Of a DNA stretch of 64,000 nucleotides, positions 1 through 64,000 are shown one piece after another. The position numbers were made by a program, and so were the translations under genes. The notes under the pieces were generated by a model. That model worked only from the letters and a program-made list of their open reading frames with translations. It searched no databases and was not told the origin of the DNA. Numbering within the stretch: position 1 is the stretch's first letter; every line of letters begins with the position of its first letter. This DNA is from Oscillospiraceae bacterium (GTDB lineage: Bacteria; Bacillota; Clostridia; Oscillospirales; CAG-272), in contig SVUK01000004.1 of the NCBI GenBank assembly GCA_015063325.1, positions 1 through 64,000 of the forward strand. The letters are read 5' to 3'.

Positions 1-2763
1 AATCACGGCTCCGGCAGTAACATCGGTCATATCGGTAAGATCGACGGTATTACTGAGCTGAATATGACCAACTTCTACTACAACGCATTTGGTCGCGGAA
101 ACCTGACGGGCAACGCTCCTGCACTTGCCAGCGGCACGGCGAACAGCACCAGCAACGTTTTGGCAAAGACGACTGCCGGCATTTACGAGCTGACTTCTGC
201 CAACTTTACAACTCCTGCAAAATGGAGTCTCGGCGCCGACCAGCTCCCCTGCCCGCAGGGCATTGTGGATACCTTCGGGCTTCCTTCCGCTTTTGCAGTC
301 ACCGCTTATGATATATATGATGAATTTGAAATCGGCACCGACGAGGCAATGGCTTCCTTTGCTTCCGACGTCAACGGCGGCAAGACCTATGAGGGAAAAA
401 CTGTCAAACTCACGGCCGATGTCAACCTGACCACCAACATCGGTACGACCTCTTCCAGAGCTTTCTCCGGCAACTTCAACGGCCAGGGACACACCGTCAC
501 CCTTGCACAAACGCTTTCCAACCCGAATGGCGTCGGCGGTCTGTTCTCCTTCGTCCGCACCCCGGCAAGCGGAACGGTTACCATTCAGAATGTGCATGTT
601 ACCGGCACCATGACGCTGACCAACAGCAGCACCGACATGGGCTATACCGGCGCGTTAATTTCCGCCGTGGACGGCAACACCAGCGGCTCGGGCGGTACGG
701 TCAACATTTCCAACGTTTGGTCCAGCGTGCGTATCAACGCCGGCGCTTCCAACGCGTGGAACTCGATTGGCGGCATCATCGGTTTTGTCCGCCATGCTGA
801 CGGTTTGAAACCCTTGACCATCAACATGGATTCCTGCATTTGGGATGGTACCATTAACGCCGGTCCGGCACTTTACAACGGCGGCGGATTCGTGGCTAAT
901 ACCGGCAACAACAAAGCCGGCAGAACACTGACTATCAATATTGAAAACTCGGTTGCGGCAGGTCAGATCATGATGAACCAAAACTGGACGGTTTCCGACG
1001 GTGTACTGATTGGTTTTGCGAAAGGATCAAACTCCGATGACGCAACCGCAAAAGTGACGATTAATATTTCCAATGTCGTTTCCAGCGGCAAAATCACTTC
1101 CAGCGTGAATTACTCTGCCGAAAGTAAAATCGGCCATATTGGTGAGATCAACGGTACCACCGAATTGAATTTGACCAATCTCTACTTTAACGCTTTCTAT
1201 TGCAGAAATTTGCCCTACGCGTCAGCACTTGCGAGCGGAACGGCAAACAGCGAGAGCAATGTTGCAGCAAAGACCGAGATGCAATGTTTGGAGATGACCA
1301 CTTCTGCATTCTCCACTCCTGCCAAATGGAACAAGACCGCAGGCTACTATCCTTTCCCTCAATCCATTAAGGATACCTTCGGATTCCCCTCCTCGCTGCA
1401 CGTAGATATTGAGGATATTGAAATCGGAACGGCGTCTGCTTTGGTCGCTTTTGCAGAAGAAGTCAATTCCGGCACCACCTACGCCGGCATGACCGTAAAG
1501 CTGACGGCTGACATTGACTTGACCGGAATTGAATGGGCAGGTATCGGTACCTACGATTCTTCCTACGTATTCCGCGGCACGTTTGACGGCAAGGGGCATA
1601 CCATTTCTAACATGACGACCACCCCGTCCTCCAATGCACATGGCGCTCTGTTCGGTCAGGTTGCCGACGCAACTATTAAAGACTTTACCTTAACCGGTAG
1701 AATTACCACTTCGGGCAATATTCAATTTATCGGCTCGGTTATCAACTGCGCCTACGGAACAACCACCCTCAAAGATGTGGAATCTTCCGTTTACATTACG
1801 CAGGCGGCAAACGGTTACCAAATGAATTATTCCGGCGGTCTTGTCGGCTTCATTCATAATTCGCAGAATACCAACCTGACCATCGACGGTTGCACTTTCT
1901 CCGGCACGGTCAACACCGGCGGACAGACAACCAGTGTTTCCGGTATTCTCGGGTACACCGGTTGGGGTAAGGGTGCTACCAAAACGGTAACCATTACCAA
2001 TACGCAGTTTACCGGCTCGATCAATTTCAACGATCCGAGTTACTACCACAACAACGGCGGCTTCATTGGATATGTTGCAAGAGACTCCGGATCTATCACG
2101 GTTAACATTTCCAATTCCTATTCTGCAGGCCGCGTTTACTTCAACCGTACGCGAGCATGGACGCGCGCAAACAACGACCAGTGCGGACAAATTATAGGTT
2201 GCGTTGATTCCGGTGTTACGCTGAATATTGCCGCTACCGTGACCTACGTTCCCGTTTATCTTTACACCTCTGTTACCGACGATGTGCCGGATAAATCTTC
2301 CAAGGTAATTCTCGGTGAAATTGGGGCGTTCGGCAGCACTTACGGCTACGAAACTCCGGCATGCTTCGATGGCTTTGAAGCAGTTGCTGAGGCGCGCAAC
2401 GTTGCCGACGAATATAAAGGCATTCGCTTTATCGGAACCATTTATAATATCGGTTCTTGCACCGGCGGCGGAACTTTGAATGCAAACTTTGGTCTGTTCC
2501 TGATGACGAAAGATATGTACGATTTGTTCAGCAATGCCGCAACGGTTGAAAAACTCAGCGCAGTTGCCGCGGTTTCGGGAAGTAAGGTTGTAAAGGTTAT
2601 GGCAGTCAAGTATATTGATAACGGTACCTCCTATTCTGTCATCGCGGATGTTTACAACTTAAACACTGCTGCAAAACAAGCAACCGAGCTGGTCGTTATT
2701 CCGTATGTTGGCGATAAACTCGGCGACGCTGCGATTGCAACCTACAACAGCGTATTCAACTAA
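1..2763 (+). CDS. Large secreted/surface repeat protein, 5'-truncated by window edge (GLUG-like / right-handed beta-helix type repeats, C-terminal 'GIRFIGTI' domain)
   Basis: Open frame continues upstream of the ATG at 64 to base 1. Repeated 'F(S/R)G(N/T)F(N/D)G(Q/K)GHT(V/I)' and 'GGL(F/V)GF' motifs. Two long tandem units ('IGHIG..NG.TELN.TN.Y.NAF...ALASGTANS.SNV..KT'). Confidence 0.8.
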   Translation, partial: NHGSGSNIGHIGKIDGITELNMTNFYYNAFGRGNLTGNAPALASGTANSTSNVLAKTTAGIYELTSANFTTPAKWSLGADQLPCPQGIVDTFGLPSAFAVTAYDIYDEFEIGTDEAMASFASDVNGGKTYEGKTVKLTADVNLTTNIGTTSSRAFSGNFNGQGHTVTLAQTLSNPNGVGGLFSFVRTPASGTVTIQNVHVTGTMTLTNSSTDMGYTGALISAVDGNTSGSGGTVNISNVWSSVRINAGASNAWNSIGGIIGFVRHADGLKPLTINMDSCIWDGTINAGPALYNGGGFVANTGNNKAGRTLTINIENSVAAGQIMMNQNWTVSDGVLIGFAKGSNSDDATAKVTINISNVVSSGKITSSVNYSAESKIGHIGEINGTTELNLTNLYFNAFYCRNLPYASALASGTANSESNVAAKTEMQCLEMTTSAFSTPAKWNKTAGYYPFPQSIKDTFGFPSSLHVDIEDIEIGTASALVAFAEEVNSGTTYAGMTVKLTADIDLTGIEWAGIGTYDSSYVFRGTFDGKGHTISNMTTTPSSNAHGALFGQVADATIKDFTLTGRITTSGNIQFIGSVINCAYGTTTLKDVESSVYITQAANGYQMNYSGGLVGFIHNSQNTNLTIDGCTFSGTVNTGGQTTSVSGILGYTGWGKGATKTVTITNTQFTGSINFNDPSYYHNNGGFIGYVARDSGSITVNISNSYSAGRVYFNRTRAWTRANNDQCGQIIGCVDSGVTLNIAATVTYVPVYLYTSVTDDVPDKSSKVILGEIGAFGSTYGYETPACFDGFEAVAEARNVADEYKGIRFIGTIYNIGSCTGGGTLNANFGLFLMTKDMYDLFSNAATVEKLSAVAAVSGSKVVKVMAVKYIDNGTSYSVIADVYNLNTAAKQATELVVIPYVGDKLGDAAIATYNSVFN

Positions 2764-2784
2764 TATAAAGGAAGGGAAAATAAA

Positions 2785-2907
2785 ATGAAAAAAACTTATC
2801 AAACCCCGGCAATTCTTGTTTTTCCGGTTGATTGCGCAGACTTGCTGACTGCATCGACAGATAACGACACTAATTGGGATAATCGTTGGAATATTGACAT
2901 TGTTTAA
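2785..2907 (+). CDS. Short peptide, 40 aa (MKKTYQTPAILVFPVDCADLLTASTDNDTNWDNRWNIDIV); member 1 of a three-member family in this window
   Basis: Read directly; RBS-like 'aaaggaaggg' upstream; N-terminal similarity to ORFs at 42990 and 49160; below the 60-aa ORF-track cutoff. Confidence 0.75.
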   Translation: MKKTYQTPAILVFPVDCADLLTASTDNDTNWDNRWNIDIV

Positions 2908-2920
2908 GGAGAAAGAGAAA

Positions 2921-4678
2921 ATGAAAAGAGTATTCAGCGTTTTATTGATTCTTGCAATGCTCCTCGGCACGCTCATCATTCCTGTTTCTGCATTGGATCC
3001 GCAGGTTCCCGAAGTTCTCGGCGCCTCTATTCGCACCGAGGGCAACCAGGGACTTCGCTTCGTCGGCCGTATCAAAAAGACCGGTTCCATTACTCTAACG
3101 CACGGCTCGGAGGCAAACTTCGGATTCCTGATTATTCCGGAATCCTCCACCGATGGCAGCGCCATCACCAAGGATACTGACCATGTCAGCCAAATTCCTG
3201 CCGCTTTGGAAATGGGACAGGGCAGTGTGGAAGCCGCAGGCTTAACCTACGATCCAAATTACTACTATTTCTGCGTAGTACAAATCAATATCCCGGCAAA
3301 CTTCTATGGCACCAACTTTGTTGCAAGAGCTTATATTAACAATGGCGGCTCCTACATTTATTCCGATAGCGGCGAAACGCGCGCAAAACGCTCCATTCAG
3401 TATGTGGCGCAGACCATTGCCGGAATGGGCGGCGATATTCCGGCGTTCATTACCACGGTTTTGACCAAGTGTGCCGAAGAGGGCTACGACGTTTATGTCA
3501 ACGGCAACCGCTTCTTCCCGTCTTCAGGCAGCTATGCTTCCAGCACGCTGCAAAACACCTATGCTCGCCTGACCACCGCAAAGAAACTGAACGTGGCATA
3601 CCTTGGCGGTTCTATCACAAAGGGCGTTGGCGCTTCCGATGCGAACACCACCTCTTGGCGCGCGCTGACCACCAGCTGGCTGAAAACCAATTTCCCAGAT
3701 GCTGACATTACCGAAACCAACGCGGGTATCGGCGGCACCGGCTCGGTCTTTGGCTGCTACCGCGCCATTGACGACCTGAAACTGGAGAACGATTCCAAGA
3801 AACCCGATTTGCTCTTCATCGACTTTGCCATCAACGATCAATACGACGGCATTACAGTGGCGGAAGTAAAGCAATATATGGAAACCATCGTCCGCACGGT
3901 CTACGAGTATTCGCCTTATTGCGACATCGTCTTCGTTTACACCACCGACCGCACTCGCCGTAATTATACCGATTCTTCCAATTATCCCACGCTCGCGGCA
4001 CAGCATGACGTTGCAACCAAGTACGGTCTGACAGAGATCTACGTTGGTAAACAGCTCTGCGAGGCAAAGAGCATTACCAGCACATCTACTTGGGATAGCT
4101 CCAATTTGTTTGCCGACATTGTTCACCCGAACGATTCCGGCCACGCACTGTATGCCGGCTACGTCACCTCGGTCCTGAACACAGAGCTGACCAAATCGCT
4201 CAACCCCTACGGCTATGTGGCTCATTCCATCCTTTCGGCTTCCTACAGCCCGCTGACGGCTCCGGCAAGATATTTCTTCAACGCTTCTTCCGGCAAAACC
4301 ACCGGCTTCACCCTGTATGAAGGAACGAACCTGGACGAAAAGGGCTATCTGAAACCCGAGCCCGGCGAGACCGGCGCACAGGTCAAGTTCACCTTCGTCG
4401 GCACGGGCTTGCAGCTTTGGACATACGCAAGAACGGTATCTTCTACCATCAGCGTAAACATTGACGGTTCTTCTAATAGCTATACCATTCAGCGTAGCGG
4501 TTCGGACGGCAACAAGCCCTACCGCGTGGCTTCCGGACTTTCCAATACCACGCATACCGTCACCATTACGGTCACGGCAACCAGCTCCACCACGTCCAGC
4601 AACGTGCTTGACCTGATGGCACTGATGGTAGAGGGCGACCCGAACTTTACCGGTGTAACCTTTATCAATGTAAACTGA
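2921..4678 (+). CDS. Secreted protein with SGNH/GDSL-type hydrolase domain
   Basis: Signal peptide MKRVFSVLLILAMLLGTLIIPVSA; 'VAYLGGSITKGVGAS' (SGNH block I), 'INDQYDG' and 'VHPNDSGHALYAGY' (C-terminal Asp/His block). ATG at 2921 with RBS 'aaggaga' preferred over the 2894 start. Confidence 0.85.
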   Translation: MKRVFSVLLILAMLLGTLIIPVSALDPQVPEVLGASIRTEGNQGLRFVGRIKKTGSITLTHGSEANFGFLIIPESSTDGSAITKDTDHVSQIPAALEMGQGSVEAAGLTYDPNYYYFCVVQINIPANFYGTNFVARAYINNGGSYIYSDSGETRAKRSIQYVAQTIAGMGGDIPAFITTVLTKCAEEGYDVYVNGNRFFPSSGSYASSTLQNTYARLTTAKKLNVAYLGGSITKGVGASDANTTSWRALTTSWLKTNFPDADITETNAGIGGTGSVFGCYRAIDDLKLENDSKKPDLLFIDFAINDQYDGITVAEVKQYMETIVRTVYEYSPYCDIVFVYTTDRTRRNYTDSSNYPTLAAQHDVATKYGLTEIYVGKQLCEAKSITSTSTWDSSNLFADIVHPNDSGHALYAGYVTSVLNTELTKSLNPYGYVAHSILSASYSPLTAPARYFFNASSGKTTGFTLYEGTNLDEKGYLKPEPGETGAQVKFTFVGTGLQLWTYARTVSSTISVNIDGSSNSYTIQRSGSDGNKPYRVASGLSNTTHTVTITVTATSSTTSSNVLDLMALMVEGDPNFTGVTFINVN

Positions 4679-4706
4679 ACAAAAACAGAACAATAAAGTA
4701 TAGATA

Positions 4707-4748
4707 AGCAAAACGGAGCCGGAAAATTCCAGCTCCGTTTTGCTTTAA
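4707..4748 (+). terminator. Rho-independent terminator
   Basis: GCAAAACGGAGC...GCTCCGTTTTGC hairpin followed by TTT. Confidence 0.8.
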
Positions 4749-4810
4749 AAATCGGACGGTTCAATGTAAACTTTTTTGTTCTTTTCCAGTTTTTTTCGAC
4801 TGCTTTCATC

Positions 4811-4839
4811 TTGACTTTTCCAATTCCATGTGATAAAAT
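4811..4839 (+). promoter_or_regulatory. Putative sigma-A promoter upstream of the InlB-repeat protein
   Basis: TTGACT - 17 nt - TAAAAT. Confidence 0.5.
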
Positions 4840-4900
4840 AAAAATGAATAAGAATCGCTTCCGTTCGGGAGAAAAAATAAACAAAGGCGGTAAAAATCAA

Positions 4901-7900
4901 ATGAAAACAAAGATTCGTGTTCTGATCAGTGTTTTGCTCGTGTCCGTTCTGCTGTTTTCAGCGCTTTCGGTTGTTGTGAATGCGCAAAAAGCGGAATCTC
5001 AAACCATTTTTGCGGACGAGCTGTTCGATCTTCTTTTTCAGGGGAAAATACCGCTGACCGACGAAGAGCGTGCCTATCTGCGCTCCGGCGAGACGCTTTC
5101 CGTAACCTATTCAATGGATGACGTAAACGAATCGGATGTTGTTATTGTTAATCCGGAGTATACGGGACTTTTGCAAATTACGGCAAAAGAGGTCAAAAAA
5201 ACGCTCGAAAACGGAATAGAAGTAATTTGGACGCCTAAATCGGTTTGCGCAAACGGTGAAAGCGAGACCAATCTTGAAGAAAAAAATAACTACTACAGCT
5301 ATACTTATGACAAGCAGTGGCATTCAGGAGATGTTACGGTTACCGTTCAATATACCATGAGCATTTTGGTTCCGGAAACGGTTCTTAATCGAATTTTGAC
5401 GGCTGACATTGATGCGGTCGTTGCCAAGCGCGCGAAGATTATTAGCGATTTTAATCAGGCGAAAAACGACTACGATAAATATCAAAACGATCTCTCGAAT
5501 TATCAAACCGCGCATGCTCAATGGGTGATTGATAAGCAGGCGTATGACGATTATTTGACCCAAAAAGAAGCATACGACCAAAGTGTAGCCGATTACAATG
5601 ACCTTGCCGCGCAATGGCAGACATACAACGACTATCAAACGGCTCTTGAAGAATACGGAACCAAGAGCCAGCAATATACGTCCTACAAAGCGACCATGGA
5701 CAAGGTAGATGCCTGCCTTGCCATTATGGAGAGTATGTTTTCGGTTGCCGAGGAGGGCGAATATAGCTTTTATCAAAGTTTGGCCGGGAAATCGGACGAC
5801 GCAATTCTAAACGATTTAACGGTGCTGACCCAATTTGGTGTAGTGAGTGCTGATATTGAAGATGCAAAAGAGGAAATTGATGCAATTAAAAGTATATTGA
5901 GTTCGTATCAAGAGAAGCTTAGCGCATCTTACGAGACAGATTTTGCAAAAAAAGAAACGTTGTTCCAAGAATATACAAACAGTTATAGCAATTTACGTAA
6001 AAGTTTTAAAAACCTTGATAACTATTTGAATGATATTTACGGAAAGGATGGAGTGCAGCAGGGGATCGAATCTGACTATTCGGATAGTGCTTTTCATTTT
6101 GCCCAATTTTTGACGCAACTTACAAATTATAAGGGACAGCTGGTGGCGGAACAAGCCGACCCGAATAAAATTACCTTCCCGGAATCCTATTTGGAGGAGC
6201 CAACTGCTCCAACGGTAGTCACCCAGCCGGAAGAACAGCTTCCCGAAACCAATCCGGCAGACGAGCCTGCGCCCACCGCTGTAAAAAATCCCGGTGCAGA
6301 ACCCACAGAGCCGCCCTCGGTTGCCAATCCCGGCGAGTCTGTCGATTTTTCGCAGTTGAGCCCGGAGGAAACCGCATTGTTGGCAAAGTATGATGCCAAC
6401 GAGCTTCCGGATCGGAGCGGCGAGAAAAAGAGCGAGCCGCAAACCCATCAGTTTGGTGAAACGGTAACAAAATCGATTGTTCAAACAGTAGAGTACAAAA
6501 ATAAACGTACCGTTACTTTCCTGAATGAACGCGGTGACCAAAAAGGAGAAACGCTCGTTCTCGAATACGGGGAGGAAATTACCGTAACGCCTCCGGAACT
6601 GCTCCAGTCGGATTTAAAATCCAACACCATTGCAAAAACATACGAATTTGACGGTTGGTGCCTTACCACAAACAAGAGCAAACTATTTTCCTTTAAAACT
6701 CCAATTACCTCCAATATCAAACTTGCGCCCCACTATATTGAAACGTTAATCGAATATACAGTAACATGGGAAGTAGATGACAGAATTATCCGGCAAGAAA
6801 AAATTGCATACGGCGAATTGCCGCCGAAACCCCAAACACCGACAAGAAAAGATGATGGAACCGGAAACTTTATCTATTTGTTTGACGGTTGGTCTCCCGA
6901 TGTCAAGGCGGTTGAAGGAGATGTAACTTATGTTGCAACATGGAGAGCTTCTCCGCGTACTTGCAAAATTACTTGGCAACTTTGGAAAGGGGAATCTAGC
7001 ACCATTTCGGTAAACAATGGTGATATCCCCGTATATCAAAACGGTGCAACGCCGCAAAGACCCTCCGACGAAAACTACAGCTATGAGTTTTTGCAATGGT
7101 CGCCAAAAATTGAAGCGGCAACAAAAGATATTATTTATACTGCCGTATGGAAGGCTACTTCCCTGAATCCACAGTCAGAAACTTATACCATCACATGGGA
7201 TTTCGATAACGGTGCAGACCCGGTTCAGGAACAGCTGGTAGCCGGAACGGTCCCGGAATACAGCGGAATTCCCACAAAACCGTCCAGCGCGCAATATAGC
7301 TATGAATTTGACGGTTGGACTCCGGAGCCTGTCGCGGTTACCGGCAATGCTACCTATAAAGCAAAATGGAAAACCACTTTACGCGAATATACCATTACGT
7401 GGGATCTGGGATACGAAGGCGGCACGCCGAAAACAGAAACACTGAAATACGGCGATCCCTTGAACTATGGGGAAACGCCTACCAGACCGGCGGAAGGGGA
7501 TACCGTTTATACCTTTATCGGTTGGAATCCTGCGCCCGGCGCAACGGTAACGGGTGCCGCAACCTATACCGCGCAGTGGACGACCAACGCAACGCTTTAT
7601 ACCATTACGTGGAACGTCGATGGAAAAGAGACCCACGTGCAATATTACGGCGGCGTGACCCCAATATACGACGGAACGCCTACCAAAGAGCAGGACGCGC
7701 AATATACCTATGAATTTGACGGGTGGGATAAAGAGATTGTTCCGGCAGATGGTGACGTTACCTACACTGCTCAATGGAAAACCACTTTGCGCGAATATAC
7801 CATTACGTGGGTCGTAGACGGAAAGGAAACTACTGTACAGGTTGCTTACGGAAAGGATCCGAATTATCGGGGAACACCGACAAAGGCATCAACTGCATCC

Positions 7901-9433
7901 AACGTCTACGAATTTAACGGCTGGTCACCTGCGCTCGCTAAGGTCGAGGGCGATGCCACATATACCGCTCAGTGGACAAAAACGCCGCGCGAATATACTA
8001 TTACATGGGACCTTGACAATGGAACCGAACCGATTACAAGTCAGGTCGCCTATGGCAAAATCCCCACATTTCCTGAAGAATTTCCGCTTGTCAAAGCACC
8101 GGATGAACAATACAGCTATGAATTTGATAAGTGGGAACCCGAGCTGAAGGCGGTGACCAGAAACGAGACTTATACCGCCAAATGGAAGACGGGGCCGCGG
8201 AGCTTTGAGATCACATGGAATCTTGGCTATGGAGAACCGGCAACGAGTACGGCAGAGGTTATGAGCGGTGAAACGCCCGTTCCGCCCGAAGGCGCAACCG
8301 CGCGCCCGGACGACGAACACTATCGCTATACTTTCGTCGGCTGGTCGCCCGAAATCGCTCCTGCAAATGCCGCTGTCACCTACACGGCAGTATGGGAAAA
8401 AGTGCCGCTGGTAACGGATGTGGAGGGAAATACGTACCCCACGCAAATTGATGGCGAAACGGTCGTCGTAGATGCGGCGCAAAGTCAACTTGGCTTGAAA
8501 AACGTTATTGATTTTGCCGCCGAAGAAAACAAAACCATAACGATAAAGCGTGAAAACACCGAGTTTATTTTGCAGGCAAAGATGTTCAAAGAACAGTTGC
8601 CCGGTGTGAATGGCATCCGTTGGGTTGAAGATACCGAGAACGGCGGTTTCCGCGTGGAATTGATCAATTCTGATGGAAACGCAATGGAAACTAAACTGAC
8701 CTATCAGGTTACAATTCCCACCGTTGACGATAACCGGAAACTGAGCATTTATGAGCTTGACGGCGAAGGGATGACCGAGATTAAATATTACATAATGGAG
8801 TCTATCCCCAACCGTTTGACCTACACGGCGCAGGTCGGCAAAACGGTCGTTTGCAAAATTCGGTATAAACTGGTGATTGAGGGAACTTATTTCTCCAACC
8901 TTCCTGATTTTGCGGAACCCGGAGAGACAATCTCTCTTGCCGCGGTGAGGTGCGAGACCGGCTTTGAGGTTATCGGTGCAACGCTGATCCACGAGGATGG
9001 AACTGAAGAAAAAATCGGAACCTCCTTTACCATGCCTGCCGAATTCGTAACGGTCAGATTGCAGGTCAATCCCATTCAATACCATATCGTTTTCAAGTGC
9101 AACGATCAGGTGATTTCCGATAAATCCTATGACTACGGCGAAAATATTGAAGTTCCTGCCGATCCCACTTTGCCGGATGAGGAAGGGTACAAGTTTGAGT
9201 TTGTCGGTTGGATTCCCCAGGTCAGCCAGACCGTGGCAGGTGATGCTCGCGAACAGGTCTATGAGGCGAAGTTTGTCAAAGTTCCCAACGCGCCGCAGGT
9301 GGAAGAAAAAACCGGATTCATTGATTCTCCTGCGTTTGCAGTTCTGATTATGGCATTGATCGTCGGCGCTGTGACTGCCGTTGCTGTCGTTGCAGTTGTT
9401 GTTCGGATGAAGAAAAAATCTGATGATAACTAA
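4901..9433 (+). CDS. Membrane-anchored surface protein: signal peptide, coiled-coil stalk, Pro-rich spacer, about 8-10 Listeria-Bacteroides (InlB B / Flg_new-type) repeats, C-terminal TM helix
   Basis: MKTKIRVLISVLLVSVLLFSALSVVVNA signal; repeats 'REYTITWDLGYEGG...YTFIGWNPAPGATVTGAATYTAQW'; C-terminal 'FAVLIMALIVGAVTAVAVVAVVVRMKKK'. ATG at 4901 preferred over 4811. Confidence 0.85.
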   Translation: MKTKIRVLISVLLVSVLLFSALSVVVNAQKAESQTIFADELFDLLFQGKIPLTDEERAYLRSGETLSVTYSMDDVNESDVVIVNPEYTGLLQITAKEVKKTLENGIEVIWTPKSVCANGESETNLEEKNNYYSYTYDKQWHSGDVTVTVQYTMSILVPETVLNRILTADIDAVVAKRAKIISDFNQAKNDYDKYQNDLSNYQTAHAQWVIDKQAYDDYLTQKEAYDQSVADYNDLAAQWQTYNDYQTALEEYGTKSQQYTSYKATMDKVDACLAIMESMFSVAEEGEYSFYQSLAGKSDDAILNDLTVLTQFGVVSADIEDAKEEIDAIKSILSSYQEKLSASYETDFAKKETLFQEYTNSYSNLRKSFKNLDNYLNDIYGKDGVQQGIESDYSDSAFHFAQFLTQLTNYKGQLVAEQADPNKITFPESYLEEPTAPTVVTQPEEQLPETNPADEPAPTAVKNPGAEPTEPPSVANPGESVDFSQLSPEETALLAKYDANELPDRSGEKKSEPQTHQFGETVTKSIVQTVEYKNKRTVTFLNERGDQKGETLVLEYGEEITVTPPELLQSDLKSNTIAKTYEFDGWCLTTNKSKLFSFKTPITSNIKLAPHYIETLIEYTVTWEVDDRIIRQEKIAYGELPPKPQTPTRKDDGTGNFIYLFDGWSPDVKAVEGDVTYVATWRASPRTCKITWQLWKGESSTISVNNGDIPVYQNGATPQRPSDENYSYEFLQWSPKIEAATKDIIYTAVWKATSLNPQSETYTITWDFDNGADPVQEQLVAGTVPEYSGIPTKPSSAQYSYEFDGWTPEPVAVTGNATYKAKWKTTLREYTITWDLGYEGGTPKTETLKYGDPLNYGETPTRPAEGDTVYTFIGWNPAPGATVTGAATYTAQWTTNATLYTITWNVDGKETHVQYYGGVTPIYDGTPTKEQDAQYTYEFDGWDKEIVPADGDVTYTAQWKTTLREYTITWVVDGKETTVQVAYGKDPNYRGTPTKASTASNVYEFNGWSPALAKVEGDATYTAQWTKTPREYTITWDLDNGTEPITSQVAYGKIPTFPEEFPLVKAPDEQYSYEFDKWEPELKAVTRNETYTAKWKTGPRSFEITWNLGYGEPATSTAEVMSGETPVPPEGATARPDDEHYRYTFVGWSPEIAPANAAVTYTAVWEKVPLVTDVEGNTYPTQIDGETVVVDAAQSQLGLKNVIDFAAEENKTITIKRENTEFILQAKMFKEQLPGVNGIRWVEDTENGGFRVELINSDGNAMETKLTYQVTIPTVDDNRKLSIYELDGEGMTEIKYYIMESIPNRLTYTAQVGKTVVCKIRYKLVIEGTYFSNLPDFAEPGETISLAAVRCETGFEVIGATLIHEDGTEEKIGTSFTMPAEFVTVRLQVNPIQYHIVFKCNDQVISDKSYDYGENIEVPADPTLPDEEGYKFEFVGWIPQVSQTVAGDAREQVYEAKFVKVPNAPQVEEKTGFIDSPAFAVLIMALIVGAVTAVAVVAVVVRMKKKSDDN
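6745..8400 (+). repeat. Tandem InlB-like repeat array, about 8 units of roughly 200 nt
   Basis: Repeated 'gaatataccattacgtgg' and 'tatgaatttgacggttgg' blocks. Confidence 0.85.
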
Positions 9434-9469
9434 CGCAAAGAAAAATAAAAAGCTATAAAATCAATCAAA

Positions 9470-9517
9470 AATCGGGGCTGCTTTCTCTTGCAAATGCAAG
9501 AGGAATCAGTCCCGATT
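9470..9517. terminator. Bidirectional hairpin between convergent genes
   Basis: ATCGGGGCTG...CAGTCCCGAT with inner CTCTTGCAAATGCAAGAG. Confidence 0.65.
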
Positions 9518-9541
9518 CCGAAAAAAGCGTTTTACGGTTGA

Positions 9542-10192
9542 TCATGTTGGGAAAACAAGCGTTTTCCATTCCGGCGCAATTGAAAATTCCCGAATTTCAT
9601 TTCCGTCTGGAAAACTGATTTTGCGGCAGGCAAGCAGAATCCCTTTTTGACCGATCCCGGCAGGCAAGGAAGGTCCCCCATAGCGCCGATCTCCCAAAAT
9701 CGGGTGCTTGCGAGAGGCAAATTGCACGCGGATTTGGTGCGTCCTGCCGGTGACCGGTTCAATCGACAAAAGCGAGATTTTGCCGATCCCGGTATCTTCG
9801 GCGGTGTTTTCCACCCGATAGCGCAAAACTGCCTTTTTTACCCCACGCCGCTCGCGCTCAACGGGAAAAACTTTGTTTCTTGCCCGATCATAATAAAGCA
9901 GGTCGGAAAGCTCGCCGGTTTCGGCTTCCAACACGCCGGCAACGGCGGCGAGGTATTCTTTCTTAAGGGAACCTTCGCGCGCAAGTTCCGAAAGCCGAGC
10001 CGCCTCGTTTGGTGTTTTGGCATAGAGGATCAAACCGCTAACTTCGCGGTCAAGGCGGTGGATTACGCCTGCATAGCCGTCGTTTTGCGTTGCAAGAAGA
10101 TCGGCGAGCCCACGTCCGCCGTCCTGTTCGCTCAATATGCCAACCGGTTTGCGGACAACCCAGTAACGCTCGTTTTCAAATAGAATTTCCAA
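9542..10192 (-). CDS. RluA-family pseudouridine synthase
   Basis: 'GVIHRLDREVSGLILYAKT' catalytic motif and 'GRTHQIRVQFA..KHPILGDRRYG'. Confidence 0.92.
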   Translation of the reverse strand: MEILFENERYWVVRKPVGILSEQDGGRGLADLLATQNDGYAGVIHRLDREVSGLILYAKTPNEAARLSELAREGSLKKEYLAAVAGVLEAETGELSDLLYYDRARNKVFPVERERRGVKKAVLRYRVENTAEDTGIGKISLLSIEPVTGRTHQIRVQFASRKHPILGDRRYGGPSLPAGIGQKGILLACRKISFPDGNEIREFSIAPEWKTLVFPT

Positions 10193-10221
10193 GGCAGATT
10201 CCTTTCTGAAATGAGGATGGT

Positions 10222-10983
10222 ATGAAAGACTTTTTTAATTTGCAGACCTTGCGCCGCACCTGCGCCTTTTTGCCGGAGGACCGTATCTTTTTTTACGAGA
10301 AATGCGATTCCACCAATACGGCGGCAAAGAAATGGGCGAAAGATGGGAACCGGGGAGCCGCATTGTTCGCCGCCGCCGCACAAACGGCAGGCAGGGGGAG
10401 AATGGGACGAAGCTTTTTTTCTCCGCCAAAAAGCGGCGTTTATTTTACGTTGGTCAAAACGCTTGACCGTCCGGAAAATCCCGTCGGCGCGACATGTGCC
10501 GCCGCCGTTGCCGTTCTGCAAGCAATTTTTGAGATATGCGGCGTTACCTGCGAAATTAAATGGGTCAACGATTTGTTTTATCAAGGGAAAAAGGTTTGCG
10601 GTATTCTTACCGAATCGGTCGTTTGCGGCAACCAAACCGCAATGCTGATCGGCGTCGGCGTCAATCTTCGCCCGGCGATATTTCCGCCGGAGCTTGCCGA
10701 AATTGCCGGAAGTTTGGGGGACGAAAAAACGCCGCGCGTCGATCTGATTGCCGGGATTTGCAAACGGTTGCTTTCATTTTTGAAGGCGCCGTCTTCCGAA
10801 AAATGGATCGACGACTACCGCCGGTATTCCTGCGTGCTCGGCAGAAAGATCACGTTCCAAAGGGAAGGGATCGTCACCGAGGGAACGGCGCTGGAGATCA
10901 CCGTCGACGGCGGATTGCTCGTCCGCACGGCGTCTGGGGAGGAAATTCTGCGCACCGGGGAGATCACGCTGCGCACCATTTGA
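10222..10983 (+). CDS. birA: Biotin--[acetyl-CoA-carboxylase] ligase
   Basis: 'CDSTNTAAKKWA', 'AAAQTAGRGRMGRSFFSP', 'KWVNDLFYQGKKVCGILTE'. Confidence 0.92.
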   Translation: MKDFFNLQTLRRTCAFLPEDRIFFYEKCDSTNTAAKKWAKDGNRGAALFAAAAQTAGRGRMGRSFFSPPKSGVYFTLVKTLDRPENPVGATCAAAVAVLQAIFEICGVTCEIKWVNDLFYQGKKVCGILTESVVCGNQTAMLIGVGVNLRPAIFPPELAEIAGSLGDEKTPRVDLIAGICKRLLSFLKAPSSEKWIDDYRRYSCVLGRKITFQREGIVTEGTALEITVDGGLLVRTASGEEILRTGEITLRTI

Positions 10984-10997
10984 GCAAAAATCGAAAT

Positions 10998-11026
10998 GGC
11001 TACCGCAAAAAACGGTAGCCTTTTTT
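10998..11026 (+). terminator. Rho-independent terminator
   Basis: GGCTACCG-CAAAAAA-CGGTAGCC-TTTTTT. Confidence 0.9.
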
Positions 11027-11028
11027 CG

Positions 11029-12348
11029 TTATGCTTTTACAAATTCTTTGTAAATGGCGTTGGTTGCGCCTTCCAGATCGGCTTCCTCAACGCCGACGAT
11101 GATGTTGAGCTCGCTCGATCCCTGGTCGATCATGCGAATATTGATGCCGGCGTTGGAGATCGCGTCGCAAACGCGCGCGGCGGTACCTTTGGATTTGACC
11201 ATTCCGCGACCCACAACGGCAAGCAGGGCAAGACCGTCCTCAATGACGATGCTGTCCGGGCGGACCATGCGGTTGATCGAGGTGAGCAGACGTTCGCGGT
11301 AGGGGTCGATCGAAGCGGTGGAAACCACAACGCTCATGGTGTCAACGCCCGAGGGCAGGTGCTCAAAGGAAATTTCGTATTCCTCCAAAACCTCCAAAAC
11401 GCGGCGTCCAAAGCCGATTTCGGCGTTCATCATATCCTTTTCAATGGTAATAACCGAGAGCCCCTTCTTTCCGGCAATTCCGGTAATCACCGTGTCGGCG
11501 TCGTAGTCGTTGGTCGCCGCAACGATCATGGTGCCGGGCTCCTCCGGGGCGTTGGTGTTGCGAATGTTGATCGGAATACCGGCGTAGCGCACCGGGAAGA
11601 TCGCGTCCTCGTGCAAAACGGTGGCGCCCATATAGGAAAGCTCGCGCAGTTCGCGGTAGGTCACAGTACGAATCGGGCGCGGATTATTCACAATGCGCGG
11701 ATCCGCCATCAAACAGCCGGAAACGTCCGTCCAGTTCTCATAAAGCGTTGCTTCCGCCGCGCGTGCAACGATCGATCCTGTAATATCCGATCCGCCGCGG
11801 CTGAAAGTTTTAATAGTGCCGTTGGGCATCACGCCGTAAAAGCCGGGAATCACCGCGTAGGGGTGATTGGCAAGCTCCTCGCGCAAAAGCGTGTTGGTTT
11901 TATCCTCGTCAAAGGTTCCGTTTTCGCGGAAGCAGACGACCGATTCGGCGTCAATAAAGGAAAAGCCGAGGAATTTTGCAAGAATCAGCGAATTAAGGTA
12001 TTCTCCGCGAGAGGCGGCAAAATCGCGCCCCGAATGGTGCAGAATCGCGTTTTTAATATACTCCAGCTCACCGGTAATGTCATATTGTAAATTGAGGTCG
12101 CGAATGATGCTGTTGTAGCGCTCGGCAATTTCGGCAAAGCATTCGGAAATATCCTCGCGGTTGTGAGCCAATTCGTAGCAGCGGTAAAGCAAATCGGTCA
12201 CCTTTGTGTCGGCGGAAAAACGCTTTCCGGGCGCGGAGGCAACAACATAGCGGCGTTCGGGATCTGCTTTGACAATCTCGGCAACGCGGCGGAAGTGTTC
12301 GGCGTCGGCAAGCGAGGAGCCGCCGAATTTGACTACTTTGATTTTCAT
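11029..12348 (-). CDS. Aspartate kinase
   Basis: 'MKIKVVKFGGSSLADAEHFRRVAEIV', 'KTFSRGGSDITGSIVARA', C-terminal ACT regions. Confidence 0.93.
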   Translation of the reverse strand: MKIKVVKFGGSSLADAEHFRRVAEIVKADPERRYVVASAPGKRFSADTKVTDLLYRCYELAHNREDISECFAEIAERYNSIIRDLNLQYDITGELEYIKNAILHHSGRDFAASRGEYLNSLILAKFLGFSFIDAESVVCFRENGTFDEDKTNTLLREELANHPYAVIPGFYGVMPNGTIKTFSRGGSDITGSIVARAAEATLYENWTDVSGCLMADPRIVNNPRPIRTVTYRELRELSYMGATVLHEDAIFPVRYAGIPINIRNTNAPEEPGTMIVAATNDYDADTVITGIAGKKGLSVITIEKDMMNAEIGFGRRVLEVLEEYEISFEHLPSGVDTMSVVVSTASIDPYRERLLTSINRMVRPDSIVIEDGLALLAVVGRGMVKSKGTAARVCDAISNAGINIRMIDQGSSELNIIVGVEEADLEGATNAIYKEFVKA

Positions 12349-12569
12349 ACTGTCCAAAGTCCTTTCGGGAAATCAAAATCAATACTTATTATATTATATG
12401 GACAATTTTGGGCTTTGTCAAGAAGAAACGCAAAAAAAGGGCAAATCAAACGAAGGTGGAATCGGAAATTTCAGGAAATGTCGTCGTTTTGCTTGAAAAA
12501 AGGACGATTTTCGCGTATAATGAAAAAGACAGGGGAAAACCCGGTCGAAGAAAGGCGATTTTCAATGTT

Positions 12570-14018
12570 ATGAAACAGCAAACACACGACCGCGCAAGCG
12601 GTATTTTGATGCATATTTCCTCCCTTTGGAGCGGCTATTCCGAGGGATCGTTCGGCGAATCCGTGCGCGAGTGGATCGATTTTCTTTCTGCAAGCGGTTT
12701 TCGCATTTGGCAGGTGCTTCCGTTCTGCCTGCCCGACGACTGTAATTCCCCCTACAAATCCACCGGCGCTTTTAGCCTGAATCCCAATTTTATCGACCTG
12801 CCTACGCTGTACGAACAGGGATTGCTTTTCAAAGAGGAACTTGACGCGGCGAGGGAGAAAACGCCGTACATCTGCGAATTTGAACGGCTGCGTAAGGAGC
12901 GGTTTGCGCTGTTACATACCGTTTCGCGCCGCGTAACCGACCGAAAACCAATCGAGGACTTTTTGAAAACACATCCGCAAACGGCTGAATTTTGCCGCTT
13001 TATGGCGATCAAAACGGCGAACGGATTTCGCGCGTGGAATGATTGGACGACCGATGCATATGACCCGGAAATCCTGTTTGCATGGCAATTTTCACAGTAC
13101 GAGGCATACCGACAGTGGATGCAGGTGCGCGCCTATGCGAAGGAAAAGGGCGTTGAGATCATCGGCGACGTTCCCATCTACGTTGCGGAGGACAGCGCCG
13201 ACGTTTGGGCAAACCGAAAGCTGTTCTTGCTGGACAAAGACGGCAAACCTTCTTTGGTTGCCGGCGTTCCGCCCGACTATTTCAGCGCCGACGGACAGCT
13301 TTGGGGCAATCCGCTCTACGATTGGAAGGCAATGAAAGCCGACGGCTACCGCTGGTGGCAGGAGCGCATGAAATTTCAGCTGGAATTGTTTGACGGCGTC
13401 CGCATCGACCATTTTCGCGGACTGGAATCCTACTATGCCATTGCGGCGGAAGAGAAGACGGCGCGGAACGGCAAATGGAAAAAGGGACCCGGCATGGAGC
13501 TTATCCGCGCATTACAGCCAATCTGCAAAGGGAAACGAATGATTGCCGAAGATTTGGGTATTATCACCGACGAGGTGCGCGCACTGGTGGAAAAGAGCGG
13601 TTTTCCGGGAATGCGCGTGCTGCAATTCGCTTTTTTGGGCGACCAAAACTCGCCCCACCTGCCGCACAACTATCCGGCAAACTGCGCGGCATATACCGGA
13701 ACGCACGACAACAACACCCTTCTCGGGTACATCTGGGAGCTTGATCCGTCAACGCGCGCGCGCGTTCTGCAGTATTTCGGATACGATGGCGACGATTGGG
13801 ACCATTGCTACCCCAAAATCCTGCAAAGTATGCTTGCAAGCCATGCCGGAACGGTCATTTTTCCGGTGCAGGACCTGCTCCTTTACGGGAGCGATACTCG
13901 GCTGAACACCCCGGGCAAAGCCGAAGGAAACTGGGCATACCGCCTGACCCACGACCAACTTTTCGCCGTCGACACCGAAAAATTCCACCGCTGGAATATT
14001 CTTTATGGAAGGGAGTAA
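12570..14018 (+). CDS. malQ: 4-alpha-glucanotransferase
   Basis: 'RASGILMHISSLWS', 'GDVPIYVAEDSADVWAN', 'VRIDHFRGLESYYAI', 'AEDLGIITDEV', 'YTGTHDNNTLLGY'. Confidence 0.93.
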   Translation: MKQQTHDRASGILMHISSLWSGYSEGSFGESVREWIDFLSASGFRIWQVLPFCLPDDCNSPYKSTGAFSLNPNFIDLPTLYEQGLLFKEELDAAREKTPYICEFERLRKERFALLHTVSRRVTDRKPIEDFLKTHPQTAEFCRFMAIKTANGFRAWNDWTTDAYDPEILFAWQFSQYEAYRQWMQVRAYAKEKGVEIIGDVPIYVAEDSADVWANRKLFLLDKDGKPSLVAGVPPDYFSADGQLWGNPLYDWKAMKADGYRWWQERMKFQLELFDGVRIDHFRGLESYYAIAAEEKTARNGKWKKGPGMELIRALQPICKGKRMIAEDLGIITDEVRALVEKSGFPGMRVLQFAFLGDQNSPHLPHNYPANCAAYTGTHDNNTLLGYIWELDPSTRARVLQYFGYDGDDWDHCYPKILQSMLASHAGTVIFPVQDLLLYGSDTRLNTPGKAEGNWAYRLTHDQLFAVDTEKFHRWNILYGRE

Positions 14019-14159
14019 AAGCCCCCTGTGTTGGGATTATTTTCCCAAAATCTATTTACAAACCCGAAATTCCATGATAAAATAAATACGGCGCTTGAGA
14101 GAGTCTTCCTCTCCGCCTTACCATGTCAATCTTATCATGAAAAAAGGAGAAAGAGAATC

Positions 14160-15596
14160 ATGGCTGAACCCCAATCCACCCGGCTGAAACTCAATTACAA
14201 GCGCACCATGCTCATCGGCTTTGCCTTTTTCGGCATTCTGCTGCTCTGGCAGGTGTACGACACCTGGTGCCCCCCGTTTCTGACCGATATTTTTGCCCGG
14301 CAAATCTACGGCGTTTCCTCAAAAGTCCTCAAAGAGGTCAATCCGCAGGGAAACCTGGATGTTCAGTGGATCGTTGGTATCATCATGGCGTGCGATAACC
14401 TCGCCGCGCTGATCCTTTTGCCAATCTTTGGCTCGCTTTCGGATCGAACGAAAACGCCCATTGGCAAACGGATGCCCTATATTCTGGTCGGCACCTTTGT
14501 TTCCGCCCTTGCCTTCCCGTTCATCCCGGTGCTGTTCCATTTCCATCAGGTCGGCGGTATGATTGCCATGATGGCGATCGTGCTGATCTTTATGATGATC
14601 TACCGCAACCCTGCCGTCTCCCTCATGCCGGATATTACGCCGAAGCCTCTGCGCGCCAGAGCAAACGGAATCATCAACATCATGGGCTATTTCGGCGGCG
14701 CATTTGCCGCGGTTCTTGCCATTTTCCTTGCCGCTTCCAAATATATTGAGGCAACGGATGAATTGAGAAATTTCTGGATCATCGAGCTTCCGTTCCTGAT
14801 CGCCTCGGTGCTGATGGTCATTTCGGCATTGATCCTGTTCTTTACCATTCGTGAAAACAAGCTCGCAAAGGAGCTCAAAGACGAAATGGAAGCCGGCGAG
14901 CAGCTCGCCGCCGTTGAAAATCCGATCACGGACGACGCCCCCATGACAAAGGCAAACCGCCGGATGTTGCTTGCCATTCTTGGCGCCGAGTTTTTGTGGT
15001 TCATGGCGGACAACGCGCTCGGAACCTATATCAGCAACTACGTAGAGTATTATCTGCACGCGCCTTCGGTCGGCTTGCTCATTATTCTGGGCGGCGTTGC
15101 CAGCGTTTTCGGCTTTGCAACGGCAGGCCGGATCGCCGATAAGATTGGCAGAAAATGGACCATTTCCCTGGGGCTTGGGATCAGCATTGTCGCCCTGGTC
15201 ATCATGTGCTTTGTCAAACCGTCCGAAACCGTTACCGAAAAGAACGGGATCATGTATCATGCGTTCCCTGTGTTGCTTTACGTTGTCTGGATCGTTAAGG
15301 GATACGGAATGGCGTTAGTGCACAACTGCTCCTTCCCAATGGTGGTGGAGCTTTGTTCCAACCAAAAAATCGGCAAATTTACGGGATACTATTACGCTTC
15401 CAGTATGGCGGCGCAAACCATTACTCCGGTGCTTTTGGGCTTTATTTTCAAAGCGAGCAAAAAATGGAACGCCATGCCAATTTACTGCACGATTCTGCTC
15501 GTTTGCAGTTGCGCCGTGTTCGTATTCCTGGTGAAAAATATCAAAGCGAAAAAGGTTGCAAACGCTCGCGGCTTGGAAGCCATTGACGGAGATTGA
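14160..15596 (+). CDS. MFS-family transporter (sugar/GPH or SLC45-like)
   Basis: About 12 hydrophobic segments; 'GSLSDRTKTPIGKRMPYI' and 'GRIADKIGRKWT' loop motifs. Confidence 0.85.
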   Translation: MAEPQSTRLKLNYKRTMLIGFAFFGILLLWQVYDTWCPPFLTDIFARQIYGVSSKVLKEVNPQGNLDVQWIVGIIMACDNLAALILLPIFGSLSDRTKTPIGKRMPYILVGTFVSALAFPFIPVLFHFHQVGGMIAMMAIVLIFMMIYRNPAVSLMPDITPKPLRARANGIINIMGYFGGAFAAVLAIFLAASKYIEATDELRNFWIIELPFLIASVLMVISALILFFTIRENKLAKELKDEMEAGEQLAAVENPITDDAPMTKANRRMLLAILGAEFLWFMADNALGTYISNYVEYYLHAPSVGLLIILGGVASVFGFATAGRIADKIGRKWTISLGLGISIVALVIMCFVKPSETVTEKNGIMYHAFPVLLYVVWIVKGYGMALVHNCSFPMVVELCSNQKIGKFTGYYYASSMAAQTITPVLLGFIFKASKKWNAMPIYCTILLVCSCAVFVFLVKNIKAKKVANARGLEAIDGD

Positions 15597-15599
15597 TTT

Positions 15600-16433
15600 A
15601 TGAATCCCTGGATCATTGTACTCATCGTTCTTGCCGCGCTGTGTTTGCTTTTGCCGATCTTCGTTTTTGCGCCGGCACGCCCGGGCAAAAAGAAAAAAGC
15701 GCCCTTTTACGGCAAAAACATTGCCCACCGCGGACTGTATCAAAAAGACCAGAGCATTCCCGAAAATTCACTGCCTGCATTTGCGAGGGCGGTGGAAAAC
15801 GGCTACGGCATGGAGCTGGACGTCCAGCTCTCCCGCGACGGATTGGTGGTCGTCTTTCACGACGACACACTGGAGCGCGTTTGCGGCGTTGCCAAACGGG
15901 TGGACGAACTGGATTATGCCGAACTGCAAAAGTTGCGCCTTTGCGGAACCGGCGAGAAAATTCCGCTGTTTGACGAGGTGCTTGCAACGGTTTCCGGCAA
16001 AACGCCAATTATTGTCGAACTGAAAACCGGAAAGCGCAACAAAGAACTCTGCGAAAAAACGCTTGCCGCCCTGCGCGGCTATGCCGGGAAATACTGCGTG
16101 GAAAGTTTTGATCCCACCATTGTTGCATGGTTCCGCAAGCATGCGCCGGAAATCTACCGCGGACAACTGGCGCAGCCGCCCAAGCATTACCGCAAACACG
16201 GCAAATCCGCGCTGGTCAGTTTTCTGCTCGGCACCTGCGCTTTGAACGTGATCGCGCGCCCGAATTTCATTGCCTACCGCATTGGCAGAAAGACGCTCGG
16301 CGTTCACCTTGCCGAGTGGATGGGCGCCACGCGTGTGGCGTGGACGAGCCGCGACGCGTCTACCGAGAAAAAATTTGACGTCGTCATTTTCGAGCACTAC
16401 CTTCCGGAAACGGAATATAAAAAGCTGAAATAA
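15600..16433 (+). CDS. Glycerophosphodiester phosphodiesterase, membrane-anchored
   Basis: N-terminal TM; 'AHRGLYQKDQSIPENSLPAFARAVENGYGMELDVQLSRDGLVVVFHDDTLERVCG'. Confidence 0.92.
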   Translation: MNPWIIVLIVLAALCLLLPIFVFAPARPGKKKKAPFYGKNIAHRGLYQKDQSIPENSLPAFARAVENGYGMELDVQLSRDGLVVVFHDDTLERVCGVAKRVDELDYAELQKLRLCGTGEKIPLFDEVLATVSGKTPIIVELKTGKRNKELCEKTLAALRGYAGKYCVESFDPTIVAWFRKHAPEIYRGQLAQPPKHYRKHGKSALVSFLLGTCALNVIARPNFIAYRIGRKTLGVHLAEWMGATRVAWTSRDASTEKKFDVVIFEHYLPETEYKKLK

Positions 16434-16442
16434 AGCGCAAAA

Positions 16443-16482
16443 GAAGGAAGCCGGACGGCATTGCCGTCCGGCTTCCTTCTGT
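16443..16482. terminator. Terminator between convergent genes
   Basis: AGAAGGAAGCCGGACGG-CATTG-CCGTCCGGCTTCCTTCT, near-perfect palindrome. Confidence 0.8.
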
Positions 16483-16486
16483 CATT

Positions 16487-18904
16487 TTAATTTGTCAGTT
16501 CTTTTTCCAACCGTTCCGCATAGCGAACGGCACCCATCGCGTCGGGCGAGTAGGCGTCGGCGCCGATCTGCGCGGCATATTCGGCGGTCAGGACCGCGCC
16601 GCCCACCATCACGCGGCACCATGGTGCGCTTTTTCGCAGTTGCCGGATGGTTTCTTCCATGGCTGGAACGGTGGTGGTCATCAGCGCGCTCAAACCGACC
16701 AGCGGTGCGTGAACCTTGACCGTTTGCGCAACGATTTTCTCCGCCGGAACGTCCCGACCGAGGTCGATCACCCGGAATCCGTAGTTTTCCAGGAGCAGAC
16801 GAACAATGTTTTTGCCAATGTCGTGAATATCGCCTGCAACCGTGGCAAGCACGATCGGAAAACGCCCGTTTTGCTCCGCTTGGGAGGACTTTGCCGCTGA
16901 ACGGATGGCTTCAAACGCCGCGCCTGCCGCCTCGGCGCTCATCAAAAGCTGGGGCAGATAAACGCGTTGCGCTTCAAATCCGCGCCCGACCTCGTCCAGC
17001 GCAGGAATGATCTCGCCGTTGATGATTTCGAGCGGTTCGCGCGTGGAAAGCAGTTGCCCTGCAAGAGTCGAAGCGCGCTCGCGCAAACCGGCAAGAATCG
17101 CGCCCGAGAGGGTAGTGGTATCGTTTTTTCCGGCTTTTTGATCTTCCGCCGCCGGAGCGATCGGACCGGAAACCGCCGGAAGCGTTTTTGCAAATTCCAG
17201 ATATTCCGCGCAGTCGGCGTCCTTTCCGGCAAGGGCAAGGTAGGCGCGGTAGGCGCTCATCATCGCCGTGGAAAGCGGATTGAGAATGGCGGCGGAGAGC
17301 CCGTTTTGCAAAGCCAGCGCAAAGAAGGTGCCGTTGACGGTATCCCTTGCCGGAAGCCCAAAGGAAACGTTGGAAACGCCCAGCGAGGTATAACAGCCGA
17401 GTTCTTTTGCAATCGCGGCAACCGAATCGAGCGTGATCTGCGCGGCAAACCGGTCGGCGCTGATGGTCAGGGTGAGCGGATCAAACAGAAAATCTTGTTC
17501 GGAAAGCCCGTATTCCGCACCGACGGCAAGAATTTTTTTTGCAACGGCAAGCCGTCCTTCGGCGGTTTCGGAAATGCCGTTCTCGTCCAGCGTCAGGGCA
17601 ACGACAACGCCGCCGTATTTCTTTACCAGCGGAAAAATCGAACGCATCACGTCTTCTTTGCCGTTCACCGAGTTGACCAGCGCCTTGCCGTTGTAGCGGC
17701 GCAGGGCGAGCTCCATAGCGGCAGGATTTGCGGTGTCCAGCTGTAAGGGCGCGTCGGTAACGCTTTGCAGAGCGGCGACGACCTCGGTCAGCAGATCGCG
17801 CTCGTCCAATTCGGGGAGTCCCACGTTCACGTCCAAAACGTCGGCACCGGCTTCCTGTTGACGAATGCCTTCGTTCAAAATATAGTCCAAATCATGCGCC
17901 CGCAAAGCTTCTTTCAGCCGTTTTTTGCCGGTGGGGTTGATGCGCTCGCCAATCAGCATCGGGCGCTCGCCAAAGACCACGGCGTGGGTGTAGGAGGAGA
18001 TCACGGTGCGTTTTTTTTGCGCAACGGGCAGGGGGGTCAAATCCCGAACCGCCTCGGCAAGCGCGCGGATGTGTTCCGGCGTGGTGCCGCAGCAACCGCC
18101 CAAAATCCGGGCGCCGTTCTCCGCCGCCTGCCGCATCAGCGCGGCAAAATCGGATGGAGAGATGTCATAAATCGTTTTTCCGTTTTCCATGCGCGGCAGA
18201 CCGGCGTTCGGCTTGAGGATCACGGGCAGGGAGGAAACGCGCAGGTATTGTTTTACGATTGGCAATAGTCCCTCGGGACCTTCCGAGCAGTTCACGCCGA
18301 CAGCGTCGGCACCCAATCCTTCCAAAAGCGCAACCATCGCTTCCGGATCGGCGCCGGTCATCAGCTTTCCGTCGCCCCCATAGGCGTTGGTTACAAAAAT
18401 CGGCAGGTCGCTGTTTTCTTTAGCGGCAAGCAGAGCGGCTTTTGTCTCGTAGGCGTCGCTCATCGTTTCAATGACGATCAAATCGGCTCCGTGACGAACG
18501 CCGAGCCGCACCTGCGCGGCAAACAGAGAGACAGCATCCTCAAAATCCAAATCTCCGAGCGGTTTCAAAAGACGTCCTGTGGGACCGATGTCAAGAGCAA
18601 CGAATTTTGCCTGCTTTGCGGTTGATTTTTCTGCCGCTTCGTGCGCAAGACGAATGGCGGAAGCGATTACACCGTCCAGTTCCTTTTCCGAGAAATGAAG
18701 CGGATTTGCGCCGAAGGTGTTCGCGTAAACAACGTTCGCGCCGGCATTGAAATAGGCAAGATGAATCTTTCGAACCACGTCGGGATGCGACAGATTCCAA
18801 AGCTCGGGTCGTTCGCCAACGGCAAGTCCTTCCGCTTGCAAAAGCGTGCCCATTCCGCCGTCTAAAATCAGAAAATTCGATTTGAGAAATTCGGTTAAAT
18901 TCAA
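16487..18904 (-). CDS. metH: Cobalamin-dependent methionine synthase (Hcy + pterin + B12-binding modules, no activation domain)
   Basis: 'LDGGMGTLLQ', 'GGCCGTTPEHIRALA', 'GERINPTGKKRLKEAL', 'GDIHDIGKNIV' B12-binding motif. Confidence 0.93.
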   Translation of the reverse strand: MNLTEFLKSNFLILDGGMGTLLQAEGLAVGERPELWNLSHPDVVRKIHLAYFNAGANVVYANTFGANPLHFSEKELDGVIASAIRLAHEAAEKSTAKQAKFVALDIGPTGRLLKPLGDLDFEDAVSLFAAQVRLGVRHGADLIVIETMSDAYETKAALLAAKENSDLPIFVTNAYGGDGKLMTGADPEAMVALLEGLGADAVGVNCSEGPEGLLPIVKQYLRVSSLPVILKPNAGLPRMENGKTIYDISPSDFAALMRQAAENGARILGGCCGTTPEHIRALAEAVRDLTPLPVAQKKRTVISSYTHAVVFGERPMLIGERINPTGKKRLKEALRAHDLDYILNEGIRQQEAGADVLDVNVGLPELDERDLLTEVVAALQSVTDAPLQLDTANPAAMELALRRYNGKALVNSVNGKEDVMRSIFPLVKKYGGVVVALTLDENGISETAEGRLAVAKKILAVGAEYGLSEQDFLFDPLTLTISADRFAAQITLDSVAAIAKELGCYTSLGVSNVSFGLPARDTVNGTFFALALQNGLSAAILNPLSTAMMSAYRAYLALAGKDADCAEYLEFAKTLPAVSGPIAPAAEDQKAGKNDTTTLSGAILAGLRERASTLAGQLLSTREPLEIINGEIIPALDEVGRGFEAQRVYLPQLLMSAEAAGAAFEAIRSAAKSSQAEQNGRFPIVLATVAGDIHDIGKNIVRLLLENYGFRVIDLGRDVPAEKIVAQTVKVHAPLVGLSALMTTTVPAMEETIRQLRKSAPWCRVMVGGAVLTAEYAAQIGADAYSPDAMGAVRYAERLEKELTN

Positions 18905-19479
18905 AGAGATCCCTCCCGTAACCCGATGATCGCCGTGACCGATTTGGTGGGGATCATCAAAAGACTTTCGCTTAAGGTCAGCCCGATTTTGCGCGGACAG
19001 TCCAACAGCGAGAACATGTTTTTTTGAAAAGACAGGGGCAGGTCGTCATATCCCGGACTAAACCTGCGATTGGATTCGGAAAACTGCGCGGTAAACCGGT
19101 CGCAAATCGCCTCAATGCGCTCGGTAAAGAATGCGTCTAAAAGGAGCGCGCGAACGGGGGAAATTGCACCGGCGCGGCTAATCAGACGGTCGGCGTCTGT
19201 GCCCACCGTTGCGGCAAACAAAACGGCGCGATTACAGCCGGAAAGAAATGTTGCAAGTCCGCGGCTTCGTACCGATAGAGCGTCAAAAAATACGTCATTC
19301 CCTTTCAATTCGACCGGCAAAATCGAGTAGCAGAGTTTCGGCTTGAGTGCCGGAATGCCTTCGCGAATTGCATCCTCTAAAAGCGCGTCAATTCCATTTG
19401 CACCGTTGCCGTGCGCATAGCGCAGGATCATACGACGATCGGGCTTGGGAAGAGGCGGAACGTTCCAAAGTTCAATCAT
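18901..19479 (-). CDS. Stand-alone methionine synthase activation-domain-like protein
   Basis: Position between metF and metH with 4-nt overlaps; 'RFSPGYDDLPLSFQKNMFSLLDCPRKIGLTLSESLLMIPTKSVTAIIGL' matches the MetH reactivation-domain signature. Confidence 0.85.
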   Translation of the reverse strand: MIELWNVPPLPKPDRRMILRYAHGNGANGIDALLEDAIREGIPALKPKLCYSILPVELKGNDVFFDALSVRSRGLATFLSGCNRAVLFAATVGTDADRLISRAGAISPVRALLLDAFFTERIEAICDRFTAQFSESNRRFSPGYDDLPLSFQKNMFSLLDCPRKIGLTLSESLLMIPTKSVTAIIGLREGSL

Positions 19480-20354
19480 CTTCCCAAAATTGCCGAAAGA
19501 TTGCCGGCAATGGTAGCGGCAACATCCGGTTTGTTCATCGAGTAGACGTGAATATGCTCTACACCGTTTGCCAAAAGGTCGATGATTTGATCGGTGGCGT
19601 AAGCAATTCCGGCTTGTTTCATGGCGGCAGGATTTTCGCCGAAACGGTCGACCAAAGCGCGAAACCGCTGTGGCACCATCGCGCCCGAAAGTTTAATGGC
19701 GCGGCGAATCTGTCCGGCGTTGGTGATAGGCATGATTCCGGCAACAACCGGAACCGAAATCCCTGCCTCGCGGATCTTGTAAAGAAAATTATAAAGCACA
19801 TTGTTGTCAAAAAACATTTGCGTTGTCAAAAAATCGCACCCGGCGTCCGTTTTTTCTTTTAAGTAGCGAATGTCGGCTTTTTGATCGACGCTTTCGGGGT
19901 GAACTTCCGGATAGCAGGCGCCGCCAATGCAAAAATCATAGCCGCTTTCGCGGAGCGCGCGCACAAGATCAACGGCATGGGGAAAATCTTTCAGAACGGA
20001 TTCTCCCACCGGCGTGTCGGCAGGCAAATCACCGCGCAAAGCCATAATATTCTCAATCCCTGCGGCATGGAAGGCGTCGATCTTTTCGGCAATGCTCTTT
20101 TTTGTCGCGCCAACGCAGGTCAGATGGGCAAGGGTCGGTACGCCAAGCTCGCTGTTCATTTCTTCAGCGATGGCAAGCGTTGCGCGGTTGGTACTTCCGC
20201 CGGCACCGTAGGTCACGCTCATAAACGAGGGATGCAGACAGGCAATTTCGCGCACCGCCGCCTCCACTTCGGCAAATCCCGTTTCCTGCTTTGGCGGAAA
20301 GACCTCAAAGGAAAGGGTGGGGCGGTTGCTGTTCAGAATGGTTGAAAGTTTCAA
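19476..20354 (-). CDS. metF: Methylenetetrahydrofolate reductase
   Basis: 'LSFEVFPPKQE', 'FMSVTYGAGGSTN', 'AHLTCVGATKKSI', 'GGACYPEVHPES', 'GCDFLTTQMFFDN'. Confidence 0.94.
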   Translation of the reverse strand: MKLSTILNSNRPTLSFEVFPPKQETGFAEVEAAVREIACLHPSFMSVTYGAGGSTNRATLAIAEEMNSELGVPTLAHLTCVGATKKSIAEKIDAFHAAGIENIMALRGDLPADTPVGESVLKDFPHAVDLVRALRESGYDFCIGGACYPEVHPESVDQKADIRYLKEKTDAGCDFLTTQMFFDNNVLYNFLYKIREAGISVPVVAGIMPITNAGQIRRAIKLSGAMVPQRFRALVDRFGENPAAMKQAGIAYATDQIIDLLANGVEHIHVYSMNKPDVAATIAGNLSAILGR

Positions 20355-20369
20355 AATAAAATCTCCCTT

Positions 20370-21257
20370 TCAGAAAATTTCCGACCAATCGGGACGGTTG
20401 GAAGTTTTTGCGATATCGGAGCAAACGATCAGCGTTTTTTTCGGATCGACCTTATCCGGCTCAATTACCAGTTCGCCGATCCTTTCCGCGCGAATGGTAC
20501 CGCTTTTGGGGTTGAAAACGCTTTCCACGCCGGACGCGATGTCCGCTTCCACTTCCGAATATTCAAAAGCGAGCGTGGTGTTCAGCAATTTGCAGTTGAC
20601 AAGACGCAGATTTTGCACGTAGCAAAGCCCCTGTAAACTTTCAATGGTGCAGTTGATAAAGGTCAGATTTTTCGCGTTCCAACCAATGTACTCGCCAGAG
20701 ATGAACGAATCCGAAACGGTAACGTTTTCGCTGTTCCAAAAGGCGTCCTTCGTAACGAGGCGGGAGTTGCGGATCACCGCGTTCTTTACGCCGTCAAAAG
20801 AATATTTCCCGTCCAGTAAAAGCCCGTCAACCGTAATCTCTTCGCTGTTCATGGCAAAATAATTCCCTTTGAAGGTCACGTTTGAAAGTTTTACGCCGCT
20901 GCAATGCCAAAGCGTTTCGTCGGCATCCGAAAAGAAGACGTTTTCAAGCAATAAATTTCTGCACCGCCGGAAAGATTTCGGGGCGCATACCGAGGTGTTT
21001 CGTACCGTTACGTCGTTGGAATACCATACCGAGGCGCGCGCCGCCTGCCAAAAGGTACAGCCGTCGGCAACAACCTGATTGCAATACCAGATAGGGTATC
21101 TCCACCGAAAGACCGAATCGCGGATTTTAATATTCGTACATCCCTTCAACGGGGACTCTCCGACGTCAAAAATCGTATCGGTCACGGTCAGATCGCGTTT
21201 GCAGAACAGGGCGCGCTCCTCGGTAAAACGGGATTGCTTGATTTCGTTTGTTTCCAT
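20370..21257 (-). CDS. DUF3737-family protein (beta-helix-like)
   Basis: 'FTEERALFCKRDLTVTDTIFDVGESPLKGCTNIKIRDSVFRWRYPIWYCNQV' pattern typical of the family. Confidence 0.75.
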   Translation of the reverse strand: METNEIKQSRFTEERALFCKRDLTVTDTIFDVGESPLKGCTNIKIRDSVFRWRYPIWYCNQVVADGCTFWQAARASVWYSNDVTVRNTSVCAPKSFRRCRNLLLENVFFSDADETLWHCSGVKLSNVTFKGNYFAMNSEEITVDGLLLDGKYSFDGVKNAVIRNSRLVTKDAFWNSENVTVSDSFISGEYIGWNAKNLTFINCTIESLQGLCYVQNLRLVNCKLLNTTLAFEYSEVEADIASGVESVFNPKSGTIRAERIGELVIEPDKVDPKKTLIVCSDIAKTSNRPDWSEIF

Positions 21258-21266
21258 GATTTCTCC

Positions 21267-22883
21267 TTAATTTTCCTTTTGGGTAAGATCCCCGATGCGA
21301 TCGAGAATTTTTTCATAGGTCAGACCGTAGCCCTCGGCAATGTCGCGGGCGTAGCTCTTTCCGTCCGGCTTGGCGCGCAGGATTTTGAAGGAGCGTTTTC
21401 CTTCGCTTTCCATCCCGGCAACCAGCGTGTCGATGGGCGCTCCGCCGGCGGCGAGAGAGGCGCGGTTCAGTTCTTCAATCTGTGCGGCAAGCTCGTGCAG
21501 GTGGGTGGAAAATAGCGCGCGGCAACCCACTTGCGCAAGGCCGCGCAAAACCTCGGCGGCAAGGTAGGAGGCCTCAAAACTGCCGGTGGAGGAGAGCGAC
21601 TCGTCCAACAGCACCAGCGAGTTGGGGGTCACGCAGTCAAAAATTTCGCCCAACCGCGCGCATTCCTCGCCCAATCGACCTTTGTCAATGGTGTCGTCCG
21701 ACCCGGTGGGAAAGTGCGTATAGATAGCGTCCACCGGGGAAAGGGCGATTTTTTCCGCCGGCAGGTACATTCCAAGCTGGAACAGGACCTGCGAAAGTCC
21801 GAGCGCGCAGGTGATCACCGATTTGCCGCCGCGGTTTGGTCCGGTGAGGACGTAGATCCGTGCGGTCTCATCAAACGAGAGATCGTTGGGAACGAGCTTT
21901 TCTTCAGATTTCAGCGCCACGCAGGGGTTGTAAAGATCGAACGCTGCAAAAGCGTGTTCGTTCATCGGGTGTATTTCGGGCGAGGCGAGCGGATATCCCT
22001 TCTCGCGAAGTGCGCGCAGAAATGCTGTTCCGCCTGCCAAGAACTCAAATTCCGGCATCAAATCCAAAAGGAACGCCGTTTTATCCAAAACGTAAGTCTG
22101 AACAACCTTTTTCCAGGAATGGAGCGAGGATTTGTAAACCTCGTTGATGGCGCTGTAAAAAGCGTTGGAAAGAGCGGCTTTCTGGTTTTCGTTCTGTTTT
22201 TTGCCAAAGGGAACAAGGTTTGCAATGCAGGTGTATTCGCTCTTTTTGCCCATGCGCAAAATCTTTTCCAAAATATCGCCGGACTGAAACGGGTCGGGAT
22301 TGATCGAAAGAACGCCGGCGGATTCGGGGCGCAGCTGCGCGTCTAAATTGACGCCGATGGTCACCGAGCGAATCTCGCGGACGCGCTTGGTCAGCTCTTT
22401 GAGCTTTTCGTTCAGTTCGCGGTAATAGTCGCTTTCGGCAAGCCCGGCAACCAGTTTTGCAAGCGATAGAAACGCAGGACTTTTCAGTTTGCTTTTCAAG
22501 CCGGAAAGGGAGGAGTGCAGAATTTCCACCGAGGAAATGTAAAGCTCGATCTCGGTCAGCGTAGAGAGGTAGTCGTCTTTGCCGTTTTCAGCCTCCAACT
22601 GCCGCAGTTCCAGAATGTCGTTCAGCACGGGCACCAGCCGTTCCTGCATTGCCGAAAGTTCGGGGCAGGCGAGCATATCGGAAAAGACCGAAAGCCGATA
22701 GTTGATCACTTCGGGATCGGTCGTCAAAAACCGGGGAAGACCTTCGCCCGAAACCGAAAAGAATTCCGAAAGACCTAATTCTTCCAATGTGAACAGATCA
22801 ATATCGGGCGTGTCCTTTCCGCAATCGTGGCGCGCTTTTGTTTCGGCATTCGGATAAAGCAAGCTGAAATTTGTAAAGTCCAT
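21267..22883 (-). CDS. MutS-like ATPase (short form, no N-terminal mismatch-recognition domain)
   Basis: 'LTGPNRGGKSVITCALG' Walker A; 'LVLLDESLSSTGSFEASYLA' Walker B; 'ALFSTHLHELA'. Start placed at internal MDFTNF. Confidence 0.85.
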   Translation of the reverse strand: MDFTNFSLLYPNAETKARHDCGKDTPDIDLFTLEELGLSEFFSVSGEGLPRFLTTDPEVINYRLSVFSDMLACPELSAMQERLVPVLNDILELRQLEAENGKDDYLSTLTEIELYISSVEILHSSLSGLKSKLKSPAFLSLAKLVAGLAESDYYRELNEKLKELTKRVREIRSVTIGVNLDAQLRPESAGVLSINPDPFQSGDILEKILRMGKKSEYTCIANLVPFGKKQNENQKAALSNAFYSAINEVYKSSLHSWKKVVQTYVLDKTAFLLDLMPEFEFLAGGTAFLRALREKGYPLASPEIHPMNEHAFAAFDLYNPCVALKSEEKLVPNDLSFDETARIYVLTGPNRGGKSVITCALGLSQVLFQLGMYLPAEKIALSPVDAIYTHFPTGSDDTIDKGRLGEECARLGEIFDCVTPNSLVLLDESLSSTGSFEASYLAAEVLRGLAQVGCRALFSTHLHELAAQIEELNRASLAAGGAPIDTLVAGMESEGKRSFKILRAKPDGKSYARDIAEGYGLTYEKILDRIGDLTQKEN

Positions 22884-23009
22884 TTCATAATCCTTTCGCA
22901 ACAGATTACACTATACCAATTTTATATTCTACCATAAAAAAAGGGTTTCGTCTACACAAAACCCGAAATTTTTGCATTTTGTTCAAAAAATATCCGAAAA
23001 CAGATTTCG

Positions 23010-23510
23010 TTATTCCCACTCAAATTTCGTCAAGTGTCCGGCCTCAACCATCCCTTCAAAATCGCGCTGGCGCAACACTTCGTAAACTGCAACGGCAACC
23101 GAATTGGAAAGATTCAGCGAGCGCAACCCCTCGCGCATCGGCAGGCGAACGCAGCGGTCGGGGTTTGCATAAAGGAAGTCTTCGGGCAGCCCTTTTGTCT
23201 CCTTGCCGAAGAACAGGTACACGTTTTCGGGGTATTCGACCTCGGTATATTTGCGCGGCGCCTTGGTGGAAAAGCAGTAGAAATCGGCGTCCGGGTGCTT
23301 GGCAAAAAAGTCATCCAACCCGTCGTAGTAGGAAATGTCAAGATAGTGCCAATAGTCCAATCCGGCGCGTTTGAGCTTGCGGTCGTCAATTTCAAATCCC
23401 AGGGGACGAATCAGGTGCAAAGCCGCCCCGGTGGCAGCACAGGTGCGCGCAATATTGCCGGTATTTTGGGGGATTTCCGGTTCGTGAAGAACAATGTTGA
23501 TGTTTGCCAT
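23010..23510 (-). CDS. trmL: tRNA (cytidine(34)-2'-O)-methyltransferase (SPOUT)
   Basis: 'NIVLHEPEIPQNTGNIARTCAATGAALHLIRPLGF', 'FGKETKGLPEDFL', 'LRSLNLSNSVAVAVYE'. Confidence 0.93.
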   Translation of the reverse strand: MANINIVLHEPEIPQNTGNIARTCAATGAALHLIRPLGFEIDDRKLKRAGLDYWHYLDISYYDGLDDFFAKHPDADFYCFSTKAPRKYTEVEYPENVYLFFGKETKGLPEDFLYANPDRCVRLPMREGLRSLNLSNSVAVAVYEVLRQRDFEGMVEAGHLTKFEWE

Positions 23511-23725
23511 GATATCAAAATCTCTTTTCTGTTCGTTGCTCCTATCATATCACAATTAAAGAAATTTTTCAAGTTTTTTTCGCAAATCCCGAAATATTTA
23601 CAAAATATTCCACAATTTTGCAGAAAAGAATGATATAATAACTTCTAAAGTGCATATTATGCTTTTCAGAATTTTCCAAGACAGAATCCTCCAAGACAGA
23701 ATCCCACAAGAAAGGATTTCAGAAA

Positions 23726-26485
23726 ATGTCCCTTATTACCAAGATTTTCGGAACTTATAGTCAACGGCAGCTCAAAAAGATCAAATCAATCGCCGATCAG
23801 ATCGACGGGCTCGCCGACCACTACCGCGGACTTTCCAACACCGAATTGCAAGCGGTAACGCCGGCGCTCAAAGCGCGGCTTGCCGCCGGGGAAACGACGG
23901 ATGATATTCTGCCCGACGCCTTTGCCGCTATTCGCGAGGCGGCGGACCGCGTGTTGGGCAAACGACCCTTCCGTGTGCAGGTGCTGGGCGGTATCGTTTT
24001 GCACCAGGGAAGAATTGCCGAAATGAAGACCGGAGAAGGCAAAACGCTGGTTGCCACACTTCCCGCATACTTGAACGCGCTGACCGGAAACGGCGTTCAT
24101 ATCGTCACGGTCAACGATTACCTTGCGCGTGTCGGCGCCGAGGAAATGGGCAGAGTATACGAGTTTATGGGGCTCTCTACCGGACTTGTGGTGCAGGGGC
24201 AGAGCAATGCCGAAAAACACGTCGCATACAACGCCGACATTACCTACGGCACCAACAACGAATTCGGATTCGACTATCTGCGTGATAATATGGTACCTTA
24301 TAAGGAGAGCATGGTTCAGCGCGGACACGCGTTTGCCATTGTGGACGAAGTGGACTCCATTCTGATCGACGAAGCGCGCACACCGCTGATCATCTCGGGT
24401 CAGGGCGAGCAGGTTTCGGATCTTTATGCGCAGGCGGATCGGCTGGTTCGCAGTATGAAGAAGAAGGTCATTAAGGAAGTGGACGCCAAGGAGAGCCAGG
24501 ACGACGTCGATGCCGACTATATCGTGGACGAGAAGGCGAACAATGCCATTTTGACGCCGCGCGGAGCGAAGAAAGCCGAGGAATTTTTCGGGTTGGAGAA
24601 CTTTACCGATCTGGAAAACGTCGAATATGCGCACCATGTCAATCAGGCGATTCGTGCCCACGGTTGCATGCACCGCGACGTCGACTACGTGGTCAACGAG
24701 AACGGCGTCATGATTGTGGACACCTTTACCGGACGTCTGATGCCGGGCAGACGATATTCGGACGGCTTGCACCAGGCAATCGAAGCAAAGGAGGGTGTGG
24801 AGGTTCAGAAAGAGAACAAAACGCTGGCAACCATCACTTTCCAAAACTATTTCCGCATGTACCGCAAACTTTCGGGCATGACCGGAACGGCACTGACCGA
24901 GGAGGACGAATTCCGCGAAATTTACGCGCTGGACGTTGTGGAAATTCCAACCAATATGCCCATGATCCGAAACGATCACAACGATGTGATCTATAAAACG
25001 GTGAACGCGAAGTATAACGCCGTGATCGAGCAGGTGCGCGAATGCCACGAAAAAGGACAGCCTGTATTGGTCGGTACCGTTTCCATTGATAAATCCGAGG
25101 AGCTTTCCCGTCGGCTGAAAAACGCAGGAATTCCGCATACCGTTCTGAATGCGAAATTCCACGCCAAGGAGGCGGAGATCGTCGCACAGGCAGGTAAATT
25201 CGGAGCGGTCACCATTTCCACCAATATGGCAGGGCGCGGAACCGATATTCTGTTGGGCGGCAACCCGGAATTTATGGCAAAAGCCGATATGCGTGCCAAG
25301 GGCGTGCCCGAGGAGTATATCGCCCGTTGTACGGGTATGACCGAGACAGACGACGAAGAGCTGATTGCCGCACGCGCACAGTTCCGCGAGTTGTTGGAAA
25401 AACATCGCGCCGAAATTGCGCCCGAAGCCGAAAAGGTCAAGTCGGTGGGCGGATTGTTCATCATCGGCACAGAGCGGCATGAAAGCCGCCGCATTGATAA
25501 CCAGCTTCGCGGCCGTTCCGGACGTCAAGGCGACCCCGGCGAATCGCAGTTCTTCCTTTCCATGGAGGACGATCTTATGCGCCTGTTCGGCACCGACCGT
25601 ATCATGGGGTTGGTCAACGCGCTGAAAATGCCGGAGGATCAACCCATCAATTCCGGGCTTCTTACCGGCGCAATCGAGCGCGCGCAAAAGAACCTGGAGG
25701 CAACCAACTTCCGCCGCCGGAAGTACGTTTTGGAATATGATGACGTTATGAATCGTCAAAGAACCATCATTTACGGTCAGCGGCAGGATGTTTTGAACGG
25801 AAAGGACGTTTCCGAAACGATACAAAAAATGCTCACGTCCACCGTTTCGGCAACCGTGGCGGAATATCTGCACGGCGAACGCGGAGAATGGGATTTCAAC
25901 GGTCTGCGCGCACATTTCAACGGCACGCTGACATCGGATGAGGATTTCCGCTACGACGAGGGAGAATTACGGCGGATTACGCCCGAAGAGATTGACGAAA
26001 TGCTTTGCGACCGCGTCATGAAACGGTATCACGAAAAAGAGGAGCTGTTCGGTTCCGACGTATTCCGCGAGGTGGAACGTTCGGTTCTTCTTCGGAGCGT
26101 TGATACGGCGTGGATGGAGCATATCGACGAAATGGAAGACCTGAAAAACGGGGTCAGTCTGCAAGGATATGCTCAGCGCGATCCGATCAACGAATACCGC
26201 ATTCAGGGAGCCGCGCTGTTCGATTCCATGATCGACACCATCCGGCAGAATACCCTGCGTACCATTCTTTCGGTCGTTCCCAAGCAGGAACCCATTCGCC
26301 GGGAGCAGGTTGCAAAGCCGCTGTTTGCAGGCTTTGAGGGAACGCGAAATCTTAAAAAGAATGTGCGCGTAGTCAATAAACCGGCGGCAAAAGTGCAAAC
26401 GGTGGGAAGAAACGATCCCTGCCCCTGCGGTTCCGGAAAAAAATATAAGAACTGCTGTATGAGAAAGGATCAGTCGGGCAATTGA
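23726..26485 (+). CDS. secA: Preprotein translocase ATPase subunit SecA
   Basis: 'AEMKTGEGKTLVATLPAYLNAL', 'VDEVDSILIDEARTPLIISG', 'TNMAGRGTDILLGGNP', C-terminal 'RNDPCPCGSGKKYKNCC'. Confidence 0.97.
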   Translation: MSLITKIFGTYSQRQLKKIKSIADQIDGLADHYRGLSNTELQAVTPALKARLAAGETTDDILPDAFAAIREAADRVLGKRPFRVQVLGGIVLHQGRIAEMKTGEGKTLVATLPAYLNALTGNGVHIVTVNDYLARVGAEEMGRVYEFMGLSTGLVVQGQSNAEKHVAYNADITYGTNNEFGFDYLRDNMVPYKESMVQRGHAFAIVDEVDSILIDEARTPLIISGQGEQVSDLYAQADRLVRSMKKKVIKEVDAKESQDDVDADYIVDEKANNAILTPRGAKKAEEFFGLENFTDLENVEYAHHVNQAIRAHGCMHRDVDYVVNENGVMIVDTFTGRLMPGRRYSDGLHQAIEAKEGVEVQKENKTLATITFQNYFRMYRKLSGMTGTALTEEDEFREIYALDVVEIPTNMPMIRNDHNDVIYKTVNAKYNAVIEQVRECHEKGQPVLVGTVSIDKSEELSRRLKNAGIPHTVLNAKFHAKEAEIVAQAGKFGAVTISTNMAGRGTDILLGGNPEFMAKADMRAKGVPEEYIARCTGMTETDDEELIAARAQFRELLEKHRAEIAPEAEKVKSVGGLFIIGTERHESRRIDNQLRGRSGRQGDPGESQFFLSMEDDLMRLFGTDRIMGLVNALKMPEDQPINSGLLTGAIERAQKNLEATNFRRRKYVLEYDDVMNRQRTIIYGQRQDVLNGKDVSETIQKMLTSTVSATVAEYLHGERGEWDFNGLRAHFNGTLTSDEDFRYDEGELRRITPEEIDEMLCDRVMKRYHEKEELFGSDVFREVERSVLLRSVDTAWMEHIDEMEDLKNGVSLQGYAQRDPINEYRIQGAALFDSMIDTIRQNTLRTILSVVPKQEPIRREQVAKPLFAGFEGTRNLKKNVRVVNKPAAKVQTVGRNDPCPCGSGKKYKNCCMRKDQSGN

Positions 26486-26499
26486 CCCGATAGAAGAAT

Positions 26500-27237
26500 A
26501 TGGGATTCGGATATTTGTTTTTGGGGTATCTCTGCGCCTTCCTGTTGAAAGTTACGGCGGATATCCAGCCGCTCGGCGCCGGCGCGCTTGCGGTGTTGCT
26601 CGGCATTATGCTGATGGCGGCAGGCATTCGCAAACTTTCGGAATATGAAAGCTCATTTCGGCTTTCGTTTTTTCCATTGGGACTTTTGCTGATCGAAAAT
26701 TGCTATCGGCTGATCGGCATGGTCGGCGCGTGGATCGGCGCAAAACCGGAGTGGATGACCGCAACGGTTGATTCGGCGGTCTCGTGGGTGGAATTTGTCC
26801 TTATTCTCGCCGTCCATGCAGCGCTTTTTTGGGCAATTGCGCGCCTTGCGCTGGCGGTGGATTTGCGCAAAACGGCAAATGCGGCAATTCGGAATCTTGT
26901 GTTTGTCGGATTGTGGGGAATTCTGTATTTGGTTTGGGCGCTTGTGCCCATGCCGCAGGAGTGGAAAAACGCCTTTTTCCGCATCCAGGTCATCGTCAAT
27001 CTGCTTGTCATTTTGTTCAATCTGGCATTGCTCCTCTCTTGCATGAAAAATATTGCGCCCGAGGAGGATGCCGATCAACCACCGCACCGCTACCGGTGGA
27101 ATTTCCTCAATCGCGTTGGCGATCGTTTTTTCAGCGAGCACGAGCGCGCGGCGGAGAAAAAGCAAAAGGAGACAGAGGACTTTTTGCGCCGCCGGAGAGA
27201 ACGTAAAGAGGAAAAGAAAAAAGAGAAAAAGAAGTAG
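26500..27237 (+). CDS. Multi-pass membrane protein of unknown function
   Basis: Several hydrophobic segments and a Lys/Glu-rich cytosolic tail; starts 15 nt after secA. Confidence 0.7.
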   Translation: MGFGYLFLGYLCAFLLKVTADIQPLGAGALAVLLGIMLMAAGIRKLSEYESSFRLSFFPLGLLLIENCYRLIGMVGAWIGAKPEWMTATVDSAVSWVEFVLILAVHAALFWAIARLALAVDLRKTANAAIRNLVFVGLWGILYLVWALVPMPQEWKNAFFRIQVIVNLLVILFNLALLLSCMKNIAPEEDADQPPHRYRWNFLNRVGDRFFSEHERAAEKKQKETEDFLRRRRERKEEKKKEKKK

Positions 27238-27265
27238 AATCAAATTTTTGCTTTTTAAGCTACGA

Positions 27266-27302
27266 AAAAAAGCGAGCGTAAAAAAGCGAGCGTAAAAAAG
27301 CG
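27266..27302 (+). repeat. Short tandem repeat, 15-mer 'aaaaaagcgagcgta' x2 plus partial
   Basis: aaaaaaagcgagcgtaaaaaagcgagcgtaaaaaagcg. Confidence 0.8.
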
Positions 27303-27365
27303 ATTAAAAAAGAGAACAAAAGAGATTAAAACCGAGATTGTAAGCAATCGGAAAGGAGAGGCGCC

Positions 27366-28763
27366 ATGAAGAAGAACCGGGGAACGGGATATGCGCTGAT
27401 GTTGATTGCCGGACTGTTTTTGTGGAATCCAACCGTCGGAATGGTCGACGTTCTGCCGGACTTGATCGGATATCTTCTTCTGTTTGCCGGACTTTCCCGG
27501 GTTGCCGATCTGCAAGAGGAAATTTACGAGACAAGGGAACGGTTTCGCACTGTCACATGGATTGCGCTCGGTGAGATCGTCGCGCAGCTTTTTATTCGCT
27601 TTTTCCTATCGGTCACCGTTTCTTCGGAGGACCTTTACGGGCAAAATACCCCCATGTGGATTTTGCTGTTTTCGTTTGTCGTAACCGTTTTGGAATGCTA
27701 TTTTCTCATCCCTGCATATCGCGGACTGTTTCGGGGACTGGGACGACTTGCCGAGCGAAAGGAAGCGGCGCATATCAATGGCGGCGCACGTGCCAAGAGC
27801 CGGTATGAACGCATGGTTGTTTTTTGCGTTTTTTTTGTCATCGGCAAAAATTTGCTCTCGCTTTTGCCCGAGCTTTCCGCACTTTCCACAGCCGCCTATG
27901 CGGCAGGAACGGCGACGACCGACTGGTATGCGTATATCCGCGTCATTCGTCTGTTGTTATTCCTGCCGGCGCTGGTGCTAACGAGTTGCTGGCTGGTTTC
28001 GTGGGTCCGTATTTTCGCTTCGGCAAAAAAGGATTTTGCATTCCAAGAGGCAATTCAAAAGGATTACGAGACAAAAATTTTGCCCAACCGGGGACTTCTC
28101 CTGGGGCGTCGCGTGCGCCTTTCCTTTCTGCTTGCGCGGATCGGCGCCGCCCTGTTGCCGACTTTTGTACTCTTGTGGGAAGGGAGCGAGCAAACGCAAG
28201 TGCGTTTTGGAACCGAGATTTTGCCGGATTTTGCCGCCGTCACATTTCTGATGGCGTCCATTATCTTGCTCGGCTTGTTCGAGCATATTCGACAAAGCGA
28301 AATCTGGGTTGGTGCCGCGGCAATATTCGGGGGAACGGTCGATTGGATTTTGTGTACGCTTTTCTATCAAAAATATACGTTGCGTGATGCGCGCAACCTC
28401 CCGGATGCTATTCGGAGTATGCAAATTCTGACGGTTACAACCATTCTTTCCTCATTGCTTACAGCGGCACTTTTCTGCCTGTTTTTCTTGCGTATCATCC
28501 GCTTAATCAAAGCCGAGATTGGTGGGAAGGCGATCAAGGATTATCAAGGTAGATTGGTTTGGCTGTTCATTTTGCTGACCTGTATTACTGCCGGGAAGAT
28601 TGCCGATCGAATCCTGCGTCCGTGGACGGGGTGGATTTGGTGGATCCCACTGTTGTTAACCGTTGCGTTTGTTCTGATTCTTTCCTCTGTGTTTTCCGAT
28701 TTGAGCGTCGCATTGGATGCGCGTTATCCGGCAAAAAATCCGGAACAGGTCGGCGCGGATTGA
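27366..28763 (+). CDS. Multi-pass membrane protein of unknown function (possible paralog of 26500-27237)
   Basis: Hydrophobic segments; N-terminal 'VDVLPDLIGYLLLFAGLSRVADLQEEIYETRERFR' parallels 'ADIQPLGAGALAVLLGIMLMAAGIRKLSEYESSFR'. Confidence 0.7.
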   Translation: MKKNRGTGYALMLIAGLFLWNPTVGMVDVLPDLIGYLLLFAGLSRVADLQEEIYETRERFRTVTWIALGEIVAQLFIRFFLSVTVSSEDLYGQNTPMWILLFSFVVTVLECYFLIPAYRGLFRGLGRLAERKEAAHINGGARAKSRYERMVVFCVFFVIGKNLLSLLPELSALSTAAYAAGTATTDWYAYIRVIRLLLFLPALVLTSCWLVSWVRIFASAKKDFAFQEAIQKDYETKILPNRGLLLGRRVRLSFLLARIGAALLPTFVLLWEGSEQTQVRFGTEILPDFAAVTFLMASIILLGLFEHIRQSEIWVGAAAIFGGTVDWILCTLFYQKYTLRDARNLPDAIRSMQILTVTTILSSLLTAALFCLFFLRIIRLIKAEIGGKAIKDYQGRLVWLFILLTCITAGKIADRILRPWTGWIWWIPLLLTVAFVLILSSVFSDLSVALDARYPAKNPEQVGAD

Positions 28764-28874
28764 TTTTCATCAAAAGAAAAATACAAACGAAAAATAAAAA
28801 AAAGAACGAGGTTAAAATTTAAAATTTTAAAATAAGATTAGAATAAATAAAAAAAGCAAAACGAAAGTTATGCG

Positions 28875-28913
28875 AAAAAAGGCGCGCCGCTTTTTCAGCG
28901 GCGCGCCTTTTTC
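28875..28913 (+). terminator. Rho-independent terminator
   Basis: AAAAAAGGCGCGCCGCTTTTTCAGCGGCGCGCCTTTTT. Confidence 0.85.
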
Positions 28914-28981
28914 TTGAGTCAGCAATTTGGAGTTCACTTTACTTTTTCGTATGCTTTTTTCAATTTTGGGGAATCCTGTCA

Positions 28982-30457
28982 ATGAAGAAAGGAGCAAGGA
29001 AAATGGAGCAAACGCAAACCGGACTTTCAGAAAATTTGGAAACAATTCTTTCGGCGTTTCGCACCGACGCGTCGTTTCGGTGCCGGGTGTTTCAAACAGG
29101 AATGGGAGCGCGCGCGGCAATCTGTTATTTGGACGGAATGGTGTCGCAGGAAGTGGTTCGCGAAGGCGTGATCCGTCCGCTGATGCTGGCTCTGCCGACG
29201 AGTGAACCGAATCTTGCCGCCTATGCCTCGGAATGCGTTCTTTTTGCGACCGAGGTCAAGGGAACCGATTCGATTGATACGGCGATCGACGGGCTTTTAG
29301 GCGGCGCGGCGATCCTGTTTTTCGACGCCTGCCCAACCGTTCTCGTCATCGATGCCAAAGGGTTCCGTTCCCGTGGCATCCAGGAGCCGGAAAACGAATC
29401 GGTTTTGCAGGGACCGCGCGAAGGATTTGACGAGGTTGCAATCCAAAGCATTGCCATGATCCGCCGCAAGTTGCAAACGCCCGATCTGTGCGCCGAGCAA
29501 ATCACCCTCGGCAAACAAACAAAAACGGCGATTTATCTTTGCTATCTGCGTCGGTTGGCTTCTCCGAGATTGGTCGCCGAGCTCAAACGCCGCCTTGCCA
29601 AGATAGAGATCGACGGCGTTTTGGATACCAATTACCTCAACGAGTTGATCCGGGATAAAAAAACGTCGATTTTCAAAACGATGGGAACGACCGAACGTCC
29701 CGACGTGGTTGCCGCCAAACTGTTGGAAGGACGGGTGGCAATTCTTGCAAACGGGACGCCGGTGGTTTTAACGGTACCCTATCTATTTGCCGAAAACTTT
29801 CAGTCCGACGAAGATTACTACGTTAATTTTTGGGGCGCTTCCATCGGGCGCCTCTTGCGGTATTTGTGCTTTTTTCTTACCATATCGGTCCCTGCGGTTT
29901 ATCTCGCCCTTTTAACGCATCATCAAAGGCTACTGCCCACCTTCCTGTTGCTTTCGGCTGCAGGAACACGAGGCGGCGTTCCGTTCTCCTCGCTTGTGGA
30001 GTGTTTGGTTTTGATATTGGTTTTGGAGATTTTGAAGGAGACCGGCGCGCGCATGCCGCAGAACTTGGGACACACGCTGGGCATCATCGGCGGCTTGGTG
30101 GTGGGGCAGGCGGCGGTGGAGGCAAGATTGGTCAGCGCGTCTATGCTGATTGTCGTCGCCGTCAGCGGTATTGCAGGATTGATGATTCCGCGTCTGCGTG
30201 CGGCGGTGTTCTTTTTGCGCGTGGGACTTGTCCTGTTGTCGGCGTGGTTGGGATTGGCAGGATGGCTTTTGGGAGTCTCTGCTTTGCTGATCCGTCTGAC
30301 GGGGACGACCTCGTTCGGCGTTTCTTACCTGCAACCGTTGGAATCGCCTACCGCGCAGGGAATGAAGGATACCTTTTTGCGTGTTTCGTGGGGAAAAATG
30401 CTTACTCGTCCTGCATTCAACCGCAATTTGACCCGGCAAAGGAGAAAAAAAGAATGA
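28982..30457 (+). CDS. GerA-family spore germination protein
   Basis: 'DTNYLNELIRD', 'PDVVAAKLLEGRVAILANGTPVVLTVPYLFAENFQSDEDYY', TM region 'LGHTLGIIGGLVVGQAAVEARLVSASMLIVVAVSGIAGLMIP'. Confidence 0.92.
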   Translation: MKKGARKMEQTQTGLSENLETILSAFRTDASFRCRVFQTGMGARAAICYLDGMVSQEVVREGVIRPLMLALPTSEPNLAAYASECVLFATEVKGTDSIDTAIDGLLGGAAILFFDACPTVLVIDAKGFRSRGIQEPENESVLQGPREGFDEVAIQSIAMIRRKLQTPDLCAEQITLGKQTKTAIYLCYLRRLASPRLVAELKRRLAKIEIDGVLDTNYLNELIRDKKTSIFKTMGTTERPDVVAAKLLEGRVAILANGTPVVLTVPYLFAENFQSDEDYYVNFWGASIGRLLRYLCFFLTISVPAVYLALLTHHQRLLPTFLLLSAAGTRGGVPFSSLVECLVLILVLEILKETGARMPQNLGHTLGIIGGLVVGQAAVEARLVSASMLIVVAVSGIAGLMIPRLRAAVFFLRVGLVLLSAWLGLAGWLLGVSALLIRLTGTTSFGVSYLQPLESPTAQGMKDTFLRVSWGKMLTRPAFNRNLTRQRRKKE

Positions 30458-31089
30458 AAAACCATTTTTTTCTGCCGATTTTTTTGTGTTTGATCAGTTT
30501 TTCGGCTTTCGGATGCCGAGCGGTAGAACCGGAAGAGGTGTATCTGATTTCGGCACTGGGGTTCGACCGAACAAATTCGGGAGTGCGCGTGTCTGCCGAA
30601 GTTCCGCTGACGCGCGAGGATGAAGCCGATAAAATGGAGGTGCGCGTTTTTGAAGGAGAGGGGGAAACTTTTCCGTCCGCGCTGGAAGCCATGAAAGCCG
30701 GGCTTGCCAAACAGTTGGAATTCGGACATTGCGCCCTGATCGTTTTTGGGGACGGAATGGAAAATTCGAGATTAGACGAGATTTTGGAATGCCTTTTCGA
30801 ATGGCAGGTTCCGCTTTCCGCAACCGTCGTTTATTCGCCGAATGCCGGGGAATTGCTAAAAAAAGGGAGCTTGAGCGCCCCTGCCGTCGGATATGAGATC
30901 CCCGATATTTTGCGGCTGATTTCAAAAGAGCGCGGCATTTTGTTCCAATGCAGGGTCTACGAGGTCGCGTCGTCGGGCGGATCGTTCCGAATTCCGCAAT
31001 TTTTGCCGAACGGAGAGGAAGCCGCCGAGGTGGATCGGTTGGAGGGTGAATGTGTATATCATGAGAAAAAGGCGGTGGGGATTGAATGA
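30454..31089 (+). CDS. Ger(x)C-type germination lipoprotein, N-terminal domain only (short)
   Basis: Lipobox-like 'FSAFGC'; 'EPEEVYLISALGFDRTNSGVRVSAEVPL'; ATGA overlaps with both the gerA-like and gerB-like genes. The ORF-track start at 29830 is an upstream out-of-gene extension. Confidence 0.8.
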   Translation: MKNHFFLPIFLCLISFSAFGCRAVEPEEVYLISALGFDRTNSGVRVSAEVPLTREDEADKMEVRVFEGEGETFPSALEAMKAGLAKQLEFGHCALIVFGDGMENSRLDEILECLFEWQVPLSATVVYSPNAGELLKKGSLSAPAVGYEIPDILRLISKERGILFQCRVYEVASSGGSFRIPQFLPNGEEAAEVDRLEGECVYHEKKAVGIE

Positions 31090-32042
31090 AAACGAAGGAG
31101 GGTTTGCGCGGACTGCATGAAATCGCGCTGGTATCGCTGTTCACGCTTGGAAATACGCTTTTGCAATTTCCGTGGGCGAACGCGCAGGCAGGCGTTACCG
31201 TTTCCTTTCTCCTTTCAGCGCTTGCGGCACTGTTGTTTGGACTGGGTACGTCCTATTTTGCGGCATGGTTGTTTCGAAAATGGATGCGAAGTGGAACTAA
31301 AGTACGAATCGTTTTCTGCATTTTTCTTGCAATTCCGATTTGTGCGCTTGCGTTTTTTTATGCCGTCAAAGGGAGCCGGGATATATTGTCTTTTTTAGAG
31401 AAAACAATCCTTCCCAAAAAGACGGGATTGGTTTTTGCGGCATTTTTTCTTGCAGTTTGCGCGTGGCTTTCCCGGGGACCGCGGCGGGGAATGGACGTTT
31501 TTGCACTCATCGCTTTTTTTACGACTCTTGTTGCCGTGACGGTATTGTTTTTGCTGGGAATTCCGCAGTTCCGCACCGCGTACGGCAAAATTGAACTTCC
31601 GAAAATTGAGGCAGTCGGCGCTTCCATTCTTCCGATTTTAACGGAGTTTGCTTTTCCAATGGCTCCGTTGGGCGTCTATTTGGCGCTTGCAAAACCGAAG
31701 AGGGGGAAAAGCCGTTCGCAAAAACCGCTTGCCGTTGGAATTTTGGTGGGCGGCGCAATCATGTTGGTGTGCGTTCTGCAAACCCTGCTGACTTTCGGAG
31801 CGTCTTTTGCGGCAAGCTTGGAGTATCCTTATTCGGCGGCGGTACGCGTGGTTTCAGTCGGCGCATATGCCTTCCGACCCGAGTTGCTCTCCTATTTTTT
31901 GGATTTTTCCGCTTGCCTGATTCGCGTTGCCGTTTGTTTTTCGTGTTTTAAGTTTATGGTGGGAAGATTTTTGCCGCGCGCGCGGAACTTTGTTCCGCCG
32001 CTTGCCGCACTGTTCGTATTTATTACGCTTTGCTTCGTATAG
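31086..32042 (+). CDS. GerB-family endospore germination permease (APC superfamily)
   Basis: 'EIALVSLFTLGNTLLQFPWANAQAG', about 10 TM segments, position in ger operon. Confidence 0.82.
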   Translation: MKTKEGLRGLHEIALVSLFTLGNTLLQFPWANAQAGVTVSFLLSALAALLFGLGTSYFAAWLFRKWMRSGTKVRIVFCIFLAIPICALAFFYAVKGSRDILSFLEKTILPKKTGLVFAAFFLAVCAWLSRGPRRGMDVFALIAFFTTLVAVTVLFLLGIPQFRTAYGKIELPKIEAVGASILPILTEFAFPMAPLGVYLALAKPKRGKSRSQKPLAVGILVGGAIMLVCVLQTLLTFGASFAASLEYPYSAAVRVVSVGAYAFRPELLSYFLDFSACLIRVAVCFSCFKFMVGRFLPRARNFVPPLAALFVFITLCFV

Positions 32043-33493
32043 TGCTTGCCAAAGCGTTTCAAAGTTTCCTGTCGAATCTCTTTTCGAAGTAAAACGAGCG
32101 AAACGAGGTTGATCGAGGTCAAAATGGTAATGGCAAAATCCGAAATGCTCCAGATTGCTCCCGGCGCAACGGCACAGCCAATCGGAATACAACAAAGAAA
32201 AACAATTGTATAAGCGATTTTTAAAGGTTTGGAGGAATTGATTGCCCAAAGAGCAGAAGCACCGTAGTCTGCCCAGCAAATGACCGTGGCATAACCAAAA
32301 CAGAAAATTGCCGCCGAAAGGAACCAGGCGGCACCGTCGCCGAGCGAGGCGGAAAACGCCGCAACCGTCATTAAAACGGGAGAATCGGTGAATTGGGAGG
32401 CGGCAGGAAGATTAACCAAAATCACAAATGCCGTCAGCGAGCAGAGGAGAATGGTGTCAACAAATACTTCAAGGATCCCCCAAACGCCCTGCGCGGCAGG
32501 GGAATTTGTGTTTGCGCTTGCATGAGCGGTCGGCGCGGTGCCGCATCCTGCCTCGTTGGAGAGAAGACCGCGCATGGTACCGATTTTCAACGCGCGACAG
32601 GTCAAAAAACCGAGAATTCCGCCGGCGGCGCTCGCCGGAGAGAACGCACCGCAGAAAATCGACGCCAATACCGATGGAAGCGCCTCTCGCCGCAAAATCA
32701 AGACAGTAACCGCAAGCACCAAAAATCCAAGGGACATGATGGGAACAAGATATTCGGTCAGTGCAGAGATCCCTTTTGATCCGCAAAGAATCACAGGCGC
32801 TGAAAGAAGAACCAAAATCAGAGCAACAATCCAAACGGGAACACCCAAAACGCCCGAAAAGGAGGAGGAGACCGCATTGACTTGAATGATGCATCCCATG
32901 GTAAAGGAATTAAGAATCATAAAAAGGGCAAACAAGGCCGAGATTAAACCGCCGAGGCGAGCCGACCGACCAAATGCGCGGCGAATGTAATAAACGGCAC
33001 CGCCTGAGTGGGAACCGTCGGAAAGTTCAATGCGGTGACGAACGGCGAGCAGAATTTCGGCATATTTCAGGACCATGGCGAGCAGAGCGGAGATCCACAT
33101 CCAAAAAAGCGCCCCGGCACCACCCACAGCAAGCGCGTTTGCAACACCGACAATGTTTCCAACGCCAAGCGTTCCGGCAAGCGACTGCGTAAGAGCACGG
33201 AAAGGAGAGGTACCGCCGGGTTGCTTTTCTAATAATGCAGAAAACAGAGCGTGCGGACGAAGAAAAGGGAGACCGTGTAAATAGAAAAGGAAAAAGAGGG
33301 CGCAGCCGGTCAGCAGAAAAGGAATTCCACCACCGGTCAGTAAACTCAAAAAGATCGACATTCCAATCATTCCCCCAAAAATTAAACCGATTTTTATGAT
33401 TTTATGAGAGCAAAACAGAAAAACATTCCAAAACGGGGAAAGCAGGGAGGAGAAAAAAGAAAAGCAAGAATCTTTCAAAACAAGACTTGACAA
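31892..33493 (-). CDS. Alanine/glycine:cation symporter (AGCS/SSS-type); 5' start uncertain
   Basis: 'GTLGVGNIVGVANALAVGGAGALFWMWISALLAMVLKYAEILLAVRHR', 'SNEAGCGTAPTAHA'. Confidence 0.9.
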   Translation of the reverse strand: MSSLVLKDSCFSFFSSLLSPFWNVFLFCSHKIIKIGLIFGGMIGMSIFLSLLTGGGIPFLLTGCALFFLFYLHGLPFLRPHALFSALLEKQPGGTSPFRALTQSLAGTLGVGNIVGVANALAVGGAGALFWMWISALLAMVLKYAEILLAVRHRIELSDGSHSGGAVYYIRRAFGRSARLGGLISALFALFMILNSFTMGCIIQVNAVSSSFSGVLGVPVWIVALILVLLSAPVILCGSKGISALTEYLVPIMSLGFLVLAVTVLILRREALPSVLASIFCGAFSPASAAGGILGFLTCRALKIGTMRGLLSNEAGCGTAPTAHASANTNSPAAQGVWGILEVFVDTILLCSLTAFVILVNLPAASQFTDSPVLMTVAAFSASLGDGAAWFLSAAIFCFGYATVICWADYGASALWAINSSKPLKIAYTIVFLCCIPIGCAVAPGAIWSISDFAITILTSINLVSLVLLRKEIRQETLKRFGKHYTKQSVINTNSAASGGTKFRARGKNLPTINLKHEKQTATRIRQAEKSKK

Positions 33494-33515
33494 GAGAAAA
33501 GAAATCGGATATAAT
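33487..33515 (+). promoter_or_regulatory. Sigma-A promoter of tRNA-Gly
   Basis: TTGACA - 17 nt - TATAAT, 23 nt upstream of the tRNA. Confidence 0.8.
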
Positions 33516-33538
33516 AGATTTGTTCAAAAAAAGAGAAT

Positions 33539-33612
33539 GCAGATGTAGCTCAATGGTAGAGCGTCCGCTTCCCAAGCCGAAAACGCGGGTTCGATTCCCG
33601 TCATCTGCTCCA
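33539..33612 (+). tRNA. tRNA-Gly (anticodon CCC), CCA encoded
   Basis: GCAGATG/CATCTGC acceptor stem, D-arm GCTCAATGGTAGAGC, anticodon loop TTCCCAA, T-arm GCGGGTTCGATTCCCGT, discriminator T + CCA. Confidence 0.9.
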
Positions 33613-33642
33613 TCTAAGTAGTATGAAAATGCTACGCACAAC

Positions 33643-33682
33643 AAAAACCACAAGATATGGTTTCCGTATCTTGTGGTTTTTG
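33643..33682 (+). terminator. Terminator after tRNA-Gly
   Basis: AAAAACCACAAGATA...TATCTTGTGGTTTTTG hairpin. Confidence 0.8.
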
Positions 33683-33916
33683 CTATATTTTGTTGTTTTC
33701 AAGCAAAACGGTGGTCTTGTGTAATCTTCGATTTTGACTGCTGACATTTGGCGGTTTTTCTATAAAAACAGGTTTTGAACCCGCGACTATGTTCAAAACC
33801 GGAACAATCATCAAATAACATATTTCATTCGACAGGTCGTGCGGATCGTTTCGTGCGACCTGTTTTCATATAAAATGATAGTGGCTGGAAAATAAAAAAA
33901 TAAAGGAGCGAGGAAA

Positions 33917-34230
33917 ATGAAATACAAGGATTGGTTAAAAGAGTGGCTGGACAACTATGTTGAGCCAACGTCGAAAGAGGACCTCTAGCAGATATTCGGA
34001 GATCGTCAGGCAACACCTGATCCCAAAACTCGGAGAAAGCGAGATGGATGAAATCACACCGATTGTCCTACAACATTTCGTTACAGAGTTATTGCAAACA
34101 GGAAATCTGAGAACAGGGAAAGGTCTGTCTGCAAACTTTGTTAGTAGCATCATCAATGTGATGCAAAGTTCGTTGCGGACGGCTTATCAACTCGGTTATA
34201 CAAAGGAATATAACGCAATAGCACTTTTGA
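33917..34230 (+). pseudogene. Frameshifted and 3'-truncated tyrosine-type integrase (N-terminal/core-binding region only)
   Basis: Frame 1 'MKYKDWLKEWLDNYVEPTSKE' ends at TAG; homologous continuation is in another frame: 'SSRYSEIVRQHLIPKLGESEMDEITPIVLQHFVTELL...FVSSIINVMQSSLRTAYQLGY'. No catalytic R-H-R-Y domain. Confidence 0.82.
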
Positions 34231-34544
34231 CAACCTGCGGTCATCAAAAGCGCATTGCGCTCTGCGAGGCAGATGCCACGGCGAAAAATAAACGCTTTTC
34301 CAGGCGCTTATTTTTCTTGTGGTCAGGCTACGCTCCACGCTCTGCGGAGCGTACCCGAAAGAGCCACAATGAATTTCGGAAGCCGCTTCTGAATATCGAA
34401 CATTTGTTCGTTTGTCAAGAGAAAATACGAAACTTTTTTCGTTTTTTTTCTTTTTCTTATTATCGTCTGCGATTCGGCCTGAAAGCGGCGACCTATCGGT
34501 GCGGATCCGTGCTGAAAAATTCATCAAAATTTCATTTTTGATAC

Positions 34545-34573
34545 TTGAAAAAACATTTGTACTATGTTATACT
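34545..34573 (+). promoter_or_regulatory. Putative sigma-A promoter for the giant repeat protein (about 215-nt leader)
   Basis: TTGAAA - 17 nt - TATACT. Confidence 0.55.
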
Positions 34574-34794
34574 GAAAGATTGAAAGGCGAAGTGCAAAGA
34601 ATGCGGAAAGGGGCTTGACGAGTTCGATGAAGTTTGCGATGATCTCGTATAGACGGCATAAGTCTGGTTTCTTTTTCGTTGGACTCGGTTACATAAATAA
34701 GTAACAACAATACAGCGTCACGTGCAGGTTGGCATCCTTGTGCCATTTGATGAGAGCGCTGTTTTATATAAACAACTAAACAGGAGGAGATCAA

Positions 34795-37700
34795 ATGATC
34801 ACAACAAAAAGAAGACTTTTGAGAGGACTGATCGCGGTTATTATGATCATCAGTATGTTTGCGATTGTCCACATCATGCCGATGGCGGCAAAGGCTGATG
34901 GCGATGTGCCTGTGCCCGGCGGCAGGGTCATTGTATGGAGCGGCGAGACGCTCCTGAATACCTTTTCGATGCGCGACGGTGAAACCCATAAGCTGACCGG
35001 GTCTGATTCCGCAAACGGGATCACCGTCAATTATTTGGGCGGTCAGTTATTATCCGACTCTGGGTTTTATGCAAACTACGAAAGCAGCACCAACTCTAAT
35101 ACGAAGATCATACGTCTGAACAACTCTGACAGTGAGCTGACGTTTACGTCAGCCTCCGACAACAGTTTTATCACTAAGATCGTCATAGAGTTCGATAAGT
35201 ATTTTACTATTTCCGGAGCTACCAGCGATACCACGATCGACCACATTGTGGTCAACCACGGCGCGTGGACGAATGAGGATGTAATAGGCAGCAACGGCAA
35301 GCACACGCTGACTCTGGAAGGCAATGCGGCGCGCAGCGTCACAATAAGAAAAAACAGCGATACCTATCATTACGGGATCCGTGGGATCACCTCCATCCGG
35401 TTCTACATAACGGAAAACCTCTATACGATTCCCACTCTTGAGAGCGGCTTTTACGTGTATGATCAGGAGGACGGCGGCGTCAAGATCGTCCACGGCAATC
35501 CCGCCAGACCGCTCGCCGGCTCGCCGTTCATTGTCAGAAGCGGCGGCAAGATCGCCGGCTTTTCTCAGGCTGACGCCGACGATACGACGTCCTATACGAT
35601 AGAAAATCCTACGGCGGCGTTTACATTTGAGCTCGACGATGGCAGCGATACGATAACAGTCGACAATATCGACGATTTCATGCTGGCGTTGGGGCTGGCG
35701 CGCTACCGTTCGATCTACCTCTCGGCCGACCTCACCTTTGATGGCGGCTTTACGATCACGAGAACTGTCAGCATAGACCTCAAAGGGAAGTCGCTGACTT
35801 GCGACAGTTCTGCGACTGACAAAACCATCCGTGTGACCGGCGGTAATCCTACTGTTACGAGCACCGGCTATTATTGGTATGATATCGTAAACAGTGATAT
35901 CAGCGGCTTTGACAAGATCGAGGTCACCGGCGGTTCGCTGACGATCAAAGGCGGCAGATATGATCTCCCCGAAGGCTTCAGCGGAAACGTCAGACTGTCG
36001 GGCGGTCTCTACAAGCTGAATGATGCGGTCGATATGAATAAACTGGCCGACAGCGCCGTCAACCATTTGCCTGTTGAGATCGACGGCACTTGGGCAGGGC
36101 TCAAATTTCACGTTCATGACTATAATACGATCTTTGAAACGCTTAGCGACGGCGGTATTCATTATATCAATCGCTGTGACGGATGCGACCACACCGTAAA
36201 AGAGTGGACGCTCACCAACGAAGAGATCAACACGCTGATCGGGCTCAACGGCGGCGCCTTTACTCCCGTGACCAACTGGAACCCGAATTCACCGGGCTCA
36301 GTTACCCTCTATCTGAGAATAACCGAGGACACCTACAACACCGCGATCGCCGCGCCCTATAATATGAACGCCGACGCGCTGAAAATGCTCAGAGACAACG
36401 GTATTCTCGGCAATTGGGAAACACACGGCGCATGGACGAACTATTCAACAGAGAACGGCGGCTATCACTCGGATGACGTGGATATCACCTTCGATGATGA
36501 CGGGTATCGTTATGTAGGCGTCGACGAACCGATGACCGTCACCTCGAAAAACGGCAAAAATATCTACCGCGCCGTGATACATATAGATGAATATTACAAA
36601 GAGCGGACTAACCAGACGTACGTCAACAGAGGCAATGCGATCATATCCGACGACGCTTTGACCATCACGGTAACGAATATCAACTCCAAGTCCTTCACGT
36701 TTAACTTCAGCGGAGCATCTTATGAGTTCGTGCCGGTCGAATCGGTCGAGTTGTGTTATGCAGGCAGCGGCCAAAACATCAGCTATGTTACGGTGAACAC
36801 GACGCCGGATGCCGATAACTGCTACGGCCACACGATGACCTATGACTATCGCGATCACACCTATACCTTACACTTCACCAGCACGAACCCGCATCATCAT
36901 CTGCAAGGCGAGCCTGACTGGAATCTCACGGATGACGGCGTCAATGCTACTATGACGGCAACAACGCATTGTACCGTATGCGGCGAAGAACTCCATCTTA
37001 ACGTTGAATCGTACTCTTCGGGCACCCGCGAGGCGACGTATACGCGAGAAAGAACAAAGCTTTGGCACTTCCTTGCGCAAACGGACCAATACTATTATTA
37101 TGATTATTTGCAGGTCATAGGTCCGAAGCTCCCGGTCACCACTCATTCTATTGAAGATGGAAACGGCAACATACTCGAATACTATGAAGATGAGAGTACC
37201 GGCAAGTATTTCATTGATCTTGACGGTCCGGCCATTGCGCTTGATCAAATTCGCATTCCGGAAACCAAGATCGACGCTGTTCCGGCAGCCGACGAGGCGG
37301 ACGGCAACATCGAGTATTACACCTGCTCGAACGGAAGATACTTCAAGCTCGAAGACGGCAAGTATATTGAGATCGCAAGAAACGCCTGGGTGTCACACAT
37401 AGGCGAGTCTGAAGAGATCGATTTGACGATGCATCGCGGTACGATGGTCTTCACCGGTCAGAATGTCAAGGTGACTGCTGACATGATCTGGGACTGGTAT
37501 AGCTCTTATAAAGGTGTAACCTTGTTCGGCTCTGCAGCACATGTTACCGGCTTAAACGGCAAGAAGATCAAAGCGATCGAAGTGACCAGATCGAAGGACG
37601 CAAGCTACGCTAGCCATATCTATATCAACGTTGGCGGAGAATATGATCATGACTATACTTTGATCGGCGACAGCGGCGATGTATTTATGTACGGCAACTT

Positions 37701-40700
37701 ATCCGCTTCCGAGGTAGCAGTGTACGGCGACTTTAACAATATCACGTCTGTCAAGGTCTGGTACTATGATGATTCGATGATCGTCACTTATACGAAGGTA
37801 GGGGCGATTGATCCCACTCCTACTGCGACGGGCAACATCGAGTACTACATCGGTCCTGACGGCAGATACTACGTCAGAGACGGTGCAAGATACGTGAGGA
37901 TCGCGGAGAACTCCTGGATCATTCCCAAAGTCGTTCTGACCAAGTACGAAACGACACCGGCGACCGAAAACGCTGCCGGCAACACCGAGTATTACGCCGG
38001 CGACAACGGCAAGTATTACGTCAAGAACGGCGACGATTACGATGAGATCACGTATAACTCGTGGATTATTCCCGCCCTCGACGGCAGTACGTTCGAAACC
38101 ATTGTGATACACACCGAATGGGATCCAAAAACCCTTTTCAGCGGAGAAAACGCCGACGTATCCTGCGACATACCCACCTTTAATGAAATCTGCGTTGACG
38201 GCCAAGAAAACAGAAACTTGTACATTAACGCGAAATACGGCAAGACGTTTTATAAGGTCGTATTCCATATCTCAAGTTTGGAAGGAAACTCCGTTTACGC
38301 AAAGACCGACAAGGGTGCGATAGAGGTTTCCGATGACGGACGGACCGTCACGGTATGGAACTTCAGCTCCGACAGTCTCATGCTTTCCAACAAGATGGCC
38401 TTCTACGTAAATTCCGTTGACGTGTATTATACCGGCAGACCGGTCACGATCCTGACCTATTTAGATGAGAGTTTCGTTTTCAACGGCTCCAACGATTACT
38501 ACGGCGATCTTGCGTCCGCCCACGCCGACCTGTGCTATTCCGACGGCGCTTATGTCAGAACGTATGAAACCGGTGAAGAATCAAGTAAGATAACCGTCAC
38601 CGGAAAGAACGGACAGGAACTCTACAAAGTAGTCTTCCACGTCAGTTATAACACGGAAAGAAGCTGGTGGGCGAAGGTCGATCACGGCAACATCTCCGTA
38701 TCCGATGACGGCACGACGATCACCGTGACGGACATCGGCGCAAACTCCGTCACGCTTTCGACGAATTTCTGTGACGAAGATCATTTGTGGGACAGAGAAG
38801 AATGGGAGGAAGACATTCCCTGGGATACCTACTTCCAGGTAAGCTCTGTCGACATTTACTGCTGGGTAAACGAAGCAGAGAGAGTTACCTATTTGAAAGT
38901 TCCCGCAACGGCTCCTACCTTCACCTCGGCGGGCAACACCGAGTACTACGTCGGCTCGAACGGCAAATACTATGTCAAGGACGGCGGAGACTACACCGAG
39001 ATCGCCGAAAATTCGTGGATCATCCCCGTCATCACCCTTGAAAAGGTCGAGGCGAAAGCCGCCACCGTTGACGAGGCGGGCAACACCGAGTATTATATCG
39101 GCTCGGACGGCAAGTATTACGTCAAGAACGGAAACGATTATACCGAGGTAGCAAAGAATTCCTGGGTCATTCCCAAGATCACTTCCTATACGGTAACCTG
39201 GAAAAACTACAACGGCACCACTCTTGAAACCGATGTAAAACAGGTAACCGGCGCCAATCCGTCCTATGACGGTGCAACGCCTACCAAACCCGCAGATGCG
39301 GACTACGTTTATACCTTCTCGGGCTGGACTCCCGCGGTCGTTCCCGTATCGGGCAACGCGACCTATACGGCTGTCTTCACCGCTTCCCCGAAACCCGACG
39401 TTGAGTTTTCCGGCAGAGTCTTTGACGACGGTGTACTCGAAGCAGATCAGCTCTCGCTCGGCGACGTCATCTCCCGCGGTATCTACTTCTTTAATTGCAA
39501 CGGTAAAACCATCGTTCTCAAGGGCGGCAGATACGGCACAAGAAATGGTGATGTATTCACGGTAGTATCCGCCAACAGTGCCGGATACACCGATCTGGGT
39601 ATTACATTCAATGAATTCTGTGAACTGTATGACTATGACGGCGGTAGCCTTTTCTTCCCTGCTAAACAGAGCGGCGAGCTCGCCGATGCCGTGCTCGTTA
39701 TGGCAATAGACGGCAACACGATCACCCTCGGCGGTTGTGAGCTTCCGGAGGGTTACGTTCACATCACATACGAGAGAGTTTGGGAAGAATTGCCCACCGA
39801 AACCCAACCGGGTATCCGTGAACACTACATCGGCTCCGACGGCAAGTATTATATTATGGAAAACGGCGAATATGTCGAGGTCGATTACGACTCCCTGATC
39901 ATTCCGCCTACAGGCGGCGGCTCCGACCAGCCCGGCGGAGAAGGATCACAGGACGGACTCACAGCTTCTCAGATGACCGCCGATATGATCGAGAATATGC
40001 ATGATGTCTCCGATATGCCCGGCAACTTTGTTCAGGTCGATTTGGATACTGCAAGGTCATGGACCGGCGCGCCGCAGAACGGTTGGGCGCATCTGATTTA
40101 CGCAACCGAAAATGGTGACCTGAAAGAGGTTGGATTCGAAAACGGAATGGTAATGGGCGACGGTATGCTCAGAATATCGGATTTGTCGATGTTCCTTAAT
40201 TGGGGCGAAGCGGTTTATTACGTTACCGGCGCAGGTTCCGGCTCCGGCGGACAGGGCTCACAGGGCGGTCTTACGGTTGTTCAGATGACCGCTGATATGG
40301 CTGAAAATGTTCATTTTGCCTATGATATGCCCGGCAACTTTGTTCAGGTCGATCTGGACACTGCAAGGTCATGGACCGGCGCGCCGCAGAACGGTAGGGC
40401 TTATTTGGTCTATGGAGTTGAAAATGAAGATCTGCTGAAAGCAGTCGTGTTTAATTGGGGAGAGTTTAACGACGATAGAACTTTCTTCGCACAAGAATTA
40501 CGAGATTTCATCAATTGTGGTGAGAGCGTCTATTATGTCACCGGCTCAGGCTCACAGGGCGGCTCAGGTCAACAGGGGGGCAATCTTGCGGTTTCTCAGA
40601 TGACCGCAGATATGGCAATGAGTATCAATTCCGTCAACGATATGCCCGGCAACTTCGTTCAGGTCGATTTGGACACTGCAAGATCATGGACCAGCGCGCC

Positions 40701-42975
40701 GCAGAACGGCAGATCATATCTGATCTATGGTGTTGAAAATGAAGAACGTCTGAAAGCTATTGTTTTCTTTGAGGGACGCTTTGAAGACGAAAGAGGATTC
40801 TTTGCAGATGAATTCAGAATGTTCATCGACTGGGGCGAGAGCGTCTATTATGTCACCGGTTCCGGCTCACAGGGCGGCGGTAATGAACCTCAGATCACCT
40901 ACACCAGAGTCGACTACAAGGCGCCTACCCCCAACGAAACCGGTAACCAAGAGTACTACATCGGTTCGGACGGAAACTATTACGAGAAATACAACGATGA
41001 ATATTATCAGAATCCGATCGACTACTTCGTTATCCCCAAGGTTTCCGTAACACGCCGCGCGGCGGTTGTGGCTACTCCCAACGCAGCCGGCAACATCGAG
41101 TACTACACCGGTAATGACGGTAAGTATTATGTGAAGAACGGCAACATCTACGAAGAGGTTTCTTCTGCTTCCGTTACCATCGCAAAGGTTAGTGTCACCC
41201 GCCATGAGGCAGTCGCCGCTACCTACACCTCGGAGGGCAATACCGAATACTACATTGGCGCTGACGGCAAGTACTATGTAAAGAACGGCAACAACTATAC
41301 CGAAACAACGCTTGAGGCTGTTACCATTGCAAGACTTACGCTTGTTCATCATAATGCGGTCGCCGCTTCCTGCACGGCAAACGGCAATACCGAGTACTGG
41401 CATGACGAAGCGAACGACAAGTACTTCTCAGACGCAAATGGAGAACATGAGATTTCGCTTGCAGAAACGGTTGTACCCGCAGGCGGACATTCCTTTGGCG
41501 AATGGGTTGTGACCAAAGAGGCGCAAGTGGGCGTGAAGGGCGAAGAAACACGCACCTGCTCTGTTTGCGGCAAGACTGAAACGAGAGAGATCGCAGCTCT
41601 GCCCTATGTACCGGTTACAAATGAAGACGGTGACAAAGTGTACGCCGAAACCGTGACAGAAGAAGTCAAAGATGTAACCGTACTCTTTGCACAAGCCAAA
41701 GCGGAGGAAGGCACGGTCGAAGTTCAATCGAACGATTTTGCAATCGTATTTGACAGCGCTGCGGTCAGTGCGATCGGCGACGCCAATGTGACGCTTTCGG
41801 CAAAGGTAGTCACCGAAGACCTGCCGGAGAATGTACCGGAAAATGCTGAACTCGTACTGGAAGTCACACTCACGGGCGCAACGTTCGAAGGCGGTCAGGC
41901 AAAGGTAACCATTCCGTTTGAAAAGGAAGCTCCCGCGGGTAAAGTTGCCAAGGTTTATTATATTGATGATGACGGCAACAAAACCGATATGAACGCAACG
42001 TTTGAAAACGGCAAGGTAACTTTTGTAACCAACCACTTCTCCACCTATGTGTTGGTGTTTGAAGAGGCTGAGGCTGATGAAGATACCCTGAAATTCTACG
42101 GCGCATCACTCACCCTGCAGAACAATCTGAAAGTGAACTTCTTTGTGGAAAAAGATTTGATCGATGGAAACGGATATGAAAATCCCTACGTCCTCTTTAA
42201 CATGAACGGCAACGAGATCACCGTTTCGGATTATACTGTCAGCGGAGACTATTATGTATTCAGCTTCAGCAACATTGCTCCCGACAAGATGAACGATACC
42301 ATCACCGCTGCGCTTCACGCCACTCGTGACAGCATTGAATATGTCAGCGACGAACTGGAATACAGCATCGCGCAATATTGCTATTCCATGCTGAGCAAAG
42401 AGACAACAAGTGATGCGTTGCGCACCTTGCTTGTAGATCTTCTTCATTATGGCGCGGCATCTCAGCTTTATACCGACTATAATACGGATGCATTGGTTGA
42501 CGCTTCTTTGACTGCGGAACAACTCGCGTGGGGCACGGCGGCAGATCCGGATATGACGTCGGTGACAAATGCTCGCTATCACGAGATCGATAATCCGTCG
42601 GTATCATGGAGCGGTGTGTCACTGAACCTGAATGATTCAATCACCATGCAGTTCGTTTTCGCCGTGGAAAGCACCGAAGGAGTAACGGTTAAGGTTACAA
42701 ACGGAAACGATGCTCTTTTGAAAGAAATTTCAGAGGAGGAACTTGTAGCTGCCGGCGGATACTATGTTGCAAAGTTCAAAGGGCTTACTGCCGGACAGAT
42801 GAGCGATACCGTTTACGTCACGGCGTATCGTGGAGAGGAAGCGATCAGCAACACGGTGGCGTACAGCATTGAATCTTACGCCTGCGCAAAGCAAAATGAC
42901 GCGAATGCTGTTCTCGCAAACCTGGTCAAAGCCATGATGAAATACGGAAATTCGGCATTTGTCTACGCGCAATGA
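34795..42975 (+). CDS. Giant (2726 aa) secreted repeat protein with multiple repeat families and duplicated C-terminal domain
   Basis: Signal peptide MITTKRRLLRGLIAVIMIISMFAIVHIMPMAAKA; RBS 'aggagg'; about 10 'GN(T/I)EYY.G.(D/N)GKYYVK(N/D)G..Y.E' units; 3 'MPGNFVQVDLDTARSWTGAPQNG' units; one InlB-like unit. Confidence 0.85.
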   Translation: MITTKRRLLRGLIAVIMIISMFAIVHIMPMAAKADGDVPVPGGRVIVWSGETLLNTFSMRDGETHKLTGSDSANGITVNYLGGQLLSDSGFYANYESSTNSNTKIIRLNNSDSELTFTSASDNSFITKIVIEFDKYFTISGATSDTTIDHIVVNHGAWTNEDVIGSNGKHTLTLEGNAARSVTIRKNSDTYHYGIRGITSIRFYITENLYTIPTLESGFYVYDQEDGGVKIVHGNPARPLAGSPFIVRSGGKIAGFSQADADDTTSYTIENPTAAFTFELDDGSDTITVDNIDDFMLALGLARYRSIYLSADLTFDGGFTITRTVSIDLKGKSLTCDSSATDKTIRVTGGNPTVTSTGYYWYDIVNSDISGFDKIEVTGGSLTIKGGRYDLPEGFSGNVRLSGGLYKLNDAVDMNKLADSAVNHLPVEIDGTWAGLKFHVHDYNTIFETLSDGGIHYINRCDGCDHTVKEWTLTNEEINTLIGLNGGAFTPVTNWNPNSPGSVTLYLRITEDTYNTAIAAPYNMNADALKMLRDNGILGNWETHGAWTNYSTENGGYHSDDVDITFDDDGYRYVGVDEPMTVTSKNGKNIYRAVIHIDEYYKERTNQTYVNRGNAIISDDALTITVTNINSKSFTFNFSGASYEFVPVESVELCYAGSGQNISYVTVNTTPDADNCYGHTMTYDYRDHTYTLHFTSTNPHHHLQGEPDWNLTDDGVNATMTATTHCTVCGEELHLNVESYSSGTREATYTRERTKLWHFLAQTDQYYYYDYLQVIGPKLPVTTHSIEDGNGNILEYYEDESTGKYFIDLDGPAIALDQIRIPETKIDAVPAADEADGNIEYYTCSNGRYFKLEDGKYIEIARNAWVSHIGESEEIDLTMHRGTMVFTGQNVKVTADMIWDWYSSYKGVTLFGSAAHVTGLNGKKIKAIEVTRSKDASYASHIYINVGGEYDHDYTLIGDSGDVFMYGNLSASEVAVYGDFNNITSVKVWYYDDSMIVTYTKVGAIDPTPTATGNIEYYIGPDGRYYVRDGARYVRIAENSWIIPKVVLTKYETTPATENAAGNTEYYAGDNGKYYVKNGDDYDEITYNSWIIPALDGSTFETIVIHTEWDPKTLFSGENADVSCDIPTFNEICVDGQENRNLYINAKYGKTFYKVVFHISSLEGNSVYAKTDKGAIEVSDDGRTVTVWNFSSDSLMLSNKMAFYVNSVDVYYTGRPVTILTYLDESFVFNGSNDYYGDLASAHADLCYSDGAYVRTYETGEESSKITVTGKNGQELYKVVFHVSYNTERSWWAKVDHGNISVSDDGTTITVTDIGANSVTLSTNFCDEDHLWDREEWEEDIPWDTYFQVSSVDIYCWVNEAERVTYLKVPATAPTFTSAGNTEYYVGSNGKYYVKDGGDYTEIAENSWIIPVITLEKVEAKAATVDEAGNTEYYIGSDGKYYVKNGNDYTEVAKNSWVIPKITSYTVTWKNYNGTTLETDVKQVTGANPSYDGATPTKPADADYVYTFSGWTPAVVPVSGNATYTAVFTASPKPDVEFSGRVFDDGVLEADQLSLGDVISRGIYFFNCNGKTIVLKGGRYGTRNGDVFTVVSANSAGYTDLGITFNEFCELYDYDGGSLFFPAKQSGELADAVLVMAIDGNTITLGGCELPEGYVHITYERVWEELPTETQPGIREHYIGSDGKYYIMENGEYVEVDYDSLIIPPTGGGSDQPGGEGSQDGLTASQMTADMIENMHDVSDMPGNFVQVDLDTARSWTGAPQNGWAHLIYATENGDLKEVGFENGMVMGDGMLRISDLSMFLNWGEAVYYVTGAGSGSGGQGSQGGLTVVQMTADMAENVHFAYDMPGNFVQVDLDTARSWTGAPQNGRAYLVYGVENEDLLKAVVFNWGEFNDDRTFFAQELRDFINCGESVYYVTGSGSQGGSGQQGGNLAVSQMTADMAMSINSVNDMPGNFVQVDLDTARSWTSAPQNGRSYLIYGVENEERLKAIVFFEGRFEDERGFFADEFRMFIDWGESVYYVTGSGSQGGGNEPQITYTRVDYKAPTPNETGNQEYYIGSDGNYYEKYNDEYYQNPIDYFVIPKVSVTRRAAVVATPNAAGNIEYYTGNDGKYYVKNGNIYEEVSSASVTIAKVSVTRHEAVAATYTSEGNTEYYIGADGKYYVKNGNNYTETTLEAVTIARLTLVHHNAVAASCTANGNTEYWHDEANDKYFSDANGEHEISLAETVVPAGGHSFGEWVVTKEAQVGVKGEETRTCSVCGKTETREIAALPYVPVTNEDGDKVYAETVTEEVKDVTVLFAQAKAEEGTVEVQSNDFAIVFDSAAVSAIGDANVTLSAKVVTEDLPENVPENAELVLEVTLTGATFEGGQAKVTIPFEKEAPAGKVAKVYYIDDDGNKTDMNATFENGKVTFVTNHFSTYVLVFEEAEADEDTLKFYGASLTLQNNLKVNFFVEKDLIDGNGYENPYVLFNMNGNEITVSDYTVSGDYYVFSFSNIAPDKMNDTITAALHATRDSIEYVSDELEYSIAQYCYSMLSKETTSDALRTLLVDLLHYGAASQLYTDYNTDALVDASLTAEQLAWGTAADPDMTSVTNARYHEIDNPSVSWSGVSLNLNDSITMQFVFAVESTEGVTVKVTNGNDALLKEISEEELVAAGGYYVAKFKGLTAGQMSDTVYVTAYRGEEAISNTVAYSIESYACAKQNDANAVLANLVKAMMKYGNSAFVYAQ
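37270..41520 (+). repeat. Dispersed 'GNTEYYIGSDGKYYVKNGxDYTEVAxNSWIIPKI' repeats (about 10 copies)
   Basis: Repeated translated units, e.g. at about 37290, 37825, 37965, 38925, 39070, 39800, 40920, 41070, 41215 and 41360. Confidence 0.85.
39958..40860 (+). repeat. Three near-identical repeats of about 300 nt ('QMTADM...DMPGNFVQVDLDTARSWTxAPQNGxxxLxYxxEN...WGExVYYVTGxGS')
   Basis: Near-identical DNA 'atgcccggcaacttygttcaggtcgatytggayactgcaagrtcatggacc' three times, separated by Gly/Ser/Gln-rich linkers. Confidence 0.9.
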
Positions 42976-42989
42976 AAGGATTGTGTGAA

Positions 42990-43136
42990 ATGAATAAAGA
43001 AAAGCAAAAGTTTATAGAACCTAAGATCGAGATCATTCGAATCAGAACGGAAGATATTATAACTACAAGTTCCGGAACAAATCAGAATGATGACTCGGGT
43101 ATCAACCTTCCCATTGATCCGTTTATTATAACATGA
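42990..43136 (+). CDS. Short peptide, 48 aa (MNKEKQKFIEPKIEIIRIRTEDIITTSSGTNQNDDSGINLPIDPFIIT); member 2 of the family
   Basis: RBS-like 'aaagga'; 15 nt after the giant gene; stop overlaps the next start (ATGA). Confidence 0.8.
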   Translation: MNKEKQKFIEPKIEIIRIRTEDIITTSSGTNQNDDSGINLPIDPFIIT

Positions 43137-43390
43137 AGAAAACAATAGTCTTTATTCTCCTGTTCGTCATATTGCTTTTATCGGCAGTCGGCTGCACGGA
43201 TCCCAAGAAGGATCCGTCTGCCGAAACGCAACCGACGAACAGCACAGAAACAAATTCAACCGATCAAACAGACTCAACAATGGCGCCGGAGACCTCGTCT
43301 TCTTCCGGCACTCAAACTACGCCGAGCACAGATCCACCGTTTGTCACAGGTAATGACGGCGTTGATTTGCCCGTTGACTCGTTTGATTAA
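43133..43390 (+). CDS. Small lipoprotein with Thr/Ser/Pro-rich linker
   Basis: MKKTIVFILLFVILLLSAVGC lipobox; low-complexity T/S/D/P linker; 4-nt overlap with upstream peptide gene. Confidence 0.75.
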   Translation: MKKTIVFILLFVILLLSAVGCTDPKKDPSAETQPTNSTETNSTDQTDSTMAPETSSSSGTQTTPSTDPPFVTGNDGVDLPVDSFD

Positions 43391-43395
43391 GCATT

Positions 43396-43437
43396 AAAAA
43401 ATCGCGGTGAAGCAGAAATGCTCCGCCGCGATTTTTC
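43396..43437 (+). terminator. Rho-independent terminator
   Basis: AAAAATCGCGG...CCGCGATTTTT. Confidence 0.75.
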
Positions 43438-43497
43438 TCTCTGCAGTGAAACTGCCCTCACTCGAAAGTGGGGGCAGGATTCTTGATATGGGGTTTG

Positions 43498-43776
43498 CTA
43501 TGCTTTGTCTCTGATTACGCCAAACGGTTCGGTCATCAGCCGGACGCCGAGTCGAAAGCCATAGGAGAACGCTTCGACCTCTGCCGTGGCGTTCACTTCC
43601 TTTACCGCTGAGTCGTATTTCTCAAACAGTTCGGCTTGCTCGGGGGTTAAAGAAGCGCCGAGTCTTTCCTGATCCTTTGCCGCAATGCGAAGCAGGTTTT
43701 TGTACTCTTTATTTACCTCGAGGAATTCTTCGACCGGATGGACGTTCCCGTACCACAAGTTTTCGAGTATTGTCAT
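43498..43776 (-). CDS. DUF6809-family protein (mobile-element associated)
   Basis: 'MTILENLWYGNVHPVEEFLEVNKEYKNLLRIAAKDQERLGASLTPEQAELFEKYD'. Confidence 0.7.
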   Translation of the reverse strand: MTILENLWYGNVHPVEEFLEVNKEYKNLLRIAAKDQERLGASLTPEQAELFEKYDSAVKEVNATAEVEAFSYGFRLGVRLMTEPFGVIRDKA

Positions 43777-44144
43777 GCGAACACCACCTCACTTTCCACG
43801 ATCTCTTCGGCGCGATTGCGGATGTTGTTCATGCGGCGCACCCATTCCATTTGGTCTTTGGCTTTGAGTAGTTCGGTAATGCCTTCGACTTGTTTCATTT
43901 CTTCTACCAGTTGAGAAAACATTTCCTCTGCCTGGCGGTCAATCTCTTCGATATGCTCTTTCAGCTTGCCCGAAAGCAACAGGTCCGAATAGGTGACCCG
44001 CTTATGGTTACGCAGATACTCGTGATACATCATCCCGAAGCTGCCGACTTTCGGTGCCTCCGGCGCTTCCAGGCAGGGATAATAGTAGTCGCCCACCAAT
44101 TCATATTTCAGCCCGTTTTTTTCGTCTGTAATGTACTTTTCCAT
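43773..44144 (-). CDS. tnpV: Transposon-encoded protein TnpV
   Basis: 'MEKYITDEKNGLKYELVGDYYYPCL...HKRVTYSDLLLSGKLKEHIEEIDRQAEEMFSQLVEEMK...KAKDQMEWVRRMNNIRNRAEEIVESEV' characteristic of TnpV. Confidence 0.85.
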   Translation of the reverse strand: MEKYITDEKNGLKYELVGDYYYPCLEAPEAPKVGSFGMMYHEYLRNHKRVTYSDLLLSGKLKEHIEEIDRQAEEMFSQLVEEMKQVEGITELLKAKDQMEWVRRMNNIRNRAEEIVESEVVFA

Positions 44145-44241
44145 TTGAGTTTCCTCCGATAAGTTTGATTTCACTCCGCAATTCCCGTGTTTACCGTCTA
44201 AAACACGTTTTGCTTCGTTTTGTCCTTATCGTGGCTCACTC

Positions 44242-44418
44242 ATGTTGATTGCTTATGCAACAAAAGATCAAGGCGGTGCTTATGAGTGCATGAAGAAAGC
44301 ACAACAGAAAGGAATAAAAGTAACGGGAAATAAAAACGCGAAAATAGTTGAAGAAAGCGTTTTTATATGGTATAATTCATTTAAGAGAATCATCAAGCAA
44401 ATGGAAAAGGAACGATAA
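44242..44418 (+). pseudogene. 58-aa remnant resembling the C-terminus of a SLOG-fold (DUF1273/YspA-like) protein
   Basis: MLIAYATKDQGGAYECMKKAQQKGIKVTGNKNAKIVEESVFIWYNSFKRIIKQMEKER; 'AY..KDQGGAY...K.A..KGI.V' motif; below ORF-track cutoff. Confidence 0.45.
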
Positions 44419-44431
44419 CTCCTTGGCATAG

Positions 44432-44486
44432 CAAAACCTCCTATGATAAATGTACTTTCATTTTACCATAGGAGGCTCTTTTTTTC
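44432..44486 (+). terminator. Hairpin terminator
   Basis: CCTCCTATG...CATAGGAGG followed by a T-rich run. Confidence 0.65.
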
Positions 44487-44521
44487 TATGTCCGTTTTTT
44501 ACGGACTTGTGCAGAGCGCGA

Positions 44522-44561
44522 GGGGAGGGGAAAACTTTTTGCAAAAAATTTTCCCCTCCCC
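44522..44561. repeat. Long intergenic hairpin, copy A (GGGGAGGGGAAAA-CTTTTTGCAAAAAA-TTTTCCCCTCCCC)
   Basis: Read directly; 18 nt downstream of the UPF0210 stop; similar to 52287-52332. Confidence 0.8.
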
Positions 44562-44578
44562 CAAGGTCTACCCCTTTT

Positions 44579-45937
44579 TCAATTCTTCAAACTATGAATG
44601 GGTGCAGGGATGCGGCCGCCGCGGTTGATGAAGCGTGCCGGCGAATAGGTATTGAGCGGCATGACGGGTGCCGATCCAAGCAGTCCTCCGAACTCCACGC
44701 TGTCGCCTGCTTTTTTGCCGTAGGCAGGGATCAGACGGACGGCGGTGGTCTTGGTGTTGACAACACCGATGGAAATTTCGTCAGCGATAATGCCGTCAAT
44801 CACCTCTTCGGGTGTGTCACCCGGAATGGCAATCATATCAAGACCAACCGAGCAAACGGCAGTCATAGCTTCCAGCTTTTCCAGGGTCAGGGCACCGCGT
44901 TCGGCGGCGGCAATCATACCGGCGTCCTCGGAGACAGGAATAAACGCGCCCGAAAGTCCGCCCACGTGGGAAGAAGCCATCACGCCGCCTTTTTTTACGG
45001 CGTCGTTCAGCATGGCAAGCGCGGCGGTCGTACCGTGGGCACCGCAGGATTCGAGTCCCATTTCTTCCAAAATGTAGGCAACTGAGTCGCCCACCGCAGG
45101 TGTGGGAGCAAGCGATAGATCAACAATCCCAAAGGGAACGTTCAGCGCTTTTGCCGCCTCGCTGGCAACAAGCTGACCCACGCGCGTAATCTTGAAAGCG
45201 GTTTTTTTAATGATGTCGGCAAGCTCGGAAAGATTACAGTCGCCTGCGCGGCGAATTGCCGAAGCCACCACGCCCGGACCGCTGACGCCAACGTTGATTG
45301 CCGTTTCCGGTTCCCCGATTCCGCAGAATGCGCCTGCCATAAAGGGGTTGTCTTCAGGAACATTGGCAAAAACGACCAGTTTGGCGCAAGCAATGGAGTT
45401 GTTGTCGCGCGTCAGATAAGCGGCGCGTTTGATAGCCGAACCCATGCGTGCAATGGCGTCCATATTGATTCCGGCTTTAGTGGAGGCAACATTTACCGAC
45501 GAGCAAACGTTCTGCGTTTCGGTCAGTGCCTCGGGGATTACAGAAATCAACCGGTCGGTGCCGGTGGTCATTCCTTTTTGTACGAGCGCGGAGAAACCGC
45601 CGATAAAGTTGATGCCCAAAGCGTCTGCCGCTCGTTGCAGGGTTTGAGCAATTTTAATGTAGTCCTCGGGCGCGCAGTTGCCGCCGATAAGCGAGATGGG
45701 CGTGACAGAAACGCGCTTATTGACGATTGGAATGCCGTAGCGTTTTTCAATTTCGCCCCCCACCGCAACCAAATTTTTGGCGCGCGAGGTGATTTTATTG
45801 TAAATATTATCGCAGAGCCGTTTCGGATCCTCGCTGACGCAATCCCAAAGCGAAATACCCATGGTAGTGGTGCGAATGTCGAGGTTCTCCTCACGGATCA
45901 TCTGAATTGTTTCCAGAATATCTTTTGTGTTGATCAT
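44579..45937 (-). CDS. UPF0210 / DUF711 (PFL-like) family protein
   Basis: '[32 protein letters not shown]', '[15 protein letters not shown]', '[24 protein letters not shown]'. Confidence 0.9.
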
Positions 45938-45949
45938 GGTTTTTCCTCG

Positions 45950-46219
45950 TCAAACGTGGTGCATGGTGTTAAAAATGTCTTCGTGCATGGCATGAATATC
46001 CAAATGCTTTTCTTTGCCCAATGCGGCAAGCTGATCGGCAAATTGCGAAAATTCGGTTTTTAATCCGTTGATATCGGTCAGCATAATCATGGCGAAATAG
46101 TCGCTGATAACGCTTTGTGTAATATCCATAATGTTTGCGCCGTGTTTTGCGCAAAGTCCGGCAACTTCGGCGATGATGCCGACGGTGTCTTTTCCGGTCA
46201 CAGTGATGACAGCTTTCAT
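45950..46219 (-). CDS. ACT-domain protein (UPF0237)
   Basis: 'MKAVITVTGKDTVGIIAEVAGLCAKHGANIMDITQSV'; the ORF-track N-terminus is an upstream extension. Confidence 0.9.
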   Translation of the reverse strand: MKAVITVTGKDTVGIIAEVAGLCAKHGANIMDITQSVISDYFAMIMLTDINGLKTEFSQFADQLAALGKEKHLDIHAMHEDIFNTMHHV

Positions 46220-46540
46220 AACTTGATTTTCCTCCTTGGGAATATTGAAAAAAGTATATAAAATATTATACAACCGGCGAAATAAAATTGCAAGATTTTT
46301 GCATAATTTGTTTGCAAATTTGTTTGCTTTTCCAAAGACGGAATTTTTTGCGTTCGACAAAATTTGACCGCTTTTTTGCAAAAACCTGTGGAAAAGTCTG
46401 TGGAAACTGTGTAAAACTCGCTTTAAAACACGATAAAACAGATTTTTTTCAAAAAAATTTTTAGAAATGTTCTTTATTTTGATCGTCCAAAATTGGAAAA
46501 AATGGGTGAAAAGTGGGTAAAAAAAGTTCGCTTTTTATAT

Positions 46541-46579
46541 AAAAAACGGGATCGTCTTGCGTAGACGATCCCGAAAAAA
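46541..46579. terminator. Hairpin terminator downstream of recX
   Basis: CGGGATCGTC-TTGCGTA-GACGATCCCG with A/T runs on both sides. Confidence 0.75.
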
Positions 46580-46690
46580 GAGAAAAAGAGAAAAAGAGAA
46601 ATAGAGAAATAGAGAAATTAAAAAAAGAAAAACAGAGAAATAGAAAAGGTAAAATAAAGAACAAATAGAACAAATAGAAGAGAGAAAAAA
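46574..46690. repeat. Purine-only degenerate tandem tract (gagaaaaa / gagaaata)
   Basis: gaaaaaagagaaaaagagaaaaagagaaatagagaaatagagaaatta... Confidence 0.75.
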
Positions 46691-47350
46691 TTATTTTTGA
46701 ACAAGACGAAATGCCGCACGAATCTCTTCGGGCGAATATCCGTACCGTACCAGCGAGGCATATAGCTTTTTGCGCGCGGCGGAATCTTGCGGTAGCGTGC
46801 CGTTGTGCTTGCGGATCAGCGCGGCGCAGTTTTCGGCAAAATCGACGGGTTCCAAAAGGGAAGGGAGCGAGGAAAACGCTTCTTTTGCAAATCCTTTTGA
46901 CCAAAGATGATTTTGAATCCTTCGCGCCCCCCAAAGCTTGCGCAGGCATTTTTCTACCTCGCGCGCCAGCTGGTCGTCTTCGTTGATCAGTCCGGCGTCA
47001 CGCAGACGCTCGGCGGCGGCGGTCGCTTCCTCCTTGGAGTAGCCGTGCCGCATGATCTTTTGCGTCAGGTGCAAAACCGACGCCGAGCCGTAGGAAAGCG
47101 CCGATTGCCCCGAGCGAATTGCGCCGCAAAGACGGGCGGCGGTTTCCAACGCGTCAAATTGCTCCTCGGTTATGGCTCCCTTTTTCGGCTTGAGCGCGCA
47201 GTATTGCTCGGTCAAAATCACCAGTTTGTGAACGTCGCGCGCCGACCCGTTTTCGATTACGGCAATGATTTGCATTTCCTCGCCGTTTTTTTGCGCACGT
47301 ATGGATTCAATTGTGATCTTCAGCGGTTCGGTTTCGTCAAAATCGGTCAA
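46691..47350 (-). CDS. recX: Regulatory protein RecX
   Basis: 'MRHGYSKEEATAAAERLRDAGLINEDDQLAREVEKCLRKLWGARRIQNHLWSKGF'; adjacent to recA. Confidence 0.88.
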   Translation of the reverse strand: MTDFDETEPLKITIESIRAQKNGEEMQIIAVIENGSARDVHKLVILTEQYCALKPKKGAITEEQFDALETAARLCGAIRSGQSALSYGSASVLHLTQKIMRHGYSKEEATAAAERLRDAGLINEDDQLAREVEKCLRKLWGARRIQNHLWSKGFAKEAFSSLPSLLEPVDFAENCAALIRKHNGTLPQDSAARKKLYASLVRYGYSPEEIRAAFRLVQK

Positions 47351-47366
47351 AATACGTCCTCCCGGA

Positions 47367-48473
47367 TCAGTTCAGCCCAAGGTCAAATTCGTCGCCGTCG
47401 TCCTCGTCAACCTCAAATTCTTCCTCGTTCAGTTTGACGTTTTCGCTCTCGGCGCGGACTTTCGCTTCAATTTCTTCAAACAGCTCCGGATTGGTCTCTA
47501 ACAGCTTGCGAACGTTTTCTTTGCCCTGACCGATACGGTCTCCGTTGTAGGAGAACCACGATCCGCTCTTTTTGATAATATCCAAAAGGATGGCGTAGTC
47601 CAAAACCTCGCCGGTACGGGAAATGCCTTTGCCGTAAAGAATGTCAAATTCCGCGGTGCGGAAAGGAGGCGCGACCTTGTTTTTCACGATCTTGCACTTG
47701 ACGTGGTTGCCGTAAACGTCGTTGCCGTCCTTGAGCTGTTCGGTTTTGCGGACGTCGATGCGCACCGAGGCAAAGAATTTGAGCGCACGACCGCCGGGGG
47801 TGGTTTCAGGGTTGCCGTACATCACGCCCACTTTCTCGCGAATTTGGTTGATAAACACGACCACGCAGTTGCTCTTGGAAATCACGCCCGAAAGCTTGCG
47901 CATTGCCTGCGACATCATGCGCGCCTGAACGCCGACCATGCTTTGCCCCATATCGCCTTCAATCTCCTGGCGGGGAACCAAGGCGGCGACCGAGTCGACG
48001 ATGATGGCGTCCACTGCTCCGGAACGGGCAAGCGCTTCGCAAATTTCCAGCGCGTCCTCGCCGCAGTCGGGTTGGGAGACGAGCAGTTCGTCAATGTTGA
48101 CGCCCAAAGCCTTGGAGTAAACCGGGTCGAGCGCGTGCTCGGCGTCGATGAAAGCGGCGGTTCCGCCGGCTTTTTGCACCTCGGCAACGATATGGAGCGC
48201 AACGGTGGTTTTACCGGAAGATTCCGGCCCGAAAATTTCAATAATTCTTCCGCGCGGAACGCCGCCGATGCCAAGGGCAAGGTCCAAAGAGAGCGAACCG
48301 GTATGTACCGCCTGGACTTCCATATGGCGGTTTTCGCCCAATTTCATAATCGAACCTGCGCCGAAATCGCGTTCGATTTGCGACATTGCGGTGGCAAGCG
48401 CCTTCTTTTTGCCTTCGGCGTCCAAATCGGTGGGAACAGCGGACTTCATTTTTTTCGTAACAGCCATTTTCAA
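47367..48473 (-). CDS. recA: Recombinase RecA
   Basis: '[23 protein letters not shown]', '[16 protein letters not shown]', '[25 protein letters not shown]'. Confidence 0.97.
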
Positions 48474-48520
48474 AAAATCCTTTCAAACGGCAAAAGCCGG
48501 TATTTTGGTGCGTTGTCTGT

Positions 48521-48549
48521 ATTATAGCGCGTTTTTCCCTGTTTGTCAA
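48521..48549 (-). promoter_or_regulatory. Sigma-A promoter of recA
   Basis: Minus strand TTGACA - 17 nt - TATAAT. Confidence 0.75.
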
Positions 48550-48670
48550 TAGGTTTTTAAAATATTTGTTTCCAAAAGTGGAATATTATTTTTGACTAAC
48601 CGATTTTAAATATTGTTAAATATTTTTATAATTCCAAAACAGGAACGAACAGCCGAGGAACAATTCGTCC

Positions 48671-48783
48671 GCCGCGCCGGGCGGTGACGGTGCCCGTCAC
48701 CGCAAACAAAAAAGGAGCAAAACGCAAAAATTGCGTTTTGCTCTTTTTTAACTCCGCAAACGTTCCGTTTGCGGCGGCGCGGC
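48671..48783. repeat. Cloverleaf-like inverted-repeat element, copy 1
   Basis: Outer stem GCCGCGCCG/CGGCGCGGC enclosing three hairpins: GCGGTGACGG/CCGTCACCGC; GAGCAAAACGCAA/TTGCGTTTTGCTC; CCGCAAACG/CGTTTGCGG. Confidence 0.8.
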
Positions 48784-48790
48784 GCGGCAG

Positions 48791-49033
48791 TTATCGAATT
48801 TCCTGATCCAGCGTGCGGAAGGTGTCTGTGTTAAAAAAATCGAAGATGGAAATGCCCATCCCGTCGCAAAGCATTTTGATCGTTACAATTCCCGGGTTGG
48901 TGCTTTTTCCGTAGAGAATATTTTTGATGGTAGAGGGAGGCACGGCGGATTCGGTTGCGAGTTTGTGAATGGACAGATGATATTCTCCGCAGAGTGCCAG
49001 CAAGCGGTTTTTGACAGCCGAGCAGGTATCCAT
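48791..49033 (-). CDS. XRE-family HTH transcriptional regulator (80 aa)
   Basis: 'NRLLALCGEYHLSIHKLATESAVPPSTIKNILYGKSTNPGIVTIKMLCDGMGISIFDFF'. Confidence 0.88.
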   Translation of the reverse strand: MDTCSAVKNRLLALCGEYHLSIHKLATESAVPPSTIKNILYGKSTNPGIVTIKMLCDGMGISIFDFFNTDTFRTLDQEIR

Positions 49034-49085
49034 AGTAAAGAAACCCCTTTTTCAAAAGATTCAGGATAATTATATCCAAAAAGCC

Positions 49086-49114
49086 TTGACAAAGTGGGCT
49101 ATATATGATACAAT
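49086..49114 (+). promoter_or_regulatory. Sigma-A promoter of the peptide/exoprotein operon, with overlapping dyad CTATATATGATACAATATAG
   Basis: TTGACA - 17 nt - TACAAT; dyads at 49099-49118 and 49120-49129. Confidence 0.75.
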
Positions 49115-49159
49115 ATAGGCTATAAATAGACCATTTCAAAAAAAGGAAAGGAGAAAAGG

Positions 49160-49279
49160 ATGAAAAAACTCTATCAACCGCCGGAAATTCTGAAAATTTC
49201 AATTGATTTACAGGATATTCTGACCACCTCGCCGGGGAGCAGTGAACTTGACCCGGACATGAAGATTTCAAAGCCCTAA
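49160..49279 (+). CDS. Short peptide, 39 aa (MKKLYQPPEILKISIDLQDILTTSPGSSELDPDMKISKP); member 3 of the family
   Basis: RBS 'aaaggagaaaagg'; perfect sigma-A promoter upstream; N-terminal similarity to ORFs at 2785 and 42990. Confidence 0.82.
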   Translation: MKKLYQPPEILKISIDLQDILTTSPGSSELDPDMKISKP

Positions 49280-49314
49280 AAAAAGAAAAAAGGACAAAAA
49301 AGGAGAAAAAGAAA

Positions 49315-51111
49315 ATGAAAAAGAAGATTTTATGGTTTGTTTTGACCGCGGTTTGCCTTGCGGCGTTGCTTGGCGCATTTTTTGCCGTCAATGCAACCGA
49401 AACACCGGCAACCGACATTGTCGGACACAACCTCGCGCTGGATGACAGCATTCAGATCGACATTATTTATTATGTTGATCAAACGGCTCCCGAAGGGGCA
49501 GAGACCGGCGTTCTCTGTTGGTTTGCGCCGCAGGAGAGCTATACTCTTGAAAACGCGGAGTACAAGCTGAAGCAAAACGGCACGAGAATCATCGGCGGAA
49601 AAGAATACGCGCAGTATAATTCCCCGCGCATCCACGCAAAGATGATCACGCAGGACGTTTACGCCGTTTCCTACGTCAAAGTAGGCAATGAAGTTACCTA
49701 CAGCGATCTGGATAAATACAGCGTGTTGCAGTATTGCTACAACAAAAAAGGCAGTACCTTCGTTCGTCCCGGCGGCACGGCAACCTTGGGCGAGCTGATT
49801 ACCGATATGCTCAACTACGGCGCAACGGTGCAGAAATACTTCAATTTTAATACCGACCGTTTGGCAAATGCCGAGTACCACATGAACACCGTGGTGGACG
49901 GCACGCTGAAAGACGGAACGGCGCAAGGGCTTTACTACGTTGGCGAGACGATTGTCCTGTCGACCGATAGGGTCATTCCCGAGGGCTACCGTTTGGTTTG
50001 GCGGAACAGCGCCGGCGTTTCGCTGGGCGTTGGGCGGACGATTGAGGTTGCCGCTCCCTCAAGAAATGAAACCTACACCCCCGTTTTGCAGGACGCAAAA
50101 CTTGCGAAAGCCGCCTATACACGCATTGATGCAGACGGAAACGAGGACGAGAACGGCGACTACATTCTGTTCGGTTCCTATCCGCAAAGAGAAATTACCG
50201 ACGGCACGCTCAAGCTCATGCTCATGATGCAGGTCGGCACGGTGCCCACCCCCGAAGACCCGAAGGGCTGGACTTCCTACGGCTACTATATCGAAGGCAC
50301 CGTACAGGATTATATGTGGTACGTCGATGTTTCCTACAACGGCGAAACCTACCGCGGCGTGTATTTCACTTCCTATCGGTCGGATTGGACAACAAAAGCT
50401 TCCAACAAGGATAACACCCTTCAGGACGATTACGGATATACCCCGAATAATTTCTATTGGTTCCTCTATGAGCCGCTCAAATGGAGAATTCTTTCCGAGG
50501 AGGACGGCACGGCACTGATCCTTTGCGAAAGCATTATTGACAGCCAGCAGTATTATAACAACACCGACAATCGCACCATTGACGGGGAGACGATCTATCC
50601 AAGCAACTACGAACACAGCGACATTCGCGCATGGTTGAATAAGGTCTTCTACGAAACGGCGTTTGACAAATTGCAACAAGAGTTGATCGAAACAACGTTG
50701 GTTGACAACAGCGCAAGAAGCACGAACCCAAACAATAGCGCAACAGCATTCAATGGTGGAATCAATCTGTATACATGTAAAGATACCGAGGATAATGTAT
50801 TCCTCCTCAGTGAAAAAGAAGCTACAACTTCGGCATATGGTTTTGGAACATATGACAGTTATGGTCCGACTAATACAAGATGTAAGAAAACCACGGCATA
50901 TGCAAAAGTACAAGGTGTATGGATTCCTTCTGCAGATTACGCCGATAACGGGCAATGGTGGCTCAGGTCACCGGATTATGCCTATTCTACCAACGGGCGT
51001 TGCATCAGCCACGGTGGATGGGCAAACCCGGATAATCGCTGTAATCCTAACAGTACACGTTTTGGCATTGTCCCTGCTATGCAAATTTGGCTTGGAACTC
51101 TGCCCGAGTAG
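49315..51111 (+). CDS. Secreted protein: N-terminal domain shared with the giant protein C-terminus, then a DUF6273-like (C-type-lectin-like?) domain
   Basis: Signal MKKKILWFVLTAVCLAALLGAFFAVNA; 'EPLKWRILSEEDGTALILCESIIDSQQYYN', 'WLNKVFYETAF', 'WWLRSP...GIVPAMQIWL'. Confidence 0.8.
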   Translation: MKKKILWFVLTAVCLAALLGAFFAVNATETPATDIVGHNLALDDSIQIDIIYYVDQTAPEGAETGVLCWFAPQESYTLENAEYKLKQNGTRIIGGKEYAQYNSPRIHAKMITQDVYAVSYVKVGNEVTYSDLDKYSVLQYCYNKKGSTFVRPGGTATLGELITDMLNYGATVQKYFNFNTDRLANAEYHMNTVVDGTLKDGTAQGLYYVGETIVLSTDRVIPEGYRLVWRNSAGVSLGVGRTIEVAAPSRNETYTPVLQDAKLAKAAYTRIDADGNEDENGDYILFGSYPQREITDGTLKLMLMMQVGTVPTPEDPKGWTSYGYYIEGTVQDYMWYVDVSYNGETYRGVYFTSYRSDWTTKASNKDNTLQDDYGYTPNNFYWFLYEPLKWRILSEEDGTALILCESIIDSQQYYNNTDNRTIDGETIYPSNYEHSDIRAWLNKVFYETAFDKLQQELIETTLVDNSARSTNPNNSATAFNGGINLYTCKDTEDNVFLLSEKEATTSAYGFGTYDSYGPTNTRCKKTTAYAKVQGVWIPSADYADNGQWWLRSPDYAYSTNGRCISHGGWANPDNRCNPNSTRFGIVPAMQIWLGTLPE

Positions 51112-51114
51112 AAA

Positions 51115-52068
51115 GTGACCATCCCGGAAACCTATACGCGCATTGACGTTGACGGCAACGAGGACGAAAACGGCGACTACGTTCTGTTCGGCTCCTATCC
51201 GCAAAGCGAAGTGAAGAACCACGTTCTCGAAACCATGCTGAACACCAAAGCCGGCGATCTTCCCACCGCCGAGAATCCGCAGGCGTGGACGTCCTACGAC
51301 TACTATATCAACGGCACCGTGCAGGATTATATGTGGTATCAGGACGTTACCCTGAACGGCGAAACCTACCGCGGCGTTTATTTTGAATCCTATCGACCGT
51401 CTTGGACGATTTATTATTCCTCGACTGGCAACAGCGACCAAGACGAGAATGGCTATTTTGTCGGTAATGTTTACTGGTTCCAATACGAGCCTCTCAAATG
51501 GAGAATCCTTTCGGAAGAGGATGGCACAGCGCTGATTCTTTGCGAAAGCATTATTGACGGTCAGCAGTATTATAATAACACCAGTGACCGTACCATTGAT
51601 GAGCAAATCTATCCGAATAACTACGAATACAGCGATATTCGCGCATGGCTGAACGAGGTGTTCTATGAAACAGCGTTCACCGAATTGCAGAAAGCGCTGA
51701 TTGAGACGACGCTGGTTGACAACAGCGCAAGAAGCACCAATCCACAGAATGAAGTATGGAACAACGGCGTCAACGTTTATGCCTGCAACGACACCGAAGA
51801 CAAAGTCTTCCTGCTTTCCGAGCGAGAGGTCACCAACAGTGAATATGGGTTTAACGGCGATTCCAATCGCATCAAAGTTCCAACCGCTTATGCAAAAGTA
51901 CAAGGAACATACATAAATAACGGCGATGGTGTTTGGTGGATCCGGTCGCCGTATTGCAACTATTCTCTCTACGGGCGCGGAGTCAGCTACGGTGGCATTG
52001 CCGCTCACTACGGTAACGTCTTCCACGCGGATTACGGCGTAGTTCCCGCTTTGCAAATTCGTTTCTAA
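51115..52068 (+). CDS. Second DUF6273-like domain ORF, in frame with and directly after the TAG of 49315-51111; no signal peptide of its own (possible readthrough product or pseudogenised part)
   Basis: Strong similarity to residues of 49315-51111 ('YTRID.DGNEDENGDY.LFGSYPQ...'); GTG start 3 nt after TAG, same reading frame. Confidence 0.65.
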   Translation: MTIPETYTRIDVDGNEDENGDYVLFGSYPQSEVKNHVLETMLNTKAGDLPTAENPQAWTSYDYYINGTVQDYMWYQDVTLNGETYRGVYFESYRPSWTIYYSSTGNSDQDENGYFVGNVYWFQYEPLKWRILSEEDGTALILCESIIDGQQYYNNTSDRTIDEQIYPNNYEYSDIRAWLNEVFYETAFTELQKALIETTLVDNSARSTNPQNEVWNNGVNVYACNDTEDKVFLLSEREVTNSEYGFNGDSNRIKVPTAYAKVQGTYINNGDGVWWIRSPYCNYSLYGRGVSYGGIAAHYGNVFHADYGVVPALQIRF

Positions 52069-52103
52069 TTTATATCCCTACCGGGGCGGCGTTGCAAAAT
52101 AAA

Positions 52104-52226
52104 ACCCCCGCCGCGCCGGCGGAACGGAAACGCGGAGCGTTTCCGTTCCGCAACGCAAAAAGGAGAGCAAAATTTGCTCTCCTTTTTGCGTTGGAACCCG
52201 GCAATGCCGGGCGGCGCGGCGGGGGT
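52104..52226. repeat. Cloverleaf-like inverted-repeat element, copy 2
   Basis: Outer 14-bp stem ACCCCCGCCGCGCC/GGCGCGGCGGGGGT enclosing hairpins 52119-52151, 52151-52193 (21-bp arms) and 52197-52211. Confidence 0.88.
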
Positions 52227-52286
52227 GTGGGGTTAGAAAAAAGCAAACCTTTCCCAGTTTTTCAAGTTTTTCAAAACGGGGAGAGC

Positions 52287-52332
52287 GCGAGAGGGGAGAA
52301 ACCTTTTTGAAAAAAGGTTTCTCCCCTCTCGC
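52287..52332. repeat. Long intergenic hairpin, copy B (22-bp perfect stem)
   Basis: GCGAGAGGGGAGAAACCTTTTT-GA-AAAAAGGTTTCTCCCCTCTCGC, 15 nt downstream of the nagB stop. Confidence 0.85.
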
Positions 52333-52346
52333 GGCCTTTCTCCCCC

Positions 52347-53060
52347 TCAATCCTTACTGTAAATCACGGTAACGTCGGGGTGGAGCTGCAGGACGGAAGC
52401 CTGAATTTGTGGCGTAACGGGACCGGAAACGGCTTTTTGGACGATCTCTTTTTTTGCCGCGCCGTTGGCGATCAGCAAAATTTTGCGTGCGCGCATGATG
52501 CTGCCAATGCCCATGGTGAGTGCCGAGCGAGGAACCTCGTCGACGCTTTCAAAAAATCGCGCGTTTGCCGCAATGGTGGAAGGATGAAGCGCAACAAGGT
52601 GGGTGGATTCCACAAAGCAGTCGCCTGGCTCGTTGAAGCCGATATGACCATCCAATCCAATGCCCAAAAGCTGCAAATCGATTCCGCCAAGTTCCTCAAT
52701 CTTGCGGTCGTATGCGGCGCACTCGGCGGCAGAATCTTCGGCAAGTCCGTTTGGAACAAAGGTTTTTTTCGGATCAATATTAACCGAATCAAACAGGTTC
52801 TTTTGCATGAAATAGCGGTAGCTTTGCGGATGGTCGCCGCCTAACCCCACATATTCGTCTAAATTGACCGACGTGATTTTCGAAAAATCCAGCTCGCCGG
52901 AGCGGTATCGGGCAATCAGATTTTGGTAGATTCCTACCGGCGAAGATCCGGTGGCAAGTCCGAGAACGGAATTGGGTTTCTTTTGAATTTGTGCGGCAAT
53001 GATATCCGCGCCGCGGCGGCAAAGTTCATCGTATGTATCAACAATTTGAAAATCAATCAC
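52347..53060 (-). CDS. nagB: Glucosamine-6-phosphate deaminase
   Basis: 'LGLATGSSPVGIYQNLI', 'SVNLDEYVGL...SYRYFMQKNLFD', 'LLGIGLDGHIGFNEPG'. Confidence 0.94.
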   Translation of the reverse strand: MIDFQIVDTYDELCRRGADIIAAQIQKKPNSVLGLATGSSPVGIYQNLIARYRSGELDFSKITSVNLDEYVGLGGDHPQSYRYFMQKNLFDSVNIDPKKTFVPNGLAEDSAAECAAYDRKIEELGGIDLQLLGIGLDGHIGFNEPGDCFVESTHLVALHPSTIAANARFFESVDEVPRSALTMGIGSIMRARKILLIANGAAKKEIVQKAVSGPVTPQIQASVLQLHPDVTVIYSKD

Positions 53061-53093
53061 GGGGGAACGGGCTCCTTTTTGGGTATTTTGAAA

Positions 53094-53990
53094 TCAGGAT
53101 CTTTGCCGGTATTTTCCGGGCGGAACGCCCATGACGCGGCGAAAGACAGTGTTAAAATAGTTTTGATCTGCATAGCCGAGCGCGGCGGCTGTTTCGCCCA
53201 CGCGAGCGCCTGCCCTCAGCATTTCGGCGGCACGGCGTATTTTCATCTCTGTAAAATACCGTGAAACGCCCATGCCGGCATAGTTTGCAAAAATCTTTTT
53301 CAATTTGGAAAGGCTCATGCGGCTCATTTTGGCAATGTCGCCGGCTTGCAGGTTCTCGGAAATGTGATCCCCCATCAGCCGGACAATCTCGGCATAGCAA
53401 AGCGCACCCGAATGGGTGGAAACGCCGTCTTCGTGCCCGTTTCGGAAGGCGAGCAGCAACCAGCGCTCCAGACGCACGCGTTGGGCGGCGAGCAGGGTAA
53501 TATCCGAATTGTGCAACCCTTCCCGAATCTCGGTGGAAATTTCGATGAACTCTTCGCGCAAACTGTCGGACGGCTCAAAAATGCGTCCGTCCTCCGGCAG
53601 GTTTAGTCGGTCGGCGTGGAAGGAAAGATTGATCACATGCGGCTCGGAGTTTTCCTCCGCGCGAATACGGTGAAATTCGTCTGGCGTGTGCATCAGGCAC
53701 TGACCTGCCGATAGCGTATAAAATTTGTCGCCTGCCGTAATACCGGCAATGCCGCTGAGAACGTACACGATCTCATAGAACGGGTGCGATTCGCCGGCGA
53801 AATCGTAGCCTTTGCCGAAAATGCGGTCTAAAGAAAAATGAAAAGAGGTGATATCCGGACTTCGCGGAATGGAAACGTCGGTCATGGGTTCCCATTTCGT
53901 TTTGACATATTCTGTAGCTTTTTTCAAAGACAAATGCCCCCTTTCAAATAAAAATATATATTTAGATATTTTACAAGAAAATGGTATCAC
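53094..53990 (-). CDS. AraC-family transcriptional regulator
   Basis: Cupin-like N-terminus ('HPFYEIVYVLSGIAGITAGDKFYTLSAGQCLMHTPDEFH'); C-terminal HTH 'MSLSKLKKIFANYAGMGVSRYFTEMKIRRAAEMLRAGARVGETAAALGYADQNYFNTVFRRVMGVPPGKYR'. Confidence 0.93.
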   Translation of the reverse strand: MIPFSCKISKYIFLFERGHLSLKKATEYVKTKWEPMTDVSIPRSPDITSFHFSLDRIFGKGYDFAGESHPFYEIVYVLSGIAGITAGDKFYTLSAGQCLMHTPDEFHRIRAEENSEPHVINLSFHADRLNLPEDGRIFEPSDSLREEFIEISTEIREGLHNSDITLLAAQRVRLERWLLLAFRNGHEDGVSTHSGALCYAEIVRLMGDHISENLQAGDIAKMSRMSLSKLKKIFANYAGMGVSRYFTEMKIRRAAEMLRAGARVGETAAALGYADQNYFNTVFRRVMGVPPGKYRQRS

Positions 53991-54061
53991 AAAAAGGCGA
54001 AAAATGCAATAAAAAATAATAAAATTTTCTTAAAATTATTTTGATATTTGAAATGTCATAT

Positions 54062-54090
54062 TTGACAAATTTCAATTAACAATGTATAAT
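54062..54090 (+). promoter_or_regulatory. Sigma-A promoter of the NahK-like kinase
   Basis: TTGACA - 17 nt - TATAAT. Confidence 0.75.
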
Positions 54091-54138
54091 GATTTATAGA
54101 AGAATTATTGATTTTTATTTTGAAGGAGATCGACTGAC

Positions 54139-55230
54139 GTGAACGAGCCGAATTTTACCGAAATTTTATCGCATTTTTCCATTAATCTTCCTCTCAAACC
54201 GTTCGGAAACGGACATATCAACACTACCTTTCAGGTAGGGGATCCGCCATGCTACATCCTGCAAAAAATCAATACCGCCGTCTTCGCCGACGCCGAGGGC
54301 TTGATGGAAAATGTGATGGCGGTTACAAATCACTTGCGCCGGAAGATTGCCGAAGAGGGGGGAGCCCCCGAACGCGAAACGCTGACCTATCTGAAAACGG
54401 AGGAAGGTTCGAATTTTTACAGGGACGCGGAGGGCAATTGCTGGCGAATGTATCGATTCATCGGCGACGCACATGCGTTTGAAACGGCAACGCCCAAACT
54501 GTTTGCCGAATCTGCAAGGGCGTTCGGCAATTTTCAAAAAATGCTTGCCGATTTTCCGGCGGACACCCTGCACGAGACGATTCCGCAGTTTCACGACACC
54601 GCGGCAAGGCTGAAACAGCTGCGCGCGGCGGTCTTGGAAAACAAAAGCGGAAGAGCCGACGCCGTGGGCGCCGAGATTGAGTTTGCCTTTGCCCGTGCCG
54701 GCGAGGCGGATACCATTGTTTCGGCGTTGCAAAACGGCGAGATTCCTTTGCGCGTGACCCATAACGACACCAAGCTCAATAACGTTTTGTTTGACGATCA
54801 AACCGACAAAACGCTTTGCGTGATCGATTTGGATACCGTTATGCCCGGTTCGCTCCTCTATGATTACGGTGATGCGCTCCGCTTCGGCGCGTCCACTGCC
54901 GCCGAGGACGAAACCGATCTTGCAAAGGTACAGTTTGATTTAGAGCTGTTCCGCGCCTATACCGACGCTTATTTGGAAACGCTTGCCGGAAGCATTACCG
55001 AACGCGAGATTGACCTTTTGCCCATGGGGGCAAAGCTTATCACGTTGGAGTGTGGCATGCGATTCCTTGCCGACTATATCAACGGGGACGTTTATTTCCG
55101 AATCCATCGGGAAAATCAGAACCTTGACCGTGCGCGCACGCAGTTCAAGCTGGTTGCCGATATGGAGTCGAAATTTGACGAAATGAAGGCGATTGTCCGG
55201 ACGGCAAAGGAAAAGTATTGTTGCTTTTAA
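54139..55230 (+). CDS. Aminoglycoside-phosphotransferase-fold sugar kinase, N-acetylhexosamine 1-kinase (NahK)-like
   Basis: 'FGNGHINTTFQV', 'RVTHNDTKLNNVLFDDQTDKTLCVIDLDTVMPGSLLYDYGDALRFGA'. Confidence 0.85.
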   Translation: MNEPNFTEILSHFSINLPLKPFGNGHINTTFQVGDPPCYILQKINTAVFADAEGLMENVMAVTNHLRRKIAEEGGAPERETLTYLKTEEGSNFYRDAEGNCWRMYRFIGDAHAFETATPKLFAESARAFGNFQKMLADFPADTLHETIPQFHDTAARLKQLRAAVLENKSGRADAVGAEIEFAFARAGEADTIVSALQNGEIPLRVTHNDTKLNNVLFDDQTDKTLCVIDLDTVMPGSLLYDYGDALRFGASTAAEDETDLAKVQFDLELFRAYTDAYLETLAGSITEREIDLLPMGAKLITLECGMRFLADYINGDVYFRIHRENQNLDRARTQFKLVADMESKFDEMKAIVRTAKEKYCCF

Positions 55231-55264
55231 AGAGAAAAGAGATTTAAAAAAAAGCGGATATTGC

Positions 55265-55293
55265 TTGACAAAATTCGACGGAACGAGTATAAT
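55265..55293 (+). promoter_or_regulatory. Sigma-A promoter of the antiporter gene
   Basis: TTGACA - 17 nt - TATAAT. Confidence 0.75.
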
Positions 55294-55365
55294 TCTATAA
55301 TGTAAAGAAAAACCGGAAGGGCGGAGATTCCCCTTTGCCGGTCCATCATTTGGAGGCGGTTGACT

Positions 55366-56766
55366 ATGCCGGTGGAGCTTTCCTCATCGTTACAAGTTTT
55401 ATTAGCACTTTCTATAGCGCTCATGGCAGGACTTATCATGTCCCGTGTGACCAAGCGCTGGAATTTACCTGCCGTGACCGGGTATCTGGTTGCCGGGATT
55501 CTGATCGGACCGTATTGTTTGGGTCAGTTGGGGATTTTGGGACTCGGATTTGTGGATGCGGCGGATGTGAAAAAATACGACATCATTTCCAAAGTCGCGC
55601 TCGGTTTTATCGCCATTGCCATGGGCAACGAGTTCCGGCTTTCCGAGCTGAAAAAAATCGGCAAAAAGGCAACAGTCATCGCCGTTTTGCAGGCATTGAC
55701 GGCAACCGTCTTTGTAGACATCGCCCTGATTCTGGTGCATTTTTGGCTGGGCGAGAAATTCCCGATCTCGGTTGCGGTTACGTTGGGTGCCGTCGCCGCG
55801 GCAACTGCCCCGGCTGCAACGCTGATGGTGGTCAAGCAGTATAAAGCAGAGGGACCGCTGACCAAGCTGCTTTTGCCGATCGTGGCGTTGGATGACGCGG
55901 TGGGGCTTGTGGTATTTGCCGTTTCTTTCGGAATCGCTCAGGCGCTGGACGGCGGCAATGTGGACGTGATTTCGGTTGCGCTCAATCCGCTTATCGAGGT
56001 GGTTGCCTCTCTTCTTTTGGGCGCGGCGCTCGGTTTTCTGTTCCATTTTTCGGAGCGCTTCTTCCATTCGCGCAGCAAACGTATGAGCATATCTGTCGCC
56101 TTTGTCTTTCTTGCCGTTGCGCTCTCCATGTTGGAGTTCCATATCGGCAGCGTGACCATCGGGTTTTCCTCACTTCTCGTTTGTATGATGCTCGGGACGG
56201 TATTTTGCAATTTGTGCGACTTCTCCGAGGAGCTGATGGACCGCATTGACCGCTGGACCGGACCTTTGATGGTGCTGTTTTTTGTCATCAGCGGCGCGGA
56301 GTTGGAACTTAACGTTTTTAAAGATTGGCAAATCGTTGTTGTCGGCGCGATTTACATCTTGTTCCGGTCGATGGGCAAAATCGGGGGTGCGAGCATTTCT
56401 TCCAAAATGATGAAGTGCGAACCGCAGGTACAAAAATACCTCGGTTTTACGCTTTTGCCGCAGGCAGGCGTTGCGCTGGGAATGTCGCTGATTGCGGCGG
56501 AACGAATGCCGGGCGACGAGGGAAAGCTCGTTCGCAGTATCACCCTGTTTGCCGTGCTGATTTACGAATTGGTCGGACCGCTGATGACAAAGATTGCTTT
56601 GGATAAAGCCGGTGAAATTCATGAAAAACCGGTGCCCGAGCGCGTCAAAGCCGGAATGGAGAAAAAAGAAAAAAAGAAGGGAAGCGTTGCACCGTCCGCC
56701 GCAGAACGATTGGAAAGTCAAGGCGTATCTGCCGGTTTATCCGCACCCGACAATCAAAAGAAATAA
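55366..56766 (+). CDS. CPA2-type cation:proton antiporter
   Basis: 'WNLPAVTGYLVAGILIGPYCLG', 'AATAPAATLMVVKQY', 'LDDAVGLVVFAVSFG', about 12 TM. Confidence 0.9.
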   Translation: MPVELSSSLQVLLALSIALMAGLIMSRVTKRWNLPAVTGYLVAGILIGPYCLGQLGILGLGFVDAADVKKYDIISKVALGFIAIAMGNEFRLSELKKIGKKATVIAVLQALTATVFVDIALILVHFWLGEKFPISVAVTLGAVAAATAPAATLMVVKQYKAEGPLTKLLLPIVALDDAVGLVVFAVSFGIAQALDGGNVDVISVALNPLIEVVASLLLGAALGFLFHFSERFFHSRSKRMSISVAFVFLAVALSMLEFHIGSVTIGFSSLLVCMMLGTVFCNLCDFSEELMDRIDRWTGPLMVLFFVISGAELELNVFKDWQIVVVGAIYILFRSMGKIGGASISSKMMKCEPQVQKYLGFTLLPQAGVALGMSLIAAERMPGDEGKLVRSITLFAVLIYELVGPLMTKIALDKAGEIHEKPVPERVKAGMEKKEKKKGSVAPSAAERLESQGVSAGLSAPDNQKK

Positions 56767-57101
56767 AAGAAATAACAAAAAAGTTTCAGCTTTATAGATT
56801 GAAAAAGCCGTTTGTAAAAAAGCAGACGGCTTTTCTTTTTTTATTTCTTCCATTTTATAATATTGTTTTCTACATAAGAGGAAAAACAATTGCATATCGG
56901 TATACATTTTAAAAATTTGGTGATTTGCACAATTTTGCAAATGAAAAACGTGAATATTTATCTTGCATATTGGCTCGCAGAGCCGTTTTGTTCGATTTTT
57001 TGCTTGACTAATTTTTAACAAAATCTTGCAGAATAGATTAAAAATGACAGAAAAATTGTTAAAAATATAAAAAATATCAAAAAGTTTTTACAAAAAAATT
57101 G

Positions 57102-57130
57102 TTGACAATCACGATTGCTTGTGCTACAAT
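57102..57130 (+). promoter_or_regulatory. Sigma-A promoter of the ABC transporter operon
   Basis: TTGACA - 17 nt - TACAAT. Confidence 0.8.
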
Positions 57131-57177
57131 GTTGTTGCGGTTAAAAAACCGACTTTATACATTTTTTGGAGGGAGTT

Positions 57178-58500
57178 ATGAAAAAACTTCTCGCATTCAC
57201 TCTTGCTTGCCTGATGGTAGTTTCCTGCTTCGCGCTCGCAGCTTGCGGTAAGAAGGAGACAAAACTCAGCGCAACCCAAGAAATCATCAAACAAGCGCAA
57301 ACCATGACCCTGGAAGAACTGGCAAGAAAAGCCATTGAGGAATCCAACGGCAAGACCTTCTACGGCGTTGGTAACTCCAGCCGCGGCAAGAGCGCACTTC
57401 CGCTCTTTATCGAGTATCTGCAGACCATTGATTCCAGCTACAACATGACCTACGAGTGGCAGCAGCCGAAGAACAACAAGATCTTCGATCAGCTGACCGC
57501 CGACTCCAAGAAGACCACCGGCACCTTTGCAATGACCCTGATCCAGGACGGCAACCAGATTGAAAGCAAGATGGTTCAAACCGGCATTCTGGACACCTTT
57601 ATTCCGAAGGATTGGGCAGACGCAAACGGCGTGAAAGCCGAGGACTACAACGGCTACCTCGCTCTGCAAACCCTGAATAAGATCTTCATGTACAACTCCA
57701 CCGGTTCCAAGACCTATACCAACTGCTGGGATTTCGTAGCGGAAGGCGAACATGGTCTGTTTATGGACATTGACTCCGAGCTTGTCGGCAAAAACTTCCT
57801 GTATATGCTGACAAAGGACGAGTATGCAAATCAGCTCAAAGCCGCTTACGATGTTCTGTCTGCCGAAAAGAAAGCTTATATTGACACCGCTGTTAAGGCT
57901 GTGGAAGGCGACGCAAAAGACTTCGGTCTCGGCGCAAACGGCAAATATGCTCTCGCTTGGATCAAACTCTGGGTGGAAAGCTACAACGCACAAAGCGACG
58001 ACGGCCCGATCTGCAACACGCTGGTGAAAGATTCGGCTACCGATCAATTCGGTCTGCTTGTTTACTCCAAACTGCGTTCCGTTTCGGAAACCGAAGAAAC
58101 TTCCAAGAACAACGTAAAAGTTGCCGCTTACCAGGATGACTACAAGGGCATCGGCGGCTATGGCTACTGCCACTACCTGTTCGTAACCGACAACTCTCCG
58201 CTTCCCTGGACCGCCTGCGCGTTCATTGCCTACATGACCTGCACCGTTGACGGTTTCAGCGCATGGGGCAAAGATATCGGCGGTTACTCCTCCAACCCGA
58301 CGGTTGCAGCCGGAACCGAAGAGAAATACCATCACTCCACCGGCGGCGACACTGCCGAAGGCGGTCCGTTCCCGGCTCTGAATGATAAGGGATTCACCTG
58401 GTGGAAAGACAGACTCGTCATTGAAGATCCCGAGTACTGCGCAAGCGTTGCATTCACCGTGGGAAGCTGGATTGAACTGTTGACCAAATACACGGGATAA
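57178..58500 (+). CDS. ABC transporter substrate-binding lipoprotein
   Basis: MKKLLAFTLACLMVVSCFALAACGKKE lipobox; first gene before fused permease and ATPase genes. Confidence 0.85.
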   Translation: MKKLLAFTLACLMVVSCFALAACGKKETKLSATQEIIKQAQTMTLEELARKAIEESNGKTFYGVGNSSRGKSALPLFIEYLQTIDSSYNMTYEWQQPKNNKIFDQLTADSKKTTGTFAMTLIQDGNQIESKMVQTGILDTFIPKDWADANGVKAEDYNGYLALQTLNKIFMYNSTGSKTYTNCWDFVAEGEHGLFMDIDSELVGKNFLYMLTKDEYANQLKAAYDVLSAEKKAYIDTAVKAVEGDAKDFGLGANGKYALAWIKLWVESYNAQSDDGPICNTLVKDSATDQFGLLVYSKLRSVSETEETSKNNVKVAAYQDDYKGIGGYGYCHYLFVTDNSPLPWTACAFIAYMTCTVDGFSAWGKDIGGYSSNPTVAAGTEEKYHHSTGGDTAEGGPFPALNDKGFTWWKDRLVIEDPEYCASVAFTVGSWIELLTKYTG

Positions 58501-58525
58501 TTTTTGCGGAATTTAACTGATTACC

Positions 58526-58556
58526 GGGGGCTGTATTTCTCATAATACAGCCCCTT
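58526..58556 (+). terminator. Intra-operon hairpin/attenuator between substrate-binding-protein and permease genes
   Basis: GGGGCTGTATT-TCTCAT-AATACAGCCCC-TTCTT. Confidence 0.7.
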
Positions 58557-58568
58557 CTTGGAGGATAT

Positions 58569-60407
58569 ATGACCAATCAATTGAACGCAACAAAACGGGC
58601 GTCATCCTTCCGCATCGGTCGCAACAAGCTGTTCACCTTTCTTTCGCAACCGTATAACGTCATTCTGATCGTGCTGGGTGTGGTTTGCACCATTACCACG
58701 GTTGCACCAATCGTTGCGATCATCGAGGACACGCTGAAAATCCACCCCGGAACGATTGACCAGTATCTGACCGGGAAAACCGAGGGCTTTTCTTTTGCGA
58801 ACTATATTGACCTATTCACAAGCAAATTGGCAAAAACCAATTTGTGGGAGCCGCTCGGCAACACGCTGATTATTTCCTTCTTTGCCTGCGTTACGGCAAT
58901 TTTGGTTGGCGGACTGTTTGCATTCCTGGTCACGCGGACCAACATGAAGTTTAAAAAATATTTAAGTTCCATTTTCATTTTCCCCTACATCATGCCGCAG
59001 TGGACGCTGGCGCTCGTTTGGAGAAATCTGTTCAACTCCAACGCTGTTACCGGAACAAGCGACGGGCTTCTCGCCTCGCTGTTCGGTATCCGGATGCCGC
59101 TTTGGTGGTGCCAGGGAATTTTCCCCTGCATTATTGTGCTCGGTCTTCACTATTCGGCGTTTGCTTATATTTTGATCGGCGGCATTTTCCGGAATATGGA
59201 CGCCAACTTGGAAGAGGCGGCAACCATTCTCAACACGCCTAAGTGGCGAATTGTAACGCGCATTACGCTTCCCATGGTCAAACCGGCAATTCTTTCCACC
59301 GTGCTTCTTGTTTTCGGAAGCTCCATGGGAAGCTATCCGGTACCGCACTACCTCAAACTTTCCACGCTCTCTACGCGCTATCTGGAAATGAACGATAAAT
59401 ACGCCGGCGAGGCAAGTATTCTTGCTGTCATCATGATCGTCATCGGCGTTGCTATTATGATTATCAACCAACAGAGCCTGAAGAGCCGGAAAAACTACAC
59501 CACCGTTACCGGAAAATCTGGGCAAATTTCGAAAATCAATCTCGGCAAGGTCGGCAAATACGCTGTTGCCATCATTCTGATTTTCACCACCTTTATGACC
59601 AGTATTTACCCGTTGATCTCCTTTGCGTTCGAGACCTTCCTGCCAAACCCGGGCGACTACAGTTTCCTGCGCACGTGGAATCCGAGCAACCTGACCTTAA
59701 AATGGTGGATCACAAACGAGAACGTGACCGAAAACGGACTTTACGGGCAAATGGGTATGTTGTTCAATAAAACGATTTGGACTGCCTACGGCGGTACGAT
59801 CTTCCTTTCCATCATGTGCGCGCTCTTTGCCGGCACCATTGGAACGCTGATCGGCTATGCTGTTTCCAAAAAGCGCCGCAACCGCTTTGCAAACTACGTT
59901 AATAACATTGCCTTTTTGCCATATCTTATGCCTTCGGTTGCAGTTGGTATTGCTTACTTTATTTTGCTTGCCACCAACGATCATTTCAACCTGTACAATA
60001 CCTACGCGCTCCTCATCATCGTCGGAACGGTCAAATACATTCCGTTTGCAAGCCGCGCGTCGCTCAACTCCATGCTGCAGCTCAGCGGAGAGATTGAGGA
60101 ATCGGCGTTGATTCAGAACGTCCCGTGGTTCAAGCGGATGTTCCGCATCATCATTCCGATCCAAAAATCCTCGATTTTGAGCGGATTTTTGCTCCCGTTC
60201 ATCACCTGTATGCGTGAACTTTCCTTGTTCATGCTGCTCTGCGTGCAGGGCTTTATCATGTCCACGACGATGGACTATTTCGATGAAATGGGACTTGCCG
60301 CATTTTCCAGCGGCATGAACTTGATGCTGATTGTCACCATCCTTATTTTCAACGGGATCATTAATAAGATCACCGGTGCAAGCCTGGATAAGGGTATCGG
60401 CGGCTGA
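58569..60407 (+). CDS. ABC transporter permease, fused tandem permease domains (iron/spermidine-type)
   Basis: Two permease halves with EAA-like loops ('NLEEAATILNTPKWRIVTRITLPMVKPAI', 'EIEESALIQNVPWFKRMFRIIIPIQKSSI'). Confidence 0.9.
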   Translation: MTNQLNATKRASSFRIGRNKLFTFLSQPYNVILIVLGVVCTITTVAPIVAIIEDTLKIHPGTIDQYLTGKTEGFSFANYIDLFTSKLAKTNLWEPLGNTLIISFFACVTAILVGGLFAFLVTRTNMKFKKYLSSIFIFPYIMPQWTLALVWRNLFNSNAVTGTSDGLLASLFGIRMPLWWCQGIFPCIIVLGLHYSAFAYILIGGIFRNMDANLEEAATILNTPKWRIVTRITLPMVKPAILSTVLLVFGSSMGSYPVPHYLKLSTLSTRYLEMNDKYAGEASILAVIMIVIGVAIMIINQQSLKSRKNYTTVTGKSGQISKINLGKVGKYAVAIILIFTTFMTSIYPLISFAFETFLPNPGDYSFLRTWNPSNLTLKWWITNENVTENGLYGQMGMLFNKTIWTAYGGTIFLSIMCALFAGTIGTLIGYAVSKKRRNRFANYVNNIAFLPYLMPSVAVGIAYFILLATNDHFNLYNTYALLIIVGTVKYIPFASRASLNSMLQLSGEIEESALIQNVPWFKRMFRIIIPIQKSSILSGFLLPFITCMRELSLFMLLCVQGFIMSTTMDYFDEMGLAAFSSGMNLMLIVTILIFNGIINKITGASLDKGIGG

Positions 60408-60445
60408 CCGGCACAACGAAAACAACAGAAAGGAATTTGCGGCTT

Positions 60446-62071
60446 ATGCCAGAGATTATTTTAACAGACGTTACCAAACGGTGGGGCAGTTTTTACGCCG
60501 TTGACCATTTGAGCATGACCATTGAGGACAACGCATTCGTCACCTTGTTAGGTCCCTCCGGATGCGGCAAAACCACCACCCTGCGTATGATTGCCGGTTT
60601 GGAAACGCCCACCAGCGGCAGAATCACTATCGGTGACCGCGTGGTCTTCGATAGCGAGCAGGGAATCAACATTCCGGCAAACAAACGGCGCGTTGGCTTT
60701 TTGTTCCAGAACTACGCCCTTTGGCCAAACATGACCGTTTACCAAAACATTTCCTTTGGTCTTACCAACATCAAAGAGGAAATGCCCAAGATCAATTTCA
60801 AGGCGAAAACGGCGCAAAGAAAGGTTGAAATTCTTGCCGATCCGAAAAAGCTCGCCGCCCTGATCAACGATTCTACCGATAAAGACGGCAAGCTCAACCC
60901 CCAAAGAGCTCTTTTGAAATTGATTGATACCTATGAAATTTCCATTTATACCGCCAAGGAGCTTCTCGCGCTCGGAATTCACGATGGCAAGGATCCTGCC
61001 GGGGAAATTGCAAAATTGCAAAACTTGGTGGATGGCGAAAAGGCCGCCGCCGAGGTCAAGGGCTTTACCCTGAACGAGAATTTTGAATACGAAAAAGGCG
61101 GAGAAATTGTTACCAAGGTCCGCAAACTCTCCAAAGAGGAAGTGGATCTTGCCGTTCGCCGCGTTTCGCGTATCGTGAAAATCGGAATGTTTATGGATCG
61201 CTACCCGGCGGAGCTTTCCGGCGGTCAGCAGCAACGCGTTGCCATTGCAAGAACGCTCGCGCCCGAACCCACCGTACTTTTCATGGATGAACCGCTCTCC
61301 AACCTGGATGCAAAACTCCGTTTGGAAATGCGCTCCGAGCTGCAGCGCTTGCATCTGGACACCGGAAGTACCTTCGTTTACGTTACCCACGACCAGATGG
61401 AAGCCATGACGCTTGCCACCAAGATCTGCCTGCTCGATAACGGCGTACTTCGTCAATATGACGCACCGCTCACCGTTTACCGCAATCCGAGCGACACCTT
61501 TGTTGCCGACTTTGTGGGCAGCCCTGCCATCAACTTTGCGCAGGCGCACGGCGAAGCCGTGGACGGCGGCATTGAGCTGACCTTCCTGGAAGGCGTCAAG
61601 GGCACATTTCGCCCCACCGAGCCGCTGGATCTTGCCGAGTGGATTAAAAGCGACTACGCAAAGGACCGCGAGATTGCCGAATGGCGCGCCGAACTGCTCA
61701 AGGATAAGCGCAACGTGGAAAAAGGAAACAAGGATACCGTTTTCAAATGCCACATTGCCAAAGTGGATGAAACCGAATTTGAGGAAGAGCGCCCCATCGG
61801 CGATAACGACTTTATTCTCGGCATCCGCCCCGAAGCCATTCATATCAGCAAAGAGGGAAAGATCCCGGCAGAAGTTTACAGCTCTATGCCGACCGGTATG
61901 GAAACCACCGTGCGTCTGCGCGTTGGCAAACTGCTCCTGACCGGCGTTTCCTTCGGAAAGATCACCTTTGCGCTGGAGGAAAAAGTGCGTTTCGATTTCG
62001 GCAAAGCCGAGGTCGTGCTTTTCTCGGCGCGTTCGGGACGTCTCATCTCCACGGGTACGCTTGAACTGTAA
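60446..62071 (+). CDS. ABC transporter ATP-binding protein with about 120-aa insertion between Q-loop and signature motif
   Basis: Walker A 'GPSGCGKTTTLR', 'LSGGQQQRVAIARTLAPEPTVLFMDEPLSNLDAKLR'; TOBE-like C-terminus. ATG at 60446 preferred over TTG at 60437. Confidence 0.92.
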   Translation: MPEIILTDVTKRWGSFYAVDHLSMTIEDNAFVTLLGPSGCGKTTTLRMIAGLETPTSGRITIGDRVVFDSEQGINIPANKRRVGFLFQNYALWPNMTVYQNISFGLTNIKEEMPKINFKAKTAQRKVEILADPKKLAALINDSTDKDGKLNPQRALLKLIDTYEISIYTAKELLALGIHDGKDPAGEIAKLQNLVDGEKAAAEVKGFTLNENFEYEKGGEIVTKVRKLSKEEVDLAVRRVSRIVKIGMFMDRYPAELSGGQQQRVAIARTLAPEPTVLFMDEPLSNLDAKLRLEMRSELQRLHLDTGSTFVYVTHDQMEAMTLATKICLLDNGVLRQYDAPLTVYRNPSDTFVADFVGSPAINFAQAHGEAVDGGIELTFLEGVKGTFRPTEPLDLAEWIKSDYAKDREIAEWRAELLKDKRNVEKGNKDTVFKCHIAKVDETEFEEERPIGDNDFILGIRPEAIHISKEGKIPAEVYSSMPTGMETTVRLRVGKLLLTGVSFGKITFALEEKVRFDFGKAEVVLFSARSGRLISTGTLEL

Positions 62072-62089
62072 AATTTTTACACCTGCATT

Positions 62090-62122
62090 GCGCCGCCGGA
62101 AGTTCCGGCGGCGCTTTTTTTT
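62090..62122 (+). terminator. Rho-independent terminator
   Basis: GCGCCGCCGGAA-G-TTCCGGCGGCGC-TTTTTTTT. Confidence 0.9.
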
Positions 62123-62134
62123 CACAAACGGTTC

Positions 62135-62163
62135 TTGACATTTATTGCATTATTCTTTATAAT
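62135..62163 (+). promoter_or_regulatory. Sigma-A promoter of the Na/Pi cotransporter
   Basis: TTGACA - 17 nt - TATAAT. Confidence 0.8.
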
Positions 62164-62223
62164 AATCTTGAAATGAATACAGAATAGTATTATCAAAAAA
62201 TAAAACGGGCTTGAGGTTGAAAA

Positions 62224-63972
62224 ATGGAACTTTACGCGGTTTTGTCGCTCATCGGAGGATTGGCGTTTTTCCTGTTTGGAATGCACACCATGTCGTCCTC
62301 GCTTTCCAAAATGGCGTCAGGAGGTTTGGAGCGCACGCTCAAAAAGGTTACGTCCAAGCCTATTTTGAGCCTTTTGCTGGGCGTTGTTATCACGGTTGCC
62401 ATGCAGTCCTCCTCGGCAACCACCGTCATGCTGGTGGGACTTGTCAGTTCGGGGCTCATGCAATTTTCGCAAACCATCTACGTCATTTTGGGCGCCAATG
62501 TGGGTACAACGCTGACGGCGTGGATTCTGTCGCTTTCGGGAATTCAAAATGAGGCGGTTTGGGTGCAAATGCTTAAACCCTCGCATTTTTCGCCCATTGT
62601 TGCCATTATCGGCATTATGTTGTTGATGTTTACGAAAACCGATAAAAAGAAGACGATCGGAACCGTGATGATCGGTTTTGCGCTTTTGATGTTCGGTATG
62701 ACGCTGATGAGCGACGCGGTCAGTCCGCTGGCGGCAAAGCCTGAATTCAAGGACGTTTTGGAAAGTCTTGCAAATCCATATCTCGGCCTTTTCGTTTCCC
62801 TCGGCTTTACCGCTGTGGTGCAGAGCTCGGCGGCAACCATCGGCGTATTGCAGGCGATTTCGCTGTCAGGCGGTATGAGTTATTCCATGGCGATTCCGAT
62901 GATTATGGGACTGAATATCGGTACCTGCGCAACCTCGCTCATCTCCTGCATTGGGGCGAACACCAACGCCAAGCGCGTTGCCGTTTCGCACCTGACCATT
63001 AAGATTTTAGGTGCGCTGGTCGGACTTCCGGTCTTCCTTTTATTAGAGTATTTCGGGCTTTTGCCCTTCGCGGCGGACGCCGTTTCACCGTGGGGGATTG
63101 CACTGATCCACACCGTTTATAACCTGATTTTAACGCTTTTGTTCCTGCCGCTTGCCAAACCGCTGACAAAACTTGTGGAAAAGCTGGTGCGCGAAAAGAA
63201 AAAGGATGAACGCGAGGAGGTTTTTACGCTGGACGAACGTTTGTTGCGCGTCCCCTCGGTCGCCATTGCCGAATGTGCCAACAAGACCGGCGAAATGTGC
63301 TCCATTGCCTGCAGCATTTTGCAGGATTCTTTTGAGATTCTGTTTGACTACAAAAAAGAAATTGCCGCAAAGATTGAGGAGCAGGAAAACAAGCTGGATC
63401 TTTTGGAAGATAAACTCGGCACTTATCTTGTTCCGCTCGGCACCAAAAATCTTTCGGTGGCGGATAGCCGCAAGGTTTCGGAAATGCTGCACACCATCGG
63501 CGATTTTGAGCGGCTCGGCGACCATGCCGTCAACCTGATGAAAGTCTCGCGAGAAATTGCCGAGAAGGAGATTGTTTTTTCCGAGGACGCCACCGCGGAA
63601 TTGAAAACGGCAATGGCGGCGGCAACCGAAATTTTGGATTTGACCGAAGAGGCATACCGCACCGGAAACGCCGAACTTGCCCGTAGGGTTGAGCCGCTGG
63701 AGCAGGTGATTGATCGTCTGATTTCTTCCACCAAGGATCACCATATCGACCGCCTGGTTGCCGGAAATTGCACCATTGAGCATGGATTTGTCCTTTCGGA
63801 TATTTTGACGAATATTGAACGGATTTCCGACCATTGCTCCAATGTTGCCGTTGCGCTGATCGAACTGGGACACAATTCCTTTGAAACGCACCAATACCTC
63901 AATGATGTCAAATCGGGCAACGAGGAGTTCGAGCGGCAGTATGCGTTCTATGCCGAAAAATACGGCGTCTGA
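62224..63972 (+). CDS. Na/Pi cotransporter family protein with C-terminal PhoU-like domain
   Basis: 'GGLAFFLFGMHTMSSSLSKMASGGLERTLKKVTSKPILSLLLGVVITVAMQSSSATTVMLVGLV', 'LGANVGTTLTAW'; helical PhoU-like tail. Confidence 0.92.
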   Translation: MELYAVLSLIGGLAFFLFGMHTMSSSLSKMASGGLERTLKKVTSKPILSLLLGVVITVAMQSSSATTVMLVGLVSSGLMQFSQTIYVILGANVGTTLTAWILSLSGIQNEAVWVQMLKPSHFSPIVAIIGIMLLMFTKTDKKKTIGTVMIGFALLMFGMTLMSDAVSPLAAKPEFKDVLESLANPYLGLFVSLGFTAVVQSSAATIGVLQAISLSGGMSYSMAIPMIMGLNIGTCATSLISCIGANTNAKRVAVSHLTIKILGALVGLPVFLLLEYFGLLPFAADAVSPWGIALIHTVYNLILTLLFLPLAKPLTKLVEKLVREKKKDEREEVFTLDERLLRVPSVAIAECANKTGEMCSIACSILQDSFEILFDYKKEIAAKIEEQENKLDLLEDKLGTYLVPLGTKNLSVADSRKVSEMLHTIGDFERLGDHAVNLMKVSREIAEKEIVFSEDATAELKTAMAAATEILDLTEEAYRTGNAELARRVEPLEQVIDRLISSTKDHHIDRLVAGNCTIEHGFVLSDILTNIERISDHCSNVAVALIELGHNSFETHQYLNDVKSGNEEFERQYAFYAEKYGV

Positions 63973-64000
63973 TTTTTTCGGGAGAAAAAAGGTTCCTATT

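Follow-up and report, generated by a model that had tools for sequence, protein, structure and literature searches.

The window analysed here is a stretch of 64,000 nucleotides that forms part of contig C18 of an Oscillospiraceae genome (G000; 1.68 Mb in 24 contigs). Its recA-nagB interval holds a small HTH regulator gene and two DUF6273 genes, flanked by two copies of a cloverleaf-shaped repeat, and the accessory segment as a whole runs from 48608 to 52353 (Table 1). Synteny comparison over a 20-kb part of the window placed the recA and nagB homologies 121 bp apart in the related genome G006, where the segment is absent, and found ftsK between the two genes in G016; homology breaks about 60-130 bp outside the two copies. 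A near-identical copy at GAPDH likewise follows a small regulator gene and lies near a DUF6273-like protein. These observations suggest that cloverleaf copies and accessory genes may travel together. Elsewhere in the window, one called gene at 34795-42975 on the plus strand is about 8.2 kb long.

Table 1. Positions of the cloverleaf parts and the enclosed genes in the window
Feature	Position	Strand	Basis
Copy 1, outer GC stem, left half; octamer GCCGCGCC at 48671-48678	48670..48679	.	Fold; genome-wide octamer repeats
Copy 1, first side hairpin, GCGGTGACGG/CCGTCACCGC	48681..48703	.	Fold; arm also in L029
Copy 1, central A-tract/T-tract hairpin, putatively terminator-like both ways	48709..48749	.	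Fold; scanner for the minus strand; symmetric A/T tracts for the plus strand
Copy 1, second side hairpin, CCGCAAACG/CGTTTGCGG	48754..48774	.	Fold
Copy 1, outer GC stem, right half	48775..48784	.	Fold; 99% identity with the C14 copy ends here
Small HTH regulator gene, 3' end abutting copy 1; start approximate	48791..49033	-	Gene call; homologs with plain terminators
Two DUF6273 genes (49315-51111, 51115-52068)	49315..52068	+	Pfam PF19789; G006 lacks the segment between recA and nagB
Copy 2, outer stem, left half (15 bp)	52104..52118	.	Fold
Copy 2, first side hairpin	52119..52151	.	Fold; inverted self-match
Copy 2, central A-tract/T-tract hairpin, putatively terminator-like both ways	52152..52192	.	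Fold; terminator reading inferred
Copy 2, second side hairpin, CCCGGC/GCCGGG	52197..52211	.	Fold
Copy 2, outer stem, right half	52212..52226	.	Fold

The initial annotation had described a GC-rich outer stem around three hairpins, the central one A/T-rich, at 48671-48783, and a second element of the same architecture at 52104-52226. Its sequences and coordinates proved accurate for both copies, and folding bore out the architecture. As DNA, copy 1 reaches a minimum free energy of -57.2 kcal/mol, against -28.7 +/- 3.0 for its shuffles (z -9.6), and folded as RNA it scores a z of -9.35; copy 2, which has three hairpins and whose outer stem is 15 bp long, scores a z of -13.8 against shuffles. The repeat unit spans about 85-115 bp across the family and in nearly all copies follows one order: GCCGCGCC, a side hairpin, a short linker, a long central arm, a short linker, a second side hairpin and GGCGCGGC. 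The central GC hairpin with its flanking A-tract and T-tract is present in all clear copies. The outermost pairs are disturbed in L034, L053 and L055, and L056, L100b, L104 and L105 form irregular cloverleaves.

Searching G000 with copy 1 revealed an inverted, 99% identical copy at C14:137072-137185. The match ends one base outside each octamer and the surroundings of the two copies are unrelated; these boundaries support a unit that would have been copied whole, and gene conversion between two old copies would give the same 99% pair. A scan of G000 for the spaced motif GCCGCGCC-N70-100-GGCGCGGC found 7 sites, and the reversed control found 0. The genome-wide covariance-model search that the initial annotation had proposed was run (model R1) and recovered nine clear cloverleaf copies in G000. 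The family totals 30 copies that were read and folded, in four species of one genus (G000, G006, G016 and G028), with 5-12 copies per bearing genome. Clear copies were found in 3 of the 34 other species sampled from the genus; the covariance model found no clear copy in the remaining 31 sampled species, among which G030 gave one doubtful match. The same model search found the cloverleaf absent from 25 genomes of other genera, and among 297 genomes of the order (149 genera) only G000 gave a match, the wider searches being strictly filtered and run with a five-copy model that very diverged relatives could escape. Searches of plasmids and phages returned no cloverleaf match. In Rfam, only tRNAs reach the gathering threshold and no family covers the cloverleaf; hairpin matches at relaxed thresholds stayed below it and were judged to be chance. 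Pattern-scan matches in genome_contigs (among the matches listed) and in IMG/VR were likewise judged to be chance, with folds unlike those of the family, and the weak model matches L036, L037, L038, L043 and L057 were excluded from the count because they lack a clean four-way fold.

The case for structural selection hung on further copies and on covariation, and both were found. Because plain MAFFT columns put the arms of divergent copies out of register, we matched arms by their distance from the stem base and also used a model-fitted alignment. Paired with their own strands, the three arms match at 100%, 99% and 95%; when the 3' strands were swapped between copies, pairing dropped to 51%, 59% and 69%. 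An alignment of 18 copies showed pairing in 97.6% of cells, against 78.4% when shuffled, with 26 of its 39 pairs changed on both sides, and its covariation score of 0.550, obtained from a model-fitted alignment that leans towards structure, compares with 0.161 for shuffled and at most 0.105 for slid controls. Two-sided changes in this set outnumber one-sided changes by 135 to 7, or about 19 to 1. The outer octamer is nearly invariant within the 18 copies, and compensated outer-stem changes occur outside them, in L035 and L052. G-T pairs make up just 14 of 1,167 (1.2%), whereas they reach 12.3% when shuffled copies are folded. A G-U pair on one strand corresponds to A-C on the other. In an RNA that acts on one strand, changes of pair should run by way of G-U intermediates. 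The excess of two-sided changes and the rarity of G-T pairs therefore favour a DNA structure, use of both strands, or the copying of one arm onto its partner in concert as the probable source of this pattern of change. Covarying structures are usually taken as RNA, and the cloverleaf family offers a clean test of DNA-level palindrome maintenance.

All 30 scored copies are intergenic, with genes called by hexamer bias, and in many cases a stop codon is 5-50 bp away. Of the 26 copies whose two neighbours are known, 13 lie between convergent genes, 12 between tandem genes and 1 between divergent genes. Control gaps of at least 80 bp in the 64-kb window were convergent in 4 of 22 cases and divergent in 6 of 22, which gives an excess of convergent placements (p = 2e-4) and a lack of divergent ones (p = 3e-3); counted by intergenic bases instead, the values are 0.02 and 8e-4, and all are indicative because the control is a single window and the copies are non-independent. 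A simple terminator scanner flagged the central arm of copy 1 on the minus strand only and left that of copy 2 unflagged; on the plus strand of copy 1, the symmetric A/T tracts would likewise make a terminator. By its anatomy, the central arm would be a two-way intrinsic terminator, and the copies probably halt transcription from both sides. A transcript terminated at this arm would be free before the outer stem could form, so something else must explain why the outer octamer is conserved; the simplest explanation is that the octamers are the DNA-level ends of a copied unit. The cloverleaf is much more than a simple terminator. The initial annotation had suggested structural selection rather than a simple terminator; the structure is indeed kept, as covariation across the 18 aligned copies attests, and the contrast itself was half right, with the central arm terminator-like and the copies in terminator positions.

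The same sites in relatives show what else can occupy them. In G000 and G028, the small HTH gene next to copy 1 has a cloverleaf at its end, but its homologs in G006, G022, G012, G007 and G014 end in plain hairpin terminators, which identifies the slot filled by the cloverleaf as a terminator slot. At xpt, homology reaches the cloverleaf in G000, and ordinary hairpins stand at the site in G006 and G028. The ends of GAPDH and PEPCK carry copies in both G000 and G028, and species differ in the gene next to the copy at GAPDH, PEPCK and xpt. The site of L034 in G000 and L052 in G006 holds cloverleaves in both genomes; their arms differ, the outer stem shows compensated changes, and the flanks are 77-87% identical. 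These shared sites and the relatives' hairpins indicate that copies can persist in place while their arms turn over, and they suggest that ordinary gene-end terminators are replaceable by repeat units.

On balance, we think it probable that the cloverleaf is a palindromic repeat restricted to the genus, one that moves or once moved and that serves as a bidirectional terminator. This explanation builds on what the data show: a repeated family, a covarying fold, copies that sit between genes at their 3' ends, and a single whole-unit duplication of very recent date. In the proposed mechanism, the central arm would stop RNA polymerase from either side, so that each copy would act as a bidirectional intrinsic terminator, while the conserved inverted ends and side hairpins would mark a DNA-level unit copied whole in a REPIN-like manner. 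A true REPIN or MITE would be non-autonomous and depend for its movement on a transposase (Y1/RAYT or DDE) with the inverted ends as its recognition site; this reading is possible, on the unlikely side. Two inverted conserved ends (the octamers) enclose a folding spacer that covaries as the interior does in REPINs (PMC3116915), the element has been duplicated as a whole unit, and the copies are extragenic. Against this, no Y1/RAYT transposase (PF01797) was found in the four bearing genomes G000, G006, G016 and G028, two of which are only 61% and 71% complete, and a mobilizer of this kind was rejected. Single-REP halves are also missing, since, contig-end truncation aside, octamer, hairpin and A-tract occur together only in full copies, and the check for target-site duplications raised by the initial annotation came out negative, with no consistent direct repeat at 23 copies. 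These absences leave REPIN-like behaviour without REPIN membership and a classical MITE target-site test that failed. For the MITE/REPIN-like element suggested by the annotation, membership of either class fails on these features.

The window copies bracket a segment missing from G006, and neighbouring genes vary at GAPDH, PEPCK and xpt; both facts fit a folded, attC-like recombination site that exchanges accessory gene segments at the DNA level, as does the rarity of G-T pairs. We nevertheless regard this as decidedly unlikely, as only one bracketed segment is seen, its edges do not fall exactly at the homology breaks, and G016:C24 carries two copies amid ordinary genes; unlike integron attC sites, the cloverleaf copies are scattered rather than arrayed. 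A structured RNA was another option in the initial annotation; that selection acts on one, e.g., on a small RNA or a 3' UTR stabiliser, has become highly improbable. The RNA fold is very stable and covaries, but G-U pairs are nearly absent, two-sided changes dominate, no Rfam family passes, and termination at the central arm would free the RNA ahead of outer-stem closure. A more far-reaching proposal, which we consider unlikely, would make the cloverleaf a DNA four-way junction, extruded or folded from single strands, and recognised by an enzyme that would copy it and recombine accessory gene segments there; its arms would be kept perfect by template switching, in which one arm is copied onto the other, rather than by stepwise compensation of the RNA type, and its terminator activity would make gene 3' ends tolerant landing sites.

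Several known systems share parts of this design. Organelle double-hairpin elements are intergenic repeats with several GC-rich hairpins that may be mobile although no enzyme is known for them; they resemble the cloverleaf in these traits and differ in being organellar and lacking a terminator arm. Bidirectional intrinsic terminators share the central A-tract/T-tract hairpin and likewise sit at the 3' ends of genes, in many cases convergent ones, whereas the central arm described here is embedded in a conserved cloverleaf that belongs to a homologous repeat family. REPINs of Pseudomonas are REP doublets that form hairpins with a covarying interior (PMC3116915), and the likeness extends to conserved inverted ends, a variable spacer with compensatory changes, extragenic location and whole-unit replication. 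The cloverleaf differs in that its four-way junction is closed and bears a terminator arm at its centre, and it has few copies per genome, in genomes where the Y1 search found no RAYT. Bacterial MITEs such as Correia/NEMIS, RUP and ERIC (PMC2229807) are similarly about 100-200 bp long, intergenic and stably folded with terminal inverted repeats, whereas the cloverleaf is multi-armed with GC-rich ends, has neither target-site duplications nor TA ends, and has no parent insertion sequence known from searches by octamer pattern. Stem-loop families (PMC2267715) and the template-switch correction of quasipalindromes (PMC7202029) provide further background. A literature search, with most subscription journals outside its reach, found no cloverleaf terminator repeat, and we file the family as a new form among bacterial intergenic palindromic repeats. 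It is also a test case for small repeats that spread without a recognisable transposase.

Loss of SbcD was considered as the reason that such palindromes survive and was rejected because SbcD status does not track the cloverleaf; among 35 genomes of the genus, none reached the curated cut-off of TIGR00619, and 34 matched it only in part, over about 90 residues. L057 (G006:C72) appears to be a degenerate cloverleaf at the 3' end of PEPCK, where G000 and G028 carry intact copies. A second intergenic repeat, a long GC-rich hairpin after gene stops, lies at 52286-52333 in the window and in the flanks of L027, L029, L035, L041, L046, L048 and L054; it accompanies most cloverleaf copies and is also found away from them. 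Short CCCGGC..GCCGGG hairpins within a GGAACC/GGTTCC palindrome occur at L317 (the typA 3' region of G016) and in the flanks of L027, L042, L044 and L047, and, recurring beside cloverleaves, they may constitute another small multi-hairpin repeat.
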